From Candidatus Proelusimicrobium volucris (lineage in GTDB: Bacteria; Elusimicrobiota; Elusimicrobia; Elusimicrobiales; Elusimicrobiaceae): DNA of 64,000 nt. The notes under the pieces were generated by a model. The model had not been told where the DNA came from. It searched no databases and was given only the letters and a program-made list of their open reading frames with translations. Location: contig CALUXD010000001.1 in assembly GCA_944324665.1 (NCBI GenBank), positions 620,001 through 684,000 on the forward strand. The letters run 5' to 3'. The translations under genes were made by a program, and so were the position numbers. Shown here one piece after another: positions 1 through 64,000 of this stretch (its first letter is position 1; each line of letters starts with the position of its first letter).

Positions 1-475
1 GCTGGGAGGATGTCAGAGCATTTGTCTTTACCTTAAGATAATCTTCTTGAGCCGAGGTTACCGCGTCCTCGGTTAAAATCCAAAGCATATTCCTTATTTG
101 TTTTGGCGATGGCATATAACCGTTTACAAGAATATTTGGATTGCGTTGCCCATAGTCTAAGGATTTAAGTTTGCGGGTATTATCAAGTTCCCTGCTGCCG
201 GCTCTTGCGTCGATGTCGGCGGTATAGCGGTTATTTTTATAGGAATAGGCATTTTCGCCCAAGGTGGATGCTATTGATACATTTTTTTCCAAGTTGATCT
301 GATAGGAGAGAAAATAGATGGGAGGATCCAACTTGGATAATTTCTTCATAGAGCGTTTTAGCTCCGCATCCATAGCTTTTATTATAGGGTCTTTGCCGAG
401 AGCCTTAGCATCATCTGCCGCAAAGAGGTTTGAGACTAAAAACAACGAGAAAAAAATCGTCAATAATCTTTTCAT
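1..475 (-). CDS. Secreted TldD/PmbA-related protein, N-terminal part (runs off the window)
   Basis: Reading the minus strand from the ATG at 475 gives 158 codons open to the window edge, so the C-terminal part is missing. Residues 1-19 form a signal peptide (MKRLLTIFFSLFLVSNLFA). The rest resembles the N-terminal region of secreted metallopeptidase TldD-related proteins: a 'DPIIKAMDAELKRSM' start, a 'LSYQI' strand, 'RELDNTR', and a late 'MLWILTEDAV' helix. A Shine-Dalgarno AAGGGG lies about 7 nt before the ATG. The catalytic HExxxH region lies outside the window, so activity cannot be judged. The family call rests on remembered sequence pattern only. Confidence 0.62.
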   Translation of the reverse strand, partial: MKRLLTIFFSLFLVSNLFAADDAKALGKDPIIKAMDAELKRSMKKLSKLDPPIYFLSYQINLEKNVSIASTLGENAYSYKNNRYTADIDARAGSRELDNTRKLKSLDYGQRNPNILVNGYMPSPKQIRNMLWILTEDAVTSAQEDYLKVKTNALTSSQ

Positions 476-539
476 AACAATCCCCTTTTAAAAATACTTT
501 ATCCAATTATATCATTTATCCTGATTATTGTTGGTTATG

Positions 540-566
540 TTGCCAAAGCGATAATAATGTTATAAT
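540..566 (+). promoter_or_regulatory. Putative greA promoter
   Basis: A perfect TATAAT lies at 561-566 with a possible TTGCCA at 540-545, though the spacer is only 15 nt. An alternative pair is TTGTTG 528-533 with GATAAT 550-555 and a 16-nt spacer. The -10 box is about 48 nt before the greA start and outside any gene. Confidence 0.5.
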
Positions 567-613
567 AAAAAGTAGCTTTAGAGCTTATGGCCTAAAGCGT
601 GGGAGGACAGACA

Positions 614-1087
614 GTGAGTGAAATTTTTTATCTAAGCCGCAAAAACTATGAGAAGATGAGAGCGGAACTTGACGAGTTAAAGAAAATAAAAGCACAGCTC
701 TCCGAGGAAATAGGCGAGGCGGCAAGACAAGGCGATCTTAAAGAAAACGCGGAATACGTTGCCGCGAAGGAAAAGCAAGCCGAGACCTTGTCAAAAATAA
801 ACGATTTGGAAATACGGCTGCGCAATACTCAGATTACCGATGATTTGGACGTAGACCGTACGGAAGCCAGAATTGGCGCCACAGTTACGATAGAGGATTT
901 ATCCGACGGTGAGCAAACAACGTATACTTTGGTAGGATCGATGGAGTCCAACCCCGATGAGGGCCGTCTTTCCGTCAAGACGCCGCTGGCGTCTGGCTTA
1001 TTGGGCTGTAAAGAGGGCGATACTTTTGAAGTTTCTCTGCCTAAGAGCAAACGCAAATACAAATTGGTGAAATTAGAGTATAAATAA
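614..1087 (+). CDS. greA: Transcription elongation factor GreA
   Basis: GreA rescues backtracked RNA polymerase by stimulating cleavage of the 3' end of the transcript. The 157-residue protein has the expected two parts. An N-terminal antiparallel coiled coil carries the diagnostic 'ARQGDLKENAEY' tip with its acidic D and E residues. A C-terminal FKBP-like domain ends in the usual basic strand. I chose the GTG at 614 because GGGAGGA at 601-607 sits 6 nt before it. An in-frame GTG at 599 would start inside that ribosome-binding site. The next gene starts 11 nt downstream, so the two are probably cotranscribed. Confidence 0.93.
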   Translation: MSEIFYLSRKNYEKMRAELDELKKIKAQLSEEIGEAARQGDLKENAEYVAAKEKQAETLSKINDLEIRLRNTQITDDLDVDRTEARIGATVTIEDLSDGEQTTYTLVGSMESNPDEGRLSVKTPLASGLLGCKEGDTFEVSLPKSKRKYKLVKLEYK

Positions 1088-1098
1088 GGAGATTTAAG

Positions 1099-1791
1099 AT
1101 GAGTTCTGAATTGGAAACTATAGCCAACCGCACCATAGAGCCGTTTGTCGTTCTTTTCAACAAGTCTGTGGAATTGATACCGGGTATAATAGTGGCTCTT
1201 GTGATGCTGTTTTTGGGTTTGTTTTTGTCCAGATGGACAAGCGCGATAGTACGCAAACTCTTAAACGCGATAAAACTGGACACTTGGACTTCCAAAATCG
1301 GCGTAAACGAGATACTAACCAGAATCGGATTCGGCAAAAGCCCAACCTATGTTATAGCGTTTGTGCTTTCATGGGCGGTGATGATAACCTTCATTATGAT
1401 AGCGGCCGACTCTTTGGGTTTGGGCACGATAAAGACTTTGCTTTATAATTTGCTTGCTTTCATCCCGAAATTGTTTGCCTGCATAGTGATACTTTTTGCC
1501 GGATTGATTTTCGGCCGTTTTGTGGAGAATGTGGTACATAACTCTGCTAAAGCCAACAATATAAAAGGGGGGGTGTTCTTCTCCAAGATAATAAATGTAG
1601 TGGTTGTTATCTTCGCGATACTTTTGGCGTTGGAGCAGGTAAATATCAACTTTGCTTTGATTAACGATGTTATATTGATATTGCTTGCGTCGATGGGCCT
1701 TGGTCTTGCGATAGCGTTCGGCTTGGGCGCGCGCGATATTGTGGCGGAATTTTTAAGGGAAACCCTTAAAAAGGAAGACGGCGATAAATAA
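1099..1791 (+). CDS. MscS-family-type membrane protein (conserved TM-helix repeat)
   Basis: This 230-residue protein has four to five hydrophobic helices. It matches the conserved TM-helix repeats found in small mechanosensitive-channel-like proteins: 'IPGIIVALVMLFLGLFLSRW', a second copy of the same pattern beginning near 'FIPKLFACIVILFAGLIFG', and a Gly/Ala-rich 'LGLAIAFGLGARDIVAEFL' that resembles the MscS pore helix. The large cytoplasmic beta domain of full MscS is absent, so channel activity is uncertain. It follows greA with a GGAG ribosome-binding site and ends at a strong terminator. The residual alternative is a small membrane protein unrelated to osmotic release. Confidence 0.72.
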   Translation: MSSELETIANRTIEPFVVLFNKSVELIPGIIVALVMLFLGLFLSRWTSAIVRKLLNAIKLDTWTSKIGVNEILTRIGFGKSPTYVIAFVLSWAVMITFIMIAADSLGLGTIKTLLYNLLAFIPKLFACIVILFAGLIFGRFVENVVHNSAKANNIKGGVFFSKIINVVVVIFAILLALEQVNINFALINDVILILLASMGLGLAIAFGLGARDIVAEFLRETLKKEDGDK

Positions 1792-1814
1792 GTTTTTGCT
1801 TATTCATATTTATA

Positions 1815-1846
1815 AAATCCCCCGTAAAAACGGGGGATTTTTGTTT
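1815..1846 (+). terminator. Rho-independent terminator after the MscS-type gene
   Basis: A 10-bp stem (AAATCCCCCG 1815-1824 with CGGGGGATTT 1831-1840) with a TAAAAA loop is followed by TTGTTTT. Because A-runs also flank the left arm, it could act for the convergent receiver gene too. Confidence 0.9.
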
Positions 1847-1933
1847 TATGTCTATTAGATTGTTATTCCTTAGAAAGGGATCTTCGTAGCGAAATAAAGC
1901 CGTCATTGGGCGCGCTTGGCATTATTAAGGGGG

Positions 1934-2305
1934 CTATATCGCCAGCTTTTGTATGGCCAAGGTCAAATCGTCCATATCAAAGGGTTTGTATAGAATATCG
2001 TCTGCGCCGGCGGCTTTGACTTCTTTATTTAAGCTTTCCCTATGCATGGCTGTTATTACCAAAACTTTAATATCGGGATAAGTTTCCTTTAAGCTTTTAA
2101 GTATATCCATACCGGATTCCTCCGGGAAGAACATATCCAGCAGTATTAAATCGGGGATAAAACCGTTATTTAAGGCGTTAAACAACTCCTGCGAGCCCTG
2201 CGCCGTAGCCATAACGTCATAGCCTTCGCTGTTTAGAGCGTTCTGTATGGTAGTCCTTAGTACGGCGGAATCGTCAACTATTATTATTTTTTGTATGCGA
2301 TTCAT
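1934..2305 (-). CDS. Stand-alone response-regulator receiver protein
   Basis: This 123-residue protein is a complete CheY-like receiver domain with no output domain. The acidic pair D11/D12 ('IIIVDDSA'), phosphoacceptor D57 ('LILLDMFF'), T85 ('VLVITAM') and K107 ('LYKPF') are all present, so phosphorylation is expected. No histidine kinase, flagellar or chemotaxis gene lies nearby, so its partner is unknown. It is encoded 6 nt after a phosphohexomutase gene on the same strand and is presumably cotranscribed with it. Confidence 0.9.
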   Translation of the reverse strand: MNRIQKIIIVDDSAVLRTTIQNALNSEGYDVMATAQGSQELFNALNNGFIPDLILLDMFFPEESGMDILKSLKETYPDIKVLVITAMHRESLNKEVKAAGADDILYKPFDMDDLTLAIQKLAI

Positions 2306-2311
2306 AAACGA

Positions 2312-3724
2312 TTATTTAAAAGCGGAGGCTAGTTTTTCTCCGAAATCCAAAAAAGCTTCAGTCTGTTTCTTGTCACCCGTTTCGCTGTATAGCCTGAGGA
2401 CGGGCTCCGTTCCGGACGGGCGGATAAGCAGCCACTCGTCATTATCCAGAATTATTTTAAGGCCGTCAAAGGTGTATGTCTCCGCGACGTGATGGCCCAA
2501 TATCTTTTTTGGCAGTTTCTTTTTAAGCTTTTCGGCCATTGCGGTTTTATCTATATGTTTTGAAAGTTTAAAATCTCTTCTTTGGTAATGGCTTGCGCCG
2601 TATTCCTTTTCTATTTCTTTTACCAATTCGCTTAAAGCCATTTTCTCTGAAGCCATAATCTCCATAATGAACATTATCAAGGTAAGGCCGTCGCGTTCAG
2701 GCATAAGTCCGTTCCAGCAATAACCGCCGGACTCTTCCGCGCCGAAAGCTATTTTTTCAAGGGCAGTGCGTTCGGCTATATGTTTAAATCCTACGGGCAC
2801 CTCTTCAAATTCCAAACCGCCCGCTCTGGCTATACGCTTGTTTAAATAGCCCATTGAAAGACATTGAAGTACCTTTCCGGCAGCTTTTTTCGTCTTGATC
2901 AAGTGATTTAATACTATGGCCGATACCATACAGGGGCTTAGATACTTGCCTTTTTCGTCAATGAGGGCGGTTCGGTCCCCGTCGCCGTCAAAAGCCGCAC
3001 CGAGTATGCATTTGTCTTTGACAACCGTCTTTTTAAGTTCGGTCAAACTGCTTTCTTTGGGTTCGGGTTTAACCCCTCCGAAGCAAGGATCGTGGCTGTC
3101 GTTTAAGGCTACAACTCGTTTTTCGCCCAACAGCTGTTCCATATAGCCGGCAGCACTGCCGTGCATATAATCAACCGCCACTTTACCTTTTAAAGAGGCT
3201 GCCTTTTTTGTGTTTACTTTTGAGGCAATATATTTAAAATAAAGTTTTTCCAGCCCCGAGGTAGTTTCCACCTGATGGCCGGGTATATACAAAATAGATT
3301 TTTGATCCAGCATTTCCTCGATTTCTTTCGTCAGTCTGCCCGAGATCGAACCGCCGTCCACCTTTATTTTTATTCCGTTGTATTGCGGTGGATTGTGGCT
3401 GGCGGTTACCATTATGGTAATCCAAAATTTGGTATAGGAAAGGGCGCTCATTACCGGCGTCGTTACCGGTTTGTCCAAGAGGGTTACATCTACTTTGTTC
3501 AATTTGAGTATGCTTGCGATGTCTGCGGCGAATTTATCGGATAAAAATCTTCTGTCGTAGCCGACAGCGGCAATATTTGTTTTTTCGCCCAAATCGGAAG
3601 GTGCGTTTAGATTGATAAAATCGGCCAAGGCCTGCGCCATTCTCCTCACGTTTTCAAAAGTGAAATCCCACGCAATAATTCCGCGCCAGCCGTCGGTCCC
3701 GAATTTTATGTCTGATATCGCCAT
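2312..3724 (-). CDS. Phosphoglucomutase/phosphomannomutase family protein
   Basis: An alpha-D-phosphohexomutase of 470 residues that interconverts hexose 1- and 6-phosphates. The phosphoserine is S109 in 'TASHNPPQYNG'. The Mg-binding loop is 'DGDGDR' with D246, D248 and D250. The sugar loop 'GAEESGG' and the C-terminal phosphate loop 'RPSGTEP' are intact. I start it at 3724, where AGGAG lies 6 nt upstream. An upstream in-frame ATG at 3775 would add 17 unsupported residues. Sequence motifs do not decide between glucose, mannose and glucosamine substrates. A role in supplying glucose 1-phosphate for glycogen synthesis (glgA and the GH57 enzyme are in this window) is plausible inference. Confidence 0.9.
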   Translation of the reverse strand: MAISDIKFGTDGWRGIIAWDFTFENVRRMAQALADFINLNAPSDLGEKTNIAAVGYDRRFLSDKFAADIASILKLNKVDVTLLDKPVTTPVMSALSYTKFWITIMVTASHNPPQYNGIKIKVDGGSISGRLTKEIEEMLDQKSILYIPGHQVETTSGLEKLYFKYIASKVNTKKAASLKGKVAVDYMHGSAAGYMEQLLGEKRVVALNDSHDPCFGGVKPEPKESSLTELKKTVVKDKCILGAAFDGDGDRTALIDEKGKYLSPCMVSAIVLNHLIKTKKAAGKVLQCLSMGYLNKRIARAGGLEFEEVPVGFKHIAERTALEKIAFGAEESGGYCWNGLMPERDGLTLIMFIMEIMASEKMALSELVKEIEKEYGASHYQRRDFKLSKHIDKTAMAEKLKKKLPKKILGHHVAETYTFDGLKIILDNDEWLLIRPSGTEPVLRLYSETGDKKQTEAFLDFGEKLASAFK

Positions 3725-3795
3725 ACAATGCTCCTGTAACGAAACGGTATTGAGCAATCGGTTAAAACTCCGCAAAAGCGGTTTTCCATATCAAG

Positions 3796-4141
3796 TGGAG
3801 GCGGCGGGATTCGCACCCGCGTCCAAACATCCATACAGCACGGTTCCTACAGGTTTAGCTTCGGCATAAGAACGCGCCTGCTTGCCCGAAGCTGCTGCTT
3901 GCGCGCTTGTTTAGTTTGTCTTAAGACGGATTAGGCTAAACGAACCTTTCCGCCCGCATCCGGCTGATTTGACCGTTATACTCCGCCCGCCGGCGAAGAA
4001 GAGCAAACGGGTTTAGGCAGTAGCCCAAACGTTGTTGTTGTAGTTGTTGCCAACTAATTATTTTGGCCCTATTTTAACCGGCCTGGCCAACCGGTACCTG
4101 CAACCGAACCTCAGAGATATCTGTCGAAACTGGTCGCCCCC
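3796..4141 (-). ncRNA. ssrA: tmRNA (transfer-messenger RNA)
   Basis: The RNA rescues stalled ribosomes and tags the nascent peptide. On the minus strand the 5' end GGGGGCG (4141-4135) pairs over 7 bp with CGCCUCC before the discriminator A at 3796. The 3' end carries the T-arm GGTGCGAATCCC and the 5' end the D-loop-like CCAGTTTCGAC. CCA is not encoded. The tag reading frame starts at GGC 4051-4049, just after UUAGUU, and ends at UAA 4015-4013. It encodes GNNYNNNVWATA, to which tRNA-Ala adds the first alanine. It is a one-piece tmRNA of about 346 nt. Confidence 0.95.
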
Positions 4142-4160
4142 TAAAGCCGATTGTTTAACA

Positions 4161-4190
4161 AGGATAGCAAATTTGCTTACCCGCTTGCAA
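4161..4190 (-). promoter_or_regulatory. Putative tmRNA promoter
   Basis: On the minus strand TTGCAA (4190-4185) is followed after 18 nt by an extended -10, TGC-TATCCT (4169-4161). Transcription would start about 13 nt before the mature 5' end, leaving a short leader for RNase P to remove. Confidence 0.5.
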
Positions 4191-4293
4191 TATGCTTAAA
4201 AATATATCCGCGCGTATGAGGGTTATGCATTTTAGATAGTCGTCTTTAGGGACAGCGGAGAGTTTTATCGCGGCGGGGTTATTTTTATCGGTT

Positions 4294-4324
4294 AAATTAA
4301 AAAGCCCCGTTTTTACGGGGCTTT
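4294..4324 (-). terminator. Terminator of terC
   Basis: A 10-bp stem AAAGCCCCGT (4301-4310) with ACGGGGCTTT (4315-4324) is followed on the minus strand by TTAATTTAA. It separates terC from the tmRNA promoter. Confidence 0.85.
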
Positions 4325-4332
4325 AAATAATA

Positions 4333-5262
4333 TTAATTCTGTTTCGCTTCAACTCGCTTCTTACGTATTATGGAAGCGGCTATGGCTATGGTCAATATAA
4401 CCACTATTACCAAAAGCGATAAAGCGGTGGGGAAATGGTAGAAATGCGAAATCAGCATTTTTACTCCTACGAATACCAGCACTGCGGCTATGCCGTATTT
4501 AAGATATTCAAATTTGCCCGCCATGCCCGCCAGCAGGAAGTAAAGCGATCTTAATCCTATTATGGCGAAGATATTGGAAGTGTAAACGATAAAAGTATCG
4601 TGGGTTATGGAAAGCACCGCGGGAATGGAATCTATCGCGAAGATCAAGTCGGAAGTTTCAATAACCAACACAGTGGCGAAAAGCGGTGTGGCAAACAGTT
4701 TGCCCGCGTCTTTCACAAAGAAGTTTTCCCCGTGGTAATTGTCTTTTAGGGGCATAATTTTCTTTAAGGCTTTAAGCACCGGCATTTTGGAAGGGTCGAA
4801 CTCTTCTTCTTTATGCGCTAACATTTTAATAGCGGTATATATAAGTAGTGCGCCGAAGATATAAATCATGAACTTAAACTGTGTGATAAGCTGCACGCCT
4901 ATAAAGATGAAGATAAACCTCATAAGGACTGCGCCCAAAATACCCCAAATCAATACTTTCGGCTGGTTTTCCGGCGGGACGGCGAAGTAGGCGAATATCA
5001 TTATAAAGACGAACATATTATCTATAGACAAAGAATATTCTATGACGTAACCGGTAAAGAATTCCAGCGCTTTTGTCTGGCCCAGGGTAAGCCATACGGC
5101 TCCGCCAAATAAGGCAGCGAGGGCAATCCAAGCCGCAACCATAAGAGAAGCCTCTTTGATACTAACCTTGCCGTGATGATGTTTTACCACTACAAGATCT
5201 ACGAACAGGGCGATAGCGATTACCACCCAGAAAATAATCCACATTATAAAATGTATATCCAT
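4333..5262 (-). CDS. terC: TerC-family integral membrane protein
   Basis: A 309-residue TerC/Alx-type protein with about nine membrane helices and the signature 'EYSLSIDNMFVFIMIF', whose acidic residues lie inside the membrane. A second acidic helix, 'LFAIDSIPAV', repeats the pattern. Family members are linked to tellurite resistance and to Mn or Ca export. No function specific to this copy can be read from the sequence. I start it at the ATG at 5262. No Shine-Dalgarno is present, but TATAAT on the minus strand (5275-5270) ends 7 nt before the ATG, which suggests a leaderless mRNA. The longer open frame to 5451 would run antisense into birA and carries no TerC-like sequence. Confidence 0.87.
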   Translation of the reverse strand: MDIHFIMWIIFWVVIAIALFVDLVVVKHHHGKVSIKEASLMVAAWIALAALFGGAVWLTLGQTKALEFFTGYVIEYSLSIDNMFVFIMIFAYFAVPPENQPKVLIWGILGAVLMRFIFIFIGVQLITQFKFMIYIFGALLIYTAIKMLAHKEEEFDPSKMPVLKALKKIMPLKDNYHGENFFVKDAGKLFATPLFATVLVIETSDLIFAIDSIPAVLSITHDTFIVYTSNIFAIIGLRSLYFLLAGMAGKFEYLKYGIAAVLVFVGVKMLISHFYHFPTALSLLVIVVILTIAIAASIIRKKRVEAKQN

Positions 5263-5269
5263 ATAAACA

Positions 5270-5340
5270 ATTATATAAAATAAGGGCTTTGGCTTTCTAT
5301 CAGGCGCCGAGTGTGCAAAAGGCGCGCAATTTGATAAAAT
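5270..5340. promoter_or_regulatory. Divergent terC/birA promoter region
   Basis: On the minus strand TATAAT (5275-5270) ends 7 nt before the terC ATG. On the plus strand an extended -10, TGA-TAAAAT (5332-5340), ends 9 nt before the birA ATG. Neither gene has a Shine-Dalgarno. A GCAAAAGG stretch at 5315-5322 recurs in the tmk promoter. Confidence 0.6.
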
Positions 5341-5349
5341 ATTTAAAAG

Positions 5350-6054
5350 ATGGCGATAATTTTTTTGGACAGCGTTACGTCCACAAACACATATTGCGGG
5401 CGCAATATTGACAATCTTAAGCACGCCGATATAGTTCGCGCGCGCCGCCAAAGCGAGGGGCGCGGCCGCAAACAGCGGATATGGTCGTCTGAAGAAGGCG
5501 GACTTTATTTCTCTTTAGTATTGAAAGAGGGTTTGGGCGGCATAAAAACGCTCGGCCTGTTGACGCAGATTATGGCCTTGGCGGTATGTAAAACGGCACG
5601 GCGGCAAGGCGTAGAGGCTTATATAAAATGGCCTAATGACGTTTTGGCGCAGGGACGTAAATTCTGCGGGATATTGAGCGAGGCTATCTTCGACGGCGAA
5701 AAACTGAAGGCTGTAATTATTGGCACGGGCGTAAACGTAAGCCAGGATAAGATAAATTCCGAAAAGCCTTCGATAACGCTTAGGAGCCTCGGCGTGAAGA
5801 AAGACGCCGAAAAATTGCTGGAAGATATTATCGCGAATTTTACGGCAGATTTTTCTCTTTTAAACAGGGCGGGATTTGAGCCTTTAAGAGCGTTGTACAA
5901 AGAGTATTTTTTATATTTAGGCAAGCCGGTAACCATGAGGGTGTTTGACGAGGAGCTGCACGGCATCGCCGAAGACATAGACGAAGCCGGCCGATTGGTA
6001 TTAAACGAAGGCGGCAAGCGCCGTTTGATAGAAATCGGCGATATGGATTTTTAG
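5350..6054 (+). CDS. birA: Biotin--protein ligase (BirA, no DNA-binding domain)
   Basis: Makes biotinyl-AMP and transfers biotin to a lysine of biotin-carrier domains. The 234-residue protein shows the adenylate loop 'GRGRKQR' (37-43), 'KWPNDV' (93-98) with the catalytic lysine, and the C-terminal SH3-like cap. It starts straight in the catalytic domain. The winged-helix repressor domain of bifunctional BirA is missing, so it is a type I ligase without repressor function. It heads the oadG-oadA-oadB operon, 18 nt before oadG, and OadA is its obvious target. No Shine-Dalgarno precedes the ATG, but a -10-like box does. Confidence 0.92.
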   Translation: MAIIFLDSVTSTNTYCGRNIDNLKHADIVRARRQSEGRGRKQRIWSSEEGGLYFSLVLKEGLGGIKTLGLLTQIMALAVCKTARRQGVEAYIKWPNDVLAQGRKFCGILSEAIFDGEKLKAVIIGTGVNVSQDKINSEKPSITLRSLGVKKDAEKLLEDIIANFTADFSLLNRAGFEPLRALYKEYFLYLGKPVTMRVFDEELHGIAEDIDEAGRLVLNEGGKRRLIEIGDMDF

Positions 6055-6072
6055 GAGTAAAGGAGAATATTT

Positions 6073-6315
6073 ATGGAAGGAAGCGTGTTTGCCAAAAGCA
6101 TAGAGCTAATGGTAGTGGGAATGGGAATGACATTCGCGTTCCTGATGATACTGGTATTTATAATGAAGGTGTTGGAATTTGCTGTGGAAGGCTGTTTGAA
6201 CAAATGGTTTCCGGTTAAGGAAGCGGCAAGTTCTGCACCTGCGGCCGCAAGCGCATCGGACGATAAGGTGAAGATAGCGATAGCTTTGGCCGCCGCCAAG
6301 AGCATGATGAAATAG
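6073..6315 (+). CDS. oadG: Oxaloacetate decarboxylase gamma subunit (OadG type)
   Basis: A small 80-residue subunit that tethers the carboxyltransferase to the membrane in sodium-pumping decarboxylases. It has one N-terminal membrane helix ('LMVVGMGMTFAFLMILVFIM'), then a charged stretch and an Ala/Ser-rich linker typical of OadG, and a short C-terminal helix. Identification rests on the helix-linker architecture and on its position between birA and oadA. A clear AAAGGAG precedes it. Confidence 0.85.
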   Translation: MEGSVFAKSIELMVVGMGMTFAFLMILVFIMKVLEFAVEGCLNKWFPVKEAASSAPAAASASDDKVKIAIALAAAKSMMK

Positions 6316-6349
6316 CAAGATTTAAAAAACAAAGGAGAATAAATAAAGT

Positions 6350-8149
6350 ATGAAGAAGATTAAGTTTATGATTACCGCCTTTAGGGACGGTTTTCAGTCG
6401 GTATACGGGGCGAGAGTTCTCTCAAAAGATTTTTTGCCCGCGGTTGAAGCCGCGAGGGAAGCAGGAATCAGGCATATAGAATCGGGCGGCGGGGCGACGT
6501 TCCAATCCGCTTTTTTCTACAATAACGAGAACGCTTACGACGTAATGGACGCCTTCCGCAAGGCGGCGGGCCCGGAAGCCAATCTTCAGACTTTAGCGCG
6601 CGGCGTAAACGTAGTTGGTTTGGACTCCCAACCCAGCGACATAATCAAGCTGCACGCGGAAACCTTTAAAAAACACGGTGTTACCACGATAAGAAACTTT
6701 GACGCTTTAAACGACGTCAACAACCTTATATACAGCGGAAAATGCATAAAAGAGGCCGGCCTTAAACACGAAGTTACGGTAACGATGATGTCTTTGGCGC
6801 CGGGCTGGGACAAACACGGCAATGTCCATACTCCCGAATTTTACGCCAAAACTTTACAGAAAATTATCGATTCCGGTATTCCCTTTGACAGCGTGGCCTT
6901 CAAAGACGCTTCCGGCACCGCCACTCCTTCCACGGTAAGGGAAACCATCAAATTGGCCAAGAAGATTTTACCGCCCGAAGTTGAAGTCTGTTTCCACACG
7001 CACGAAACGGGCGGCAACGGCGCTACCTGCTGTTTGGCGGCCTTGGACGGCGGCGCGGACAGATTGGATCTTTCCATGGCGCCGGTATCCGGCGGTACCT
7101 GCCAAACCGATATTATAACGATGTGGCACGCGCTTAGAGGATCGGACTACACTTTGGATATCGATATTGAAAAGATTAAGAAAGTCGAAGACGTCTTTAA
7201 AGATTGCATGAAAGACTATTTCTTACCGCCAGAGGCCATGAAAGTGGAACCGACGATACCGTTCTCTCCTTTACCGGGCGGCGCGCTTACGGCCAATACG
7301 CAAATGCTTAGGGACAACGGCATAATGGATAAATATGACGAGATTTTCCAAGCTATGGGCGAGGCCGTCAGGAAAGGCGGATTCGGCACCTCGGTAACGC
7401 CGGTAAGCCAATTTTACTTCCAGCAAGCTTTTAACAATGTAATGTTTGGCCCTTGGAAGAAATTTGCCGAAGGTTACGGCAAGATGGTGCTTGGCTATTT
7501 CGGCAAGACTCCGGAACCGGCGGATCCGGAAGTGGTAAAATTGGCCAGCGAGCAGCTCGGTCTTGAACCCACGACTAAAACCGTCCTTGAAATCAATGAC
7601 GCCAATCCCAAGAAGGGTGTTGCCCCCGCTAAGGCTTTGCTTGAGCAGAACAATTTGCCCATTACCGACGAGAACATCTTTATCGCGGCGGCCTGCGGAC
7701 AGAAAGGTATAACCTTCCTTAAAGGCGAGGCTAAACTCGGAATCAGGAAAGTTGCCCCGAAGAAAGAAGGTTCTTCCGCCGGCGCTTATACGGTAAGCGT
7801 AGGCGGGGAGAAATTCGCAGTCGAGCTTTCCGGCGGCAAAGCGATAGTCAACGGTACCTCCTATGATATAGATATTAAGGAAGGCATTGACGCTTCCGCC
7901 AAGAGCGAAAACAAAGCGGCGGCGGCTTCTTCCGGCGCAAGCGTGGAGATAAAAGCTCCGCTTCCGGGCGCGGTAATGAGATTTTCCGCCCAAGAAGGCA
8001 CAGCCGTAAAGAAAGGCCAGACTATATTGGTTATGGAAGCCATGAAGATGGAAACGGAAATCAAAGCACCCGCTGACGGTAAAATATCCTATAAGGTAAA
8101 AACGGGCGACCAAGTGCAAACGGGCACTTTGTTGGCGGTGTTAGGTTAA
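6350..8149 (+). CDS. oadA: Biotin-containing oxaloacetate decarboxylase alpha subunit (carboxyltransferase)
   Basis: The cytoplasmic subunit moves CO2 from oxaloacetate (or a related acid) to biotin. It has 599 residues. Residues 1-300 form a TIM-barrel carboxyltransferase with metal ligands D13, K185 (carbamylated in relatives), H216 and H218 in 'CFHTHETGG'. Residues 300-460 form the conserved C-terminal carboxylase region. An Ala/Ser linker leads to a biotinyl domain with '[11 protein letters not shown]', where the biotinylated lysine is K566, 33 residues from the end. The first motif reads RDGFQS where the usual form is RDxHQS, and the lysine motif reads AFKDASG. The substrate could therefore differ. 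It lies between oadG and oadB. Confidence 0.9.
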
Positions 8150-8159
8150 GGAGAAGACA

Positions 8160-9353
8160 ATGGCAGAGATATTACAGTCTTTTTCGAACTTATGGCTGAC
8201 GACGGGCCTTTACAATATAACATTAGGCCAAGGCATAATGATAGCGATATGTCTGTTCATACTTTGGCTTGGCATCGTAAAGCAGTTTGAGCCTTTGCTT
8301 TTGATACCTATCGGTTTTGGCGGACTTTTGTCCAATATACCGGTAGCGGGCATAGCGGCTTTATCGGTAAGCACGGTTGACCCGAGCGGCGTAGTGACCA
8401 CGGCCTTCGGCGGCTTTTTGGGGCAGGTATACGGGTTCGGCATAGAATCCGGCCTTTTCCCGCTGCTGATATTTATGGGGGTGGGCGCTATGACGGACTT
8501 TGGGCCGCTTATCGCCAACCCGAGGACGGCTTTATTGGGCGCGGCGGCGCAGTTCGGCATATTCTTTACGATATTCGGCGCTTTGATGCTGGGCAACTTT
8601 ATACCGGATTTGACCTTCTCGGTAAAAGAGGCGGCCTCAATCGGCATAATCGGCGGAGCCGACGGCCCTACGGCCATATTCCTTACCTCCAAATTGGCGC
8701 CTGAGCTTTTGGGCGCGATAGCGGTGGCGGCCTATTCCTATATGGCTTTGGTGCCTATAATCCAGCCGCCGATAATGAAGCTTCTTACCACGGAAAAGGA
8801 AAGAATGATTGAGATGAAGCAGCTCCGCCACGTATCCAAGAGGGAAAAGATACTTTTCCCGTTGGTGGTGCTTTTGCTTTGCGTCTGTTTTATACCCGAC
8901 GCGACCCCGCTTATCGGTATGTTGATGTTCGGCAACCTGATAAAGGAATGCGGCGTAACGGAAAGACTGAGCAAGACGGCCCAGAACGAGCTTATCAATA
9001 TCGTTACGATACTTTTGGGTTTGGCGGTAGGTTCCAAATTGGCTTCGGAGAAGTTCCTTCAGTTCAAGACGATAGCCATAGTGATTTTGGGCTTGATAGC
9101 TTTCTGCGTGGGTACGGCTTCGGGCGTAATTTTGGCCAAGATAATGAATTTGTTCTCCAAGAACAAAATCAATCCGCTTATCGGTTCGGCCGGCGTATCG
9201 GCTGTGCCTATGGCGGCGCGCGTATCCAACAAAGTCGGGCAGGAATATAATCCCAGCAACTATCTGTTGATGCACGCGATGGGCCCCAATGTAGCGGGCG
9301 TAATAGGCTCTGCGGTAGTGGCAGGCATATTGCTGGCGATGCTGGGGAAATAA
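8160..9353 (+). CDS. oadB: Sodium-pumping oxaloacetate decarboxylase beta subunit
   Basis: The integral-membrane subunit decarboxylates carboxybiotin and couples this to Na+ export. The 397-residue protein has about nine to eleven helices. It contains both family signatures: '[19 protein letters not shown]' with the essential Asp, and a C-terminal '[20 protein letters not shown]'. Length and motifs match OadB/MmdB/GcdB. The substrate depends on the alpha subunit, so methylmalonyl-CoA or glutaconyl-CoA versions exist, but the neighbour is OadA-like rather than an acyl-CoA carboxyltransferase. It starts 10 nt after oadA with a GGAG site and ends the operon at a strong terminator. Confidence 0.93.
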
Positions 9354-9375
9354 AAGTTTATTTTTAACGCTTTTG

Positions 9376-9400
9376 GCCCCCGTGAAAACGGGGGCTTTTT
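9376..9400 (+). terminator. Terminator of the birA-oadGAB operon
   Basis: An 8-bp stem GCCCCCGT (9376-9383) with ACGGGGGC (9388-9395) is followed by TTTTT. Confidence 0.92.
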
Positions 9401-9423
9401 ACTTTTGAATTTGTAAAAGAGCG

Positions 9424-9439
9424 GCCCAAATGTTTGGGC
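9424..9439. repeat. 16-bp palindrome upstream of thrC
   Basis: GCCCAAA (9424-9430), TG and TTTGGGC (9433-9439) form a perfect inverted repeat between two terminators. No T-run follows. It could be an operator or a chance palindrome. Confidence 0.35.
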
Positions 9440-9478
9440 GGCGTGGTTGGAAATGGGCTGGAGTGCTGAACTTTAAAG

Positions 9479-9506
9479 AAAACTCCTAAAAAAACGGGGG
9501 TTTTAA
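9479..9506 (+). terminator. Weak second hairpin with T-run before thrC
   Basis: AAAACTCC (9479-9486) pairs with GGGGTTTT (9497-9504), with one G-T pair and an A-rich loop. It lies upstream of the thrC -10 box, so it would stop read-through from the oad operon rather than attenuate thrC. Confidence 0.45.
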
Positions 9507-9526
9507 TATAAAAAAGTCTCCAAAAA

Positions 9527-9535
9527 TGCTATCAT
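9527..9535 (+). promoter_or_regulatory. Extended -10 promoter of thrC
   Basis: TGC-TATCAT ends 9 nt before the ATG at 9545. No Shine-Dalgarno is present between them, so the mRNA is probably leaderless. Confidence 0.55.
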
Positions 9536-9544
9536 TTTATAGAT

Positions 9545-10786
9545 ATGAAAAAGATATTAAACTTACAGTGCGTCAACTGCGGAAAAGAATATAAGACGAG
9601 GGATTCGGACTATGTTTGCAATTCCTGCGGCGGCACGCTGGAAGTCAATTACGATTATAAGTTAATTAACAAACGTTTGGATTACGAGGTTTTGGAAAAT
9701 AATACCTCGTACAATATGTGGCGCTATATAGATCTTCTGCCGATAGACGATCACGACGACATCCCGCCTGTACAGCTTGGCTGGACTCCGCTTTATAAGG
9801 CAGACGAACTTGCCGAGCGTTTGGGGATATCACAGCTTTTTATCAAGGACGAAGGGCGCAACCCTACGGGCTCGATAAAAGACAGAGGCAGTGCCGTAGC
9901 CGTAGCCAGAGCTCTGGAAGTTGGGGCCAAGGTAATTACGGACGCTTCAAGCGGGAACGCGAGCGACTCTTTGGCCTGTTTGACTTCAAACCTAAAAATA
10001 AAGACGGTAATATTTGCGCCCAAGAATACGCCCGAACCGAAACTTGTACAGCTTTATATTTACGGTGCGGAAGTAATCAGGGTAGATGGTACTTATGACG
10101 AGGCTTTTGAGTTGTGCCGCAGCGCGAGCGAGAAGTTCGGTTGGTATAATCGCGCGGCGGGCTATAACCCGTACGCCCGTGAAGGGAAAAAAACTTGCGC
10201 CTTTGAAATTTGCGAGCAACTCCAGTGGGAAGCACCCGATAAAGTAATAGTAGCCGCGGGCGACGGGACGATAGTCGCGGGAATGTGGCGCGGTTTTAAG
10301 GATTTTAACAAGTTGGGCATTATAGAGAAAATGCCCCAAATGATAGCGGTTCAGGCGGAAGGCAGCGCGGCAATTACAAACGCTTGGAAGAACGCGACGG
10401 ATTTAACAGCCGTGCAAGCCAATACTATAGCCGACAGCATATCGGTAAATTACCCCAGGGACGGCTATTTGGCTTTGCAGGCTTTAAAAGAATCAAACGG
10501 TATGGCCATAACGGTGAGCGACGCGGAAATACTTACGGCGATACCGGAACTGGCCCGAGAAACGGGTGTATTTGCCGAGCCTGGCGGCGCGGCGACATAT
10601 GCCGGCTTAAAGAAAATGGTGGCGCAAGGCATGATACAAAAAGACGAATCAGTCGCCATAGTGATAGGCGGTAACGGGCTTAAGGACATAAGTACGGCGG
10701 CCAAATCGATAGAGATTTCTCACGAATTTGTTAAGCCGTCATTGGAAGAAGTGATAAAACTAGGGATTTTAAAACCGGAAAATTAA
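9545..10786 (+). CDS. thrC: Threonine synthase
   Basis: A PLP enzyme converting O-phosphohomoserine to threonine. Its 413 residues start with a zinc ribbon (C9, C12, C25, C28), as in many bacterial and archaeal class II-like threonine synthases. The PLP lysine is K112 in 'NPTGSIKDRG', followed by 'SSGNASDSLA' for cofactor binding. The C-terminal 'VIGGNGLKD' loop is also typical. No other threonine gene lies beside it. A related PLP-fold enzyme such as cysteate synthase is the main alternative. The start is fixed by a lack of upstream in-frame ATGs and the closely placed -10 box. Confidence 0.88.
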   Translation: MKKILNLQCVNCGKEYKTRDSDYVCNSCGGTLEVNYDYKLINKRLDYEVLENNTSYNMWRYIDLLPIDDHDDIPPVQLGWTPLYKADELAERLGISQLFIKDEGRNPTGSIKDRGSAVAVARALEVGAKVITDASSGNASDSLACLTSNLKIKTVIFAPKNTPEPKLVQLYIYGAEVIRVDGTYDEAFELCRSASEKFGWYNRAAGYNPYAREGKKTCAFEICEQLQWEAPDKVIVAAGDGTIVAGMWRGFKDFNKLGIIEKMPQMIAVQAEGSAAITNAWKNATDLTAVQANTIADSISVNYPRDGYLALQALKESNGMAITVSDAEILTAIPELARETGVFAEPGGAATYAGLKKMVAQGMIQKDESVAIVIGGNGLKDISTAAKSIEISHEFVKPSLEEVIKLGILKPEN

Positions 10787-10798
10787 GGGGAGAGAAGT

Positions 10799-11701
10799 AT
10801 GGAAGAGAAACTTTCATCAACGGCAGCAATAAAAATAGATCATAACTCCGTAAAAGAGGCGCAATACGATTTGCCGCAGAGTTACGGAAAGACGGAATCA
10901 TTCCTTTTGCCCAAGGACCCGGGCTGGATATTCCTTTTCTGGGATATAATAAAGGACACTTACGAATATATTATGGGTGAGCGCGGACGCGATATCTTTG
11001 ATAAATCCAGAAGCGTAATCCGTGTATACGACATTACCGGGGTGGCAAGCTTTAACGGCAGCAATTCAAATTCTTATTTCGACATACCGGTAGTTTTAGA
11101 CGCGAGAAGCTGGTATATCAATATACCCGCTGGCGCGCGTAAATATATTTGCGATATCGGCATCATAACGCCGGAGGGTGAATTTGTGCTGCTTACAAGA
11201 AGCAACAGCACGACGACGCCTCCGGGCAAGATGTCCGATGTGATAGATGACAAATGGATGATGGTCGAAGGCGAATACGAAAAATTGGTAAAGATGTCTG
11301 GCGTGGAGATGTTTGGCTCTCTAACCGGCGCGAGCGAAAAACTGCAGAATATATTGCAGCAGCGCTGGAAGATGTTCGGGCTTGACGTCAACAATATGCC
11401 GACTTCCAATATGTCTTCTTGGGGTTCTGCGCGTTTGGCAGTACCCGCGCCTACGCAGGAAACCGACGAGGACATTTGGCTTAAAGCCGATTGCGAACTT
11501 ATCGTCTACGGCCAGGCCAGCAAGAACGCGAAAGTTTTGATAGGCGACAAGGAAATACAGCTCGGCCCCGACGGGACATTCTCTTTAAGATATTCCCTCC
11601 AAGACGGGCAGGTAGTAATACCGATAAAAGCGCATCATCACACCAAGACGGAAAAGAGAAGATCGATAACCATTAAAGCCGAAAGACAAAAGGAGGCCTA
11701 A
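10799..11701 (+). CDS. DUF4912 domain protein, partner of the GH57 enzyme
   Basis: A 300-residue cytoplasmic protein. Residues 20-150 match the DUF4912 pattern: a hydrophobic strand with 'DPGWIFLFWDI', then 'VIRVYDIT' and a 'RSWYINIPAGARKYICDIG' strand pair. These proteins look like sugar-binding beta-sandwich modules. The C-terminal 80 residues contain a second small beta domain ('AKVLIGDKEIQLGPDGTFSL'). It starts 12 nt after thrC with an AGGGGAG site and ends 2 nt before the GH57 gene. Co-occurrence with GH57 suggests a glucan-binding or accessory role, which is inference. Confidence 0.78.
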   Translation: MEEKLSSTAAIKIDHNSVKEAQYDLPQSYGKTESFLLPKDPGWIFLFWDIIKDTYEYIMGERGRDIFDKSRSVIRVYDITGVASFNGSNSNSYFDIPVVLDARSWYINIPAGARKYICDIGIITPEGEFVLLTRSNSTTTPPGKMSDVIDDKWMMVEGEYEKLVKMSGVEMFGSLTGASEKLQNILQQRWKMFGLDVNNMPTSNMSSWGSARLAVPAPTQETDEDIWLKADCELIVYGQASKNAKVLIGDKEIQLGPDGTFSLRYSLQDGQVVIPIKAHHHTKTEKRRSITIKAERQKEA

Positions 11702-11703
11702 TA

Positions 11704-13332
11704 ATGCAGCAGGAAAAAGGATACCTTTCTTTAGTATTACACGCTCATTTGCCTTTTATAAGGCATCCGGAATATCCGGACTTTCTTGAGGAAGATTGGT
11801 TCTATGAAGCGATGGTGGAAACCTATTTGCCGCTTTTGGACGTTTACGAAAGATTGATAGCCGAAGGCGTGGACTTTAGGGTAACTATGTCCCTTACTCC
11901 GCCTTTGTGCGCGATGATGTCAGACGAGCTTCTGATAAGCAGATTTAGACATTATTTAAATCAGAGGATTGAACTTTCGGAAAAGGAACTCAACCGTACG
12001 GCTAATACGGAATTTTACCATGTGGCGCTGATGTACAATCAGAAATTCAAACGCTACCGCGAGCTTTTTGAAGATTATTATCACGGCCAAATATTACAGG
12101 GCTTTAAAAAATTCCAGGATATGGGCAAGTTGGAAATTATTACCTGCTGCGCCACGCACGGTTATTTGCCCTTGCAGGTGCACAGGGAAAGCGTACGCGC
12201 TCAAATTAAGATAGCGGCGGAAGATTACAGAAGAAGATTTGACAGAAACCCGCGCGGCATTTGGCTGGCGGAATGTGCCTATAATCCGGGCGATGATATC
12301 TTCCTTAAAGAGCAGGGGATACGCTTCTTCTTTATGGAATCGCACGGCATAATGCACGGCACACCCAGGCCGAAGTACGGTATATACGCGCCTGTATATA
12401 CACCCAACGGCGTGGCGGCTTTCTCCAGAGATATGGAATCGGCCCAGCAGGTATGGAGCGCGGAAAGCGGTTATCCCGGCGACCCGCATTACAGGGAGTT
12501 CTACCGCGATTTGGGATACGATTTGGATTATGACTATATAAAGCCGTATCTGCATTCCGACGGCGTAAGACGCAATATCGGTATGAAGTACCACAAAATT
12601 ACCGGTAAAGTTTCTTTAAATCAGAAACAGCCGTATTACCCTAATGACGCCAAGGAAGTCGCCGCGACGCACGCGGGCAACTTTATGTTTAACCGCCAAA
12701 AACAGCTGGAATATCTCGCTTCGGTGATTACCGATAGAAAACCTTTGATAGTTTCAATGTACGACGCCGAACTTTACGGCCATTGGTGGTATGAAGGTAT
12801 AGATTTCCTCTATTTCCTTTTCAAGAAAATCCACTACGACCAAAAAGAAATCAAACTCATCACTCCGCTTGAATATCTTGAAAAATATCCCGTCAATCAG
12901 GTCGTGCAGCCTTCGATGTCTTCTTGGGGCGATAAGGGCTATCACGATGTATGGCTCAACAGCGGCAACGATTGGATATACAGGCATCTTATCAAGGCGG
13001 CCGAACGCATGGTGGAGCTTGCCAACAGGTTCCCCAATGCCGAGGGCGTGTTGAGAAGGGCCTTAAATCAGGCGGCGCGCGAGTTGGTGCTTATGCAGTC
13101 TTCAGATTGGGCTTTCTTGATGACTGTCGGCACGGCGAAGGAATATTCCACAAAACGCACCAAAGATCATGTAAAACGCTTTATAGCTATTTACGATATG
13201 ATTATGGGCAACCGCATAGACGAGGGTTTTATTTGGGATTTGGAACAGAAGGACAATATCTTCCCGAATATAGATTACCGCGCCTATTGCTCCGAGGACG
13301 CGCAAGCTGTCGAAAAAACTAAAGCCGCATAA
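11704..13332 (+). CDS. GH57 1,4-alpha-glucan branching enzyme
   Basis: Introduces alpha-1,6 branches into alpha-1,4-glucan. The 542-residue protein starts with 'LVLHAHLPFIRHPEYPDF', carrying the GH57 motif I histidines H13 and H15. The nucleophile is E190 in 'GIWLAECAYNPG' and the acid/base D354 in 'YDAELYGHWWYEG', arranged as in the Thermus and Thermococcus GH57 branching enzymes. 'MSSWGDKGYHDVWL' matches the later motif with a conserved Trp. With glgA at 47208 it would complete glycogen synthesis and branching. Amylase-type GH57 members are less likely because of the 'AEC' motif. It ends at a strong terminator. Confidence 0.9.
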   Translation: MQQEKGYLSLVLHAHLPFIRHPEYPDFLEEDWFYEAMVETYLPLLDVYERLIAEGVDFRVTMSLTPPLCAMMSDELLISRFRHYLNQRIELSEKELNRTANTEFYHVALMYNQKFKRYRELFEDYYHGQILQGFKKFQDMGKLEIITCCATHGYLPLQVHRESVRAQIKIAAEDYRRRFDRNPRGIWLAECAYNPGDDIFLKEQGIRFFFMESHGIMHGTPRPKYGIYAPVYTPNGVAAFSRDMESAQQVWSAESGYPGDPHYREFYRDLGYDLDYDYIKPYLHSDGVRRNIGMKYHKITGKVSLNQKQPYYPNDAKEVAATHAGNFMFNRQKQLEYLASVITDRKPLIVSMYDAELYGHWWYEGIDFLYFLFKKIHYDQKEIKLITPLEYLEKYPVNQVVQPSMSSWGDKGYHDVWLNSGNDWIYRHLIKAAERMVELANRFPNAEGVLRRALNQAARELVLMQSSDWAFLMTVGTAKEYSTKRTKDHVKRFIAIYDMIMGNRIDEGFIWDLEQKDNIFPNIDYRAYCSEDAQAVEKTKAA

Positions 13333-13353
13333 TAGGCGGAAGCCGAAATTTAA

Positions 13354-13385
13354 AGAAGGAAGCCTTTTAGGCTTCCTTCTTTTTT
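13354..13385 (+). terminator. Terminator after the GH57 gene
   Basis: An 11-bp stem AGAAGGAAGCC (13354-13364) with GGCTTCCTTCT (13370-13380) is followed by TTTTT. Confidence 0.92.
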
Positions 13386-13473
13386 GTGGTTATGAAGATT
13401 GTATATATCTATAAATAAGCAATATGGCAATATTATTTTATTAAAGGCTGCAAGAACCCTTTGTTGATAATAT

Positions 13474-13507
13474 AAAAAACAAACCCCGATTTTAATCGGG
13501 GTTTGTT
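13474..13507 (-). terminator. Terminator of the recG downstream gene
   Basis: CCCCGATT (13484-13491) pairs with AATCGGGG (13494-13501), extended by AAACAAA/TTTGTTT. On the minus strand it is followed by TTTTTTATA. Confidence 0.85.
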
Positions 13508-13523
13508 TTTGAATGGGAGAAAT

Positions 13524-13793
13524 CTACTTATCGGGATAGAAATAAATTTCCAAAGTTCTGAAGGTTATACCCGCTGCTTCGATTTTAGCCCTTGTTATAT
13601 CCCAGTATTTAGTGTTTATCATTTGGGCCAGCTCTTCTTTGCCTACCTTTAAAGCCTGACAGATAACGTCGGCGCTGTAATCTTTTTGTTTGGCTACTTT
13701 CGGGTTTGATGTATCGCCCAAATAGGCTCCAAACGCTTTAAAGCTGTGTCCGTTGTAAATAAATTCATAATTGCAGAGTATTTTTTTTAACAT
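13524..13793 (-). CDS. Hypothetical protein, 89 residues
   Basis: I do not recognise this small soluble protein. I start it at 13793, where AAAGGA lies 9 nt upstream. A longer frame to 13856 would add 21 residues and overlap recG. It begins 'MLKKILCNYEFIYNGHSFKA', with a basic N-terminus, and ends with 'EIYFYPDK'. A central stretch 'ADVICQALKVGKEELAQMI' is predicted helical. It shows no membrane segment or metal-binding motif. It lies about 60 nt after recG and ends at a terminator, so it may be read from the recG transcript. Confidence 0.6.
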   Translation of the reverse strand: MLKKILCNYEFIYNGHSFKAFGAYLGDTSNPKVAKQKDYSADVICQALKVGKEELAQMINTKYWDITRAKIEAAGITFRTLEIYFYPDK

Positions 13794-13852
13794 AATAGGA
13801 AATCCTTTAATAAATTGGCAATAACTAATATTATAATGTTTTAAGACGCAAT

Positions 13853-15928
13853 TCAACCCAAATCTATAATATCCCAGTATTTCTGATATAAATCTATAAG
13901 GCGCTGTTTGAATGCGGCATTTTCCGGTTTTTGCAGCAAAGGGTCGCAGTTAATTAAAAAATCCCTGTCTTCCACGGCCCAGCGCAAGACGTCTTTATCT
14001 TTTATTATGTCGCCCGCTTTAAACTCCAGTTCGCCAGATTGTCTGGTGCCGAGTATTTCGCCAGGTCCCCTCAATTCCAAGTCTTTTTCCCCTATTTTAA
14101 AACCGTCGTTGGTTTGACAGATGGCGTTTATTCTTTCGGAAGAAACGGAAGAGGTATTTTGGGTTACCAGTATACAGTAAGATTTATCGCTCCCTCTGCC
14201 TACGCGCCCCCTTAACTGGTGGAGGCTGGCCAGACCGAAGCGTTCCGCGTTTTGTATTACCATTACCGTAGCGTTTTTTACGTCGATGCCGACTTCTATT
14301 ACGGGCGTGGCGACCAAAATATCGGTTTTTCTGTTAAGGAAATCTTCCATTATTTTTTGTTTTTCCGTGCTTTTCATTGCGCCGTGTATCATGGCGACTT
14401 TGTATTGCGGCATAAGGGTTTTTATTCTTTCGAATTCCTGCGTCGCCGCTTTAAGCTGGAGTTTATCGCTTTCGTCTATCAGCGGATATACTATGTAAGC
14501 CTGTCTGCCTTTAGATACTTCTTCCTTTACCATATCAAACGCTCGGCTCTCGCTTAAATGGCTTGTAAGTACGGGCTGTCGGCCTGGCGGGAGCTGATCT
14601 ATGGTGGAAACGTCCAAATCGCCGTAAAAAGCTAAGGCGAAAGTTCTGGGAATGGGGGTTGCCGTCATTGAAAGCATATCTATATCGCGCGCTTTAGCCC
14701 TAAGTTTGGCGCGCTGTTTTACTCCGAAACGGTGCTGTTCATCTATGACTATAAGCTTTAAATCCTTGAATTTTACATTGTCTTCTATCAGCGAATGTGT
14801 GCCGATAATTATGTCCGTTTCGCCTAGGGCAAGAGATTTTAGGATTTTATCCTTTTCTTTTTTGGGGGTTTTGGAAGTCAGCAATTCTATTTTTACGTCC
14901 AAGCCTTTAAGGTATCGCTTTAGGGTTATAAAGTGCTGAGTGGCCAAAATTTCCGTCGGGGCCATAAAAGCGCATTGATATTTGTTTTCTACCGCCAAAA
15001 GCATTGCGCAAAGCGCCACGACCGTTTTGCCCGAACCTACGTCGCCTTGCACCAGGCGGGTCATCGGGAAAGGGTTTTGCATATCCGCAAAGATCTCGTT
15101 TATCACCCGCGACTGGGCTTTTGTAAATACATAATCCAAATTGTTCTTGAACGGGGTAAGCAAAGTCCTTTTTATTTGATAGGAATGTTCCTTTTTTTTG
15201 CGTGCGCTTTGGCGCTTCTTTATGGACCAAGCCATCGTCATCAGCAAAAATTCTTCATACACCATACGCCTTCTGGCATTTTCTAGTTCCGCAAAAGATT
15301 TGGGGAAATGTATTGCGTATAGCGCTTGGCGAATATTTAGCAAATTGCGTTTTTGTATCAGCTGCGACGGAAGAGCCTCATGTTCGTCTTCAAGATATTT
15401 GCTTAAAGCGTCAAACACGGCCGCGCGGAAGAATTTATTGCTCAGCCCCTGGGTAAGTGCGTAAATGGGAGTAATTGCGCCCGCGTTTATTTTGGCTTCC
15501 GGCGAGTTGAGGGGATAATATTCGTCTACTGTTATTTTATTGGAGAAGAAAGAATTCTTATCATCTCTTTTGCCTATAATCCAGAGTTTCGCATCGACTT
15601 TAAAATCCCTGCGCATTTGCATAAAAGGGTCAAAGCGGCGCATTTTCTTTTTAAACCAGACGGCTTCTATCATATTGCCTAGGTCGTCGCGCATGAAGGC
15701 TTTGAATATAAGCAAAGCCCTGGCAGGGATAGTTTGCGTTCTTATGACGGTATATATTCCCGCGACATTTTCCGCCCGTTTAAATTGCGACAGCTTTGCG
15801 TCCGGGCGTCTGTCTTGGTAGGTTCGCGGATAATAATGCAGCAAATCGCTTACCGAGCTTAAGTCAAGCTGGGCGAAGAGTTTCGCTTTTGCCGTTCCGA
15901 TACCTTTAAGCTTTGTTATTGAAGGCAT
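13853..15928 (-). CDS. recG: ATP-dependent DNA helicase RecG
   Basis: RecG regresses stalled replication forks and remodels branched DNA. The 691-residue protein has an N-terminal wedge region ('VSDLLHYYPRTYQDRR'), then two RecA-like lobes. Walker A is GDVGSGKT at 295-302, the Walker B box is DEQH at 396-399, and 'SMTATPIPRTFA' follows. The C-terminal lobe has 'VIQNAERFGLASLHQLRGRV' with the arginine finger, and ends with the RecG-type tail. Length is typical. TATAAT on the minus strand (15939-15934) ends 5 nt before the ATG and no Shine-Dalgarno is present. Confidence 0.95.
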   Translation of the reverse strand: MPSITKLKGIGTAKAKLFAQLDLSSVSDLLHYYPRTYQDRRPDAKLSQFKRAENVAGIYTVIRTQTIPARALLIFKAFMRDDLGNMIEAVWFKKKMRRFDPFMQMRRDFKVDAKLWIIGKRDDKNSFFSNKITVDEYYPLNSPEAKINAGAITPIYALTQGLSNKFFRAAVFDALSKYLEDEHEALPSQLIQKRNLLNIRQALYAIHFPKSFAELENARRRMVYEEFLLMTMAWSIKKRQSARKKKEHSYQIKRTLLTPFKNNLDYVFTKAQSRVINEIFADMQNPFPMTRLVQGDVGSGKTVVALCAMLLAVENKYQCAFMAPTEILATQHFITLKRYLKGLDVKIELLTSKTPKKEKDKILKSLALGETDIIIGTHSLIEDNVKFKDLKLIVIDEQHRFGVKQRAKLRAKARDIDMLSMTATPIPRTFALAFYGDLDVSTIDQLPPGRQPVLTSHLSESRAFDMVKEEVSKGRQAYIVYPLIDESDKLQLKAATQEFERIKTLMPQYKVAMIHGAMKSTEKQKIMEDFLNRKTDILVATPVIEVGIDVKNATVMVIQNAERFGLASLHQLRGRVGRGSDKSYCILVTQNTSSVSSERINAICQTNDGFKIGEKDLELRGPGEILGTRQSGELEFKAGDIIKDKDVLRWAVEDRDFLINCDPLLQKPENAAFKQRLIDLYQKYWDIIDLG

Positions 15929-15933
15929 AATAT

Positions 15934-15939
15934 ATTATA
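15934..15939 (-). promoter_or_regulatory. -10 box directly before recG
   Basis: A perfect TATAAT on the minus strand lies 5 nt before the recG ATG, with no ribosome-binding site. This fits a leaderless transcript. Confidence 0.5.
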
Positions 15940-16074
15940 GATTTTTCTTTTGTAATAAAGAGAAAAATCTGATTAAATGGGATAAAAGGCCTATTTGAGA
16001 TTAGGCCCAAGTTCCCTTGCGGCGAAGGGGGGTATTTATTAAAATTTAATTATCTTAAACTAGCGGATGAGCGA

Positions 16075-17361
16075 ATGTTTAAAAAATTTTTATCATTAAT
16101 ACTAGCTTTTCTCTTGGCGGGAGGGAGCTTCCTCAATGCCGGCGGTAATATGTCTTTAGATGATATAAAGATAATGCTCTCCAAGCCGAAGACTTACGTT
16201 AAAGAGCCGGAGGCCCTTCTCGCGATGTCGGTATTGGCGGGCATGCCGCAGTATGACAGAATAATAAAGGAATTTATTGCCTTGGAAGAGGAAATAGCGA
16301 CGAAAGAAGCTTTGCTTGCCAATAAACAAAACGCAAGAATAATAAAAGCCGGGAAGAATATGATGATAGAGATTGAGAAGGGCTTTTCTTTAAATTTCCC
16401 CGCGCTTGACGATCACTACAAATGGCAAAAAGCAAATGTATACGAGCCTGCTTTTGAAGAAGTAAAAAAGCACCGTTTGGCCTATTTGGAATATTACAAA
16501 TCGCCCGAGATACAAGCCAGATGGAAAGCGGCGGAAAAAGAATTTGCCGCGGTAGAGAAAAAATTTAAGGGTTTGGAACGCCAATGGAATTCCGCCCGCA
16601 ATACGCTTTTGAAGGCTGTCTTGCCCGCGGATGAAGCTGCTTTGAAGAAGGAAATAACCTCTTTGAAAAGGAGTTTAACCTCCAAGAGAGATCTGTTTGC
16701 CGCCGCGCAGTATCAAGTGTTTAAGGAAGAATATACCTCTCTTATGATCAGATTGCGGGAAAAGGCAGGCTTGTTCCTGCCTGAGGAGCTGGAGAAATTT
16801 GTCAGAAGAATGGATACGGATTTGCTCCGTTTCGAGCGGGCCGCAAGCGCGGAAGATATCGCCTTTGCGCGCCGCACGCTAAAGCAGTCTTTGGAGAAAT
16901 TCGGCGGTATGTCCGTGGGGTTTGGCAGCAGGGAAATAAAATTTTATAAAGAAAATTTGAATAGATTTTTTAAGAATTTATCAAAACGCTTAAGCTTCAA
17001 ATCTTCCATTCCTATGATAGCCGCGGGGGGCGTGGTGGTGTTTATGCTTTCTGCGCAAAGCGCGCAGGCCTCAGAGGTATCCAACAGAAGGGTATTGGCA
17101 GCCAGAGCTTTGGATTATTCTTTCAAAGAAACGCCGGAGCTGATGCTTGCAAATACGGTGGCATTGCAGGATATGTACGGCGGCGAACTTGTCGCGGACG
17201 TCATTTACGAAAATCAGGAATATATACCTCTGTTGACGGAACAGTCTGAGGCGTTAAAATTCATTAGCGAAAACGCTTGCAAAGAATCTGATATGATATC
17301 GGATATTGTGGTAAGTTCTTCGGATTTCCAGCTGCCGGCAACTTTCGATTTCGGCTTTTAG
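16075..17361 (+). CDS. Secreted coiled-coil protein of unknown function
   Basis: I do not recognise this 428-residue protein. Residues 1-21 form a signal peptide ending near 'GGSFLNAGG'. Residues 60-290 are strongly charged and predicted helical, with heptad-like Leu/Ala spacing ('AEKEFAAVEKKFKGLERQW'). A hydrophobic stretch 'IPMIAAGGVVVFMLSAQSAQ' near residue 315 could be a second membrane segment or a buried helix, and the last 100 residues look globular. Topology would then be a large periplasmic coiled coil and a separate C-terminal part. Its stop overlaps the convergent Xer gene by 4 nt. Upstream, 'GGATGAG' is only a weak ribosome-binding site. Confidence 0.75.
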   Translation: MFKKFLSLILAFLLAGGSFLNAGGNMSLDDIKIMLSKPKTYVKEPEALLAMSVLAGMPQYDRIIKEFIALEEEIATKEALLANKQNARIIKAGKNMMIEIEKGFSLNFPALDDHYKWQKANVYEPAFEEVKKHRLAYLEYYKSPEIQARWKAAEKEFAAVEKKFKGLERQWNSARNTLLKAVLPADEAALKKEITSLKRSLTSKRDLFAAAQYQVFKEEYTSLMIRLREKAGLFLPEELEKFVRRMDTDLLRFERAASAEDIAFARRTLKQSLEKFGGMSVGFGSREIKFYKENLNRFFKNLSKRLSFKSSIPMIAAGGVVVFMLSAQSAQASEVSNRRVLAARALDYSFKETPELMLANTVALQDMYGGELVADVIYENQEYIPLLTEQSEALKFISENACKESDMISDIVVSSSDFQLPATFDFGF

Positions 17362-18236
17362 CCGCGCGGATGCAGCTTACGGTGCTTTTCTTTTATATCC
17401 CTAACGTTTACGTGCGTATAGATTTGGGTGGTGTTAAGGCTTTCATGTCCTAGCATTTCCTGCAGGCTTCTTAAATCGGCTCCGCCTTTTAACAAGTGCG
17501 AGGCGAAAGTATGTCTGAAAAGATGCGGATATACCCGCCTTGTTATGCCGGCCGCTTTTGCTAAAGCGGAGATGTCTTTCCAAACGGAAATTCGGCTTAT
17601 TTTCTTGCCGTTTTTATTTAGGAACAGTTCGCTGTCGGTATCTTTGCCGGCGAAGTGCGCTTGCCTTTGGGATAGATAGTCTTCCACCACTTTGCAGGCG
17701 TGTTCGTGAATAGGGATAAAACGCTGTTTGCGTCCTTTGCCGAAGGCCAGAACCCAGCCTTCTTTGGTGTTTACGTTTTCGGTATGAAGGTGTGTCAACT
17801 CCGACACGCGTATTCCGCTGGCGTAAAAGAGGGTTATTATGCATAAAGTGCGCCATTGAGCGAAGTTCTCTGGCTTAAAAGCAAGTATTTTATGTACCTC
17901 TTCGATGGAAAGCTGCTGCGGAATTTTGCGTATAAGCCTTGGCGAAAGGAGAAATCTCGTCGGGTCCTCTTTTATTATCCCCTCAACCATCAAGAATTTA
18001 TAGAAGCTTTTAACCGCTTCGGTTTTCCTGAATACGCTTGAAGGCGCCAAATTGGCTTCCGATTTTAAGTGATAGATATAAGTATCCAGCAATTCGGGCG
18101 AAGCGTTTGGCGCGTCGACACGGTTAAGGTTGCAGAAGTCCAGATACTGTTTTAAATCGCGCATATAAGCAGCGATGGTATTGGGCGAGAGCTGCCTTTC
18201 AAAGGTGAGGTGATTTTTAAACTCTTCTATCGGCAT
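17358..18236 (-). CDS. Tyrosine recombinase XerC/XerD
   Basis: Site-specific recombinase that resolves chromosome dimers. The 292-residue protein has a core-binding N-domain and a catalytic domain with the complete R143, K168, H238-x-x-R241, H264, Y273 set ('ASGIRVSEL', 'HLFRHTFASHLL', 'LGHESLNTTQIYTHV'). Length and motifs match the housekeeping XerC/D family rather than phage integrases. XerC and XerD cannot be separated with confidence, and a second copy would be expected elsewhere. TAAAAT on the minus strand (18248-18243) ends 6 nt before the ATG without a Shine-Dalgarno. Confidence 0.92.
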   Translation of the reverse strand: MPIEEFKNHLTFERQLSPNTIAAYMRDLKQYLDFCNLNRVDAPNASPELLDTYIYHLKSEANLAPSSVFRKTEAVKSFYKFLMVEGIIKEDPTRFLLSPRLIRKIPQQLSIEEVHKILAFKPENFAQWRTLCIITLFYASGIRVSELTHLHTENVNTKEGWVLAFGKGRKQRFIPIHEHACKVVEDYLSQRQAHFAGKDTDSELFLNKNGKKISRISVWKDISALAKAAGITRRVYPHLFRHTFASHLLKGGADLRSLQEMLGHESLNTTQIYTHVNVRDIKEKHRKLHPRG

Positions 18237-18242
18237 AAAAAC

Positions 18243-18248
18243 ATTTTA
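18243..18248 (-). promoter_or_regulatory. -10 box directly before the Xer gene
   Basis: TAAAAT on the minus strand ends 6 nt before the ATG. No ribosome-binding site is present. Confidence 0.45.
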
Positions 18249-18343
18249 TAAAAATTTGTTTTTATTTAAGCATTTGCTTTTTTTACGTTTTTTTGTGGCT
18301 TCGGAAAGCGGATAAGAACCTTATACAGATAAAATATATACCC

Positions 18344-18372
18344 ATAAAAAACCCCCGAATTAACGGGGGTTT
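18344..18372 (-). terminator. Terminator of recA
   Basis: AAACCCCCG (18349-18357) pairs with CGGGGGTTT (18364-18372). On the minus strand the right-hand A-run gives TTTTTTATGGG. Confidence 0.88.
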
Positions 18373-18378
18373 AAATGT

Positions 18379-19413
18379 TTATTTTTTCTTCTTTTCTTCT
18401 TTTTTCGGAACAGGCCCTACTCCTAAATATATTTCCTTTAGTTTCTCTTCTATTTGGGAAGCGACTTCAGGATTATCCTTAAGGTATTGCCTGGCGTTTT
18501 CCGCGCCTTGGCCGAGCTTCTCTCCGTTATATATAAACCAGCTGCCGCTCTTTTCCACGACATTGCTTTCCACGCCCATGGAGATAAGGCAGGCTTCCCT
18601 GGAAATACCTTCGCCGTGAAGCATAGTAAATTCGGCTTGTCTATAAGGCGGAGCGACTTTATTCTTCACGACTTTTACTCTTACTCTCGTGCCGATAATA
18701 TGTTCGCCCGCTTTAAGGTTCTCTATTTTGCGAACGTCCAAGCGTACGGAGGAATAAAACTTAAGCGCCAAGCCGCCGGGGGTCGTTTCAGGATTGCCGA
18801 ACATAACGCCGATTTTCTGCCTTAATTGATTGATGAATATGATGCTGGTTTTGGTTTTTGAAAGCAGGCTGGTAAGTTTCCTTAAAGCCTGGCTCATCAA
18901 TCTGGCTTGCAGGCCGACGTGCGCGTCGCCCATATCGCCTTCTATTTCGGCTTTCGGCACCAAGGCCGCTACGGAGTCTATTATAATTAAATCCAAAGCG
19001 CCGGAGCGTACCAATTTTTCCGCAATTTCCAAGGCTTGTTCTCCGCTGTCGGGCTGGGATATTAAAAGCTCATCGATATTTACGCCTATCGCGGCGGCGT
19101 AGACGGGGTCAAGAGCGTGTTCCGCGTCTATAAAAGCTACTGTACCGCCCGATTTTTGGGCTTGCGCGGCGATATGTAAACTTAAAGTGGTTTTACCGCC
19201 CGCCTCCGGCCCGAAAATTTCTATAACTCTTCCGCGCGGTATACCGCCTATACCCAAAGCTAAATCCAACGATAAGGCGCCGGTGGGTATGGCCTCCACT
19301 TTCTTTATGGTATTGTCGCCAAGTTTGCAGATAGCCTCTTTGCCGAAAGATTTTTCAATCTGGCTTAAAGCCAGCTGCAAGGCTTTGGCTTTGTCTAAAT
19401 TCGTTTCGCTCAT
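18379..19413 (-). CDS. recA: Recombinase RecA
   Basis: Forms filaments on single-stranded DNA for strand exchange and SOS signalling. The 344-residue protein has Walker [10 protein letters not shown] at 68-76 (the usual bacterial form is GPESSGKTT), Walker B '[14 protein letters not shown]', the L1/L2 DNA loops ('[19 protein letters not shown]', '[20 protein letters not shown]') and a lysine-rich C-terminus. It has a strong AAGGAGGAG ribosome-binding site. clpC ends 27 nt upstream on the same strand, and no promoter is obvious in that gap, so recA may be read from the clpC transcript. Confidence 0.97.
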
Positions 19414-19439
19414 CTACTCCTCCTTGAAATCTAAAAATC

Positions 19440-21944
19440 CTAATGTGCCGCCGCCGTTTGTCTAGGCGCGCGGGCCTTGGCCGCCTTAAAGGAAATTCTG
19501 TTCTTTTCTTTGTCGAAATCGGCCGTTATCTCCGTCTTGGGCGGGTATTGGTTTTTCAAAATAAACTCGGCGAGCGGGTCTTCCAATTCGCGCTGTAAAG
19601 TCCTAAGCAGCGGTCTAGCGCCGTATTTAGGGTCAAACCCGCTGTCCAAAAGATGTTGTTTTGCGTTTACCGTAAACTTTATCTTAAGCTGCTGTTCAGC
19701 CAATTTGGCTTGTATGTCGGCAAGATTAAGCTCAAGTATCTTAAGCATATGATCTTTGTTGAGCGGGTGGAATACTATCAGCTCGTCTATTCTGTTGATA
19801 AACTCGGGATTGAAAGTCTTTTTGACTTCTTCCATCACATTTGTTTTTATCTCGCCGTATTGTTCTTCTTCCGATTCCTGCGGAGTGAAACCCAGGCGGC
19901 TGCCCTTATTGGTGATTTCTCTCGCGCCTACGTTTGAGGTCATTATTATAACGGTATTTTTAAAATTTACCTTATGCCCCAAATTATCGGTAAGCTGGCC
20001 CTCGTCCAACACTTGCAGAAGAATATTGTAAATGTCGGGGTGCGCCTTTTCTATTTCGTCTAAGACGACTACGCTGTAAGGGCGTCTTCTTACGGCTTCG
20101 GTCAGTTGTCCGCCTTCTTCGTAGCCGACATATCCCGGCGGCGCGCCTATCAACCTTGAAACGGCGAATTTTTCCATATATTCCGACATATCTATACGTA
20201 TCATCGCGTTTTCGTCGCCGAATAGGAAAGTGGCCAAAGTTTTTGCCAAAGCGGTTTTACCCACGCCGGTGGGGCCCAGGAACAGGAAACCTCCTATCGG
20301 GCGTTTGGGGTTGCCAAGGCCGGTGCGGCTTCTTCTTATGGCTTGCGATATGGCTTTTACGCCTTCGTCTTGCCCGACTATGCGTTCATGGAGATATTCT
20401 TCCATCTTCAGAATCTTGTCCGTTTCGCTTTGGGTGAGTTTCGTTACGGGTATGCCCGTCCATTTAGAGGCCACCACCGCTATGTCTTCTTCTGTGACGG
20501 TGGTTTTGTTTTCGGAACGTTTCTTTTCCCAGTCGCCGCGCAGGTGCGAAAGTTCGTTTTTAAGTTTTTCTTCCTCTTCTTTTAAGGCTGACGCCTGTTC
20601 GTATTCCTGTTTATTTATGGCTTCTTCTTTTTGGGAAGCCAATGCTTTTAATTGTTTTTCCTTTTCCTTAATATCGGGCGGGAGCATGGCCGCTTTAAGG
20701 CGCGCTCTGGAACCGGCCTCGTCCACCAGGTCTATGGCTTTATCGGGCATGGCTCTGTCAGTTATATAGCGGTCGGCTATATTGGCGGCCGCCTCCAGAG
20801 CTTGCTGCGTAAAGATGACGTTATGGTGCTTTTCGTAATTGCTTTTGAGGCCTTTAAGTATTTCTATGGTTTCCTCAACGCTGTTGGGCTCGGCCGTTAC
20901 GGGTTGAAAGCGGCGTTCCAAGGCTGGGTCGGCTTCGACATATTTTCTGTACTCGTCAAATGTAGTCGCGCCGATTACCTGCAGCTGCCCCCTGGCGAGA
21001 GCGGGTTTTAGCATATTGGAAGCATCCATCGATCCTTCCGCCGCGCCAGCGCCGACTATGGTGTGGAACTCGTCTATAAAGAGTATAATATCGCCCGCTT
21101 TTTCCACTTCCTCTATAATATCTTTAAGGCGCTGTTCAAATTCGCCGCGGTATTTGGTACCCGCGACCAAAGAACCCAAATCCAAGGTTATCAGTCTTTT
21201 ATTATGCAGAATATCGGATATTTCCCCGCTGGCCATACGCTGGGCCAAACCCTCTACTATGGCCGTTTTGCCCACGCCAGGCTCGCCAATCAAAACAGGA
21301 TTGTTTTTTGTTCTTCTGGCGAGTATTTGGGTAAGGCGCTCTATTTCGTCGTCGCGGCCGATTACCGGGTCAAGCTTGCCTTGAAGGGCAAGTTCGGTCA
21401 AATCGCGGGAATGTTCGTCAAGCGTTGGGGTTTTGCTCTTTTGGCTGAAATCGGTCTTGCTCTGCGGGAACTGGCCGTTGCTTTGTCCTTTCCCCTGCTG
21501 AGCGCCGTGTTCTTTCAAGGCTTTGAATACTACGGCTTTTATTACTTCCCCGTTAAGGCCTAAATTGGAAAGTATTTTTGCCGCTACGCCTTCTTCCTCC
21601 GCGGTTATTCCCAGGAGGATATGTTCTGTATTTATAAATTCGCTGCCGGCGGCTTGAGCCTCTTCCGAGGCGTGTTCCAAGACTTTTTTGACTCTTGGCG
21701 TCAGCGGCGCTTCGGAGAGCATTACCAGATTGTCCCCTATTCCGACAAGCTGTTCTATCTCCATTCTTATTTTTGCGGGAGTAGCCCCCATAGCCGCCAA
21801 TATTTTGGCGGAAAATTCGCCCTCCGCATAGGCAAGGCCCAGCAAAAGATGCTCGGTCCCTATATAATCGTGATTAAATTTTTTTGCTTCTTCTTGTGCG
21901 ATAAGCACCACTTTTTGCGCGCCCGCGCTGAAACGTAAAGGCAT
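19440..21944 (-). CDS. clpC: ClpC-type AAA+ chaperone/protease subunit
   Basis: Unfoldase that feeds substrates to ClpP. The 834-residue protein has two N-terminal Clp_N repeats (1-150), AAA1 with GEPGVGKT, a UVR-containing middle domain ('[20 protein letters not shown]'), AAA2 with GPTGVGKT, and a ClpB-D2-type C-terminus. The loop 'RLGFTP' in AAA2 matches the [LIV]GF ClpP-binding loop, so it should work with ClpP, which is not in this window. No mcsA, mcsB or ctsR genes lie nearby. TATAAT on the minus strand (21979-21974) and AAGGGG precede the ATG. Confidence 0.95.
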
Positions 21945-22036
21945 ATTACCCCTTCCGAAAAGATATTTCCTTTATTATATATAATTAAGCGGTCTTTTTC
22001 CCTTTTTCGTCGGTGTGCAGCGTAAGGCGGGCAAAA

Positions 22037-22065
22037 TGGCAAAAAGGGTGCAAAATTGATAAAAT
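22037..22065 (+). promoter_or_regulatory. Putative tmk operon promoter
   Basis: An extended -10, TGA-TAAAAT (22057-22065), follows three GCAAAA repeats. The stretch from 22039 resembles the birA promoter (5315-5340). The ATG lies 28 nt further with a good ribosome-binding site. Confidence 0.5.
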
Positions 22066-22093
22066 TAAAGAAATACAGCCTGCGGAGGATAAA

Positions 22094-22732
22094 ATGAAAT
22101 ATAAGGGAAAATTTATAGTTTTTGAAGGGCCGGACAGATGCGGCAAATCCACCCAGGCCAATATGCTTAACAAATATCTAAGCGCGCGCGGTTTGGACGT
22201 GGTTATAACGCGCGAGCCCGGCGGTGACAGCGTTTCCGAGGAGATCCGCAGGATTTTGCTCGATCCCACCAATACCGTCAGCCCGATGGCCGAGCTTCTT
22301 TTGTATGAAGCTTCCCGCGCGCAGCACACCGAACAAAAGATTATTCCCGCGCTGGAGGCGGGGCAGGTTGTGATTTGCGAAAGGTATACGATGTCTTCCT
22401 GCGCCTATCAGGGATACGGCAGAGGGATAGATATGAATATAATAAACAAACTTAACGAAATCGCCACCCGCGGCGTCAAACCGGATTTGACCTTGGTTTT
22501 TTTAATGTCGGACAAATACTTTACCGAACGGGGGGAATATTTGTTCTCCGACAGGCTAGAACTGGAGGACGAAGCCTTCCGCCATAAAATGCGCCGCGGC
22601 TATAAAGAACTTGCCGCCAAGACGGAAAACGCCGTAATAATCAATGCCGACAGGCCGATAGCGGAAATAGAACAAGAGGTCCTTAAGGAAATCAAGCGCC
22701 ATAACATTTTGGAAGGGAGCAAGGACGCTTAA
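22094..22732 (+). CDS. tmk: Thymidylate kinase
   Basis: Phosphorylates dTMP to dTDP. The 212-residue protein has the P-loop GPDRCGKS (12-19), 'TREPGGDSVSEEIR' for substrate binding and 'ERYTMSSCAYQGYGRG' with the DR/ER-type motif. I start it at 22094, where GCGGAGG lies 7 nt upstream. A longer frame starts at 22013 but its first 27 residues lie across the promoter. Its stop overlaps the holB start by 1 nt (TAATG), indicating translational coupling. Confidence 0.93.
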   Translation: MKYKGKFIVFEGPDRCGKSTQANMLNKYLSARGLDVVITREPGGDSVSEEIRRILLDPTNTVSPMAELLLYEASRAQHTEQKIIPALEAGQVVICERYTMSSCAYQGYGRGIDMNIINKLNEIATRGVKPDLTLVFLMSDKYFTERGEYLFSDRLELEDEAFRHKMRRGYKELAAKTENAVIINADRPIAEIEQEVLKEIKRHNILEGSKDA

Positions 22733-23694
22733 TGAGTTTTAGAAAAATTTCTGGCCAAGATAAAGCGCTTGAAACACTTAAAGGCTTTATATCTTCCAAG
22801 CGGATACCCGGCGCGATGATATTTTACGGACCTGCTGGCGTGGGCAAGGCTACCGCCGCTTTGGAATTTGCCAAAACGCTTAACTGCCTTGACCAAGATT
22901 GCTCCGCCAAAGGCGACAACTGTTCGCTCTGTTCCAACTGTAAACATATAGAGGCGGGAACCCACCCCGATGTCATTTTTGCCGATTTCGCCTATCAGGC
23001 TATGCTGAAGAAGGAAGAGCCAGAAAAACAGCAGAGTATAAAAGTGGATACCGTTCGCGCGCTTACGGCTGCCTCCCAGCAGAAGGCGGTTGCGGGCAGA
23101 TGGAAGGTTTTTATAATAGACAGTGCGGAAACTCTGCAGACGGAAGCGGCAAACGCTTTGCTTAAATTTATAGAAGAACCGCCGGAAAATACGGTGTGGA
23201 TATTGATTTCCTCAAAGAAAGAGGCTATGTTGAATACGATAAAATCGCGCTGCCAGGCGATAGCGTTTTCCCCGTTGGGGGAAGACGTCCTGATAAACAT
23301 ATTAAAGGATAATTTCGTCGAAGAAAATCTTGCGCGGCGCGCTGTAAAATACGCGCAGGGCTCTGGCGCGAACGCCTTTCGCGCGGCCGAGATTTTGGGC
23401 GAGATATCCGCCCTGCCCGGCGGCGCGGCTTTCCCCACTGCTTTTGCGTTAAATCTGCCCAGAACTTTGGCGCAAAGCCGCGCGCAGGTTTCCTTCGCTT
23501 TGGATATGCTTGCGGTCTCGGCACACGAAAGCTGGATTAAGAGCGGAAGGGAAGATAAGGCCCAAGAACTTAAAAATTTGCTTTCAAAATTGGTATTCTA
23601 TAAGAAAGCGATAGCGCGCAACGTTTCGCCATCAATGGTGGCGGAGGCCGCTCTGATAAGCGCGCTTGATTTGGGCATAAGCCTTAAAGATTGA
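22732..23694 (+). CDS. holB: DNA polymerase III delta-prime subunit
   Basis: Part of the clamp loader. The 320-residue protein has a P-loop-like GPAGVGKAT (33-41), the zinc-binding cysteines C57, C64, C67 and C70 ('CSLCSNC'), and the 'NALLKFIEEPPENTVWILIS' box typical of DnaX/HolB proteins. Unlike E. coli delta-prime, its P-loop is largely intact. DnaX would be longer and would have a full Walker B, so HolB is preferred. The tmk-holB pair is a common bacterial arrangement and supports the call. Confidence 0.88.
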   Translation: MSFRKISGQDKALETLKGFISSKRIPGAMIFYGPAGVGKATAALEFAKTLNCLDQDCSAKGDNCSLCSNCKHIEAGTHPDVIFADFAYQAMLKKEEPEKQQSIKVDTVRALTAASQQKAVAGRWKVFIIDSAETLQTEAANALLKFIEEPPENTVWILISSKKEAMLNTIKSRCQAIAFSPLGEDVLINILKDNFVEENLARRAVKYAQGSGANAFRAAEILGEISALPGGAAFPTAFALNLPRTLAQSRAQVSFALDMLAVSAHESWIKSGREDKAQELKNLLSKLVFYKKAIARNVSPSMVAEAALISALDLGISLKD

Positions 23695-23721
23695 AGATTT
23701 TATATGTTAAGGAGTCTTTAT

Positions 23722-25200
23722 ATGACAAAGAAGTTTTACGTAACAACACCCATATACTATTTGAATTCGGCGCCGCATATCGGGCACGCGTACACCACTT
23801 TGGCGGCCGATATTTTGGCCAGATACAAAAAATCGAAAGGGGAAGATGTTTACTTCCTCACGGGTACTGACGAACACGGAGCCAATATTGAAAAAGCCGC
23901 CAACAATGCCGGGATTACCCCCCAGAAATGGGTGGATAATATGGCAGAAAAATTTATTGATTTGTGGAAAGTGCTGAACATAAGCTATGACGATTTTATC
24001 CGCACCACGCAAAAACGCCACGAACTTACCGTACAGGAAATATTTGAAATTCTGCTTAAAAAAGGCGATATATATAAGGGCAAATACAGCGGGAAATATT
24101 GCCTTTCCTGCGAGGCTTATATAGACGAAAGTGAACTTGTCGACGGCAAATGCCCCATTCACAAAAAGGAGCCGCAGCTCATAGAGGAAGAAACTTATTT
24201 CTTTAAACTATCGGCCTATCAGGAGCCTTTACTGAAATTTTACGAGCAGAACAAAGATTTCTTAAGCCCGCATTTCCGCGCGGCGGAAATAGTGAACTTC
24301 GTCAAAAACGGCCTTAGGGATTTATCCGTTACCAGAACGAAAGTCAAATGGGGCATACCCGTAAAGTCCGACCCGGCCCACACAATATATGTTTGGTTTG
24401 ACGCTTTAATCAACTATATATCGGCCGTAGGATACGGCAAGGTTTTGGGAATAAATGAACTGGCCGATTATAAATGTGATTTTGAACAGTATTGGCCCGC
24501 GGATACGCATCTTATTGGGAAGGAAATTTTCCGCTTCCACGCTGTTATATGGCCTGCCGTGTTGATGGCTTTGGGGTTGCCTTTGCCCAAGAAAGTCTTC
24601 GCGCACGGCTGGTGGACGGTGGAGGGGGAAAAGATGTCCAAATCTCTGGGCAATTTTATAGATCCGCGCGACATTACCGATAAATACGGCGTAGATCCGC
24701 TTAGATATTTTATATTCAGGGAAGTGCCTTTTGGCGGGGACGGCGATTTTAGTATGGAGGCTTTCAAAAGACGTTTTAACGCCGATCTTGCCAACGATTT
24801 GGGCAATTTGCTTTCCCGTACACTTAATATGGCGGCGAAGAATTTAAAAGAAGTCCCGCAAGATTGCGCCGTAAGCGGCAGTATGCTTGAAAAATGCGCC
24901 AGCGCCGATACGGAATATGACGTCCATATGAATAATCTGGAATTTGACAAAGCCTTGGATACCGCTTGGCTTATAATCGGCGGAATGAACAAATATATCG
25001 ATGAAACAAAACCTTGGTCTTTAGCCAAGAGCGAGCCGGAAAAAGCTAAAGCCATATTGCTTGAGCTGGTTTTCGCTTTAAGATATGTCTGCAAATGGAT
25101 AAGCCCTTTTATGCCGCAGACGGCCGAAGAGATGGCAAGACGCTTAAAAGCCGGCGTAATAGAAAAATATCCGCCGCTGTTCCCCAGGATAGAGGCTTAA
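23722..25200 (+). CDS. metG: Methionyl-tRNA synthetase
   Basis: Class I synthetase of 492 residues. It shows the HIGH-box 'SAPHIGHAYTT', a zinc knuckle ('CLSCEAYIDESELVDGKCPIH') and KMSKS in 'GEKMSKSLGN'. It lacks the C-terminal tRNA-binding (EMAP-like) domain found in longer MetG proteins. I start it at 23722, where AAGGAG lies 7 nt upstream, rather than at the in-frame 23704. It lies 27 nt after holB and 3 nt before dedA. Confidence 0.95.
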   Translation: MTKKFYVTTPIYYLNSAPHIGHAYTTLAADILARYKKSKGEDVYFLTGTDEHGANIEKAANNAGITPQKWVDNMAEKFIDLWKVLNISYDDFIRTTQKRHELTVQEIFEILLKKGDIYKGKYSGKYCLSCEAYIDESELVDGKCPIHKKEPQLIEEETYFFKLSAYQEPLLKFYEQNKDFLSPHFRAAEIVNFVKNGLRDLSVTRTKVKWGIPVKSDPAHTIYVWFDALINYISAVGYGKVLGINELADYKCDFEQYWPADTHLIGKEIFRFHAVIWPAVLMALGLPLPKKVFAHGWWTVEGEKMSKSLGNFIDPRDITDKYGVDPLRYFIFREVPFGGDGDFSMEAFKRRFNADLANDLGNLLSRTLNMAAKNLKEVPQDCAVSGSMLEKCASADTEYDVHMNNLEFDKALDTAWLIIGGMNKYIDETKPWSLAKSEPEKAKAILLELVFALRYVCKWISPFMPQTAEEMARRLKAGVIEKYPPLFPRIEA

Positions 25201-25203
25201 ACG

Positions 25204-25860
25204 ATGGAACTGTTAGGGCAGATAATAGATATTTTTCTTCATTTGGACGTACATCTAAACGCCTTGGCCGCATATATGGGGGTATGGCTTTACGTACTGC
25301 TTTTCGCTGTGGTATTTTGCGAGACTGGCCTTGTGGTAACACCGTTTTTGCCCGGTGATTCGCTTATATTTGCGGTTGGCGCTTTGGCGAGCGTTGAAGG
25401 TTCCGTGATAGAGTTGCCTTACGCTATAATCATTTTGATTGTCGCGGCGATATTGGGCGACGGTGTGAACTTTGAGATAGGTAAATATATCGGGCCGAAG
25501 ATATTCAGCAAAGATACTGGTTTTTGGCTTAACAAGAAGCATTTGATTTCGGCGCATAACTTCTACGAGAAATACGGCGGCAAGACGATTATTTTGGCGC
25601 GCTTTATTCCGATTATAAGGACATTCGCCCCGTTCGTGGCTGGTATAGGCAAGATGACGTATTTGCACTTTGCTGTTTATAACGTAATCGGCGCGGTTGT
25701 ATGGGTGCTTTTGTTTTCTTTAAGCGGATATTATTTTGCGGCGACTCCGCTGGTGCAAAATCATTTCCATTACGTGATAGTGGCTATTATAATAATATCC
25801 GTAATGCCGGCGGTTTATGAGTTTATAAAAGCCAAAATGGACGCCAAAAAAGAAAAATAA
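25204..25860 (+). CDS. DedA-family membrane protein
   Basis: A 218-residue inner-membrane protein with about five hydrophobic segments and the DedA/SNARE-associated signature: 'FCETGLVVTPFLPGDSLIF', 'GDGVNFEIGKYIG' and 'RFIPIIRTFAPFVAGIGKM'. The family is linked to lipid carrier (undecaprenyl phosphate) transport and to membrane homeostasis. It is the last gene of the tmk operon and is followed by a perfect hairpin. Confidence 0.9.
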   Translation: MELLGQIIDIFLHLDVHLNALAAYMGVWLYVLLFAVVFCETGLVVTPFLPGDSLIFAVGALASVEGSVIELPYAIIILIVAAILGDGVNFEIGKYIGPKIFSKDTGFWLNKKHLISAHNFYEKYGGKTIILARFIPIIRTFAPFVAGIGKMTYLHFAVYNVIGAVVWVLLFSLSGYYFAATPLVQNHFHYVIVAIIIISVMPAVYEFIKAKMDAKKEK

Positions 25861-25881
25861 ATAGGAGCTCTATTTAGCAAT

Positions 25882-25917
25882 AGGCGGCATAACTTTAAGT
25901 TATGCCGCCTGTTTGTT
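25882..25917 (+). terminator. Terminator of the tmk-holB-metG-dedA operon
   Basis: AGGCGGCATAACTT (25882-25895) and AAGTTATGCCGCCT (25897-25910) form a perfect 14-bp dyad followed by GTTTGTTT. Confidence 0.88.
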
Positions 25918-26012
25918 TCATGTGTTTAAATTTTTTTGCGGCAGGGAAATAAAAATTTCGCGCTTGGGGCAGTCGTTTTTATAATATTTTGTTTTATTCA
26001 GGCGGGCGGTTG

Positions 26013-27824
26013 TTACAGCTTTATCGGCAGCTTCCCTTTTGCTTCTTTATTGCCCAAGATAATTTCCGCCGTGGCCTGCGCGCTTAACTTGTTTACGCCG
26101 TATATCGCTATTACGTTTTTGGCTTGCGGATAGAATTTTATGTCGTAAGGGCTCATAAGCGACAGGAAAATAATATCTTTATCCTCTTTAAGCAGTTGTT
26201 CTATTGCTCTTTTTTGGCTGGGGATAGGTTTATCGGCCCATTGGAGACTGCCCAATATTACCAAATCGGCGTTGCTCATACATTCTTTTGCCCTTCTGAT
26301 GTCAATTTCCTTGGGGCGCAGATGCGCGTTATAATGTTCCACTTCCCAGCCCTTCTCCAAAAACGGGGCGTTTATTATCGGCAGCTGATCGGCAAAGCGG
26401 GACGGCGAGAAGAAAACGGAACATAATTTGGGATTATCTTTTTTCTTGATTTCAATTGGTTTTGTAGCTTCCTGCGTAAGCTGAAGCTGGGGCGAGGCCT
26501 CCCCAGTGAGATTTTTGGTATAGGGCAATACTCCCGGCTGCGAGCGGACTACGGTTACAGCTTCTTCCGCTATTTTGCCTGCATAAATATCAAAGGCTTT
26601 TATAGTATCAAAGACATCGCCGTGGTAGACATCCTCGTCAAAAAGGCCGAGTTTGACTTTTAGATCGAAAATCTTTTTGGCGGCTTCGTTTATTCTGTCC
26701 TCGGATATTTCAGCGCCGATTTTTTGCATAAGCTGTTTATGCGTAAGTTTTGGATCTCTCTTACTGGTAAGTATCATATCGACGCCCGCGTTTAAGGCTT
26801 TGGTGGCCGCCTCTATAAGGTTGCTGCCCTTAGTCGCGCCGGCCATATCTAAGCTGTCAGATATTACCAAGCCTTTAAAGCCCAGCTCGTCCTTAAGCAA
26901 ATCATTAAGGATTTTGGGGGAGAAAGTCGCCGGATTTTGTGGGTCTATAAAGTCGTAAACTATATGTGCCGTCATTATCCCCATAACGCCGTTGTCTATC
27001 GCTTGTTTAAACGGAGGAACGTGTGTGGTGTAAAACTCCTCCTTGGTCATATTCAGGCGCGGTAAATCCAGGTGCGAATCTATTACCGTTTCGCCGTGGC
27101 CGGGGAAATGTTTTGCCACCGCCATTATCCCGCCTTTTTGAAGCCCGTCGATAAGCGCGCTGCCCATATCGCCCACTACTTTGGTGTCGGAGCCAAACGA
27201 GCGCACCCCTATAATCGGATTTGCGGGGTTGATATTTACGTCTACCACAGGGGCGAAATTGATGTGCACACCCACGTTTTTCAATTCGGTTGCCACTATA
27301 TAAAATAAAGTGGCTGTATCTTCGGTATTTTGCGAAGCGGCGAGCATCATATTGGTAGGCAGATAGGGAAAGCCCAAAGTTACGGGGGTGTATACCGTTC
27401 CGCCTTCGTAATCTATGGAAATCAACAACGGTATTTTGTGAGGGCTTTTTTTTGCCCAGCTTTGCAATTTATCAATGAGTTTCTTTGTTTGGGGCAGCGA
27501 ATAATTGCCCCATTGTATCAGCACCCCGCCGACAAGCCCTTTTTGTATGGCGTCTTTGTATTTGTCGGCATTGTCTATATCCGTGGCGATGACAATTGTC
27601 TGCGCCAGTTTTTCCTGCATGGTTAAAGTATCAAATAGGGTTTGCGGTTCGTTGGGAATTTCCGGGTTTGCCGCCTTTGGCGGGAAATTCTCTTTTATCG
27701 CTTCGCTTTGGGATTGGACTTTTATAGCTTTCGGCTTCTGCGTCGGCGGGGTATTATTGCCGGGATTTTTGGCATAAGCCGAAAGTGTAAAAAGCAAAGC
27801 CAAGAGCAAGCTCAGCCGTTTCAT
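26013..27824 (-). CDS. Secreted GH3 glycosidase (beta-N-acetylhexosaminidase type)
   Basis: 603 residues beginning with a signal peptide (MKRLSLLLALLFTLSAYA), so it acts outside the cytoplasm. The GH3 barrel has 'KHFPGHGETVIDSHLDLPRL', the NagZ-type His/Asp acid-base loop, and the nucleophile Asp in 'LVISDSLDMAG'. A second alpha/beta domain follows at roughly 430-600. The likely substrate is beta-N-acetylglucosamine in peptidoglycan fragments. Known NagZ is cytoplasmic and single-domain, so this exported two-domain form resembles Bacteroidetes and Gram-positive exported homologs. I start it at 27824. ATGA overlaps the upstream phosphoesterase stop, and AGAGGA precedes it. Confidence 0.9.
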   Translation of the reverse strand: MKRLSLLLALLFTLSAYAKNPGNNTPPTQKPKAIKVQSQSEAIKENFPPKAANPEIPNEPQTLFDTLTMQEKLAQTIVIATDIDNADKYKDAIQKGLVGGVLIQWGNYSLPQTKKLIDKLQSWAKKSPHKIPLLISIDYEGGTVYTPVTLGFPYLPTNMMLAASQNTEDTATLFYIVATELKNVGVHINFAPVVDVNINPANPIIGVRSFGSDTKVVGDMGSALIDGLQKGGIMAVAKHFPGHGETVIDSHLDLPRLNMTKEEFYTTHVPPFKQAIDNGVMGIMTAHIVYDFIDPQNPATFSPKILNDLLKDELGFKGLVISDSLDMAGATKGSNLIEAATKALNAGVDMILTSKRDPKLTHKQLMQKIGAEISEDRINEAAKKIFDLKVKLGLFDEDVYHGDVFDTIKAFDIYAGKIAEEAVTVVRSQPGVLPYTKNLTGEASPQLQLTQEATKPIEIKKKDNPKLCSVFFSPSRFADQLPIINAPFLEKGWEVEHYNAHLRPKEIDIRRAKECMSNADLVILGSLQWADKPIPSQKRAIEQLLKEDKDIIFLSLMSPYDIKFYPQAKNVIAIYGVNKLSAQATAEIILGNKEAKGKLPIKL

Positions 27825-28915
27825 TGTTGGTCCTCTTTTAAGGTTATCACGGGCAGCTCGTTCATGGTGCCAAGCCTGAAAGGAGGGCCCCAATAAAATG
27901 TGCCGGAACTTACGTACAGGTTTGTTTTGTCCTTGGTATAAAGGCCGTTTATGTATGGGAACTTCAAAGCCGTTAGATATTTAAAGGGCCAAATTTGGCC
28001 GTTATGCGTATGTCCGCTAAGCATTAGGCCGATTTTATTATTGGCCGCCTCTTCAAAATACAAAGGCGTATGGGAGAGCAAAATATTATAGTTGCTGTTA
28101 AATACGGTGCCGTTTCTTATGATTTGCTCAAAGTAATGTGGTTTTATGCCAGAGGTAACAATGTCGTTTACTCCCACGATGTTTATTTTGCCGACATAAG
28201 CTGTTTTATTTTGGAGCGGAATAATGCCCGCTGCTCTATACATGTCCATATTGGCGTTAACTCCGCTGTAATATTCGTGATTGCCGGGGACCCCGTATTT
28301 CCCTAACTTGGCGTGCATGTTTTTGACGTTTTCTATAAAGAGAGGGGCATATCTTCCGGCATATTCAAAAATATCACCCGTGAAGAAAATAAAATCCGGC
28401 TCCAATTCGTTTATCTGTTTGGTTAGCTTTGCCACTCTGGAGGGGGTTACCGTCCCGCCGAAATGAGTATCGGATAAGTGGACTATTTTTATCCCGTCTG
28501 TGCCTGGCACGTCGGTATTAACGGTAATATTAACAATGGCAGGCTGCTTGAAAGCATTATAAGCGCCTTTTGCGGATATAATAAAAGCTATTATCATTAC
28601 AAATACGCCCAAAGGTATTTTGAGCGGGTGCCCCGTCAATTTGAAAAGCAGCTGCAGTGCCATAGCCGCCATTACCGTTAGGAAATATAAGAACAGAAGT
28701 CCCAAAAGAATATGCCCAGCCACCTGTAATGCGTATGAGAAATTATTATATACCTGATGCGGTATTATGAACGCGGCAAGCAAAAACAGCGTCAGTAAAG
28801 CGGGCGCTATTTTTGCCGTAAGATTAAAAGAGAGAAAAGGGGTGTTAAGGCAAGTCCAAGCTATACTTACATAGCTCATCAAGAGTACGGTTATAAGCAA
28901 AAATATCAAAAACAT
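27821..28915 (-). CDS. Membrane-anchored metallophosphoesterase
   Basis: 364 residues. About four hydrophobic helices occupy residues 1-125. A calcineurin-like domain follows with all five motifs: 'LSDTHFGG', 'FFTGDIFE', 'GNHEYYSG', 'LLSHTP' and 'SGHTHNGQIWPF'. Family members of this architecture (YkuE/YaeI-like) are proposed to cleave lipid-linked or nucleotide diphosphates such as UDP-sugar lipids. The substrate here is unknown. It starts 5 nt after the asparaginase-like gene and overlaps the GH3 gene by 4 nt. Confidence 0.9.
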   Translation of the reverse strand: MFLIFLLITVLLMSYVSIAWTCLNTPFLSFNLTAKIAPALLTLFLLAAFIIPHQVYNNFSYALQVAGHILLGLLFLYFLTVMAAMALQLLFKLTGHPLKIPLGVFVMIIAFIISAKGAYNAFKQPAIVNITVNTDVPGTDGIKIVHLSDTHFGGTVTPSRVAKLTKQINELEPDFIFFTGDIFEYAGRYAPLFIENVKNMHAKLGKYGVPGNHEYYSGVNANMDMYRAAGIIPLQNKTAYVGKINIVGVNDIVTSGIKPHYFEQIIRNGTVFNSNYNILLSHTPLYFEEAANNKIGLMLSGHTHNGQIWPFKYLTALKFPYINGLYTKDKTNLYVSSGTFYWGPPFRLGTMNELPVITLKEDQQ

Positions 28916-28920
28916 AAAAT

Positions 28921-29409
28921 TTACACCTTGGAAACGAAAATTCCTTTCTTTTTATTTTTTGTGACATTATCAAAGGAGAACAATTTCCCGTTCATCGCGA
29001 CATATACCCCGTTGGGCAGCGACTGGGAAAAAGCCATGGCGGTCGCCAAATTAAATATACCGTCGGAAGTGCCGAATTTATAAGGGATCATTGCACCGGT
29101 AAGAACTATGGTTTTGTTTTTTACTTTTGCCCCCAAATAGCGGGCGGTTTGTTCCATGGTATCGGTACCGTGCGTAATGACGATACTGTTTTCTTTGGCG
29201 TTTTTGCAGGTTTTCGCTATTTCCGCTCTGTCTTTTTCGGACATAAACAAACTGTCTTTAAGCATAAGCTGCGTTATTGCCACAGGCAGGCGGCAACGCC
29301 CCATTTTAAGCACTTCTTTAAGGTGGGTACGGGTAAAGAAGAGTTCGCCCGTAAGTTCATTGTATTCTTTGTCGAAAGTACCGCCAGTCGCTATAATTCT
29401 TACCGCCAT
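28921..29409 (-). CDS. Short asparaginase-domain protein
   Basis: 162 residues equal to only the N-terminal alpha/beta half of type I/II L-asparaginase. The active-site threonines are kept: T11 in 'ATGGTFDK' and T82-D83 in 'ITHGTDTMEQTA', followed by 'VLTGAMIP'. The usual C-terminal domain, which completes the dimer site, is missing. Stand-alone N-terminal asparaginase-domain proteins of this size are known in other bacteria, so it is probably not a fragment. The ribosome-binding site is AAGGAG. Activity on asparagine is not assured. Confidence 0.85.
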   Translation of the reverse strand: MAVRIIATGGTFDKEYNELTGELFFTRTHLKEVLKMGRCRLPVAITQLMLKDSLFMSEKDRAEIAKTCKNAKENSIVITHGTDTMEQTARYLGAKVKNKTIVLTGAMIPYKFGTSDGIFNLATAMAFSQSLPNGVYVAMNGKLFSFDNVTKNKKKGIFVSKV

Positions 29410-29453
29410 CTAGAATCTCCTTGAGGATTGATAGAAAGTTCCTAAATAAAAAG

Positions 29454-29459
29454 TATAAT
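29454..29459 (+). promoter_or_regulatory. Putative gltX -10 box
   Basis: A perfect TATAAT lies 33 nt before the gltX ATG. TTGATA at 29428-29433 could be a -35 but the spacing of 20 nt is long. Confidence 0.45.
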
Positions 29460-29492
29460 ATATTTATAGAATAAACAAGAGGTTTTTATATT

Positions 29493-30953
29493 ATGACTAT
29501 AAGAGTAAGATTTGCCCCCTCGCCGACAGGGCACCTTCATATCGGCGGATTAAGGACGGCGCTTTTCAACTATCTTTTTGCTAAAAAAGAAGGCGGTACT
29601 TTCATTTTAAGAATAGAGGATACCGACGAAGAAAGATCAACACAAGAATCCGTTGACGCTATATATCAGGGTTTGATGTGGGCAGGTTTGACTTGGGACG
29701 AAGGCCCGATGCCCGACGGCAGCGTCAAGGGGAATTTTCCACCGTATTACCAGGCGCAGCGTGCGGATATGGGCATATACAAAAAATATATAGATCAGCT
29801 TTTGGCGGAAGGCAAAGCATATAAATGCTATTGCACGCCCGAGGAACTTGAGGATATGCGCCAAAAAGCGCATGCGGAGCATAGGCCTCCCCGTTATCCG
29901 GGCAAATGCCGCAATCTTACCAAAGAACAGCAGGCCGAGCTTGAGGCCCAGGGCCGCAAATACGTAATACGTTTCAAAATGCCGAGCGAAGGCGAAACGG
30001 TATTTAACGATTTAATCCGCGGGGAAGTTAGCTTTGCCAATAGGGATTTGTACGACTTGGTAATACAAAAGACCAGCGGATATCCGACTTATAACTTTGC
30101 CTGTGTGATAGACGATCATCTTATGGAAATGACGCATATTATCCGCGGCGATGACCACATTTCCAATACGCCGGCGCAAATACAGATGTATAGGGCTTTG
30201 GGGTGGAAGGAACCTATTTTCGCGCATCTCTCGATGATACACGGCCCCGACGGTACGAAACTTTCTAAGCGCCACGGCGATACCAGCGTAATAGAATACA
30301 AGCGCCAAGGCTTTTTGCCTGAGGCGATGATAAACTACTTGGCGCTTTTGGGCTGGAGTACGCCCGATTCGCAACAGCTTTTCGCGCCCGGCGAACTGGA
30401 AGAGAAATTTGATATTAAGGGCTGCCAAAAAAGCCCCGCCGTATTCGATACGGTAAAACTTATGTGGATGAACGGGGATTATATAAGGCAGCTTAGCTCC
30501 AAGGAGCTTTTAAACAGGGCCAAACCGTTTATAGAGGAAGCCGGCATAGCCAAGGGCGTAGACGAAGAACGGCTTGAGCAAATAGTCGCGTTGGAGCAGG
30601 AGAAATATAAAACTTTGAGGGAAATACCCGATCTGATAAGTTTCTTCTTTACCGATGAAGTCAAATTCGACGAAGCCGCCGTAAATAAAGTTTTCAAGAC
30701 GGAAACCGCAAAGAAAGCGCTTGAACTGATGATAGATAAATACGGCGCCTTGCAGGACTTCACCGAGCAAACGTTGGAACAAACCGCCAGAGCAGCCGCA
30801 AAGGAAGCGGGTTTGAAAGCGGGGCAGATTTTCCACCCCGTAAGAGTGGCGGTATCGGGCAGAACCAACGGCCCCACATTATTCAAAATGCTTGAATATA
30901 TGGGTAAAGATATGGTATTAAAGAGAATGAGGGCTGCTTTGCAATATTGCTAG
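29493..30953 (+). CDS. gltX: Glutamyl-tRNA synthetase
   Basis: Class I synthetase of 486 residues. It shows 'PSPTGHLHIGGLRTALFNY' with the HIGH box and 'KLSKRHG' as the KMSKS equivalent. 'YCTPEELEDMRQKA' follows in the catalytic core, and the C-terminal helical anticodon-binding domain is present. It could be discriminating or non-discriminating. No gatCAB or glnS was seen here to decide. AGAGG precedes the ATG by 10 nt. Confidence 0.96.
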   Translation: MTIRVRFAPSPTGHLHIGGLRTALFNYLFAKKEGGTFILRIEDTDEERSTQESVDAIYQGLMWAGLTWDEGPMPDGSVKGNFPPYYQAQRADMGIYKKYIDQLLAEGKAYKCYCTPEELEDMRQKAHAEHRPPRYPGKCRNLTKEQQAELEAQGRKYVIRFKMPSEGETVFNDLIRGEVSFANRDLYDLVIQKTSGYPTYNFACVIDDHLMEMTHIIRGDDHISNTPAQIQMYRALGWKEPIFAHLSMIHGPDGTKLSKRHGDTSVIEYKRQGFLPEAMINYLALLGWSTPDSQQLFAPGELEEKFDIKGCQKSPAVFDTVKLMWMNGDYIRQLSSKELLNRAKPFIEEAGIAKGVDEERLEQIVALEQEKYKTLREIPDLISFFFTDEVKFDEAAVNKVFKTETAKKALELMIDKYGALQDFTEQTLEQTARAAAKEAGLKAGQIFHPVRVAVSGRTNGPTLFKMLEYMGKDMVLKRMRAALQYC

Positions 30954-30973
30954 ATATAGGAAAAGGGGCGAGG

Positions 30974-32890
30974 ATGAAATATTGGTATCTGAAGGGGGCG
31001 GACGTAGTGGGGCCGCTTCCGGTGGGGGAAATAGTAAACGATGCGGAATTTTCGGCGGATACTTTTGTCTGTCCGGAACATGAAAGCGAAAACAGCGAGG
31101 CTTGGAAACCGGCCGAGCAGTATATGCAGGACTTCGGTTATTTCTTGGATCCTTCTCATTACGCAAAACCTTCGGAGGATTCCCCTGCGCCAAAAGAGCC
31201 GAACGAAGAAAAGGAAGATATTCCCTCTAAAGATTCCTCGCCTCTGGGGCAATCCTCTCAGACATCAACGGAAGAACGCCCTTTCTCTGAGCATTCTTTA
31301 AATGAATTACCCCAAGGGGAGAATCTTTCCGACGTCAAACCGATATTTTCGGAAGGCGAGAAAGCTTTGCCTGAAGGGGGCGAGCATCTCTTCGAGCCTA
31401 AGCCGATAGTTGAAGATTTGCCTAAGGCTTATGCCGAACAGGAGAAAGAGGAATCACCTCTTCCCGAGGAAAAGGCCCCTACCGAATATAATGTTTATAC
31501 CGAACGAGTGAATCTTAATGATTTGCCTGCGGAGAGCGAGGCCTCTATGGAGGAAACGATACACGCGCGCTCGCCCCTCAATGCGGCTATGGACGATAAT
31601 TTACTTGACGAAATACCCGCCGCGGCCGTTTTGGGCAACAGGGAAGAGAATATAGAACAGGCCTTAAAAGAACCTTCCGACGATATAAAGGGGGAAGAGG
31701 CGGAAGTCGTTTTCAACGAAGAGGAAACTTTGGCCAAGGAAGAGTCATCTTCCCCGGATAAGATTTTTAAGGAAGAATCTTCTCATAGCGAAGCGGTTGT
31801 AGTGGCGCCTGAGGAGGGGGAGGCTTCCTCTGTTAAAGAGGAAAACTCGAACCCGAACGAAAATCCCGGGCGTAAGATATTAAGGGAAGAACAAGCCAAA
31901 GCCGCCGCGATTAAAGATGAGGAAGACGCCGACGATCTGGACGAGCCGGAAACGGAAAGAGAAGAAAGTGACGACTCTTTGGAAACTTTTACTTCTTCCG
32001 CGCCGGTAGTTCATATAGATCCGGAGGACGAGCAGTCTTTTAAAAATAAAGTTTTGCCGCGCGCAACGATAACGGAAGATGAGGGTGACGGCGCAGAACG
32101 TGAGGAAGAGGACTATTTTGAAGATTCCGAAAAAAGGGATATCCTTTCCATAGACGACGAAAAAGAGTATGGCGTGCATTCTTCTCCCAACCACGGCATT
32201 ATTGAGGAAAATCACGAGGTTGACACCGGCTTATTATCGGTCCAAGATTCGGTAAACAGCCAATTTGTAAAGCCGGCCCCCACTACTAGCGGAAAGATAA
32301 TAAGCTCAAGCGACGGAAGGGTGCGCGAGCCGAAGAACAAACGGAACGACCTGATATATATAATGGTAATGTTTATGGTCGTTTTGGTGATAGTGGCTTT
32401 GATGATGATGTTCACTTCGGAACAGAGCAAAGAAGGCGCAAGCGCGAAAGGGACGCAAACTCAGCAGGCGAGTGCGGGCGCTATGGATATGGAAGATCAA
32501 ATTTCGCGCTCGGTGATACAGGGGATAGATGAGGGTATGGCTTCGCCGGAAGTTCCGTTTGCCTCCGCTCCTATAAAGAACGGCAATCTGACGCAAAACA
32601 ACGGCAGTGTGCAAGACACGACGCAGGACATGGCGCGCTATTGCGAGAATTTGGTTCGGAATTACAGGCTTGCCGACGGTACTACGATAGATGAGCGATT
32701 TGGTAAGATATACGGCGCGGATTATCAAACTAGATGGGGCAGCAATTTGCTGCATGGCAATACTTACGTGGTGGAATTTTTCGCTTCCAAAGTTAGGTCC
32801 GAGCCGATAAGATATATGTTCTCTGTGAATGCGAGCAACGGAGAGATAGGCGGCATGAACAATGCCGCAGTAGATTTAGTAGGTAAATAA
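30974..32890 (+). CDS. Membrane protein with N-terminal GYF-like domain and acidic linker
   Basis: 638 residues. Residues 1-60 match the GYF_2/DUF4339 pattern ('YWYLKGADVVGPLPVGEIV', then 'FVCPE'). A disordered stretch of about 390 residues rich in Glu, Asp, Ser and Pro follows. One membrane helix ('LIYIMVMFMVVLVIVALMMM') lies near residues 459-480, and about 160 residues follow on the far side. The N-terminus would be cytoplasmic. I start it at 30974. An in-frame upstream codon at 30947 lies inside gltX. It is 17 nt before pilT. Partner proteins and function are unknown. Confidence 0.75.
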   Translation: MKYWYLKGADVVGPLPVGEIVNDAEFSADTFVCPEHESENSEAWKPAEQYMQDFGYFLDPSHYAKPSEDSPAPKEPNEEKEDIPSKDSSPLGQSSQTSTEERPFSEHSLNELPQGENLSDVKPIFSEGEKALPEGGEHLFEPKPIVEDLPKAYAEQEKEESPLPEEKAPTEYNVYTERVNLNDLPAESEASMEETIHARSPLNAAMDDNLLDEIPAAAVLGNREENIEQALKEPSDDIKGEEAEVVFNEEETLAKEESSSPDKIFKEESSHSEAVVVAPEEGEASSVKEENSNPNENPGRKILREEQAKAAAIKDEEDADDLDEPETEREESDDSLETFTSSAPVVHIDPEDEQSFKNKVLPRATITEDEGDGAEREEEDYFEDSEKRDILSIDDEKEYGVHSSPNHGIIEENHEVDTGLLSVQDSVNSQFVKPAPTTSGKIISSSDGRVREPKNKRNDLIYIMVMFMVVLVIVALMMMFTSEQSKEGASAKGTQTQQASAGAMDMEDQISRSVIQGIDEGMASPEVPFASAPIKNGNLTQNNGSVQDTTQDMARYCENLVRNYRLADGTTIDERFGKIYGADYQTRWGSNLLHGNTYVVEFFASKVRSEPIRYMFSVNASNGEIGGMNNAAVDLVGK

Positions 32891-32907
32891 AATTTATAGG
32901 AGCAATT

Positions 32908-34002
32908 ATGGGAAACGGAAGCGGTAAAGATTTGTTAACATTAGACGTATTATTTCAGTTGATGAAGAGCAAGAACGCGTCGGATCTGCATTTGACGGTA
33001 GGGGTTCCTCCCATTTTGCGTATAGACGGCAAGTTGTTTCAGACTCCGTATGAGGTTCTAACTTCGGAACGGATACAAAATTTGATATATGCGGTAATGA
33101 GCGAGGAGCAAAAAGGCCGTTTTGAATCCACCAACGAATTGGATTTTGCCATTTCCTTAAAGAATTTTGGCAGAATGAGAGTCAATTTATACAGACAGCG
33201 CGGCAGCATGGGCGTGGCGATAAGGGCTATTCCGTTTGACTTTAAAACTTTCAGGCAGTTGGGTTTGCCCGCGGCGGTAGATTCTTTGGTGCATATGACC
33301 AAAGGCTTGGTATTGGTGACGGGGCCTACCGGTTCGGGAAAATCTACGACTTTAGCTAGCATTATAAACTTTATAAACGAACATTACGGTTATCATATAA
33401 TGACGGTGGAAGACCCGATAGAATTTATTCACGAGCATAAAAGAAGCATCGTGAACCAGAGGGAAGTAGGGCAGGATACGAAAGATTTCGCCACGGCGTT
33501 AAGATATGTGTTAAGGCAGGATCCGGACGTCATTTTAATAGGCGAAATGCGCGACTTGGAAACGACGCAGCAGGCTTTAAACGCGGCGGAAACGGGTCAC
33601 TTGGTATTCGGCACTTTGCACACCAGTGACGCTATGCAGACGATAAACCGCATATTGGATATGTTCCCGCCGAATCAACAGGAGCAGGCGAGGACGCAGC
33701 TGTCTTTCGTATTGGAAGGTATTATCTCTCAGCAACTGTTGCAGACGGCCGACGGCAAAGGCCGTATATTGGCGCCGGAAGTTTTATTGGCGACGCCTGC
33801 CGTAAGGGCTTTGATAAGGGATAAGAAAATAGAGCAGCTTGTCCACGTAATGCAGACCAGCCAGCAGCAGGGTATGCAGACGATGAACCAATGCCTTGGC
33901 GATTTGTATCTGGCCAACAAGATAACGTATCAAGAGGCGGTGTTCCACTCCAACGACGTCAACGATTTGAAGGCGTATTTGGAACAGCGCATGAGACGCT
34001 AG
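32908..34002 (+). CDS. pilT: Twitching motility retraction ATPase PilT
   Basis: Hexameric ATPase that drives retraction of type IV pili. The 364-residue protein has an N-terminal PAS-like domain ('ASDLHLTVGVPPILRIDG'), Walker A GPTGSGKST at 139-147, Asp box 'VEDPIEFIH', Walker B with E213 ('DPDVILIGEMRDLE') and a His box 'LVFGTLHTSDA'. Length and motifs match PilT rather than the longer PilB. No other pilus genes lie next to it except the upstream GYF-like membrane protein. It ends at a strong terminator. Confidence 0.93.
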   Translation: MGNGSGKDLLTLDVLFQLMKSKNASDLHLTVGVPPILRIDGKLFQTPYEVLTSERIQNLIYAVMSEEQKGRFESTNELDFAISLKNFGRMRVNLYRQRGSMGVAIRAIPFDFKTFRQLGLPAAVDSLVHMTKGLVLVTGPTGSGKSTTLASIINFINEHYGYHIMTVEDPIEFIHEHKRSIVNQREVGQDTKDFATALRYVLRQDPDVILIGEMRDLETTQQALNAAETGHLVFGTLHTSDAMQTINRILDMFPPNQQEQARTQLSFVLEGIISQQLLQTADGKGRILAPEVLLATPAVRALIRDKKIEQLVHVMQTSQQQGMQTMNQCLGDLYLANKITYQEAVFHSNDVNDLKAYLEQRMRR

Positions 34003-34020
34003 TCAAAAATGATTTAGAAG

Positions 34021-34057
34021 ATAACTATCCTCTTAAAAGGGGATAGTTATTTTTTTG
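34021..34057 (+). terminator. Terminator after pilT
   Basis: ATAACTATCC (34021-34030) pairs with GGATAGTTAT (34041-34050), followed by TTTTTTTG. Confidence 0.92.
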
Positions 34058-34092
34058 TTAGAATATATAAAAATAAAAAAGCGGAGGGCTTT

Positions 34093-35184
34093 ATGCGAGA
34101 CGCAAATTTCTACGAGGATCTTTTAGACGATAATAAGCCTTTGGAAGTATTGGAAGATTTGGCTTCTTATAAAGGACGCGACGCGAAAATTTATTATTTA
34201 ATGGCGGAAGCGCGGCGTATGCTCGGCCATTTTGAAGAGGCGATAGTATTGTATTCAAAGGCCGATTCTTACAATAAAATACCAGCCAAAGCCGGCGCTG
34301 AAGAAGGGGAAGAATTCCTTTTATTCAAGCTGGATATAGCTTTGGCGATGTCAAAATGTTACAGAACTTTGGGCATAGCGCAGACGGCTTATGACGTGGC
34401 CTCACAGGCGTTTGATATGGCCGAGAAACAGCAGTTTTTGGATTATGCTATGACGGCTTTGCAGGAGATGGGAATGTCTTTAAGAGCGCTTGGGCGCCTT
34501 GACGAAGCCGCGCAGTTATTAAAAGAAGTTTTAAGCTATTACGAAAGCGAAAAGGACACCGCCGGAATATCGTTTATATACTGGGCTTTGGGCGGAATAT
34601 GCCGTTTGAAAGGGCAGTTTAAGGAGGGGATAGAATATTTTAAATTAGCGATAAAATTGGCCAAACGCGCGAAGGATAAAATGTCGGAGGCATACGGCTA
34701 TTGCGGGCTTGCGGGTATCAGCAGGATAGCGGGCGACATTAAAGGCTGCGTGGATAATTATAAAAAGGCGGAGGCGATATTTAAAAACAGCGAAGACATA
34801 TTCGGCAAAGCCTACACTAACTGCGGAATGGCAAACGGGCTTAGACAACTTGGCAATTATGACGAGGCTTTAAAACGCTATAAGCGTGCCGACACTTTAT
34901 ACACCAGTATAAACGACACGGTGGATTTGGGTTTTGTCAAATGGGGCAAGGCCGATGTGCTGAAAAGGAAGAATAAACTTAAAGAGGCTCTGGCGGAACT
35001 TAAAGAGGCCAAGGAACTTTTTGCTTCCTCGGACGAAATACGCGGACAGCTTCTTACGGAGTTCTCTTTGGCGCAGCTTATCTATGCTTTGGGCGATACC
35101 AAGACGGCGGAAAGCATTTACGACGCCGCTTTAAAGCGCTGCAAAAAAGAAGGCTTATATACCTATATGGAAAGTTATACTTGA
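34093..35184 (+). CDS. Tetratricopeptide-repeat protein
   Basis: 363 residues made almost entirely of TPR helices. At least six repeats of about 40 residues are visible, for example 'EEAIVLYSKADSYNK', 'KEGIEYFKLAIKLAKRAKD', 'CVDNYKKAEAIFKNSED' and 'DEALKRYKRADTLYTSIND'. There is no signal peptide and no catalytic domain, so it is a cytoplasmic protein-interaction scaffold. Its partner is unknown. A GCGGAGGG ribosome-binding site lies 4 nt before the ATG. It stands alone between two terminators. Confidence 0.85.
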   Translation: MRDANFYEDLLDDNKPLEVLEDLASYKGRDAKIYYLMAEARRMLGHFEEAIVLYSKADSYNKIPAKAGAEEGEEFLLFKLDIALAMSKCYRTLGIAQTAYDVASQAFDMAEKQQFLDYAMTALQEMGMSLRALGRLDEAAQLLKEVLSYYESEKDTAGISFIYWALGGICRLKGQFKEGIEYFKLAIKLAKRAKDKMSEAYGYCGLAGISRIAGDIKGCVDNYKKAEAIFKNSEDIFGKAYTNCGMANGLRQLGNYDEALKRYKRADTLYTSINDTVDLGFVKWGKADVLKRKNKLKEALAELKEAKELFASSDEIRGQLLTEFSLAQLIYALGDTKTAESIYDAALKRCKKEGLYTYMESYT

Positions 35185-35201
35185 TATTTTATCTGCCTAA
35201 T

Positions 35202-35233
35202 AAAAAAGCCCCGATATAAAATCGGGGTTTTTT
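35202..35233. terminator. Bidirectional terminator between the TPR gene and tgt
   Basis: AAAAAGCCCCGAT (35202-35214) pairs with ATCGGGGTTTTTT (35221-35233) and has T-runs on both strands. Confidence 0.9.
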
Positions 35234-35246
35234 AAATGTCTTGATT

Positions 35247-37459
<2,213 letters not shown>

Positions 37460-37460
37460 A

Positions 37461-38567
37461 TTAAATCCTTGTTATTTTGGAAGAAGGATAATATCTGTCC
37501 AAAATATCCTTGTAATCTTTGCCGGCTTCCGCCATTCCTTTGGCGCCGTCTTGGCACATTCCGCCGCCGTGGCCGTAGCCTTTGCCGGTAAAGGTGCGGC
37601 CTTTGATTTTGGTCAAGAAGCAGCTTTTCATTTTAGTGGAGCCTACCGCCACCCTAAAGCTGTTGCAGTTTACTTCTTTTTTGGTTTTGCTCGTCCTTAT
37701 GGTTAAAGTTTTGGCCCTGCCGGAAGATTCCTTTTTGGCTACGGATACGCTCTTGAAGGTGCCGGGTATTTTGTTTTGTTTTAGGAAATTGTTTATTGCG
37801 CTTAAACTTATCGTCGCCTGCCAATTCGCGCTTTTGCTGTTTTTGCAGTATCCGCATTTGGCGCCGCTTAGAGGTTTTATCGTGTCTTTAAGCCAGGGGA
37901 TAGGGTCGGTATGGCCGCCGCAGTTGGCGTGGTAATAGGTGTAGAAAAGCTTGCCTTTGTAAGTCAGCGTTTTGCCTTTGGTTTGATTTACCGCTTTCTC
38001 TACGCTTTCATATACTTTTACGGAACCTTTATACATTTGGCTTCGGACGTCGGAATAAAGGTCGAAATCCTGCGTTTTTTTGTCCTCTATGCTTTTTAGG
38101 GTATAAGTTCTTGCGGCGACGGCTTGCGCTTTTAGGGCTTCAAGCGGCCAGGAGGCGCTCATCTCGTAGGGCAAAACGCCGAGCAGATAATTTTCCAAAT
38201 CGGTTTGTTCTATTATGTTTACGCCCGATTTCGCTGGTTGTATAAGCAATTTGCCGTTGTATTTATTGCCGCCGAGGGTAAAACTCTCTTTTGGGGAAGT
38301 CAAAGCCAAAAGCAGGCCTTTGCCTGATTTGACGCTGCCCGCCTTGACGCCTTTTTTATCGCCCGATACGGTAAACTTCCCGCCCTTTTTTACCAAATAT
38401 TTTTTGCCGCCCGACAAATCCGTTATTTTAAAAGAGGAAGAAGCCTCCACCGATATGGACGGCTTATTTTCCGCTATCAATATTTTTACCTCTTTGGCGC
38501 ACAGAGTTTGAAACGGCAAAGCGGCAAATGCAAACAAGATAAAAAAACGCGATATATATTTCATCAA
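37461..38567 (-). CDS. SpoIID/LytB-domain secreted protein
   Basis: 368 residues with a signal peptide ending near 'PFQTLCA'. The SpoIID core is recognisable from '[19 protein letters not shown]', '[13 protein letters not shown]' and the C-terminal '[17 protein letters not shown]' that contains the conserved glycine-rich loop. Relatives cleave peptidoglycan glycan strands (lytic transglycosylase activity in SpoIID) or stimulate amidases. It overlaps the ruvB stop by 4 nt. In this non-sporulating-type context, a cell-wall remodelling role outside sporulation is inferred. Confidence 0.9.
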
Positions 38568-39586
38568 AAAAGTCCGTTGGGGTTTTTGCGGCCTAAATGG
38601 TCGTAAGCCTTTTGCGTGGCGACGCGCCCCCTGGGCGTACGGGTAATAAAACCCGCTTTTATCAGGTAGGGTTCAATGGCGTCGGTAAGGGTATCGGTTT
38701 CCTGCGATACGGCTATGGCGAGGTTTTCCATACCTACGGGCCCGCCGCCGAATTTCTCTATCAGGGCGCTGAGTATCTTCTTGTCTACGCTGTCCAAGCC
38801 TTCTTTGTCTATGTCCAAAGCTTCCATGGCCATAACGGCAATTTCCTCGGTAATGACGCCATCGCCCTTAACTTGCGCGAAGTCGCGCGCCCTTCTAAGC
38901 AGGCGGTTGGCTATACGGGGCGTACCGCGCGAACGGCGCGCTATTTCCGTAAGGCCGGGCCTGTCGGCGTCTATTTTAAGCAGTCTTGCCGAGCGTTCCA
39001 AAATATCGGTAATTTCTTTAATTTCGTAAAAACCCAGATTGAACACTATGCCGAAGCGGTCTCTAAGCGGGCCGGTCAAAAGGCCCGAACGCGTCGTCGC
39101 GCCGACCAAAGTAAACTTCGGAACCGCCAGTTTAAGCGTGGTAGAACCCGCCCCTTTACCCGTATTTATAAAGAAAGTAAAATCCTCCATGGCGGGGTAG
39201 AGCGCTTCTTCCACCGCGGGGTTCAGGCGGTGTATTTCGTCTATAAAAAGTATGTCGCCTTCATTAAGCTCGGTGGTGAGCATGGCGGCCAAATCTCCTG
39301 GGCGTGCCAAAACGGGGCCAGATGTGCTTTTGATGTTTACGCCCATCTCCTTGGCCAAAATATTGGACAGCGTAGTTTTGCCCAAACCCGGCGGGGAATA
39401 GAAAAGGCAATGATCCAGCGCTTCGCCCCTGGCTTTGGCGGCGGATATAAAAATTTCCAAATTCTCTTTAAGTTTATCCTGTCCGACAAATTCCGCCAAA
39501 GTGGCGGGCCTGAGGGCGTGCTCCAGCGAGGAGTTCTTTTCCTCCACGCTAGCTTCCACATTTAAATATTCGTTATGAGCCGTCAT
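38564..39586 (-). CDS. ruvB: Holliday junction branch migration ATPase RuvB
   Basis: Motor that drives branch migration with RuvA. The 340-residue protein has an AAA+ core with '[19 protein letters not shown]', a P-loop SPPGLGKT at 64-71, '[10 protein letters not shown]' as Walker B, '[18 protein letters not shown]' as sensor and arginine finger, and a C-terminal winged helix ('[16 protein letters not shown]'). The first P-loop residue is Ser where Gly is usual. It overlaps ruvA by 4 nt. Confidence 0.95.
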
Positions 39587-40188
39587 TTGCGAAGTATCCT
39601 CAAAGCCGATTTAATATTTTCTTCCATATTATTGGATAGCCCGCCCTCATTGTGCAGTTTTTCTATCGCGCGCCTGGCTTCCGCCATACTGTATCCCAGC
39701 GCGCTGAGGGCCGCCAAAAGTTCCGACATATAAGGCGTATCCAAAGTTTTAATTTTCGTTTCGCCCTGTACGGTAAGGGTGTCCATTTTGCCTTTCAAAG
39801 CGTCTATTATTTTCTGTGCCGTTTTGGCCGTAAAGCCGAATATGCCCGTAAGTATTTTGGCGTCTTGATTTATTATCGCCCTGTGGAAATCGGGCAGGCT
39901 TCTAAGGGCTTTGCTTAAAAACTCCAAAGCCTTTTTGGGGCCGGTATTGGGTATGCTTTCTTTAAATAGCAGAAACAGGGTTTGATCGTCTTTGCTTATA
40001 AACCCGTATAAGCTGGTTCCGTCGTAAGGTGAAAGCGATTCGGTTATGTAAAGTGAAGCTTCCCGCCCTTCTTCCAAAGAGCTCAGCGATGCCTGCGGCA
40101 TATTGACTTCATAGCCCACTCCGCCCGCCAAGACTATCGCGGAATTTTCCTTTATTTCAAATACTTCTCCTTTCAAGAAAGCTATCAT
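39583..40188 (-). CDS. ruvA: Holliday junction DNA-binding protein RuvA
   Basis: Binds four-way junctions and loads RuvB. The 201-residue protein has an OB-fold N-domain ('[20 protein letters not shown]'), helix-hairpin-helix motifs ('[16 protein letters not shown]', '[12 protein letters not shown]') and a small C-terminal domain ending 'ALRILRK'. The first HhH motif reads '[13 protein letters not shown]' where 'VxGVGPKxAL' is common. TAAAAT on the minus strand (40200-40195) ends 6 nt before the ATG with no Shine-Dalgarno. Confidence 0.92.
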
Positions 40189-40194
40189 ATTTAC

Positions 40195-40200
40195 ATTTTA
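40195..40200 (-). promoter_or_regulatory. -10 box directly before ruvA
   Basis: TAAAAT on the minus strand ends 6 nt before the ATG. ruvA therefore probably has its own promoter, separate from ruvC. Confidence 0.42.
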
Positions 40201-40208
40201 CTTTATTT

Positions 40209-40292
40209 TGCCTTTGCTAAAAAGGCACGGGGGTATATATTTAAAGTTTATTTTATATGTTCGGTTTTAAAAGCGGGTAAATCCGCAAAACC
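40209..40292. repeat. Two inverted repeats between ruvC and ruvA
   Basis: TGCCTTT (40209-40215) with AAAGGCA (40221-40227), and GGTTTT-(N4)-GCGG (40263-40276) with CCGC-AAAACC (40283-40292). Neither is followed by a T-run on the minus strand, so these are not ordinary terminators. They could be an operator or mRNA hairpins. Confidence 0.4.
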
Positions 40293-40318
40293 CTATAAAA
40301 GCACGGCTGGTTTGGAAA

Positions 40319-40894
40319 TTATTTGGAGAGTTTCTTTTTGAAAGCGTTTAGCTGTTCTTTCTTCGCCTGCTTTATTTTTTCCAGGAATTTTTGCTGTTGC
40401 GCTATCTGCGCCATTAAGGGCGCGCATTTGATATGGCACAGCGCTATGGCGGCGGCGTCGGCGACGTCATCGGGCGAGAGCTGTTTTTGCAATTTAAGCG
40501 TCAGCTGGACCATGCGCTGCATTTGTTTTTTATCTGCGGAGCCGCTGCCGCTTATGGTTAGTTTAACCCGTTTTGGCGGATAGGCGGAAATGGTTAAGCC
40601 CGCCTGATGAAGAGCCAGCATAATTACGCCGCGGGTCTGTATGGTATGCGACATAGTTAAAGCTCTTTTAAGGAAGAACATTTCCTCCATGGCGGCTTGG
40701 TCTGGTTTGAACTCCTGTGCCACTTTTTTGACTTCTTCGTATATTTCGCAAAGCCTTTGGGGCAGAGGGGTATCCGCCGCGGTGTGGATAAGCCCGCAGG
40801 CCACTAAAGCGGGACCGGCCGCTCCGTTGTCTTGCACAACGGCCCAGCCGGTCCTGTCCAAACCGGGGTCTATGCCCAAAGTTCTATTTGTCAA
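40319..40894 (-). CDS. ruvC: Crossover junction endodeoxyribonuclease RuvC
   Basis: Resolves Holliday junctions by paired nicks. The 191-residue protein has an RNase H-like fold with the catalytic acidic residues: D9 ('TLGIDPGLDRTGWAV'), a Glu in 'AAMEEMFFLK' and the Asp pair in 'LSPDDVADAAAIALCH'. The C-terminal 25 residues after 'MAQIAQQQKF' are a lysine-rich extension beyond the usual end. It overlaps yebC by 11 nt, and this yebC-ruvC order is common in bacteria. Confidence 0.94.
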   Translation of the reverse strand: MTNRTLGIDPGLDRTGWAVVQDNGAAGPALVACGLIHTAADTPLPQRLCEIYEEVKKVAQEFKPDQAAMEEMFFLKRALTMSHTIQTRGVIMLALHQAGLTISAYPPKRVKLTISGSGSADKKQMQRMVQLTLKLQKQLSPDDVADAAAIALCHIKCAPLMAQIAQQQKFLEKIKQAKKEQLNAFKKKLSK

Positions 40895-41636
40895 GCTGGG
40901 CTAAAATATCATCGGCGATATTGTAGTTGGAATAAACGTTTTTGGTATCGTCGTGATCGTCCAGGGCTTCAATCATGCGTTCGATTTTGGAAGCCGTTTC
41001 CAAGTCGGTAATGGAAACCTCGTTGGAAGGTATCATCGTCAGTTCGGCCGATTCCAATTTTAAGCCTTTGGCTTCAAGGGCGGTTTTGACGGTGTCCAAG
41101 TCTTCCATCGCGGTGATGACTTCAAAACCGTCTGCTTCTGTTTTAATGTCTTCGGCGCCGGCCTCAAGCGCGATATTCATAAGTTCTTCTTCCGTTGTGG
41201 CTTCTTTACCTATCAAGATTAAGCCTTTTTTTGCGAACATATAAGATACGCATCCGCTTGTGCCGATGCTTCCGCCTTTATCGGAGAAGATTTTCCTTAT
41301 TTCGGAGAAAGTCCTATTTTTATTGTCGGTCGTACATTCCACTATAACGGCTACCGAGCCCGGCCCATATCCTTCATAGGTGATTTCTTCGTATACGGTT
41401 CCCGGGAGCTGGCCCGTACCTTTCATAATAGCTCTTTTGACGTTATCTGCAGGCATATTTGCGGCTTTGGCGTCTTCGACGGCCTTTCTAAGCCTGGCAT
41501 TGCTTCCCAAATCCGCTCCGCCGATTTTGGCGGCTATGGTAATTTCGCGGATAAGCTTGGTAAAGATCTTGCCTTTTTTGGCGTCTACCAATGCCTTTTT
41601 GTGTTTGATACCTGCCCAGTGTGAATGTCCACCCAT
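40884..41636 (-). CDS. YebC/PmpR-family protein
   Basis: 250 residues with the full family pattern: 'GHSHWAGIKHKKALVDAKKG', 'FTKLIREITIAAKIGGADL', 'NARLRKAVEDAKAANMPADN' and the C-terminal 'VYSNYNIADD'. Members act as DNA-binding regulators or help ribosomes through proline-rich stretches. Its proximity to ruvC supports identification but not function. An extended -10 TGC-TAGAAT on the minus strand (41679-41671) and an AGAGGAG site precede the start. Confidence 0.94.
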   Translation of the reverse strand: MGGHSHWAGIKHKKALVDAKKGKIFTKLIREITIAAKIGGADLGSNARLRKAVEDAKAANMPADNVKRAIMKGTGQLPGTVYEEITYEGYGPGSVAVIVECTTDNKNRTFSEIRKIFSDKGGSIGTSGCVSYMFAKKGLILIGKEATTEEELMNIALEAGAEDIKTEADGFEVITAMEDLDTVKTALEAKGLKLESAELTMIPSNEVSITDLETASKIERMIEALDDHDDTKNVYSNYNIADDILAQLDK

Positions 41637-41670
41637 AAAAATACTCCTCTTTAGAAAAGTTTATAAGCTA

Positions 41671-41679
41671 ATTCTAGCA
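41671..41679 (-). promoter_or_regulatory. Extended -10 promoter of yebC-ruvC
   Basis: TGC-TAGAAT on the minus strand, the same form as TGC-TATCAT before thrC and TGC-TATCCT before tmRNA. It ends 34 nt before the ATG. Confidence 0.5.
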
Positions 41680-41690
41680 AATTTGGCGCG

Positions 41691-41716
41691 GTAAAATAAA
41701 CGGCGGCTTATTTTAC
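41691..41716. repeat. Perfect 9-bp inverted repeat between yebC and tRNA-Arg
   Basis: GTAAAATAA (41691-41699) and TTATTTTAC (41708-41716) flank an 8-nt GC-rich centre between two divergent promoters. It could be an operator. Confidence 0.5.
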
Positions 41717-41725
41717 TTTCTTAAA

Positions 41726-41734
41726 TGGTAAAAT
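41726..41734 (+). promoter_or_regulatory. Extended -10 promoter of tRNA-Arg
   Basis: TGG-TAAAAT ends 8 nt before the first base of the mature tRNA, so the transcript would have almost no leader. Confidence 0.55.
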
Positions 41735-41742
41735 ATGGCGAT

Positions 41743-41815
41743 GCCCCGTTAGCTCAATTGGATAGAGTACCGGTCTTCGGAACCGAGGGTGTGGGTTCAA
41801 GTCCCGCACGGGGCA
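41743..41815 (+). tRNA. tRNA-Arg (anticodon UCG)
   Basis: The sequence folds into a cloverleaf: acceptor GCCCCGT pairs with ACGGGGC, the D-arm is GCTC...GAGT, the anticodon loop CTTCGGA carries TCG, and the T-arm contains GGTTCAAGTCC. CCA is not encoded after the discriminator A, so it needs the CCA-adding enzyme at 42478. It reads CGN codons. Confidence 0.95.
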
Positions 41816-41845
41816 TATCTGATTTTTGCGCTCTGGAAGGTGTAT

Positions 41846-42481
41846 ATGAAATCTATCAAAGGCGAGGGCAGCGTAAACTGCCCCAACGGATGCGAAGCGT
41901 TCGACGCGGAATATTGGACGCTGGTGCGCGGCGATAAAGACGGCGAACTTAAGGAAGCACTGATCGGAGGGGAGCTTAATTTGGTGTCCTGCCCCAGCTG
42001 CGGGGAGATGTTCTACCACGACAGGGATATAGTCTACTTCGATCCACCCAAAGAACTTTTGGTTTTCGTCTCGCCTAAAGCGGAGAAAGATAAATTTGAC
42101 GAAGTCAAAAAGAAAATGCAGAAGGATTTTGAGTTTTTGCGCAAAAATCTTTCCGAAATGAACATAAGTTACAGCCCTTTTTACCTTGCCGGCTTGGAGG
42201 AGCTTAAAGCACTATTGGATTATGATGAGCACTGCGCCTGCCAAAGCGAAGTTATCGCGGCGCTCTCTGCCCAAAAGGGTTTTAAGCTGGCGGCATTGGC
42301 GCCTTCGCACGCGAGGGTGAAGGGATATCCCTTATATATTCCCGTCGCGCGGGATAAATACGACGCCGAACATGTCAAGGAAGCGGCCCAGGCGGTCTTG
42401 GCTGAGAACCCCGCTCTGACTTTATTGGCGGCCCTGCTTAAGGATTTGCGGGAGGGCAAAGAGCTTCCGCCCAAAATATGA
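41846..42481 (+). CDS. CpXC-domain protein
   Basis: 211 residues. The N-terminal 60 residues carry two zinc-knuckle-like pairs ('CPNGC' at 12-16 and 'CPSCGEMF' further on), typical of the CpXC domain of unknown function. The remainder is predicted alpha/beta with a helical C-terminus. I start it at 41846, where GGAAGG lies 5 nt upstream. A longer frame would read into the tRNA gene. Its stop overlaps the CCA-adding enzyme start (ATGA), so they are coupled, but the link is not explained by known function. Confidence 0.75.
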   Translation: MKSIKGEGSVNCPNGCEAFDAEYWTLVRGDKDGELKEALIGGELNLVSCPSCGEMFYHDRDIVYFDPPKELLVFVSPKAEKDKFDEVKKKMQKDFEFLRKNLSEMNISYSPFYLAGLEELKALLDYDEHCACQSEVIAALSAQKGFKLAALAPSHARVKGYPLYIPVARDKYDAEHVKEAAQAVLAENPALTLLAALLKDLREGKELPPKI

Positions 42482-43581
42482 AAATGGAATATAAACTTAT
42501 CTTGAAGGCTATCGGCTTGGAAGCTGAACGCGCAAAAGTTAAGGCTTGGGCCGTGGGCGGATTCGCGCGGGATAGGTTTATAGGCAAAACTACCAAAGAC
42601 ATAGATATTTGCGTGGAGGGGGACACTCACTCCCTTATAGACTTCTGTGTAAAGAAGTACGGAGCGGAAGCGAAATGTTTTAAGGCATTCGGCACGGCGC
42701 GCGTCAATTTGGCCTGCGGGCTTAAGCTGGATTTTGTACGCTGCCGCGCGGAGCTTTACCCTAAGCCCGCCGCTTTGCCTAAGGTTAGGCCCAGCGGGTT
42801 GAAAGACGATTTAATGCGCCGGGATTTTACTTGTAACGCCTTGGCGTTAAGCATAATGCCAGGCGAATTTCTTAAGGAATACGATTTGTTCAATTCCCGC
42901 GAGGCCATATCCAAAGGCTATATAGAAGTCCTGCACGATAAGAGTTTTGTAGATGACCCCACCCGCCTGTTCCGCGCGGTAAGGTTTTCGGCGCGCTTCG
43001 GCTGGCCTTTGGGGAAAAATACCGAAAGATTGTTTAGAGAAGCGGTGCGGGAAAAACGGGCAAGTTTATTATCCCGCCAGAGAATAGTTAACGAATTTGT
43101 CAAAATACTGAGGGAGAAATGCTCTTATAAAGCATTAAAGTTGGCCGATAAATACGGCCTTTTGGATTTTGTGTTCGGAAATTTAAAATACGGCTCTAAA
43201 ATTGATACTCTTAGTACTTTTGAAGAAAAGATTGCCTTGCTTTCGCTTATGCAGGGCGAAAGGGGGGCGGATTTTGTATCTTCACTGTTGCTTCCCAAAG
43301 AAGGAACCGCTCTTTGTTTTGAAGTTCTTAAATGGCGGGAAGCTAAAGCCGCACCCGCAAAGGCTTTAAGTAAAAAAGCCGTTAAAATCCTCAAACTTTA
43401 CAAACCCGCCGTAGAGCCATTTAAATTAAGACCGCTTTTGCTCAAGGCCGAAGATGCTTTGGCCCTGGGCTTTAAGGGCGGGGAAATAGGCTCGGCGCTT
43501 AAAAAACTGGCAAAAGCGCAATACCGAGGCAAAATTAAAAACAAAAGGGCGGCGGTTTCTTTCCTGAAAACTCTTAAATAA
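42478..43581 (+). CDS. CCA-adding enzyme / poly(A) polymerase family nucleotidyltransferase
   Basis: Class II nucleotidyltransferase of 367 residues. It has 'WAVGGFARDRFIGKTTKDIDI' with G27-G28 and the catalytic D41 and D43, 'RRDFTCNALAL' for nucleotide discrimination and 'DDPTRLFRAVRFSARFGW' in the neck. These mark the tRNA nucleotidyltransferase family. Short members may add CCA, only A, or poly(A). The lack of encoded CCA in the tRNA and tmRNA here makes a CCA-adding role likely. No HD phosphohydrolase domain is visible at the C-terminus. Confidence 0.9.
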   Translation: MKMEYKLILKAIGLEAERAKVKAWAVGGFARDRFIGKTTKDIDICVEGDTHSLIDFCVKKYGAEAKCFKAFGTARVNLACGLKLDFVRCRAELYPKPAALPKVRPSGLKDDLMRRDFTCNALALSIMPGEFLKEYDLFNSREAISKGYIEVLHDKSFVDDPTRLFRAVRFSARFGWPLGKNTERLFREAVREKRASLLSRQRIVNEFVKILREKCSYKALKLADKYGLLDFVFGNLKYGSKIDTLSTFEEKIALLSLMQGERGADFVSSLLLPKEGTALCFEVLKWREAKAAPAKALSKKAVKILKLYKPAVEPFKLRPLLLKAEDALALGFKGGEIGSALKKLAKAQYRGKIKNKRAAVSFLKTLK

Positions 43582-43669
43582 TCGCTTCAAGTCGTACAGG
43601 ATATTTACGCTTGGCCGTTTCTTATATACCATTCACGCGAATGATAGGCAATATCGGCTCCAAAATTAG

Positions 43670-43675
43670 TAGAAT
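43670..43675 (+). promoter_or_regulatory. -10 box directly before the M50 protease gene
   Basis: TAGAAT ends 8 nt before the ATG and no Shine-Dalgarno is present. It would be the promoter of the long cluster that ends at crcB. Confidence 0.45.
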
Positions 43676-43683
43676 GGTCTTAT

Positions 43684-44319
43684 ATGGACTTTATTTTATA
43701 TTTACCTGTATTGATATTTTCCGTAATAGCGCACGAGTTTGCGCATGGCTATGTCGCCTATCGCTGCGGCGACGATACCGCCTATTTGCTGGGGCGGCTT
43801 AATTTCAATCCACTGAAACATATAGATATGGTGGGCACTATAATAGTGCCTTTGGCGCTGTTTATGATAAACGCGCCGATGTTCGGCTGGGCCAAACCGG
43901 TGCCAGTAAATTATTTCAGGCTTAGGGGGGGACGGAAGGATATTGCCTTGGTGTCTTTGGCCGGCCCGATGACGAATATCGCCCTGATGCTGGCGGCGGC
44001 ACTGCTGTTTAAATTACTGGCCGCGGCGGCGCCTTTTTCCGCGATAGCTCTTAAACTGCTGCTTTATACGGTAATAATCAATATGGTGCTGGCTATATTC
44101 AATTTGATACCGATTCCGCCTTTGGACGGCAGCAAAATAGTATCGTATTTTATGTCGCCCCAAACTGCGGCGCGTTATTTAAATTGGGATCGTTTCGGCT
44201 TTATCATATTAGCGGTTTTGATAGTTACGGGCGTATTCAGCAAGGTAATTACGCCTATTTTCAATGTGGCTTTAACTTTAATATTAAGTTTTATCGGAGT
44301 TCCTTATGGATCATACTAA
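43684..44319 (+). CDS. Site-2 protease family (M50) membrane protein
   Basis: 211 residues with about six membrane helices. The zinc motif is HEFAH at 17-21 ('VIAHEFAHGYVAYR'), and the third ligand Asp lies in 'IPIPPLDGSKIVSYF'. It is a minimal intramembrane protease without PDZ or CBS domains. Its substrate is unknown. It overlaps trpS by 14 nt, an arrangement frequent in bacteria, and it starts the long plus-strand cluster. Confidence 0.9.
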   Translation: MDFILYLPVLIFSVIAHEFAHGYVAYRCGDDTAYLLGRLNFNPLKHIDMVGTIIVPLALFMINAPMFGWAKPVPVNYFRLRGGRKDIALVSLAGPMTNIALMLAAALLFKLLAAAAPFSAIALKLLLYTVIINMVLAIFNLIPIPPLDGSKIVSYFMSPQTAARYLNWDRFGFIILAVLIVTGVFSKVITPIFNVALTLILSFIGVPYGSY

Positions 44320-45367
44320 AGAGAAGATTGTAGTTTCCGGAATGAGGCCCACCGGCAGATTGCATTTGGGCAATTATTTCGGTGCTTTAAGAAATTTTGT
44401 GGATTTGCAAAACAAATACAAATGCTATTTTTTCGTGGCGGATTTGCACGCTTTGACTACGGCTGCGGAAAATACCGACGATTTGGCGGCCAACAGCGAA
44501 CAGATGGTAATAGACTGGCTGGCGGCGGGCGTAGATCCCGAGAAATGCGCGATATTCATTCAGTCGCATGTTCCGCAGGTAAGCGAGCTGACCACGCTTT
44601 TGGGTATGATAACTCCGCTGGGCTGGCTTTTAAGAAATCCTACCTATAAGGAGCAGCTTAATGAGCTTTTCCGCAAGAAATATGCTGGGCAGGAAGACAA
44701 AGTGGCGGCGGAAAAAATGGCGATGCTCAGCGAGGCGGAACTTTCGGAGATGTCCTCTTTCGGATTTTTGGGCTATCCAGTACTTATGGCGACGGATATA
44801 CTTATCCATAAGGCTGCGTATGTACCCGTAGGGCAGGACCAGACGGCGCATATGGAAATAGCACGCGACATAGCAAGGCGTTTTAACGATATTTATTCCA
44901 CCGATACGCTGTTTGAACCCAAGCCCTTGTTTACTTCGGTGCCGAAGGTGCCGGGTTTGGACGGACGGAAAATGTCCAAATCCTACGGCAACACGATAGA
45001 TTTGGGCGAAGATCCCGCCGCGGTACGCAAGAAAGTTATGTCTATGTTTACCGATCCCAACAAACAAAGAGCCAACGACCCGGCCAATCCGGAAGGCTGT
45101 ACGGTATACGCTTTCCATAAGATTTACAATCCCGACTACCAGAAACGATGTGAGGAGTGCAAGGCCGGCGCTTTGGGCTGTGTGGCGTGCAAGAAACATT
45201 TATTTGAACTTATGGAGAAGGAAATAACGGAATTTAACAAACGCAGAGCCTTCTACGAAAGCGATAAGGCTTTGTTAAACAAAATTTTGGAGCGCGGCGC
45301 TCAGCAGGCGCGCGAGAGCGCGGAGGCGACTTTAAAAGAAGTCAAGAAAGTGATGAAGCTGTTATGA
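44306..45367 (+). CDS. trpS: Tryptophanyl-tRNA synthetase
   Basis: Class I synthetase of 353 residues. It has 'MRPTGRLHLGNYFGAL' with HLGN at 20-23, and 'GRKMSKSYGN'. A cysteine-rich insert 'CEECKAGALGCVACK' near residue 275 is a known feature of one TrpS subgroup and probably binds a metal or Fe-S cluster. It overlaps the M50 gene upstream and scpA downstream (ATGA). Confidence 0.95.
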   Translation: MDHTKEKIVVSGMRPTGRLHLGNYFGALRNFVDLQNKYKCYFFVADLHALTTAAENTDDLAANSEQMVIDWLAAGVDPEKCAIFIQSHVPQVSELTTLLGMITPLGWLLRNPTYKEQLNELFRKKYAGQEDKVAAEKMAMLSEAELSEMSSFGFLGYPVLMATDILIHKAAYVPVGQDQTAHMEIARDIARRFNDIYSTDTLFEPKPLFTSVPKVPGLDGRKMSKSYGNTIDLGEDPAAVRKKVMSMFTDPNKQRANDPANPEGCTVYAFHKIYNPDYQKRCEECKAGALGCVACKKHLFELMEKEITEFNKRRAFYESDKALLNKILERGAQQARESAEATLKEVKKVMKLL

Positions 45368-46143
45368 CAAACGAAAGCATCAGGATACACTTGGACGTAT
45401 TTGAAGGCCCTATGGACCTTCTTTTACACCTTATCAAGAAAGACAATCTGGATATTTACGATATAAACATATCGGAGATAACCTCTCAGTATCTTGAGTA
45501 TCTTGATATTATGAAACAGCTTAATTTGGAGCTCGCCGGCGAGTTTTTGGTAATGGCCAGCACGCTTATGCAGATAAAGGCGCGGCAGCTTTTGCCTTCG
45601 CAGGTGCCGACTTCGGAGGAAGACGGGCCCGATCCCGCCAAAGAACTTATAGAAAAGATAGTGGAGTATCAAAAGTTCAAACAGGCGGCGGCGTATTTGC
45701 AGGGCAATTTCGAAAAGTATAAAGACAATTTTTACAAAAGCACTCCGGTATTTGATGGCGGCGAGAGAGTGTTAAACGTACAGCTTTTCGATTTATTGGC
45801 GGCGGTCCGGCGCGCTTTTGAGAATTTGGAAAGCCGGGAACACGCCGATTTATTGAAGATAGAAGAGTTCCCGATAGACAAGAAGATAGATAAAGTCTTG
45901 TATCTTCTTGAACGAAAGCCCTGGATATTGGTGGACGAGATATTTTTGGGCGAAACCAAGAAACGCGGCGTAATAACGTGTTTTATGGCGGTTTTGGAGC
46001 TTTTGAAAATAGGCAAGATATTGGCCAGGCAAGACGGTGAAGGCTTGGAAATACGCCTTTATATGAACCCCGAGAAACGCGGGGAAGATTATCACAAACT
46101 TATGCAGACGGACGAGAAAGAACCTGAGCAAGGAGCGCGGTAG
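45364..46143 (+). CDS. scpA: Segregation and condensation protein A
   Basis: Kleisin subunit of the SMC condensin-like complex. The 259-residue protein has the diagnostic N-terminus 'FEGPMDLLLHLIKKDNLDIYDINI', the helical 'EFLVMASTLMQIKARQLLP' and a C-terminal winged helix ('VITCFMAVLELLKIGKILARQ'). It overlaps trpS by 4 nt and lies 5 nt before its partner scpB. Confidence 0.94.
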   Translation: MTNESIRIHLDVFEGPMDLLLHLIKKDNLDIYDINISEITSQYLEYLDIMKQLNLELAGEFLVMASTLMQIKARQLLPSQVPTSEEDGPDPAKELIEKIVEYQKFKQAAAYLQGNFEKYKDNFYKSTPVFDGGERVLNVQLFDLLAAVRRAFENLESREHADLLKIEEFPIDKKIDKVLYLLERKPWILVDEIFLGETKKRGVITCFMAVLELLKIGKILARQDGEGLEIRLYMNPEKRGEDYHKLMQTDEKEPEQGAR

Positions 46144-46148
46144 AGCAA

Positions 46149-47183
46149 ATGGAAGAGAAAGCCAATATTGCCGCAGAGGGCAAAGAGGAAGTTTTCAGCA
46201 GGGAAGATTATAAAAGGATAGTGGAAAATCTGCTTTTTATAACGGACCGTCCTTTAAGCGCGGCGAAACTTTCGCAAGTGGCGCAGATAAACAATATCCA
46301 GCTGACTAAGGACATAGTAAATGCATTGGCGCAGGAATACGCGCAAAGCGGACGCGCTATACAGATAGTGGAGCTTGGGGGCGGCTTTCAGATGTCGACC
46401 AAACCCGAATACGGGCGGTGGGTGCGTGCTTTATTTAACGAGAAAAGCTCCGACAAACTTTCGCCCGCGGCCTTGGAAACATTAGCCATAATCGCCTATA
46501 AACAACCCGTTACCAGAGCGGAGATAGAAGCTATAAGGGGTGTAGACATCGTCGGCCCGTTGGAAAAGATTATGGAACGCGGCCTGGTGCGCGTGGTGGG
46601 GCGCAAGGACGCGCCCGGCAAGCCGATGGTCTACGGCACCACGGACGAATTTTTAAGAGTATTTGGATTAAACCATATTTCGCAGCTGCCCGAACTTAAG
46701 ACTTTTGAAAGCAAAGGCCCGCGGGAAATACAGAGCGATTTGCCTTTTGGCCCCAGTTTGCCGCAAGTCAAGGAGGCCATACTCCCGCTTGAAGAGGAGG
46801 CGGACATTTATACCAGGAATACGCCGGAAGGTTCCGATGATGGGCAAGATTTTGGCGCCTTTTCGGATACGGAGCCTCAAGACATAGCCGAGCCTAAGTA
46901 CAATTTGCCCGAGCATCCGCAAGAGCAAAACGCCGAAGCGCAAGATAGCGGGGATAGTTCTTCGGATAATGCCGAAAGCGCCGCCGATGCCGCGCCAAGC
47001 GAAACGGATTTGGATATAGCATCGCAGGATCAAACGGACTCGGCGCCGGAGAGTTCGGCAACGGAGCCGACTTCGCAAGGCGTGGAAGAGAAGGAAGAAG
47101 ACGTTCTGCCAGAAGAGGGTTTTAAGCAGGAAAGCGGTCTTGAAGAAGATATGCTTAAAGAAGGATTTGACGAATTAAAATAG
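46149..47183 (+). CDS. scpB: Segregation and condensation protein B with acidic tail
   Basis: Partner of ScpA that stabilises the SMC complex. Residues 1-190 are the two winged-helix domains ('LLFITDRPLSAAKLSQV', 'LSPAALETLAIIAYKQPVTRAEIEAIRGVD', 'GKPMVYGTTDEFLRVFGL'). A tail of about 150 residues follows, rich in Glu, Asp, Ser and Pro and predicted disordered. Usual ScpB is about 190-220 residues, so the tail is an unusual extension. Confidence 0.93.
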   Translation: MEEKANIAAEGKEEVFSREDYKRIVENLLFITDRPLSAAKLSQVAQINNIQLTKDIVNALAQEYAQSGRAIQIVELGGGFQMSTKPEYGRWVRALFNEKSSDKLSPAALETLAIIAYKQPVTRAEIEAIRGVDIVGPLEKIMERGLVRVVGRKDAPGKPMVYGTTDEFLRVFGLNHISQLPELKTFESKGPREIQSDLPFGPSLPQVKEAILPLEEEADIYTRNTPEGSDDGQDFGAFSDTEPQDIAEPKYNLPEHPQEQNAEAQDSGDSSSDNAESAADAAPSETDLDIASQDQTDSAPESSATEPTSQGVEEKEEDVLPEEGFKQESGLEEDMLKEGFDELK

Positions 47184-47207
47184 AAGTATAAACTTGAGGA
47201 GAAATTT

Positions 47208-48662
47208 ATGAATATAGTTTTAGCCGCTAGCGAAGCGTTTCCCTTTTGCAAAACGGGTGGACTGGCCGACGTGGTAGGCGCGCTGACGCAGGACTTTTCA
47301 AGAACGAGAGGCACCAAAGTGTTGTTATTTTTGCCGCGTTACAGAAATATTAAGAACGCCTCTTCTTTAAGGACGGTACCGGGCGTATTTTATATACCGG
47401 TCGGCTCGCGTTTGGAGCCTGCGCAAATATCATATTTGAAATGGGGCAACGCTTTGGTGTTTTTTGTGGAATCGAACAAATATTTCGACAGGCCGGAACT
47501 GTATTTCACCAAGCATGGCGATTACGCCGATAACGACGAAAGGTTTATGTTCTTTTCGCGCGCGGTGCTGGAGGCGTGCAAATTTATAGGCTTCAGGCCC
47601 GATATAATCCACGCGCACGACTGGCAGGCAGGCCTTTTGCCGGCTTATCTTAAGACGGTATACAAAACCGACGCCTTCTTTACCCGCACGCGCTGTATGT
47701 TTACGATACACAATATAGCGTATCAGGGTTATTTCGGGCGGGACAGTTTTGTCAAGGCGGGCTTTTTCGAGCCTGATTTCACGCCCGACAAGTTTGAGTA
47801 TTGGGGCGGGATAAGCTATCTAAAGACGGGAATAGTGTTTGCCGATAAAGTAAACACCGTCAGCCCCACTTACGCGCAAGAGCTTTTGCGCGGGCAAAAC
47901 AGTTTTGGTTTGGAAGGAGTGTTAAGGAATAAGGGCGCGGACTTTTTGGGGATAATCAACGGTATAGACGGCGAAGTGTGGGACCCGCAAACGGATACAA
48001 TGATACCGATGGGTTACGATGACGAAAGTTTAAAAGGCAAAGCCTTATGCAAAGCCGAGCTGCAAAAACTTTGCGGCTTGCCGCAGAACCCGGATATCCC
48101 GCTGTGCGTTATGGTAAGCCGTTTGGCTTATCAAAAAGGCGTGGACCTTTTGCCCGATTTGATAAGGGCTATGGAAGGGAAAATGCAATTTATAATAGAG
48201 GGCAAGGGTGATCCCAACGCGGAGCATATATTGGGCGAACTTGCGGCCAGATACCCGTCCTCTTTCGCCTTTAGGGCGGTGGTGGACGAAGCCCTGGCGC
48301 ATAAGATATATGCGGGCGGGGATATGTTCTTGATGCCTTCAAGGTTTGAGCCTTGTGGTTTAAGCCAAATGATTTCCATGCGTTACGGGACTTTGCCGGT
48401 GGTATCCAAGGTAGGCGGCCTTGCCGATACGGTAAAAGGATATGAAGGCGATATGACGGCGGAACTTAAAACTGGCTTCTTTATAAACGAAATGAGCGTT
48501 AACGGTCTTATAAACGCCTTAAACACCGTACTGAGCGTATACGGCAGGAAAAGAGTATGGAAAGCTATGCTGGTCAACGCGATGGCGGAGGATTTCTCTT
48601 GGGAGAATTCCTCTAGGCATTACATGAAATGTTTTAACGAGATACTTAGGAGGAGATTTTAA
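47208..48662 (+). CDS. glgA: Glycogen synthase (ADP-glucose type)
   Basis: GT5 enzyme that extends alpha-1,4-glucan from ADP-glucose. The 484-residue protein has K15-TGGL ('FPFCKTGGLADVVGAL'), 'IIHAHDWQAGLLPAYL', 'TIHNIAYQGYFGRDSF' and the C-terminal donor loop 'PSRFEPCGLSQM' followed by 'GGLADTV'. It should cooperate with the GH57 branching enzyme at 11704. No glgC or glgP lies here. It follows scpB after 24 nt with a GAGGAG site. Confidence 0.94.
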   Translation: MNIVLAASEAFPFCKTGGLADVVGALTQDFSRTRGTKVLLFLPRYRNIKNASSLRTVPGVFYIPVGSRLEPAQISYLKWGNALVFFVESNKYFDRPELYFTKHGDYADNDERFMFFSRAVLEACKFIGFRPDIIHAHDWQAGLLPAYLKTVYKTDAFFTRTRCMFTIHNIAYQGYFGRDSFVKAGFFEPDFTPDKFEYWGGISYLKTGIVFADKVNTVSPTYAQELLRGQNSFGLEGVLRNKGADFLGIINGIDGEVWDPQTDTMIPMGYDDESLKGKALCKAELQKLCGLPQNPDIPLCVMVSRLAYQKGVDLLPDLIRAMEGKMQFIIEGKGDPNAEHILGELAARYPSSFAFRAVVDEALAHKIYAGGDMFLMPSRFEPCGLSQMISMRYGTLPVVSKVGGLADTVKGYEGDMTAELKTGFFINEMSVNGLINALNTVLSVYGRKRVWKAMLVNAMAEDFSWENSSRHYMKCFNEILRRRF

Positions 48663-50090
48663 ATGCGGAAAATATTTTCTCTGTTTATAGCTTTATTTTT
48701 GTTTTCTCCCGCTTTCGCGCAGGGCAAGAAAAACGTAATTTTTGTTGTAGCCGACGGCGGCGGGCCCGCGGCGATGGGGCTTTTATTGCAATACGCGCGC
48801 TATGCGCAGAACTCGCCTTATGCCGACAGGACCTCAAATATGGAGAAACTGTTTTCCGCCTCTAATCTGGGCATAGTGTTAAACGCGACTAAAGAAACGA
48901 TAGTCAGCGATTCCGCCGCGGCGGGCACACATATGGCAAAAGGCACGCTTACGTATCCGGAATATTTGGGTATGGGCGCAGACGGACAAATCGGCGAAAG
49001 CCTGATGAAAAAGGCGCAGAAACTTGGTATGGCGACGGGCTTGGTTACCGACGTCTATTTAAGCGACGCTACGCCTGCGGCGTATGCCGCGGGTACGGAC
49101 AGCCGCAGGAAATATGAGGAAATTTCGCTTTCTCTTCTTAACAGCGGCGCGGACGTCCTTTTGGGCGGCGGGCTTAACTATTTTATCTCCGATCAGGATT
49201 TGCAGGACGACAGATATTCCGGCATATTTAAAAAGGTGCCATACCGCAAAGATCTTGAACCGGCTTTACAAAACGGTTTGTTCCAAAAACTGATAACAAG
49301 CGGATATCCTTTGGTATTTGACAAGAAAGGCCTGAAAAAAGCAAAGAATAAAAAGCTAATAGGCTTATTTGGGGCCAGCGCGATACAATACAGCGTAAAT
49401 CCGGCGGAATACGCCCCCAATCTTAAGGAAATGACTGAAAAAGCGATAGAAATACTTTCCAAAAACGAAAAAGGGTTCTTCCTTATGGTGGAAGCGGGCG
49501 CTTTGGACTGGATGCTGCACGATAATGACCAAGGCGCGGCTTTGGCCGAACTTTTGGAATTGGACGAAACTTTGGGCTACATAAAACAATGGGCGGACGA
49601 CAATCCCGATACTATGGTAATAGTAACTGCTGACCACGATACGGGCGGCTTTGGCTTCCAATACAGGAAAGTTAAGGGAGAGGAATTGAATTTAAAGCAA
49701 GAACAAGGTTATCCCTTATACGATAAGAAGGATTATTCGGTCAAGAGCAATTTGGATATAATAGCCAAACAAACCAAAATGCAGCGCGATATGCGCGCTG
49801 AGTTTGAGGCTTTGGGCGAAAAGCGTCAAACGCCGAAGGCTATACAGGATTATCTTAAAGCGAATATGGGTTATGAACTGCCTTTAGACGTAATAGAGGA
49901 TAAAGGCGATTTTGAGGATAGTTTAAAAGAAGTCAACAAGAGATTGGGCGTAGTGTGGAGTACGGGCAATCATACGGGCAGCCCGCTTTTCGTAAGTTTT
50001 TACGGATCGGGCGCGCCGGAGAAGCCCGGGATATTGCACAATACCGAGATAAACAAGATAATAGAAGGATTTTTATATGACGGAAAATAA
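48663..50090 (+). CDS. Exported alkaline phosphatase
   Basis: PhoA-family phosphomonoesterase of 475 residues with signal peptide (MRKIFSLFIALFLFSPAFAQ). The metal ligands and nucleophile are recognisable: D31 in 'VVADGGGPAAMG', S84 in 'VSDSAAAGTHMAKG', 'LMVEAGALDWMLHDND', 'VTADHDTGGF' and the late 'NHTGSPLFV'. It starts directly after glgA, whose last codons contain the AGGAGGAG ribosome-binding site. It overlaps ftsX by 14 nt. The neighbouring genes suggest an envelope role rather than a phosphate-starvation operon, since no pho or pst genes are seen. Confidence 0.91.
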   Translation: MRKIFSLFIALFLFSPAFAQGKKNVIFVVADGGGPAAMGLLLQYARYAQNSPYADRTSNMEKLFSASNLGIVLNATKETIVSDSAAAGTHMAKGTLTYPEYLGMGADGQIGESLMKKAQKLGMATGLVTDVYLSDATPAAYAAGTDSRRKYEEISLSLLNSGADVLLGGGLNYFISDQDLQDDRYSGIFKKVPYRKDLEPALQNGLFQKLITSGYPLVFDKKGLKKAKNKKLIGLFGASAIQYSVNPAEYAPNLKEMTEKAIEILSKNEKGFFLMVEAGALDWMLHDNDQGAALAELLELDETLGYIKQWADDNPDTMVIVTADHDTGGFGFQYRKVKGEELNLKQEQGYPLYDKKDYSVKSNLDIIAKQTKMQRDMRAEFEALGEKRQTPKAIQDYLKANMGYELPLDVIEDKGDFEDSLKEVNKRLGVVWSTGNHTGSPLFVSFYGSGAPEKPGILHNTEINKIIEGFLYDGK

Positions 50091-50832
50091 AGCCGTATTC
50101 ACTGGGCAAAGCAGGATAATGTTTATATTGCTGGCTTTTGCGCTTTTGGCGCAGGGCGCATTGTTTATGAGGAGCCAGGCTTATAATTCGTTTGATATGT
50201 TGATGAGCGATTTTAAAATAGCGGTTGTTCTTAACAATGCCAGCTCTTCGGAGACAGAAGATTTTACGAAGAAGCTAAACTCTCTTGAAGGCGTAAGCGA
50301 AGTCAGGTATTTAAACGCGAAAGAGGCTTTGGCTTTGCCCGGCGCATTGCCGGAGCAGAACGGCTTTGAGGTTTTTTTGCCCAAAGAGGATTTCCTGCCG
50401 GCTTTTTTTGAGATAAAGGCAAGCCAATCCGTAATGATGAATCCGGAGGCGTGGATAGCGGAGCATTTTTCTTCAATGGCGCAAGACGCTCAAGCCTATT
50501 ATAAAGAGAGCCAAGCCCAAGCGGCGATATATTTGGGCGGGATAGTCAAATATATAAATATAGTATTGGGGCTTAGCATGTTTTTCTTTTTGACGTTTTG
50601 TTTTTTTGTTGAGGCTTATTATATAAGAATAACATCTCTTTCCACGCGCATGGGCGGGGTGATATGCGGGATTTTTGCCTATGCTTTGGCTTTGGCGTTG
50701 AGTTATATATTGGCCTCCCCTTTAAAACTGGCGGGCGAGCAGGGTTTTATTTGGGATATTTGGGGTCAGGCGGGCTGTTTAGTGCTGACTCTTATGCTTG
50801 GGTGGACTTTGGCTAAATGGAAAAAGTTTTAA
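50077..50832 (+). CDS. ftsX: FtsX-like membrane protein
   Basis: 251 residues: one N-terminal helix ('IMFILLAFALLAQGALF'), an exported domain of about 120 residues with the FtsX-type 'FTKKLNSLEGVSEVRYLNAKEAL', then three C-terminal helices. This is the FtsX layout although shorter than E. coli FtsX. Its partner ATPase FtsE is not adjacent. The next gene is an EnvC-like M23 protein, and FtsX proteins recruit EnvC/RipC-type activators, which supports the call. Confidence 0.82.
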   Translation: MTENKAVFTGQSRIMFILLAFALLAQGALFMRSQAYNSFDMLMSDFKIAVVLNNASSSETEDFTKKLNSLEGVSEVRYLNAKEALALPGALPEQNGFEVFLPKEDFLPAFFEIKASQSVMMNPEAWIAEHFSSMAQDAQAYYKESQAQAAIYLGGIVKYINIVLGLSMFFFLTFCFFVEAYYIRITSLSTRMGGVICGIFAYALALALSYILASPLKLAGEQGFIWDIWGQAGCLVLTLMLGWTLAKWKKF

Positions 50833-51965
50833 TATCGTTTTTTGCTTTGTTTATGCTTATGGGTGCGCCCTTAAACGCGGCATCTAAGGAGGAGCTTGCC
50901 GCCATAGAGCGCCAAGCCAAGGAAAAGGAAGCGCAATTAAAAAAATATAAGGCCCGCGAAGCGGCTTTGTCAAAAGAACTCAAAGCGCTTACCCAAAAGC
51001 AAAAACAGACCGAACAGCTGGCCGTAAAAATCAGCAACGATATAGAAGGCATGCAGACAAAAAGCAGTTTAATGCGCCAGCATAGGGAAGTGGTGCAGAG
51101 CAATTTGCCGCTGTGGCAGAATATAATGAAGCAAGAATTTTCCAATTATGCGATTGAAAGAATGCTCGGAGAGAAATATTATAATTCTTCCGAGCTTACC
51201 CGCGCCTTGGCGCTTTCTTCCACTTTAAAGACGCACGCGGTTTTCATGCAGAAACTTTCCGACGAGATTGAAAATACTCAAAAAGAGATAGAAGGCTACA
51301 AAGAAAAACAGGAAAATTTATTGGCGCGCCGCGATAAGCTGGAGGAAGAAAAAACCGCGATACAGGGCAACTACAATAAGAAGAAAGAGGACTTGCAGCA
51401 GGCGCACGCTTTGTATGAAAAAGCAAGTAAAGATTTGAAAGAGTTAAAAGCCTCGGCGGCGCAGCTTCAGAAGATACTTAAAGAGGCCGAGGCTCGGCGC
51501 AAAGCCGAACAGAAGAGAGCCGGCCAAAAGCAGACGGGTGCGGCGTTGAACATCGGGCGCAATTCTCTTCCATGGCCGGTAAGTGGTAAAATAATAAGTA
51601 AGTTCGGCAAGGAATATCAGGCCCAGCTAAAAACCTGGATATTCCGCGACGGCATAAAGATAGCCGCAAATAAAGGCACGCCGATAGTGAGCGTGGCGGA
51701 AGGCAGCGTGATATTCGCGGGCGAATTCCGCTCGTACGGCAATGTGGTGATAGTGGATCACGGCGGCGGGTTCTTTACGATATACGGATTTTTAAGCGAG
51801 ATCCGCGCCAGATTGGGCCAGCAGGTAAACAAGGGCCAAATAATAGGGCTTTGCGGGACGGATACTCAAGGTTCGGCGATGGGCAGCGGGCAGAGCGCTT
51901 TGTATTTTGAGGTGCGCTCCGGCACTTCTGCTTCGGATCCGGAACTTTGGCTTGAAAAGAAATGA
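50817..51965 (+). CDS. EnvC-like murein hydrolase activator (M23 domain)
   Basis: 382 residues with a signal peptide ('VLISFFALFMLMGAPLNAAS'), then a long antiparallel coiled coil (about 20-240), then an M23/LytM domain (about 255-382) with 'ILPWPVSG'-type start ('NSLPWPVSGKIISKFG'), 'GIKIAANKGTPIVSVAEGSV' and 'VIVDHGGGFFTIYG'. Of the LytM zinc ligands, the first His of the HxxxD motif reads 'RDGIKIAAN', with no His or Asp in the expected places. This matches degenerate, non-catalytic EnvC-type activators. It overlaps ftsX by 16 nt. Confidence 0.9.
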   Translation: MEKVLISFFALFMLMGAPLNAASKEELAAIERQAKEKEAQLKKYKAREAALSKELKALTQKQKQTEQLAVKISNDIEGMQTKSSLMRQHREVVQSNLPLWQNIMKQEFSNYAIERMLGEKYYNSSELTRALALSSTLKTHAVFMQKLSDEIENTQKEIEGYKEKQENLLARRDKLEEEKTAIQGNYNKKKEDLQQAHALYEKASKDLKELKASAAQLQKILKEAEARRKAEQKRAGQKQTGAALNIGRNSLPWPVSGKIISKFGKEYQAQLKTWIFRDGIKIAANKGTPIVSVAEGSVIFAGEFRSYGNVVIVDHGGGFFTIYGFLSEIRARLGQQVNKGQIIGLCGTDTQGSAMGSGQSALYFEVRSGTSASDPELWLEKK

Positions 51966-51979
51966 AAAAGGAAAAACTT

Positions 51980-53284
51980 ATGAAAAAGAAAATAAATATA
52001 TACGTAATTTTTATGATAGCCGCTTTCTTTATGGGGACGATGTTTCCGTTTGCCTATTCGGGCGTAGATACGGGGTTGGACCAACTTAAAATACTTGTAG
52101 AAGTCATGGGAAAGATACAGGATAACTATGTGGAAGAAAAGCAACCCAAAGATTTGGTAACAGGGGCTCTTTACGGTATGGTTTCGCAGTTGGACGAATT
52201 TTCGGAATACATCAGCGTGGAAGATATGAAAGCCATGCGCGAGGAAACGAAAGGAGAGTTCGGAGGTGTGGGTATGCGGCTGAACTCGTCCAAAGAGGGA
52301 GAGCTTACGGTAGTTACGCCGTTACCCGGGAGTCCCGCGTATAAAGCGGGCGTGGAGCCTGGCGACAAAGTGATAAAAATAGACGGCAAACTCGTTTCCG
52401 ATATGACAAACAACGAGGCGGTTGCCGCGTTAAGGGGGGAAGTCGGCACCAAAGTTAAGGTGGAGATTGACCGCAAAGACGAAAATAGCGGTAAAACCGT
52501 TAAAAAGAAATTTACCTTAAAGAGGGATAAAATCGTGCCCGAAGTGGTTTTCTCCAAAATGTTGGGCGGCGATATCGGCTATATTTACGTTACAGATTTT
52601 TCGGGCCATACGATAGAAGGCTTCGAAAACGCGATGGAAAAGCTGCAAAAGGAGGGCATGAAAGCCCTGATAGTCGATTTGCGCTTTAACCCCGGAGGTC
52701 TTTTGGACAGTGCCGTAGATATGGCGAAACTCTTTATCGGTGAAAATAAACTTATCGTATACACCAAAGGCAGAAAAGAAGAGTTCTTTAGAGAATATAA
52801 GAGCAATGCTCAGGCCAAATATCCCGATATCCCGATGGTATTGCTGGTAAATGAGGCTTCGGCTTCAGGCAGCGAGATTGTAGCGGGTGCGCTTCAGGAT
52901 CATAAGAGGGCTTTGCTTATCGGGGCGCGCACTTTCGGCAAGGGAAGTGTGCAGCAGGTTATCAATCTTCCAGACACGTCGGGCTTAAGAATAACTGTGG
53001 CCAAATATTATACTCCGCTTGGCCGTATGATACATAAAAATTTTAAGGCCAAGAACGCTGACGAAACGGGCGGAATAGTGCCGGATATAGTAGTGGATTT
53101 TGACTTGCCTAAGGCTCGCACCGCGACTTTCTACACAACTAATTTAATCTATTCGCCATCAAAGAAGACCGTCAAAGCAGAAAAGGAAAACGCGGAAGAT
53201 CCGGTATTGGAAAGAGCGGTGGAAATATTAAAGGCGCGCGATATTTTCTCCAACTTAAACGCTGCGTCGAAAAACGAAAAATAG
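51980..53284 (+). CDS. Carboxy-terminal processing protease (S41, CtpA-like)
   Basis: About 434 residues with an N-terminal membrane anchor ('INIYVIFMIAAFFMGTMF'), a PDZ domain ('SPAYKAGVEPGDKVIKIDGK') and the S41 catalytic core ('VDLRFNPGGLLDSAVDMAKL', 'NEASASGSEIVAG' with the nucleophile Ser, 'ARTFGKGSVQ' with the general-base Lys). The ATG at 51980 has AAGGAA 7 nt upstream. An in-frame ATG at 51962 overlaps the upstream stop (ATGA) and is the alternative start. Exported CtpA-type proteases often control peptidoglycan hydrolases, which fits the EnvC-like neighbour. Confidence 0.93.
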   Translation: MKKKINIYVIFMIAAFFMGTMFPFAYSGVDTGLDQLKILVEVMGKIQDNYVEEKQPKDLVTGALYGMVSQLDEFSEYISVEDMKAMREETKGEFGGVGMRLNSSKEGELTVVTPLPGSPAYKAGVEPGDKVIKIDGKLVSDMTNNEAVAALRGEVGTKVKVEIDRKDENSGKTVKKKFTLKRDKIVPEVVFSKMLGGDIGYIYVTDFSGHTIEGFENAMEKLQKEGMKALIVDLRFNPGGLLDSAVDMAKLFIGENKLIVYTKGRKEEFFREYKSNAQAKYPDIPMVLLVNEASASGSEIVAGALQDHKRALLIGARTFGKGSVQQVINLPDTSGLRITVAKYYTPLGRMIHKNFKAKNADETGGIVPDIVVDFDLPKARTATFYTTNLIYSPSKKTVKAEKENAEDPVLERAVEILKARDIFSNLNAASKNEK

Positions 53285-53301
53285 CATAAGGCGGACAAAA
53301 G

Positions 53302-54309
53302 GTGAAAGACACTTATATTCTTGGCATAGAAAGTACCTGCGACGAAACTTCTTCGGCTCTTCTTAAAAATGGGCGGGAAGTTGTAAGCAATGTCATATAC
53401 ACGCAGATAGATATTCATAAGAAGTATGCTGGCGTAGTGCCGGAACTTGCAAGCCGCGCGCATGCCGCTAAAATAGCAAGCGTAATCAAGGCGGCATTGG
53501 GCGATATCGTGCCCGATTACATAGCTTTTGCCAACGGGCCCGGTTTGCCGGGGGGGCTTTTGGTTGGGCGCGTCGCGGCGGAAACTTTGGGTAATCTTTT
53601 TGAAAAGCCTGTAATAGGCGTAAATCATCTGGAGGGACATCTTTTGGCGTGCGAGTTTACGGGCGGGCCGGAGTTGGCTCCTCTTGAATTTCCGCTGATT
53701 TCCCTTATAGTATCAGGAGGGCACAGCGAATTGTGGCTTGTCAAGAATTACGGTGAATATAAAATTCTGGGCAAGACTAGGGACGATGCCGCGGGCGAGG
53801 CTTTCGACAAAGTCGCAAAGTTGCTGGGGCTGGGATATCCCGGCGGGCCGGAAGTGTCAAAGCAAGCCTTAAAGGGCGATAGAAACGCCGTAAAGTTTCC
53901 GCGCCCGATGATAGGCGGCGGATGCGAGTTTTCCTTCAGCGGAATAAAGACGGCGGTAAGCTATTATTTGCGCGATCATAAAGATATAAGCGTGCCCGAT
54001 ATTTGTGCCTCTTTTGAGCAGGCGGTGGCGGAAACATTGGTCAAGAAAGCGATAGATGCCGCCAAGCGTTATAAAGTAAAGAATATAGCGGTAGGCGGCG
54101 GCGTGGCGGCCAATGGCCTGCTTAGAGAGATTTTGACTAAAGAGGCGGAAAAACAAGGGATAAAGGCGCGCTTTGTGATGAAAGGCCTTTCTTCCGACAA
54201 TGCCGCGATGATAGCTTTATGCGCGGCCAAGAAACTTGAGTACGGCAAAGATACGGGAAATATAAAAATAAACCCCAATATGGTTGTGAGGAGTTGGCCT
54301 AAGAAATGA
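53302..54309 (+). CDS. tsaD: tRNA N6-adenosine threonylcarbamoyltransferase TsaD
   Basis: Transfers threonylcarbamoyl to A37 of ANN-reading tRNAs. The 335-residue ASKHA-fold protein has 'LGIESTCDETSSALL', the metal-binding H109 and H113 ('GVNHLEGHLLA'), 'SGGHSELWLV' and 'VGGGVAANGLLREIL'. The start codon is GTG at 53302. It overlaps the next gene by 4 nt. TsaB, TsaC and TsaE are not in this window. Confidence 0.95.
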   Translation: MKDTYILGIESTCDETSSALLKNGREVVSNVIYTQIDIHKKYAGVVPELASRAHAAKIASVIKAALGDIVPDYIAFANGPGLPGGLLVGRVAAETLGNLFEKPVIGVNHLEGHLLACEFTGGPELAPLEFPLISLIVSGGHSELWLVKNYGEYKILGKTRDDAAGEAFDKVAKLLGLGYPGGPEVSKQALKGDRNAVKFPRPMIGGGCEFSFSGIKTAVSYYLRDHKDISVPDICASFEQAVAETLVKKAIDAAKRYKVKNIAVGGGVAANGLLREILTKEAEKQGIKARFVMKGLSSDNAAMIALCAAKKLEYGKDTGNIKINPNMVVRSWPKK

Positions 54310-55514
54310 TCTTTTGGATGATGCCCGACAACAGTACGCTTACCCAGCGTATGATAGAGAAGTTTTTAACCGATTTTAAAAAACATAATCCGGGCCTTAG
54401 CATAAACATCAGGGTAATAAACAGGCGTACTTTGTGGACGAAGATGTTCACTTTGAAGCACGAGATCGGCCGCGCCGGCTGCCCTGATATTATCGCTTTT
54501 CCGCATTATTGGACAAATCTTCTTATCAAAGCCAATATACTGCAAAACCTTACCGAATTGGACAAACTGCTCAGAGTGGACAATTGTTTGGATCCGCTAA
54601 AACCGTTTTGCTATAAAAAAGATACGGGTGACATTTATTCCTATCCGTGGTGGATGGACATAACGGCGCTTCATTACAGGGAAGACCATTTAAAACTGAT
54701 AACTTCAAAACCTGAGGAACTTCTTAATACGTGGCCGGGCTTTCTGGAGGCTTGCGCGCGGCTTAAAGAATATTTCAGCGGACAGGAAGACTATTATCCC
54801 GTGCAGAATAACGATTGGCGCGGATCCCTTTCTTACCGTTCGGCCTTGCCTTGTGTATGGGGGCGCGGCGCCGATATTTATAATGAGGACGGCTCAGTGT
54901 CGGGCTTGGGCACGGCGCAATTTTTGGCGGGTATTGAAGATTTTATAGAGTTGGCGGTAAAAGGATATATGCCTATACTTAGGGAACGCAGTTCCAACGG
55001 GGCTATATCGTGCGGCAAATCCAGCATGATGCTTACCAGGCGCCAAGGCATCACGATGTTTGAAGGTAAGGAAACGGATTTTAAAGTGCGGACTTTGCCG
55101 ATACCAAAAACGGGCGCGGAGCATATAAATTATATGAGCGGCGTAAATTTGGGCATAGTCAGGGGCAGCGCCAATATCCAGCCGGCTTTGGATCTGATAA
55201 AATGGCTGACCAGGCCGGAAAAACAGATAGAGTATGCCTCCATGACGGAGGTATTCCCCGCGCTTGAGGGCAGTTTTGAGAGTTTTCTTCTGGCTTCGCC
55301 TCAGCGCATACGCAATTACGCCCACATAATAGCGGGCGCGAGAACTATGCGAAACCATATAGCTTCCGGCACGGTAATGGAAGTTTTGGGCAATATAATG
55401 TCCAAGGCGGCCAGCGCGATAGTGATGAATCAGTATTCGCCGGAAATATTGAAAAGCGAATTAAAAAAAGGCGATGAGGAAGTGAACAATATCCTTCATC
55501 TTTATAACGAGTAG
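54306..55514 (+). CDS. Cytoplasmic solute-binding-protein-like protein (family 1 fold)
   Basis: 402 residues that match family 1 extracellular solute-binding proteins from the first residue: 'IFWMMPDNSTLTQRMIEKFL', 'GCPDIIAFPHYWTNLL', 'YSYPWWMDITALHYREDHL', 'LALDLIKWLT'-type late motif ('ALDLIKWLTRPEKQ'). There is no signal peptide or lipobox, and the ATG overlaps the tsaD stop (ATGA), so no longer start is available. It is therefore predicted to stay in the cytoplasm. No ABC permease or ATPase is adjacent. The next gene, 4 nt away, encodes a GAF-GGDEF protein. Intracellular ligand sensing is an inference. Confidence 0.8.
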   Translation: MIFWMMPDNSTLTQRMIEKFLTDFKKHNPGLSINIRVINRRTLWTKMFTLKHEIGRAGCPDIIAFPHYWTNLLIKANILQNLTELDKLLRVDNCLDPLKPFCYKKDTGDIYSYPWWMDITALHYREDHLKLITSKPEELLNTWPGFLEACARLKEYFSGQEDYYPVQNNDWRGSLSYRSALPCVWGRGADIYNEDGSVSGLGTAQFLAGIEDFIELAVKGYMPILRERSSNGAISCGKSSMMLTRRQGITMFEGKETDFKVRTLPIPKTGAEHINYMSGVNLGIVRGSANIQPALDLIKWLTRPEKQIEYASMTEVFPALEGSFESFLLASPQRIRNYAHIIAGARTMRNHIASGTVMEVLGNIMSKAASAIVMNQYSPEILKSELKKGDEEVNNILHLYNE

Positions 55515-55518
55515 AGCC

Positions 55519-57021
55519 ATGCAGAACAAAAGGAGTTTGCTTTTATACAATTTTTATCAGGGCCTGTCCGACAGATTTACCAATATAGACAGGCTTTTGC
55601 GCCACGCTTTGCCCGTTTTGGCGGATTATTTGTCCGCCGATAGGGTATTGTTCTTCGATTGGAAGGAAGAAAAATCTATCATTTCCTTAAGGACGATGTG
55701 CCAAAAAGGAAAATGCTATGACTTGCAGGAAGATATCTTTGTGGACAGATATTCGCCCGAAGTGATAAAACTTCTGCAAGACGGTTATATGATGTCGCCC
55801 AGTTTGGATTATCCTGCGGTATACGTCTTGGTTCAATGGCGCAGCCCGCAGGGCAGTTTTGAGGCTTTGGCCAGCGGCCAAAGAGCAAGAAGCGCGTATG
55901 GCGTAATAAGGGTTGAGCGGTTTAAGGAAAACAAGCCTTTTACTCAAAACGAGATAGAATCTCTAATCGCTTTATGCCGGGAACTCTCATCAAAGATAAA
56001 TATGACGGAGATTGACCATTATAATACGTCCCAGCTGCAAAGGGCGCAGGCCTTAAACGATTTGGCAAAAGTATTCGCGACGTCCATTCGCTTAAGCGAC
56101 AGTTTAATAGAAATTTTAAAAAGTATCCAAAAGAGCTTCTATTTCGACAGGACTTCCTTATATTTGGTCGACCCCAAAACGAATCAACTTCAGGAAGCTT
56201 ACAGCGCGGATTTATCGGGCGAGGTTAAACAAATAGACATAAGCGAGGCTTTATCCAAGAACTTTACTTCAGGCAGCGACGGTACGACAAATATCTGCCC
56301 CGCGGTAAGAAGTTCCGATATAGTTTTGACTCTGCCCCTGACTTTGCAGGGCAAGAATTTGGGGTGGATGGTGTTTGATAATATGCTCTCGCGCATGCCG
56401 ATAGCGACGGAAGATATTTTAAGTTTAAAGCAATTTTCCGCTCAGATAGCTTTGGCGATAGACAATGCCCGCCTTTTTGAGAAAGTGCAGGAGCTTTCCA
56501 ATTACGACGAACTTACAAAATTGGCTTTGAGGCGCTTTTTCAACGAGAACTTGGCGCAGGAGATATACCGCTCCAAACGTTTTAATCTTACGCTTTCGCT
56601 TATAATAATGGACATAGATTATTTTAAAACGATAAACGACACTTACGGCCATTTGTTGGGCGATGAGGCTTTAAAGGCGGTAAGCAGCGTAATATCTAGC
56701 AGTTTGAGGCAGACGGATTTGCCGTGCCGATACGGCGGCGACGAGATAGTTATAATGCTGCCCAGAACTACGGGCGAAGAAGCCAAGAATATAGCCAAGC
56801 GTCTTTCGGAAAAAGTTTCCGCCATAGAGCTTAACCCGAAATATACCGGGGGCGCGGATATAAAACTCTCGATAAGCCAAGGAATATCGGTGTTTCCCTA
56901 CGACACGGACGATCAAAACGATTTAATTAAACGGGCAGACGAGGCCTTATACTATGTAAAACAGCACGGGCGCGGATTTTGGGCTTTGTACGGCGATATT
57001 AAAGAAGGAAAGATGAAATGA
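55519..57021 (+). CDS. Tandem-GAF diguanylate cyclase
   Basis: 500 residues: a GAF-like region (about 20-160), a second GAF domain (about 175-325), a short coiled link, and a GGDEF domain (328-500). The active-site loop reads GGDEI (406-410), with Ile instead of Phe at the last place. The Mg-binding 'MDIDYFKTINDTYGH' is intact, as is the inhibitory I-site RQTD (397-400). Cyclase activity and product feedback are thus likely. No membrane helix is present, so sensing is intracellular, possibly through the solute-binding-like protein encoded just upstream. Confidence 0.9.
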   Translation: MQNKRSLLLYNFYQGLSDRFTNIDRLLRHALPVLADYLSADRVLFFDWKEEKSIISLRTMCQKGKCYDLQEDIFVDRYSPEVIKLLQDGYMMSPSLDYPAVYVLVQWRSPQGSFEALASGQRARSAYGVIRVERFKENKPFTQNEIESLIALCRELSSKINMTEIDHYNTSQLQRAQALNDLAKVFATSIRLSDSLIEILKSIQKSFYFDRTSLYLVDPKTNQLQEAYSADLSGEVKQIDISEALSKNFTSGSDGTTNICPAVRSSDIVLTLPLTLQGKNLGWMVFDNMLSRMPIATEDILSLKQFSAQIALAIDNARLFEKVQELSNYDELTKLALRRFFNENLAQEIYRSKRFNLTLSLIIMDIDYFKTINDTYGHLLGDEALKAVSSVISSSLRQTDLPCRYGGDEIVIMLPRTTGEEAKNIAKRLSEKVSAIELNPKYTGGADIKLSISQGISVFPYDTDDQNDLIKRADEALYYVKQHGRGFWALYGDIKEGKMK

Positions 57022-57386
57022 TAAATATATTGGCGGTAGGCGCGGGCGGATTTTTGGGGGCGGTTTTGCGTTATGGCGTATCGACGGTTTTTGTATCAAG
57101 GCTGGGGCTGCACAATGCTTTTGCCACTTTTTCCGTAAATATTATAGGCTGCCTTATCATAGGTTTTTTGGCGGGGTTTGAATTTAAGAATATACAACCG
57201 ATGAAATATTTTCTGATAGCCGGCCTTTTGGGCGGATTCACCACTTTTTCGGCGTTCAGTCTGGACGCTTTGCTTCTGTTTAAAGACGGCGAAACATTAA
57301 AGGCCCTAATGTATATAGCGGGGACTTTGGGATTGTGTTTGCTTTCCGTTTTCGCGGGTTTTGCCGCTTTCAAAATGATTAACTGA
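57018..57386 (+). CDS. crcB: CrcB/Fluc-family fluoride channel
   Basis: A 122-residue small membrane protein with four helices. The family motifs 'GGFLGAVLRYGVS', 'FSVNIIGCLIIGFLAGF' and 'GLLGGFTTFSAFSLD' are present, including the conserved Asn and the TTFS fluoride-lining segment. It works as a dual-topology dimer to export fluoride. It overlaps the GGDEF gene by 4 nt, so there is no room for a fluoride riboswitch. Its stop abuts the convergent gene. Confidence 0.93.
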   Translation: MINILAVGAGGFLGAVLRYGVSTVFVSRLGLHNAFATFSVNIIGCLIIGFLAGFEFKNIQPMKYFLIAGLLGGFTTFSAFSLDALLLFKDGETLKALMYIAGTLGLCLLSVFAGFAAFKMIN

Positions 57387-58553
57387 CTATTTTCGTACCG
57401 GGTGCGGTTTATACGAAGAGGGCAGTTTATCCGTCGCCACAAAAGTCTTTTCCACCTTTTCTCTTCTTATAAAAGGGGTTATGGTAAAGAAAGTTTCCTT
57501 TTTGTCGAAAAAGGCCAGCCAATTCTCGTATGAAATGGGTTCTTCGCTAAGAAGAGTATCCACAACGGTAAAGCTGAGGGCGTTTTCCTCTTCAAAGACC
57601 AATAATGTCGCCGCATGATAATCCCAAGCGGGGTATTTTTTGCCTTGCGGGGAAAAGAAATCCGTCTGTCCTTTCGCGTTTTTCAGCAATCCGTTTGAAG
57701 GCTTGGCATAAATTTCGTAAACTCTCAGCAATTTATACAGGGAATATCTGTTTTGCGTTGCGTTGCAAATATGTTTGCAGAATGAATACGAGCAAGCGGC
57801 ACACTCTTGGCTGAGCGGTCTATAAGTGTAACTCTTTGCGGATGAGTACGAATCCCCGACCCTGGTGGCGTTATCGAGCATTTTTACCGGGTCGGTATGC
57901 TCGTATATTACTGACAAATCTTTGTTGTTTTTGTTATTGTCTGATATATATTTTTTTAACAGAAACTTTTTTGCCGAGGTCAGTTCCTGCCTGCTCAGCG
58001 CCGCTTGCCCGTAATTATAGGAGAAGGCTTTATTTCTGTTATAGGTATTGACGAGCATATTTATGTAATCGGCCTGCTGTTTTAATATTTTTGCGTCTTT
58101 GGAATTGTAGTTTAAAAATCTTTTTTGAAAGAAGAAAACAGCTATTTTAGCGTTAATGTCAGCCAGATTTTTGTAATAGAAATTTTTTATTTCCGCGCCG
58201 TTTTTGAAATCCGAACGGTATATGGGATCAAGCGCACCGGTATAGGATGTGTCAATCATAGGCTGAGGCAGACTTATGCCTTTGGCGGCGTCTATAATGT
58301 ACATATTATATATGTATTGCGCTACGGCTTTTTGTTTTTCTTCTTTATCTGTGAAAGAGAAGCTGGAAATTAAACCATCCCAAAAGGAGGGTTCCTTTTT
58401 TAATTGCGAAGAAGGCATAAAACCTTGCGTAAAAAGCAGATACTTGTCGCCCGAAGGCGCAAGCGCGTCGGCCAAACTTTCCTTAAAATCGGCGGCATTC
58501 AAGGCCAAAGAAAAAAATAAGAGCAATAAAGACAAAAAAGATATTCTTTTCAT
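57387..58553 (-). CDS. Secreted protein with protein-glutaminase-like C-terminal domain (putative)
   Basis: 388 residues with a signal peptide (MKRISFLSLLLLFFSLALNA). The first 240 residues are not recognised. The C-terminal part holds a cysteine cluster (C251, C254, C259, C263), then H313 in 'PAWDYHAATLLVF', D332 in 'FTVVDTLLSEEPISYENW' and W345. The order Cys, WxYHxA, VxD-x-L-x(4)P-x(4)W and the 19-residue His-Asp spacing recall bacterial protein-glutaminase (Cys-His-Asp triad). This is pattern recognition and not a search result. I start it at 58553, because GGGAG lies 8 nt upstream. An ATG at 58559 lies too close to it. Confidence 0.7.
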   Translation of the reverse strand: MKRISFLSLLLLFFSLALNAADFKESLADALAPSGDKYLLFTQGFMPSSQLKKEPSFWDGLISSFSFTDKEEKQKAVAQYIYNMYIIDAAKGISLPQPMIDTSYTGALDPIYRSDFKNGAEIKNFYYKNLADINAKIAVFFFQKRFLNYNSKDAKILKQQADYINMLVNTYNRNKAFSYNYGQAALSRQELTSAKKFLLKKYISDNNKNNKDLSVIYEHTDPVKMLDNATRVGDSYSSAKSYTYRPLSQECAACSYSFCKHICNATQNRYSLYKLLRVYEIYAKPSNGLLKNAKGQTDFFSPQGKKYPAWDYHAATLLVFEEENALSFTVVDTLLSEEPISYENWLAFFDKKETFFTITPFIRREKVEKTFVATDKLPSSYKPHPVRK

Positions 58554-58649
58554 AAACATACTCCCTTAACTTAAATTATAATCAATCCTTTTTTATGGCA
58601 CAAGGGTATAAAGGCCTATAATTATATAGGAAATTGGGGCAGTATTTTA

Positions 58650-58690
58650 TTAAAACAAAATCCGGCTATGACTTTTTAGACATAGCCGGA
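58650..58690 (-). terminator. Terminator after the OsmC-family gene
   Basis: A 10-bp stem TCCGGCTATG (58661-58670) with CATAGCCGGA (58681-58690) is followed on the minus strand by TTTTGTTTTAA. Confidence 0.85.
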
Positions 58691-58706
58691 TAAGGCGAAT
58701 AAAAAG

Positions 58707-59090
58707 CTATTTTCTTACTATCTCAATAGTTCTTTGGGCTTTTAAATGTTTGCCTACTTTGCAGGCCGATACCGAGCCGATTAAAGAGGCTTCTCTCTCT
58801 TTGGGGAAGGCGTCCGGTACAAATATTTTTATCAAGGCTTTTTGCATATCGCCGTTAGCGTCAAGCTCCGGTATCAGCTCCATATGGAAATCTTCTCTGT
58901 TAAGGCCGAGTTTCTCCACAAAAAATAACAAATGATAAGCCGAACATGCCAAAAGAGACGATAACATCAAAACGAACGGATTGGGAGCCGTAGCATCTCC
59001 GCCGTTGTTTTTAGGCAGATCGACGTTTATAGTAAAGCCTTCGGCTTCCACATTGATTTTTTTATTTCCGGCAAATTTTGCAACAACCAT
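58707..59090 (-). CDS. OsmC-family protein
   Basis: 127 residues of the OsmC/YhfA type. The two redox-active cysteines are C49 ('PFVLMLSSLLACSAYHLLFF') and C110 ('SLIGSVSACKVGKHL'). Some members reduce organic hydroperoxides with the help of a lipoyl donor, and others of this short YhfA-like group have no proven activity. An AAGGAGG site lies 5 nt before the ATG, and it follows the small anchored protein gene after 9 nt. Confidence 0.88.
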   Translation of the reverse strand: MVVAKFAGNKKINVEAEGFTINVDLPKNNGGDATAPNPFVLMLSSLLACSAYHLLFFVEKLGLNREDFHMELIPELDANGDMQKALIKIFVPDAFPKEREASLIGSVSACKVGKHLKAQRTIEIVRK

Positions 59091-59099
59091 AAATCCTCC

Positions 59100-59672
59100 T
59101 TATTTTGTTTTATCTTCAATATCGGGCGTTTGGCCTTTAGCCAAAGCACTGCTGGCGGTCGTAGTCAAAGTTTCTCCTTTTGCGGCCGCGGTCGAAATCT
59201 GTATATTAAGCTGATCGGTTGCGGGCGAATCCAACACGAGAATTTCCTGCTGGGGATGCGGCGGATAAGCCAGTTCAATCATACCGGATACGGAGTAATA
59301 GACATCCTTCGCTTTAAGGAAAGAGTCATGATTTTCCGGATGTTTTTGTACTTTCAAAAGTTCAATTTCGTATTCCGCTTTTGCCGCTTTGAAAGTCTTT
59401 GCGTAGAGCTGTTTTTTTATAGCGTCCTCAAGACGGAATATAGTTTCCTTGTCCATTGCGGTTTGTTCCAAGGCATTGCTCATTTGCGTTAAGGCGTTCA
59501 GCGCGTTTTGAAGGCCTGGGGTGTCGTCTATGTCGAAAGATGTTTTAGGCTCGTCCAAGGCTACTATATAGCTCTGCTCCAACGTTTTCTGAGGCATATA
59601 TATATTGCCCACGAAAGCGCCAGCTATAAAAACCGTAAACACAATAAACACTCTAAAAATCAAATTAAGCAT
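59100..59672 (-). CDS. Small anchored protein of unknown function
   Basis: 190 residues. One N-terminal hydrophobic segment ('LNLIFRVFIVFTVFIAGAFV') acts as a signal anchor or signal peptide. The rest is soluble and largely helical ('LQNALNALTQMSNALEQTA'), with a Ser/Thr/Ala-rich C-terminus. No known domain is recognised. TATACT on the minus strand (59683-59678) ends 5 nt before the ATG. The AAGG between them is too close to serve as a normal Shine-Dalgarno. It is in one unit with the OsmC-family gene. Confidence 0.65.
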   Translation of the reverse strand: MLNLIFRVFIVFTVFIAGAFVGNIYMPQKTLEQSYIVALDEPKTSFDIDDTPGLQNALNALTQMSNALEQTAMDKETIFRLEDAIKKQLYAKTFKAAKAEYEIELLKVQKHPENHDSFLKAKDVYYSVSGMIELAYPPHPQQEILVLDSPATDQLNIQISTAAAKGETLTTTASSALAKGQTPDIEDKTK

Positions 59673-59677
59673 ACCTT

Positions 59678-59683
59678 AGTATA
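59678..59683 (-). promoter_or_regulatory. -10 box directly before the small anchored protein gene
   Basis: TATACT on the minus strand, preceded by TTGA, ends 5 nt before the ATG. Confidence 0.4.
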
Positions 59684-59802
59684 TCAAATTAGGGGGATTA
59701 ACTTTAAGTTTTCGTAGCGTCAGGCGATAATGGCGGAAGTTTTAAAAAATTATTGTTAAACTTTTCAACAAGAGGATTTCTTTTCCTGCGCTGTGCATCG
59801 GT

Positions 59803-61272
59803 TTATCTTTTCCTGCTTGTCTTGCGTCCTCTTGGTCTACGGGGGTTTATTTTTACTTCTTTTTGTGGAGGGCGTTTTTCTTTTGAGGGCTTTCCTACAT
59901 ATACTTTTTTAAAAGGCGTGAAGACGTATTCTTCCCGTATTTGCGCTGCGGGGGCTTTTTGCTCGCTCTTATTTAAGGCAAGTGTTTTATTTTGGTTTTC
60001 TTTGTTGGATGTTTTCTTCTCTGCGTTGGTAAGTTTTTTGCCCGCTTCGGTTTTTATCTTTTTTCCCGTTTTTTCCGCTTGGTTTGTATCTTGCGGAGAT
60101 TTAAAAGAACTTTCCGTGATTAAAGAGGGTTGGGTTTCTATTGCGGGTTTTTCAGGAAAAGTTTCGGCATTTTCCCGGGAGGTATATTTTTTATCCAAGA
60201 AAGCGCGCACCTGTTTCCATTGAGTTCTATCTGCCCGCGCGATAAGGTTTAGGCAAAGCCCCGTTCTATCGTAGCGCCCCGTTCTGCCGAGTCTATGTAT
60301 ATATTCTTCCGGTACTTGAGGAGGCTCATAATTGATTACGGTTGAAATGGCGGGAATATCCAGCCCCCTGGCGGCGACGTCCGTAGCGATAAGTATTTTA
60401 AAGGATTGATTCCTAAAGCCTTTTACCGCGGCGTCGCGGTCCTTTTGCTTAAGGCCGCCGTGCAAGGCGGCTGCGTCGAAGAGGTTTTTCTTTAGATATC
60501 GGGTAATTTCGGCCGCGGCGCGCTGGGTTTGGACAAATACCAAAATCTGCCCTTGAGTTTCCTTTAAGAGGGAAGTAAGTTTTTTTAACTTCTCGTTGCC
60601 CTCTATTTTTATATTTTTTTGAGTTACGTTGTCGGCGGGATTGTTTAGTTCCCCTACGATAACTTTTTGCGGATTGTTAAGATATTTCTCCGCCAGTTTT
60701 AATACTCTTGGCGGGAAGGTGGCGGAGAGCATTAAAGTTTGCTTTTGTTTGGGCAGGAAAGATATAATCTCCTCAATTTGTGCGGCGAAGCCCAAATCCA
60801 ACATTCTGTCTGTTTCGTCCCAAACGACTATGGCGGTATCGTCCAGTTTGAGGCTTTTCCTTTTAAGATGGTCGTTAAGGCGCCCCGGAGTGCCGATTAT
60901 TACTCTAGGGTTGCTTTTAAGTTTCTTAAGCTGGCCCTGCATATTTTTGCCGCCCGTGATGAGGGCGGTGTTTATGTCGGTGTCTTTGGCCAAATCTCTG
61001 AAAACGCTTTGTATTTGTTGGGCCAGTTCTCTTGTCGGCGCTACGAACAGGGCGGTTTTGGAATCATAATCCAAAAGGAAATTTAATACGGGTATTGCAT
61101 AAGCGGCTGTTTTGCCGCTTCCCGTCTTGGCAGAAGCCAAAGCGTCCCGCCCTTGAAGTACGACGGGAATAAATTCCGCCTGTACGGGGGTAGGGGCGGA
61201 ATAGCCCAAATTCCTTATGGCTTTTATTACGCTTTTTTTAAGGCCGAGCGCATCAAAGAGATTATTGGTCAT
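59803..61272 (-). CDS. DEAD-box-type RNA helicase with basic tail
   Basis: 489 residues. The helicase core has the Q motif ('FDALGLKKSVIKAIRNLGYSAPTPVQ'), AKTGSGKT (48-55), PTREL (79-83), TPGR (128-131), SAT (183-185) and 'HRLGRTGRYDRTG'. The motif II sequence is DETD (152-155) in place of DEAD, with the three acidic residues kept. The last 120 residues are lysine-rich and likely disordered, ending 'RRPRGRKTSRKR', as in RhlE-type proteins. No Shine-Dalgarno is visible. TAATAT on the minus strand (61285-61280) ends 7 nt before the ATG. Confidence 0.93.
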   Translation of the reverse strand: MTNNLFDALGLKKSVIKAIRNLGYSAPTPVQAEFIPVVLQGRDALASAKTGSGKTAAYAIPVLNFLLDYDSKTALFVAPTRELAQQIQSVFRDLAKDTDINTALITGGKNMQGQLKKLKSNPRVIIGTPGRLNDHLKRKSLKLDDTAIVVWDETDRMLDLGFAAQIEEIISFLPKQKQTLMLSATFPPRVLKLAEKYLNNPQKVIVGELNNPADNVTQKNIKIEGNEKLKKLTSLLKETQGQILVFVQTQRAAAEITRYLKKNLFDAAALHGGLKQKDRDAAVKGFRNQSFKILIATDVAARGLDIPAISTVINYEPPQVPEEYIHRLGRTGRYDRTGLCLNLIARADRTQWKQVRAFLDKKYTSRENAETFPEKPAIETQPSLITESSFKSPQDTNQAEKTGKKIKTEAGKKLTNAEKKTSNKENQNKTLALNKSEQKAPAAQIREEYVFTPFKKVYVGKPSKEKRPPQKEVKINPRRPRGRKTSRKR

Positions 61273-61279
61273 GGCATAT

Positions 61280-61348
61280 ATATTAACATTTTGATTGACG
61301 GTTTTGTATTATCGTTATTTTGGAAATTGTTTTTGAAAAAAATAAAAT
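61280..61348. promoter_or_regulatory. Divergent promoter region of the helicase and MFS genes
   Basis: On the minus strand TAATAT (61285-61280) ends 7 nt before the helicase ATG. On the plus strand TAAAAT (61343-61348) ends 6 nt before the MFS ATG. Neither gene has a ribosome-binding site. Confidence 0.45.
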
Positions 61349-61354
61349 ATAAAT

Positions 61355-62581
61355 ATGGGAAGCAATAAAGAAACCTGGCAGGGAAACTCCGTAAAAAGGC
61401 GCAATTCGGCCTTTTTTTTATTTGTATTTTTGGGTATGCTGACGGCATTCGGTCCGTTTGTTACGGATATGTATTTGCCTAGTTTGCCCGCGATGGCTGA
61501 TTATTTTTCGGCTGGCGCGTCTATGGTACAGCTCGGTTTGACGTTTTCGATGCTCGGCCTGGCCGCGGGGCAGATATTTTTTGGCCCGTTAAGTGACAAG
61601 TACGGCAGAAGGAAGCCTCTGTTGTGGGCGATGATATTGTTCTTGCTTTCAACCATAGGCTGTATTTTCGCCCCGACGATAGAAATATTCGTATTTCTCC
61701 GTTTGATACAAGGCATAGCGGGCGCGGGTGGGATAGTCATTTCCCGTTCGGTTGCCGCCGATAAATTTAAGGGCCGCAATTTGGCCAAGGCTTTGGCGGT
61801 GGTGGGCGCGATAAACGGCATAGCGCCCGTGGCCGCGCCGGTGATAGGCGGCACCGCTTTGCGGATTATGTCTTGGCAGGGAATATTTTGGATACTGTTT
61901 ATAGTCGGGCTGATATTGTTGGGGGCGTGTCTGCATTTTAACGAATCGCTTTCTAGGCCGAAGCGTTCTAAGCAGAAAATAAGCAAGACTTTATCGCTTT
62001 TCAAACCGCTTTTCGCCAACAAAAAGTATCTGTATTATGTTTTGCAAATGTCCTTCGCGCAGGGCTTGCTGTTTGCGTATATATCGGCTTCCCCCTTTAT
62101 TATTCAGGAACATTACGGTTACAGTTCTTTTGCTTTTGGGCTGTTGTTTGCGCTTAACTCTCTGGCGATAGTCGGCGGGGCAGGTTTTTCGGTGCGGTTT
62201 AAAAGCCAGGAGCATTGCGTATCGATAAGCTGCCGCGGTATGATGATATGCAGTGTTTTATTGGCTTTGGCTTTGGGCTTTAACGCGCCGCTGGCGGTTT
62301 TTGAGGGTTTGTTGCTGGTGTTGCTTTTTATGCTTGGGCTTACTTTTACCGCGGCGGTGGCTTTGGCGATGGGGTGTGCGGGATCGCAAGCGGGTGCGGC
62401 CTCGGCATTGCTTGGGGCGGCCGGTTTTTTGTTCGGGAGCATAGTATCGCCGATTGTCGGGCTTGGAAATATAATGATTTCTTCCGGTATAGTATTTGTA
62501 GTGTGCGCGGCGGGGGCCTCGTTTTTCGCGGTTTTGGCGCGTAGGGCTTCGCGCGAAGCTTCGTTTAAATCTCAAAAATAA
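61355..62581 (+). CDS. Bcr/CflA-type multidrug exporter (MFS)
   Basis: 408 residues with twelve hydrophobic helices. The MFS motif 'GPLSDKYGRRKPLL' lies between helices 2 and 3, and 'MYLPSLPAMADYF' near the N-terminus and 'RLIQGIAGAGGIVISRSVAAD' are typical of the Bcr/CflA drug-resistance group. Substrate is unknown. The gene has no Shine-Dalgarno. It ends at a strong hairpin terminator. Confidence 0.9.
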   Translation: MGSNKETWQGNSVKRRNSAFFLFVFLGMLTAFGPFVTDMYLPSLPAMADYFSAGASMVQLGLTFSMLGLAAGQIFFGPLSDKYGRRKPLLWAMILFLLSTIGCIFAPTIEIFVFLRLIQGIAGAGGIVISRSVAADKFKGRNLAKALAVVGAINGIAPVAAPVIGGTALRIMSWQGIFWILFIVGLILLGACLHFNESLSRPKRSKQKISKTLSLFKPLFANKKYLYYVLQMSFAQGLLFAYISASPFIIQEHYGYSSFAFGLLFALNSLAIVGGAGFSVRFKSQEHCVSISCRGMMICSVLLALALGFNAPLAVFEGLLLVLLFMLGLTFTAAVALAMGCAGSQAGAASALLGAAGFLFGSIVSPIVGLGNIMISSGIVFVVCAAGASFFAVLARRASREASFKSQK

Positions 62582-62609
62582 AATTGATATAACGCCACTT
62601 TAAAACTGA

Positions 62610-62646
62610 AGCCTTTGATATTATAATAATATCAAGGGCTTTTATT
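62610..62646 (+). terminator. Terminator of the MFS gene
   Basis: AGCCTTTGATATTA (62610-62623) pairs with TAATATCAAGGGCT (62627-62640) with one G-T pair and is followed by TTTATTTT. Confidence 0.88.
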
Positions 62647-62649
62647 TTG

Positions 62650-62681
62650 CTTGACTTGGATTTAACTCAAGGTAATATAAT
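62650..62681 (+). promoter_or_regulatory. MerR-type promoter and operator of the merR-flavoprotein operon
   Basis: TTGACT (62651-62656) and TATAAT (62676-62681) are separated by 19 nt, the long spacer typical of MerR activation. Inside lies the dyad CTTGACTT-N6-AACTCAAG (62650-62671). It is the operator expected for the regulator encoded directly downstream, so autoregulation is likely. Confidence 0.8.
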
Positions 62682-62703
62682 GTATATTATCGGGGAGAGT
62701 GAT

Positions 62704-63090
62704 ATGACCATTTCTGAAGTTAGCGAGAAATACGGCCTCAGTGCCGATACATTGCGTTATTATGAGAAAGCGGGCCTTATCCCGCAAGTACGCCGCAAGG
62801 AAAGCGGGATCCGCGATTACAGCGAAGCCGACTGCGGCTGGGTGGAGTTTATAAAATGCATGAGGGGCGCGGGCCTATCCATAGAAACTTTGGTGGAATA
62901 TGTAAGCCTCTATCAAAAGGGAAAACGCACGGAGCGAAAGCGCCGCAATTTATTGGTGGCAGAACGCGACCGTTTGAAAGCTAAGATGGAAGAGATGGCC
63001 AAAACTCTTGAGAGATTAAACTATAAAATTAAGGTCTACGACACAAAAATTTTATCTTGCGAGAAGGATCTTCTCGCAAGAAAGGAGTAA
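62704..63090 (+). CDS. MerR-family regulator, NmlR/AdhR type
   Basis: 128 residues: winged helix-turn-helix ('MTISEVSEKYGLSADTLRYY'), then 'IRDYSEADCGWVEFIKCMRG' and a long dimerising helix ending 'LERLNYKIKVYDTKI'. The pattern fits the NmlR/AdhR group, which senses aldehydes or electrophiles through a cysteine in the position of C52 here (C44 is a second Cys). I start it at 62704, where GGGGAGAG lies upstream. A longer frame would begin inside the promoter. Its operator is recognisable at 62650-62671 and again at 63750-63771. Confidence 0.92.
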   Translation: MTISEVSEKYGLSADTLRYYEKAGLIPQVRRKESGIRDYSEADCGWVEFIKCMRGAGLSIETLVEYVSLYQKGKRTERKRRNLLVAERDRLKAKMEEMAKTLERLNYKIKVYDTKILSCEKDLLARKE

Positions 63091-63093
63091 GAA

Positions 63094-63636
63094 ATGGCTA
63101 AGAATGTTCTTGTAATATCTGGCAGCCCCAGGAAGGGCGGCAATTCTGATTTACTCTGCGACCAATTTTTATTGGGCGCACTTGATGCGGGCCATAAAGC
63201 GGAGAAGATATTTTTAAGGGACAAGGAAGTCGGTATGTGTTCCGGCTGTAATTATTGCGCCTCACACAGTGGCGATTGTCTGCGCAGGGACGATATGACG
63301 GAGATTTTGGGAAAAATGATCGCCGCCGACGTAATAGTTTTGGCCAGCCCGGTATATTTTTATTCAATCAATGCCCAAATGAAAGCGCTGATAGACAGAT
63401 GCGTCGCCCGATATACCGAAATATCCGGCAAGGAGTTTTATTATATAGTTACCGCGGCGGATACGGACAAAAACAACATAAAGACCACCGTAGATTGTTT
63501 CCGCGCGTTTACCGTATTGTGTTTGGAAGGCACTAAAGAAAAAGGCGTAATATACGGGCTTGGCGTGTGGAAAATGGGCGAAGTTAAAACACTGCCCGTA
63601 TACAAGCAGGCTTATGATATGGGTCGAAATTGCTAA
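63094..63636 (+). CDS. Iron-sulfur flavoprotein / NADPH-dependent FMN reductase family
   Basis: 180 residues of flavodoxin-like fold. The FMN phosphate loop is GSPRKGGNS (10-18) and the second FMN loop is 'VLASPVYFYSINAQMKALID'. Four cysteines, C49, C52, C55 and C62 ('CSGCNYCASHSGDC'), resemble the Isf cluster motif. It could reduce quinones, aldehydes or other electrophiles that the neighbouring regulator senses, which is inference. It lies 3 nt after merR with an AAGGAG site. Confidence 0.88.
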   Translation: MAKNVLVISGSPRKGGNSDLLCDQFLLGALDAGHKAEKIFLRDKEVGMCSGCNYCASHSGDCLRRDDMTEILGKMIAADVIVLASPVYFYSINAQMKALIDRCVARYTEISGKEFYYIVTAADTDKNNIKTTVDCFRAFTVLCLEGTKEKGVIYGLGVWKMGEVKTLPVYKQAYDMGRNC

Positions 63637-63700
63637 ATTCCCCAGTCGACGGCGGGGTTTAGTTGTTCCGTTTGCCGTATAAAAGGGAAATTTAAAATGA

Positions 63701-63732
63701 AGCCCTCCGCTTTGTGGCGGGGGGCTTTTTTA
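63701..63732 (+). terminator. Terminator of the merR-flavoprotein operon
   Basis: AGCCCTCCGC (63701-63710) pairs with GCGGGGGGCT (63717-63726) with one T-G pair and is followed by TTTTT. A weaker hairpin of CCCC and GGGG arms lies near 63640-63657. Confidence 0.8.
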
Positions 63733-63749
63733 TCGGTTTCTAACAAAGT

Positions 63750-63781
63750 GTTGACTTAAAGCCAACTCCAGGGTATATACT
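63750..63781 (+). promoter_or_regulatory. Second MerR-type promoter and operator
   Basis: TTGACT (63751-63756) and TATACT (63776-63781) are separated by 19 nt. The dyad GTTGACTT-N6-AACTCCAG (63750-63771) matches the operator at 62650 in sequence and spacing. It drives the lipoprotein gene at the window edge. Confidence 0.75.
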
Positions 63782-63788
63782 TTTGTTA

Positions 63789-63815
63789 TGGCCCTTTTAT
63801 AATTCTGAAGGGCCA
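63789..63815 (+). other. Hairpin at the 5' end of the lipoprotein mRNA
   Basis: A perfect 8-bp stem TGGCCCTT (63789-63796) with AAGGGCCA (63808-63815) begins 8 nt after the -10 box, so it would form the very 5' end of the transcript. No T-run follows, which argues against termination. It may stabilise the mRNA. Confidence 0.6.
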
Positions 63816-63837
63816 AATACAAAGAAAGGCGGTAAGT

Positions 63838-64000
63838 ATGAACTATATATATACGATGTTGTTTTTTGCGGCGGTATTTATGGTGGCTGCGTGCGGCGGA
63901 GATAAGAGCGGGGCGGCAGGTTATGCCGCGCAGAGCGCGGGCGAGGCGGCCCCCGGAGATAGTTCCGCTTCCGAAATGAGGTTAAAAATGCAAGGCGGGC
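63838..64000 (+). CDS. Putative lipoprotein, N-terminal part (runs off the window)
   Basis: 54 codons are visible from the ATG at 63838, preceded by GGCGG about 5 nt upstream. Residues 1-19 form a signal peptide with lipobox 'MVAACGG' and Cys at about residue 19, followed by a Ser/Ala/Gly linker. The functional domain lies outside the window. A flavodoxin or reductase-type domain would fit the NmlR-type operator in front of it, but that is a guess. Confidence 0.7.
   Translation, partial: MNYIYTMLFFAAVFMVAACGGDKSGAAGYAAQSAGEAAPGDSSASEMRLKMQGG

Follow-up and report, generated by a model that had tools for sequence, protein, structure and literature searches.

Within the 64,000-nucleotide stretch of Candidatus Proelusimicrobium volucris DNA analysed here (the window), which belongs to a genome of 1.5 Mb, one open reading frame encodes a protein whose C-terminal part recalls bacterial protein-glutaminase. 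The question is whether this protein could be a secreted enzyme that deamidates glutamine in proteins and, if so, which of its four clustered cysteines would be the nucleophile. An earlier note, made by reading the sequence, had suggested such an enzyme with either C259 or C263 as catalytic residue. In protein-glutaminases, a Cys thiolate attacks the side-chain amide of glutamine, ammonia leaves and the acyl-enzyme is hydrolysed. The literature cited here describes such enzymes from two genera of Bacteroidota, Chryseobacterium and Bacteroides, and they serve to improve food proteins; a literature search found no mention of protein-glutaminase together with Elusimicrobia. The comparisons below support the view that the window protein is a divergent new member of the known protein-glutaminase family, with C251 instead of C259 or C263 as predicted nucleophile.

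The Gene and Its Reading Frame

The coding part of the gene runs from 58553 to 57390 on the minus strand, with the stop codon reaching 57387 (Table 1). An alternative ATG is present two codons further upstream at 58559, but the ATG at 58553 is preferred because a Shine-Dalgarno-like AAGGGAG fits this start. The plus strand of 57387-58553 is full of stops and not coding. The open reading frame is not a chance one, since the protein matches PF18626 above the curated cut-off, relatives with 56-84% identity have the same frame, and dN/dS between the window protein and its two nearest relatives is about 0.11. Among the named entries of the genome collection, the nearest relative comes from an uncultured Elusimicrobiales bacterium (L002, 84% identity). 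Compared with L002 and L005, dN/dS was 0.05-0.16 for the N-terminal half and 0.07-0.12 for the catalytic half. The N-terminal 240 residues are genuine and under purifying selection, with a constraint similar to that of the catalytic half.

The sequence features on which the first suggestion was built could be recovered. C251, C254, C259, C263, H313 and D332 are exactly at the positions given for them, and the motifs PAWDYHAA and FTVVDTLLSEEPISYENW are present, with a His-Asp spacing of 19 residues.

Table 1. Features of the protein-glutaminase-like locus, with positions in the window.
Feature	Position	Strand	Basis or remark
Protein-glutaminase-like gene	57387..58553	(-)	388 aa + stop codon; Pfam match, relatives, dN/dS ~0.11
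Predicted Sec signal peptide, residues 1-21 (MKRISFLSLLLLFFSLALNAA)	58491..58553	(-)	cleavage after A20 or A21; read from sequence
Presumed pro-region, ~residues 22-212	57918..58490	(-)	conserved motifs, no Pfam match; boundary inferred
Presumed mature enzyme, ~residues 213-388 (176 aa)	57390..57917	(-)	boundary inferred
PF18626 Gln_deamidase_2 match, residues 264-347	57513..57764	(-)	E 1.8e-6, 28.5 bits, cut-off 25
C251, predicted nucleophile	57801..57803	(-)	aligned with Cys156; invariant 29/29
C254, C259, C263, accessory cysteines, non-conserved, predicted non-catalytic	57765..57794	(-)	lost singly or together in relatives
H313, predicted general base	57615..57617	(-)	aligned with His197; invariant 30/30
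D332, predicted third triad residue	57558..57560	(-)	aligned with Asp217; invariant 30/30
W345, invariant trailing Trp	57519..57521	(-)	counterpart of the Trp in 'TDTAWR' of protein-glutaminase by alignment
Candidate own promoter and Shine-Dalgarno	58561..58603	(-)	read by eye
Terminator-like hairpin and T-run between OsmC-like gene and window gene	58660..58691	(-)	read by eye; absent from the scanner's list

Family Assignment

PF18626, the family of protein-glutaminase (3A54) within the papain-like superfamily (PMC10318531), is the sole Pfam family matched by the window protein. It was also matched by all 27 family members scanned, with E 0.1 or better, and no other Pfam family recurred among them. 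An NCBIfam search with the window protein gave no match, and neither did a search of the PDB with this protein alone as query, for which a profile was needed. A family profile (HMM) was therefore built from 27 relatives; searched against the PDB, it matched 3A56 (E 2.5e-5), 3A54 (E 3.1e-5), 8Z3I (E 8e-4) and both 2KSV and 2ZK9 (E 1.4e-3), while the next matches were unrelated with E above 0.5. Together with the Pfam match, these hits uphold the protein-glutaminase-like reading. Profile-profile alignment of the family with 3A54 and 8Z3I gave E 1.2e-6 and a probability of 91%; the score became lower when proteins of genus g10 were added to this template, and hhalign of the family against a protein-glutaminase fragment without the H-D-W block gave a probability of only 2%. 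Identity to protein-glutaminase is low outside this block, which counts against the assignment. Among the family members themselves, identity to the window protein drops to 23% with the triad still invariant. AlphaFold2 models made from a two-sequence input had a mean pLDDT of 32.6 for the full-length protein (window protein and L002) and 34.3 for the C-terminal 150 residues, values too low to give a confident fold.

Two other activities were considered. The first is that of a transglutaminase-type acyltransferase, which uses the same triad and thioester and passes the acyl group to an amine (cross-linking or polyamination), not to water. The triad is common to protein-glutaminase and transglutaminase, which are thought to be related according to the statement in PMC9396377 that cites Hashizume 2011, and possession of the triad does not by itself decide which acceptor is used. 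However, no transglutaminase family was matched by the window protein at E up to 10 or by the 27 members at E up to 0.1, and the only significant matches of the PDB profile search were protein-glutaminases, which makes an acyltransferase highly improbable. The second is a papain-like cysteine peptidase cutting backbone bonds, favoured by the superfamily to which PF18626 was assigned (PMC10318531) and by the expectation that the organism uses peptides. Neither the window protein nor the 27 members matched a peptidase family, however, and the closest solved relatives are deamidases, so that we consider peptidase activity highly improbable.

Catalytic Residues and Cysteine Cluster

The published triad of the C. 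proteolyticum protein-glutaminase is Cys156-His197-Asp217 (PMC4214742; same numbering in PMC13298967). In the alignment of the family profile with the PDB sequences, the segment YRP..ECAACSY was placed onto FRYPVDGCYARAH of protein-glutaminase, and the profile-profile alignment paired C251 with Cys156, with no gaps around the two, and H313 and D332 with their counterparts further on. The conservation of H313 and D332 had been named beforehand as a check, and both residues are found in every homologue covering them. The invariance counts refer to the homologues that cover each position (n=29 for C251, n=30 for H313 and D332). Further invariant positions are W310, Y312, A315, L335, W345 and F349. 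The H-D spacing is 19 in 26 of 27 family members and 20 in the C. proteolyticum enzyme, and the D-W spacing is 13-14 in both.

C251 is the predicted nucleophile because it is invariant, aligns with Cys156 and, signal peptides aside, has an equivalent that is the only Cys of L017 and of L020. The candidates C259 and C263 were rejected for this role, since C254, C259 and C263 are dropped in various combinations and C251 never is. The nucleophile motif itself reads ECAACSY in the window protein, where it departs from the GCYARAH of the known enzymes, and ECAARAY in some relatives, which is close to GCYARAH. Across branches of genus g6 the accessory cysteines were lost in differing combinations (L026, L027, L034, L010 and L028), and in some of these branches the ARA motif of classical protein-glutaminases replaces them.

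The CX2CX4CX3C spacing could also be read as a metal or Fe-S centre in a protein that is not a hydrolase, and this four-cysteine spacing is shared by the window's clade with many relatives. Yet three of the four were lost repeatedly, whereas C251, H313 and D332 never were, and one non-signal-peptide Cys is all that L017 and L020 have. An Fe-S or zinc cluster was thus rejected as a family-wide function, and a non-hydrolase seems hardly credible.

Signal Peptide, Pro-Region and Mature Part

A K/R n-region followed by a hydrophobic core is present in 26 of 27 relatives, window protein included, as called by a simple hydropathy rule and not by SignalP. Known protein-glutaminases are secreted as prepro-proteins and have a pro-peptide that covers the active site (PMC13298967, PMC9396377, PMC13139226), with pro-regions of 108-118 residues and a mature part of 185 aa in the characterised enzymes (PMC9396377). 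The mature C. proteolyticum enzyme begins 41 residues before the catalytic Cys, which corresponds to about residue 210 in the window protein; from this distance a pro-region of ~190 residues and a mature enzyme of ~176 residues were deduced. In addition, DLSVIYEHTDPVKMLDN of the window protein resembles LASVIPDVATLNSLFNQ of the C. proteolyticum enzyme. The protein is most likely a Sec-exported zymogen with a signal peptide, a long pro-region and a C-terminal predicted deamidase.

A weak but collinear alignment links profile positions 156-264 to 3A54 residues 47-163, which include pro-region and mature start. In shuffle tests, the score of the pro-region against that of 3A54 was reached by 12 of 3000 shuffles, which is borderline, and the score against the 8Z3I pro-region by 754 of 3000. 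The stretch preceding the part alignable to 3A54 contains the conserved motifs AxY(L/I)(Y/F)NMY, LG(V/A)LD and FY, and no match to it was found. In a more elaborate scheme, residues ~22-150, which resemble no curated family, would be a new module for anchoring or for zymogen control, and in the four-cysteine branch C254, C259 and C263 would form a redox switch that locks or frees C251 and so turns the enzyme on in a reducing gut; this appears unlikely.

Comparison with Known Protein-Glutaminases

The window protein and the C. proteolyticum enzyme (EC 3.5.1.44; 3A54, 3A56, 2ZK9, 2KSV; PF18626) have the same, aligned order of Cys, His and Asp, the motifs W-x-YH-x-A and D-x-x-L...P-V/I-x(4)-W, a signal peptide with a pro-region, and a similar predicted mature size (176 versus 185 aa). 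On the other hand, overall identity is very low, the C-H spacing is 62 instead of 41, the ECAACSY motif stands in place of GCYARAH, and the presumed pro-region has ~190 instead of 114 residues. The conserved N-terminal part of this pro-region shows no similarity to known pro-regions, and the other cysteines of the C. proteolyticum enzyme have no counterparts in the window protein.

The protein glutaminase domain-containing protein 8Z3I aligns with the family profile over the triad and the H-D-W block, but it differs in an H-D spacing of 15, in keeping GCYARAH and in a pro-region without detectable similarity to that of the window protein. The Bacteroides helcogenes protein-glutaminase, compared by description, is 45-47% like the Chryseobacterium enzymes, from which the window protein is much more distant, and has a pro-region of 108 residues (PMC9396377). 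It is a secreted pro-enzyme with a partly active pro-form, and removal of the pro-peptide increases activity 17-fold (PMC13139226). It offers a guide to how the window protein can be expected to behave.

Within the order, L018 and L021 (genus g10, from another family) resemble the window protein in a signal-like start, the C/H/D/W order and a PF18626 match above the cut-off. They differ in that the NMY/LGVLD N-terminal domain is missing and residue 97 is already the catalytic Cys; the C-terminus is extended by more than 100 residues that include Cys, and the spacings are 72 (C-H) and 15 (H-D). These two represent a second, shorter PF18626 architecture within Elusimicrobiota.

Proposed Function

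Taking the sequence evidence together, we propose that the gene quite probably encodes a divergent PF18626 protein-glutaminase that is made as an exported prepro-enzyme and deamidates glutamines in proteins. The signal peptide would direct export from the cytoplasm via Sec, and the pro-region may hold the enzyme inactive and so shield the cell's own proteins. The pro-forms in which known enzymes leave the cell have little or no activity until extracellular proteases activate them (PMC13139226, PMC13298967). For the window protein, proteolysis near residues 205-213 would remove the pro-region; neither a cleavage site nor a protease for this step was found. C251, activated by H313 that is oriented by D332, would then attack the amide group of a glutamine side chain in a protein, after which ammonia would be released and hydrolysis of the thioester would leave glutamate. 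Judging from its taxonomy the organism probably lives in the gut, where the enzyme could have a nutritional role by bringing protein of the diet or host into solution and liberating ammonia.

The family is known, and the Elusimicrobiaceae branch with its much longer front part is new. This divergent set provides new sequences for the enzyme class and narrows the residues that are essential, and it suggests protein modification outside the cell by these small-genome bacteria.

Distribution and Descent

Of 295 genomes of the phylum, 33 contain PF18626 (3 of 90 genera); for the window's family the count is 37 of 90 genomes (2 of 6 genera). The two phylum matches from another family of the order are L018 and L021. 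The gene tree splits the two genera with weak support (68/48). This split is consistent with mostly vertical descent with many losses, and patchy gain may be considered as an alternative. No relatives were found in viral contigs or plasmids. One genome (G016) carries two very different copies, L007 and L014. In the copy of another (G015, L013), the gap between catalytic Cys and His is 27 residues longer (spacing 89 versus 62). L013 and L014 each form a long branch.

Neighbourhood and Transcription

In the window's clade the gene is constantly located between CrcB-like and OsmC-like genes, whereas in genus g6 it is often beside an H+-pyrophosphatase and ferritin. Because the neighbours vary between these groups, the idea of an operon partner was dropped; across the window and the examined relatives there is no constant functional neighbour. 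An empty-site comparison around the OsmC-like neighbour across the genus met relatives too diverged to use.

The neighbourhood also bears on whether the protein might be a deamidase effector or toxin that acts on a specific host or rival-cell protein, not a broad digestive enzyme. Elsewhere, PF18626 genes have genes for Dot/Icm type IVB secretion in their vicinity, and deamidases related to them act as effectors (PMC10318531). Here, however, no secretion, immunity or toxin genes were adjacent in the window or the examined relatives, identifiable neighbours were housekeeping genes, the remaining ones matched nothing, and PADLOC gave no match. The Sec-type signal peptide in nearly all relatives likewise argues against this role, which we regard as very unlikely, and we favour the exported protein-glutaminase.

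Upstream, a terminator-like hairpin and a promoter-like site suggest that the gene is transcribed separately, probably as a unit of its own. The candidate promoter consists of TATAAT at 58580-58575 with a weak -35 17 nt upstream, and the Shine-Dalgarno AAGGGAG is at 58567-58561; the promoter scanner did not list this site, as the -35 is too weak.

Elsewhere in the window, 54306-55514 on the plus strand encodes a solute-binding-protein homologue (SBP_bac_8, E 4e-16) with no evident signal peptide at its start. Directly after it, 55519-57021 (plus strand) encodes what looks like a GGDEF-type diguanylate cyclase, for which the homologue might be a cytoplasmic ligand sensor. The pair is kept in three other genomes (G007, G011 and G017).
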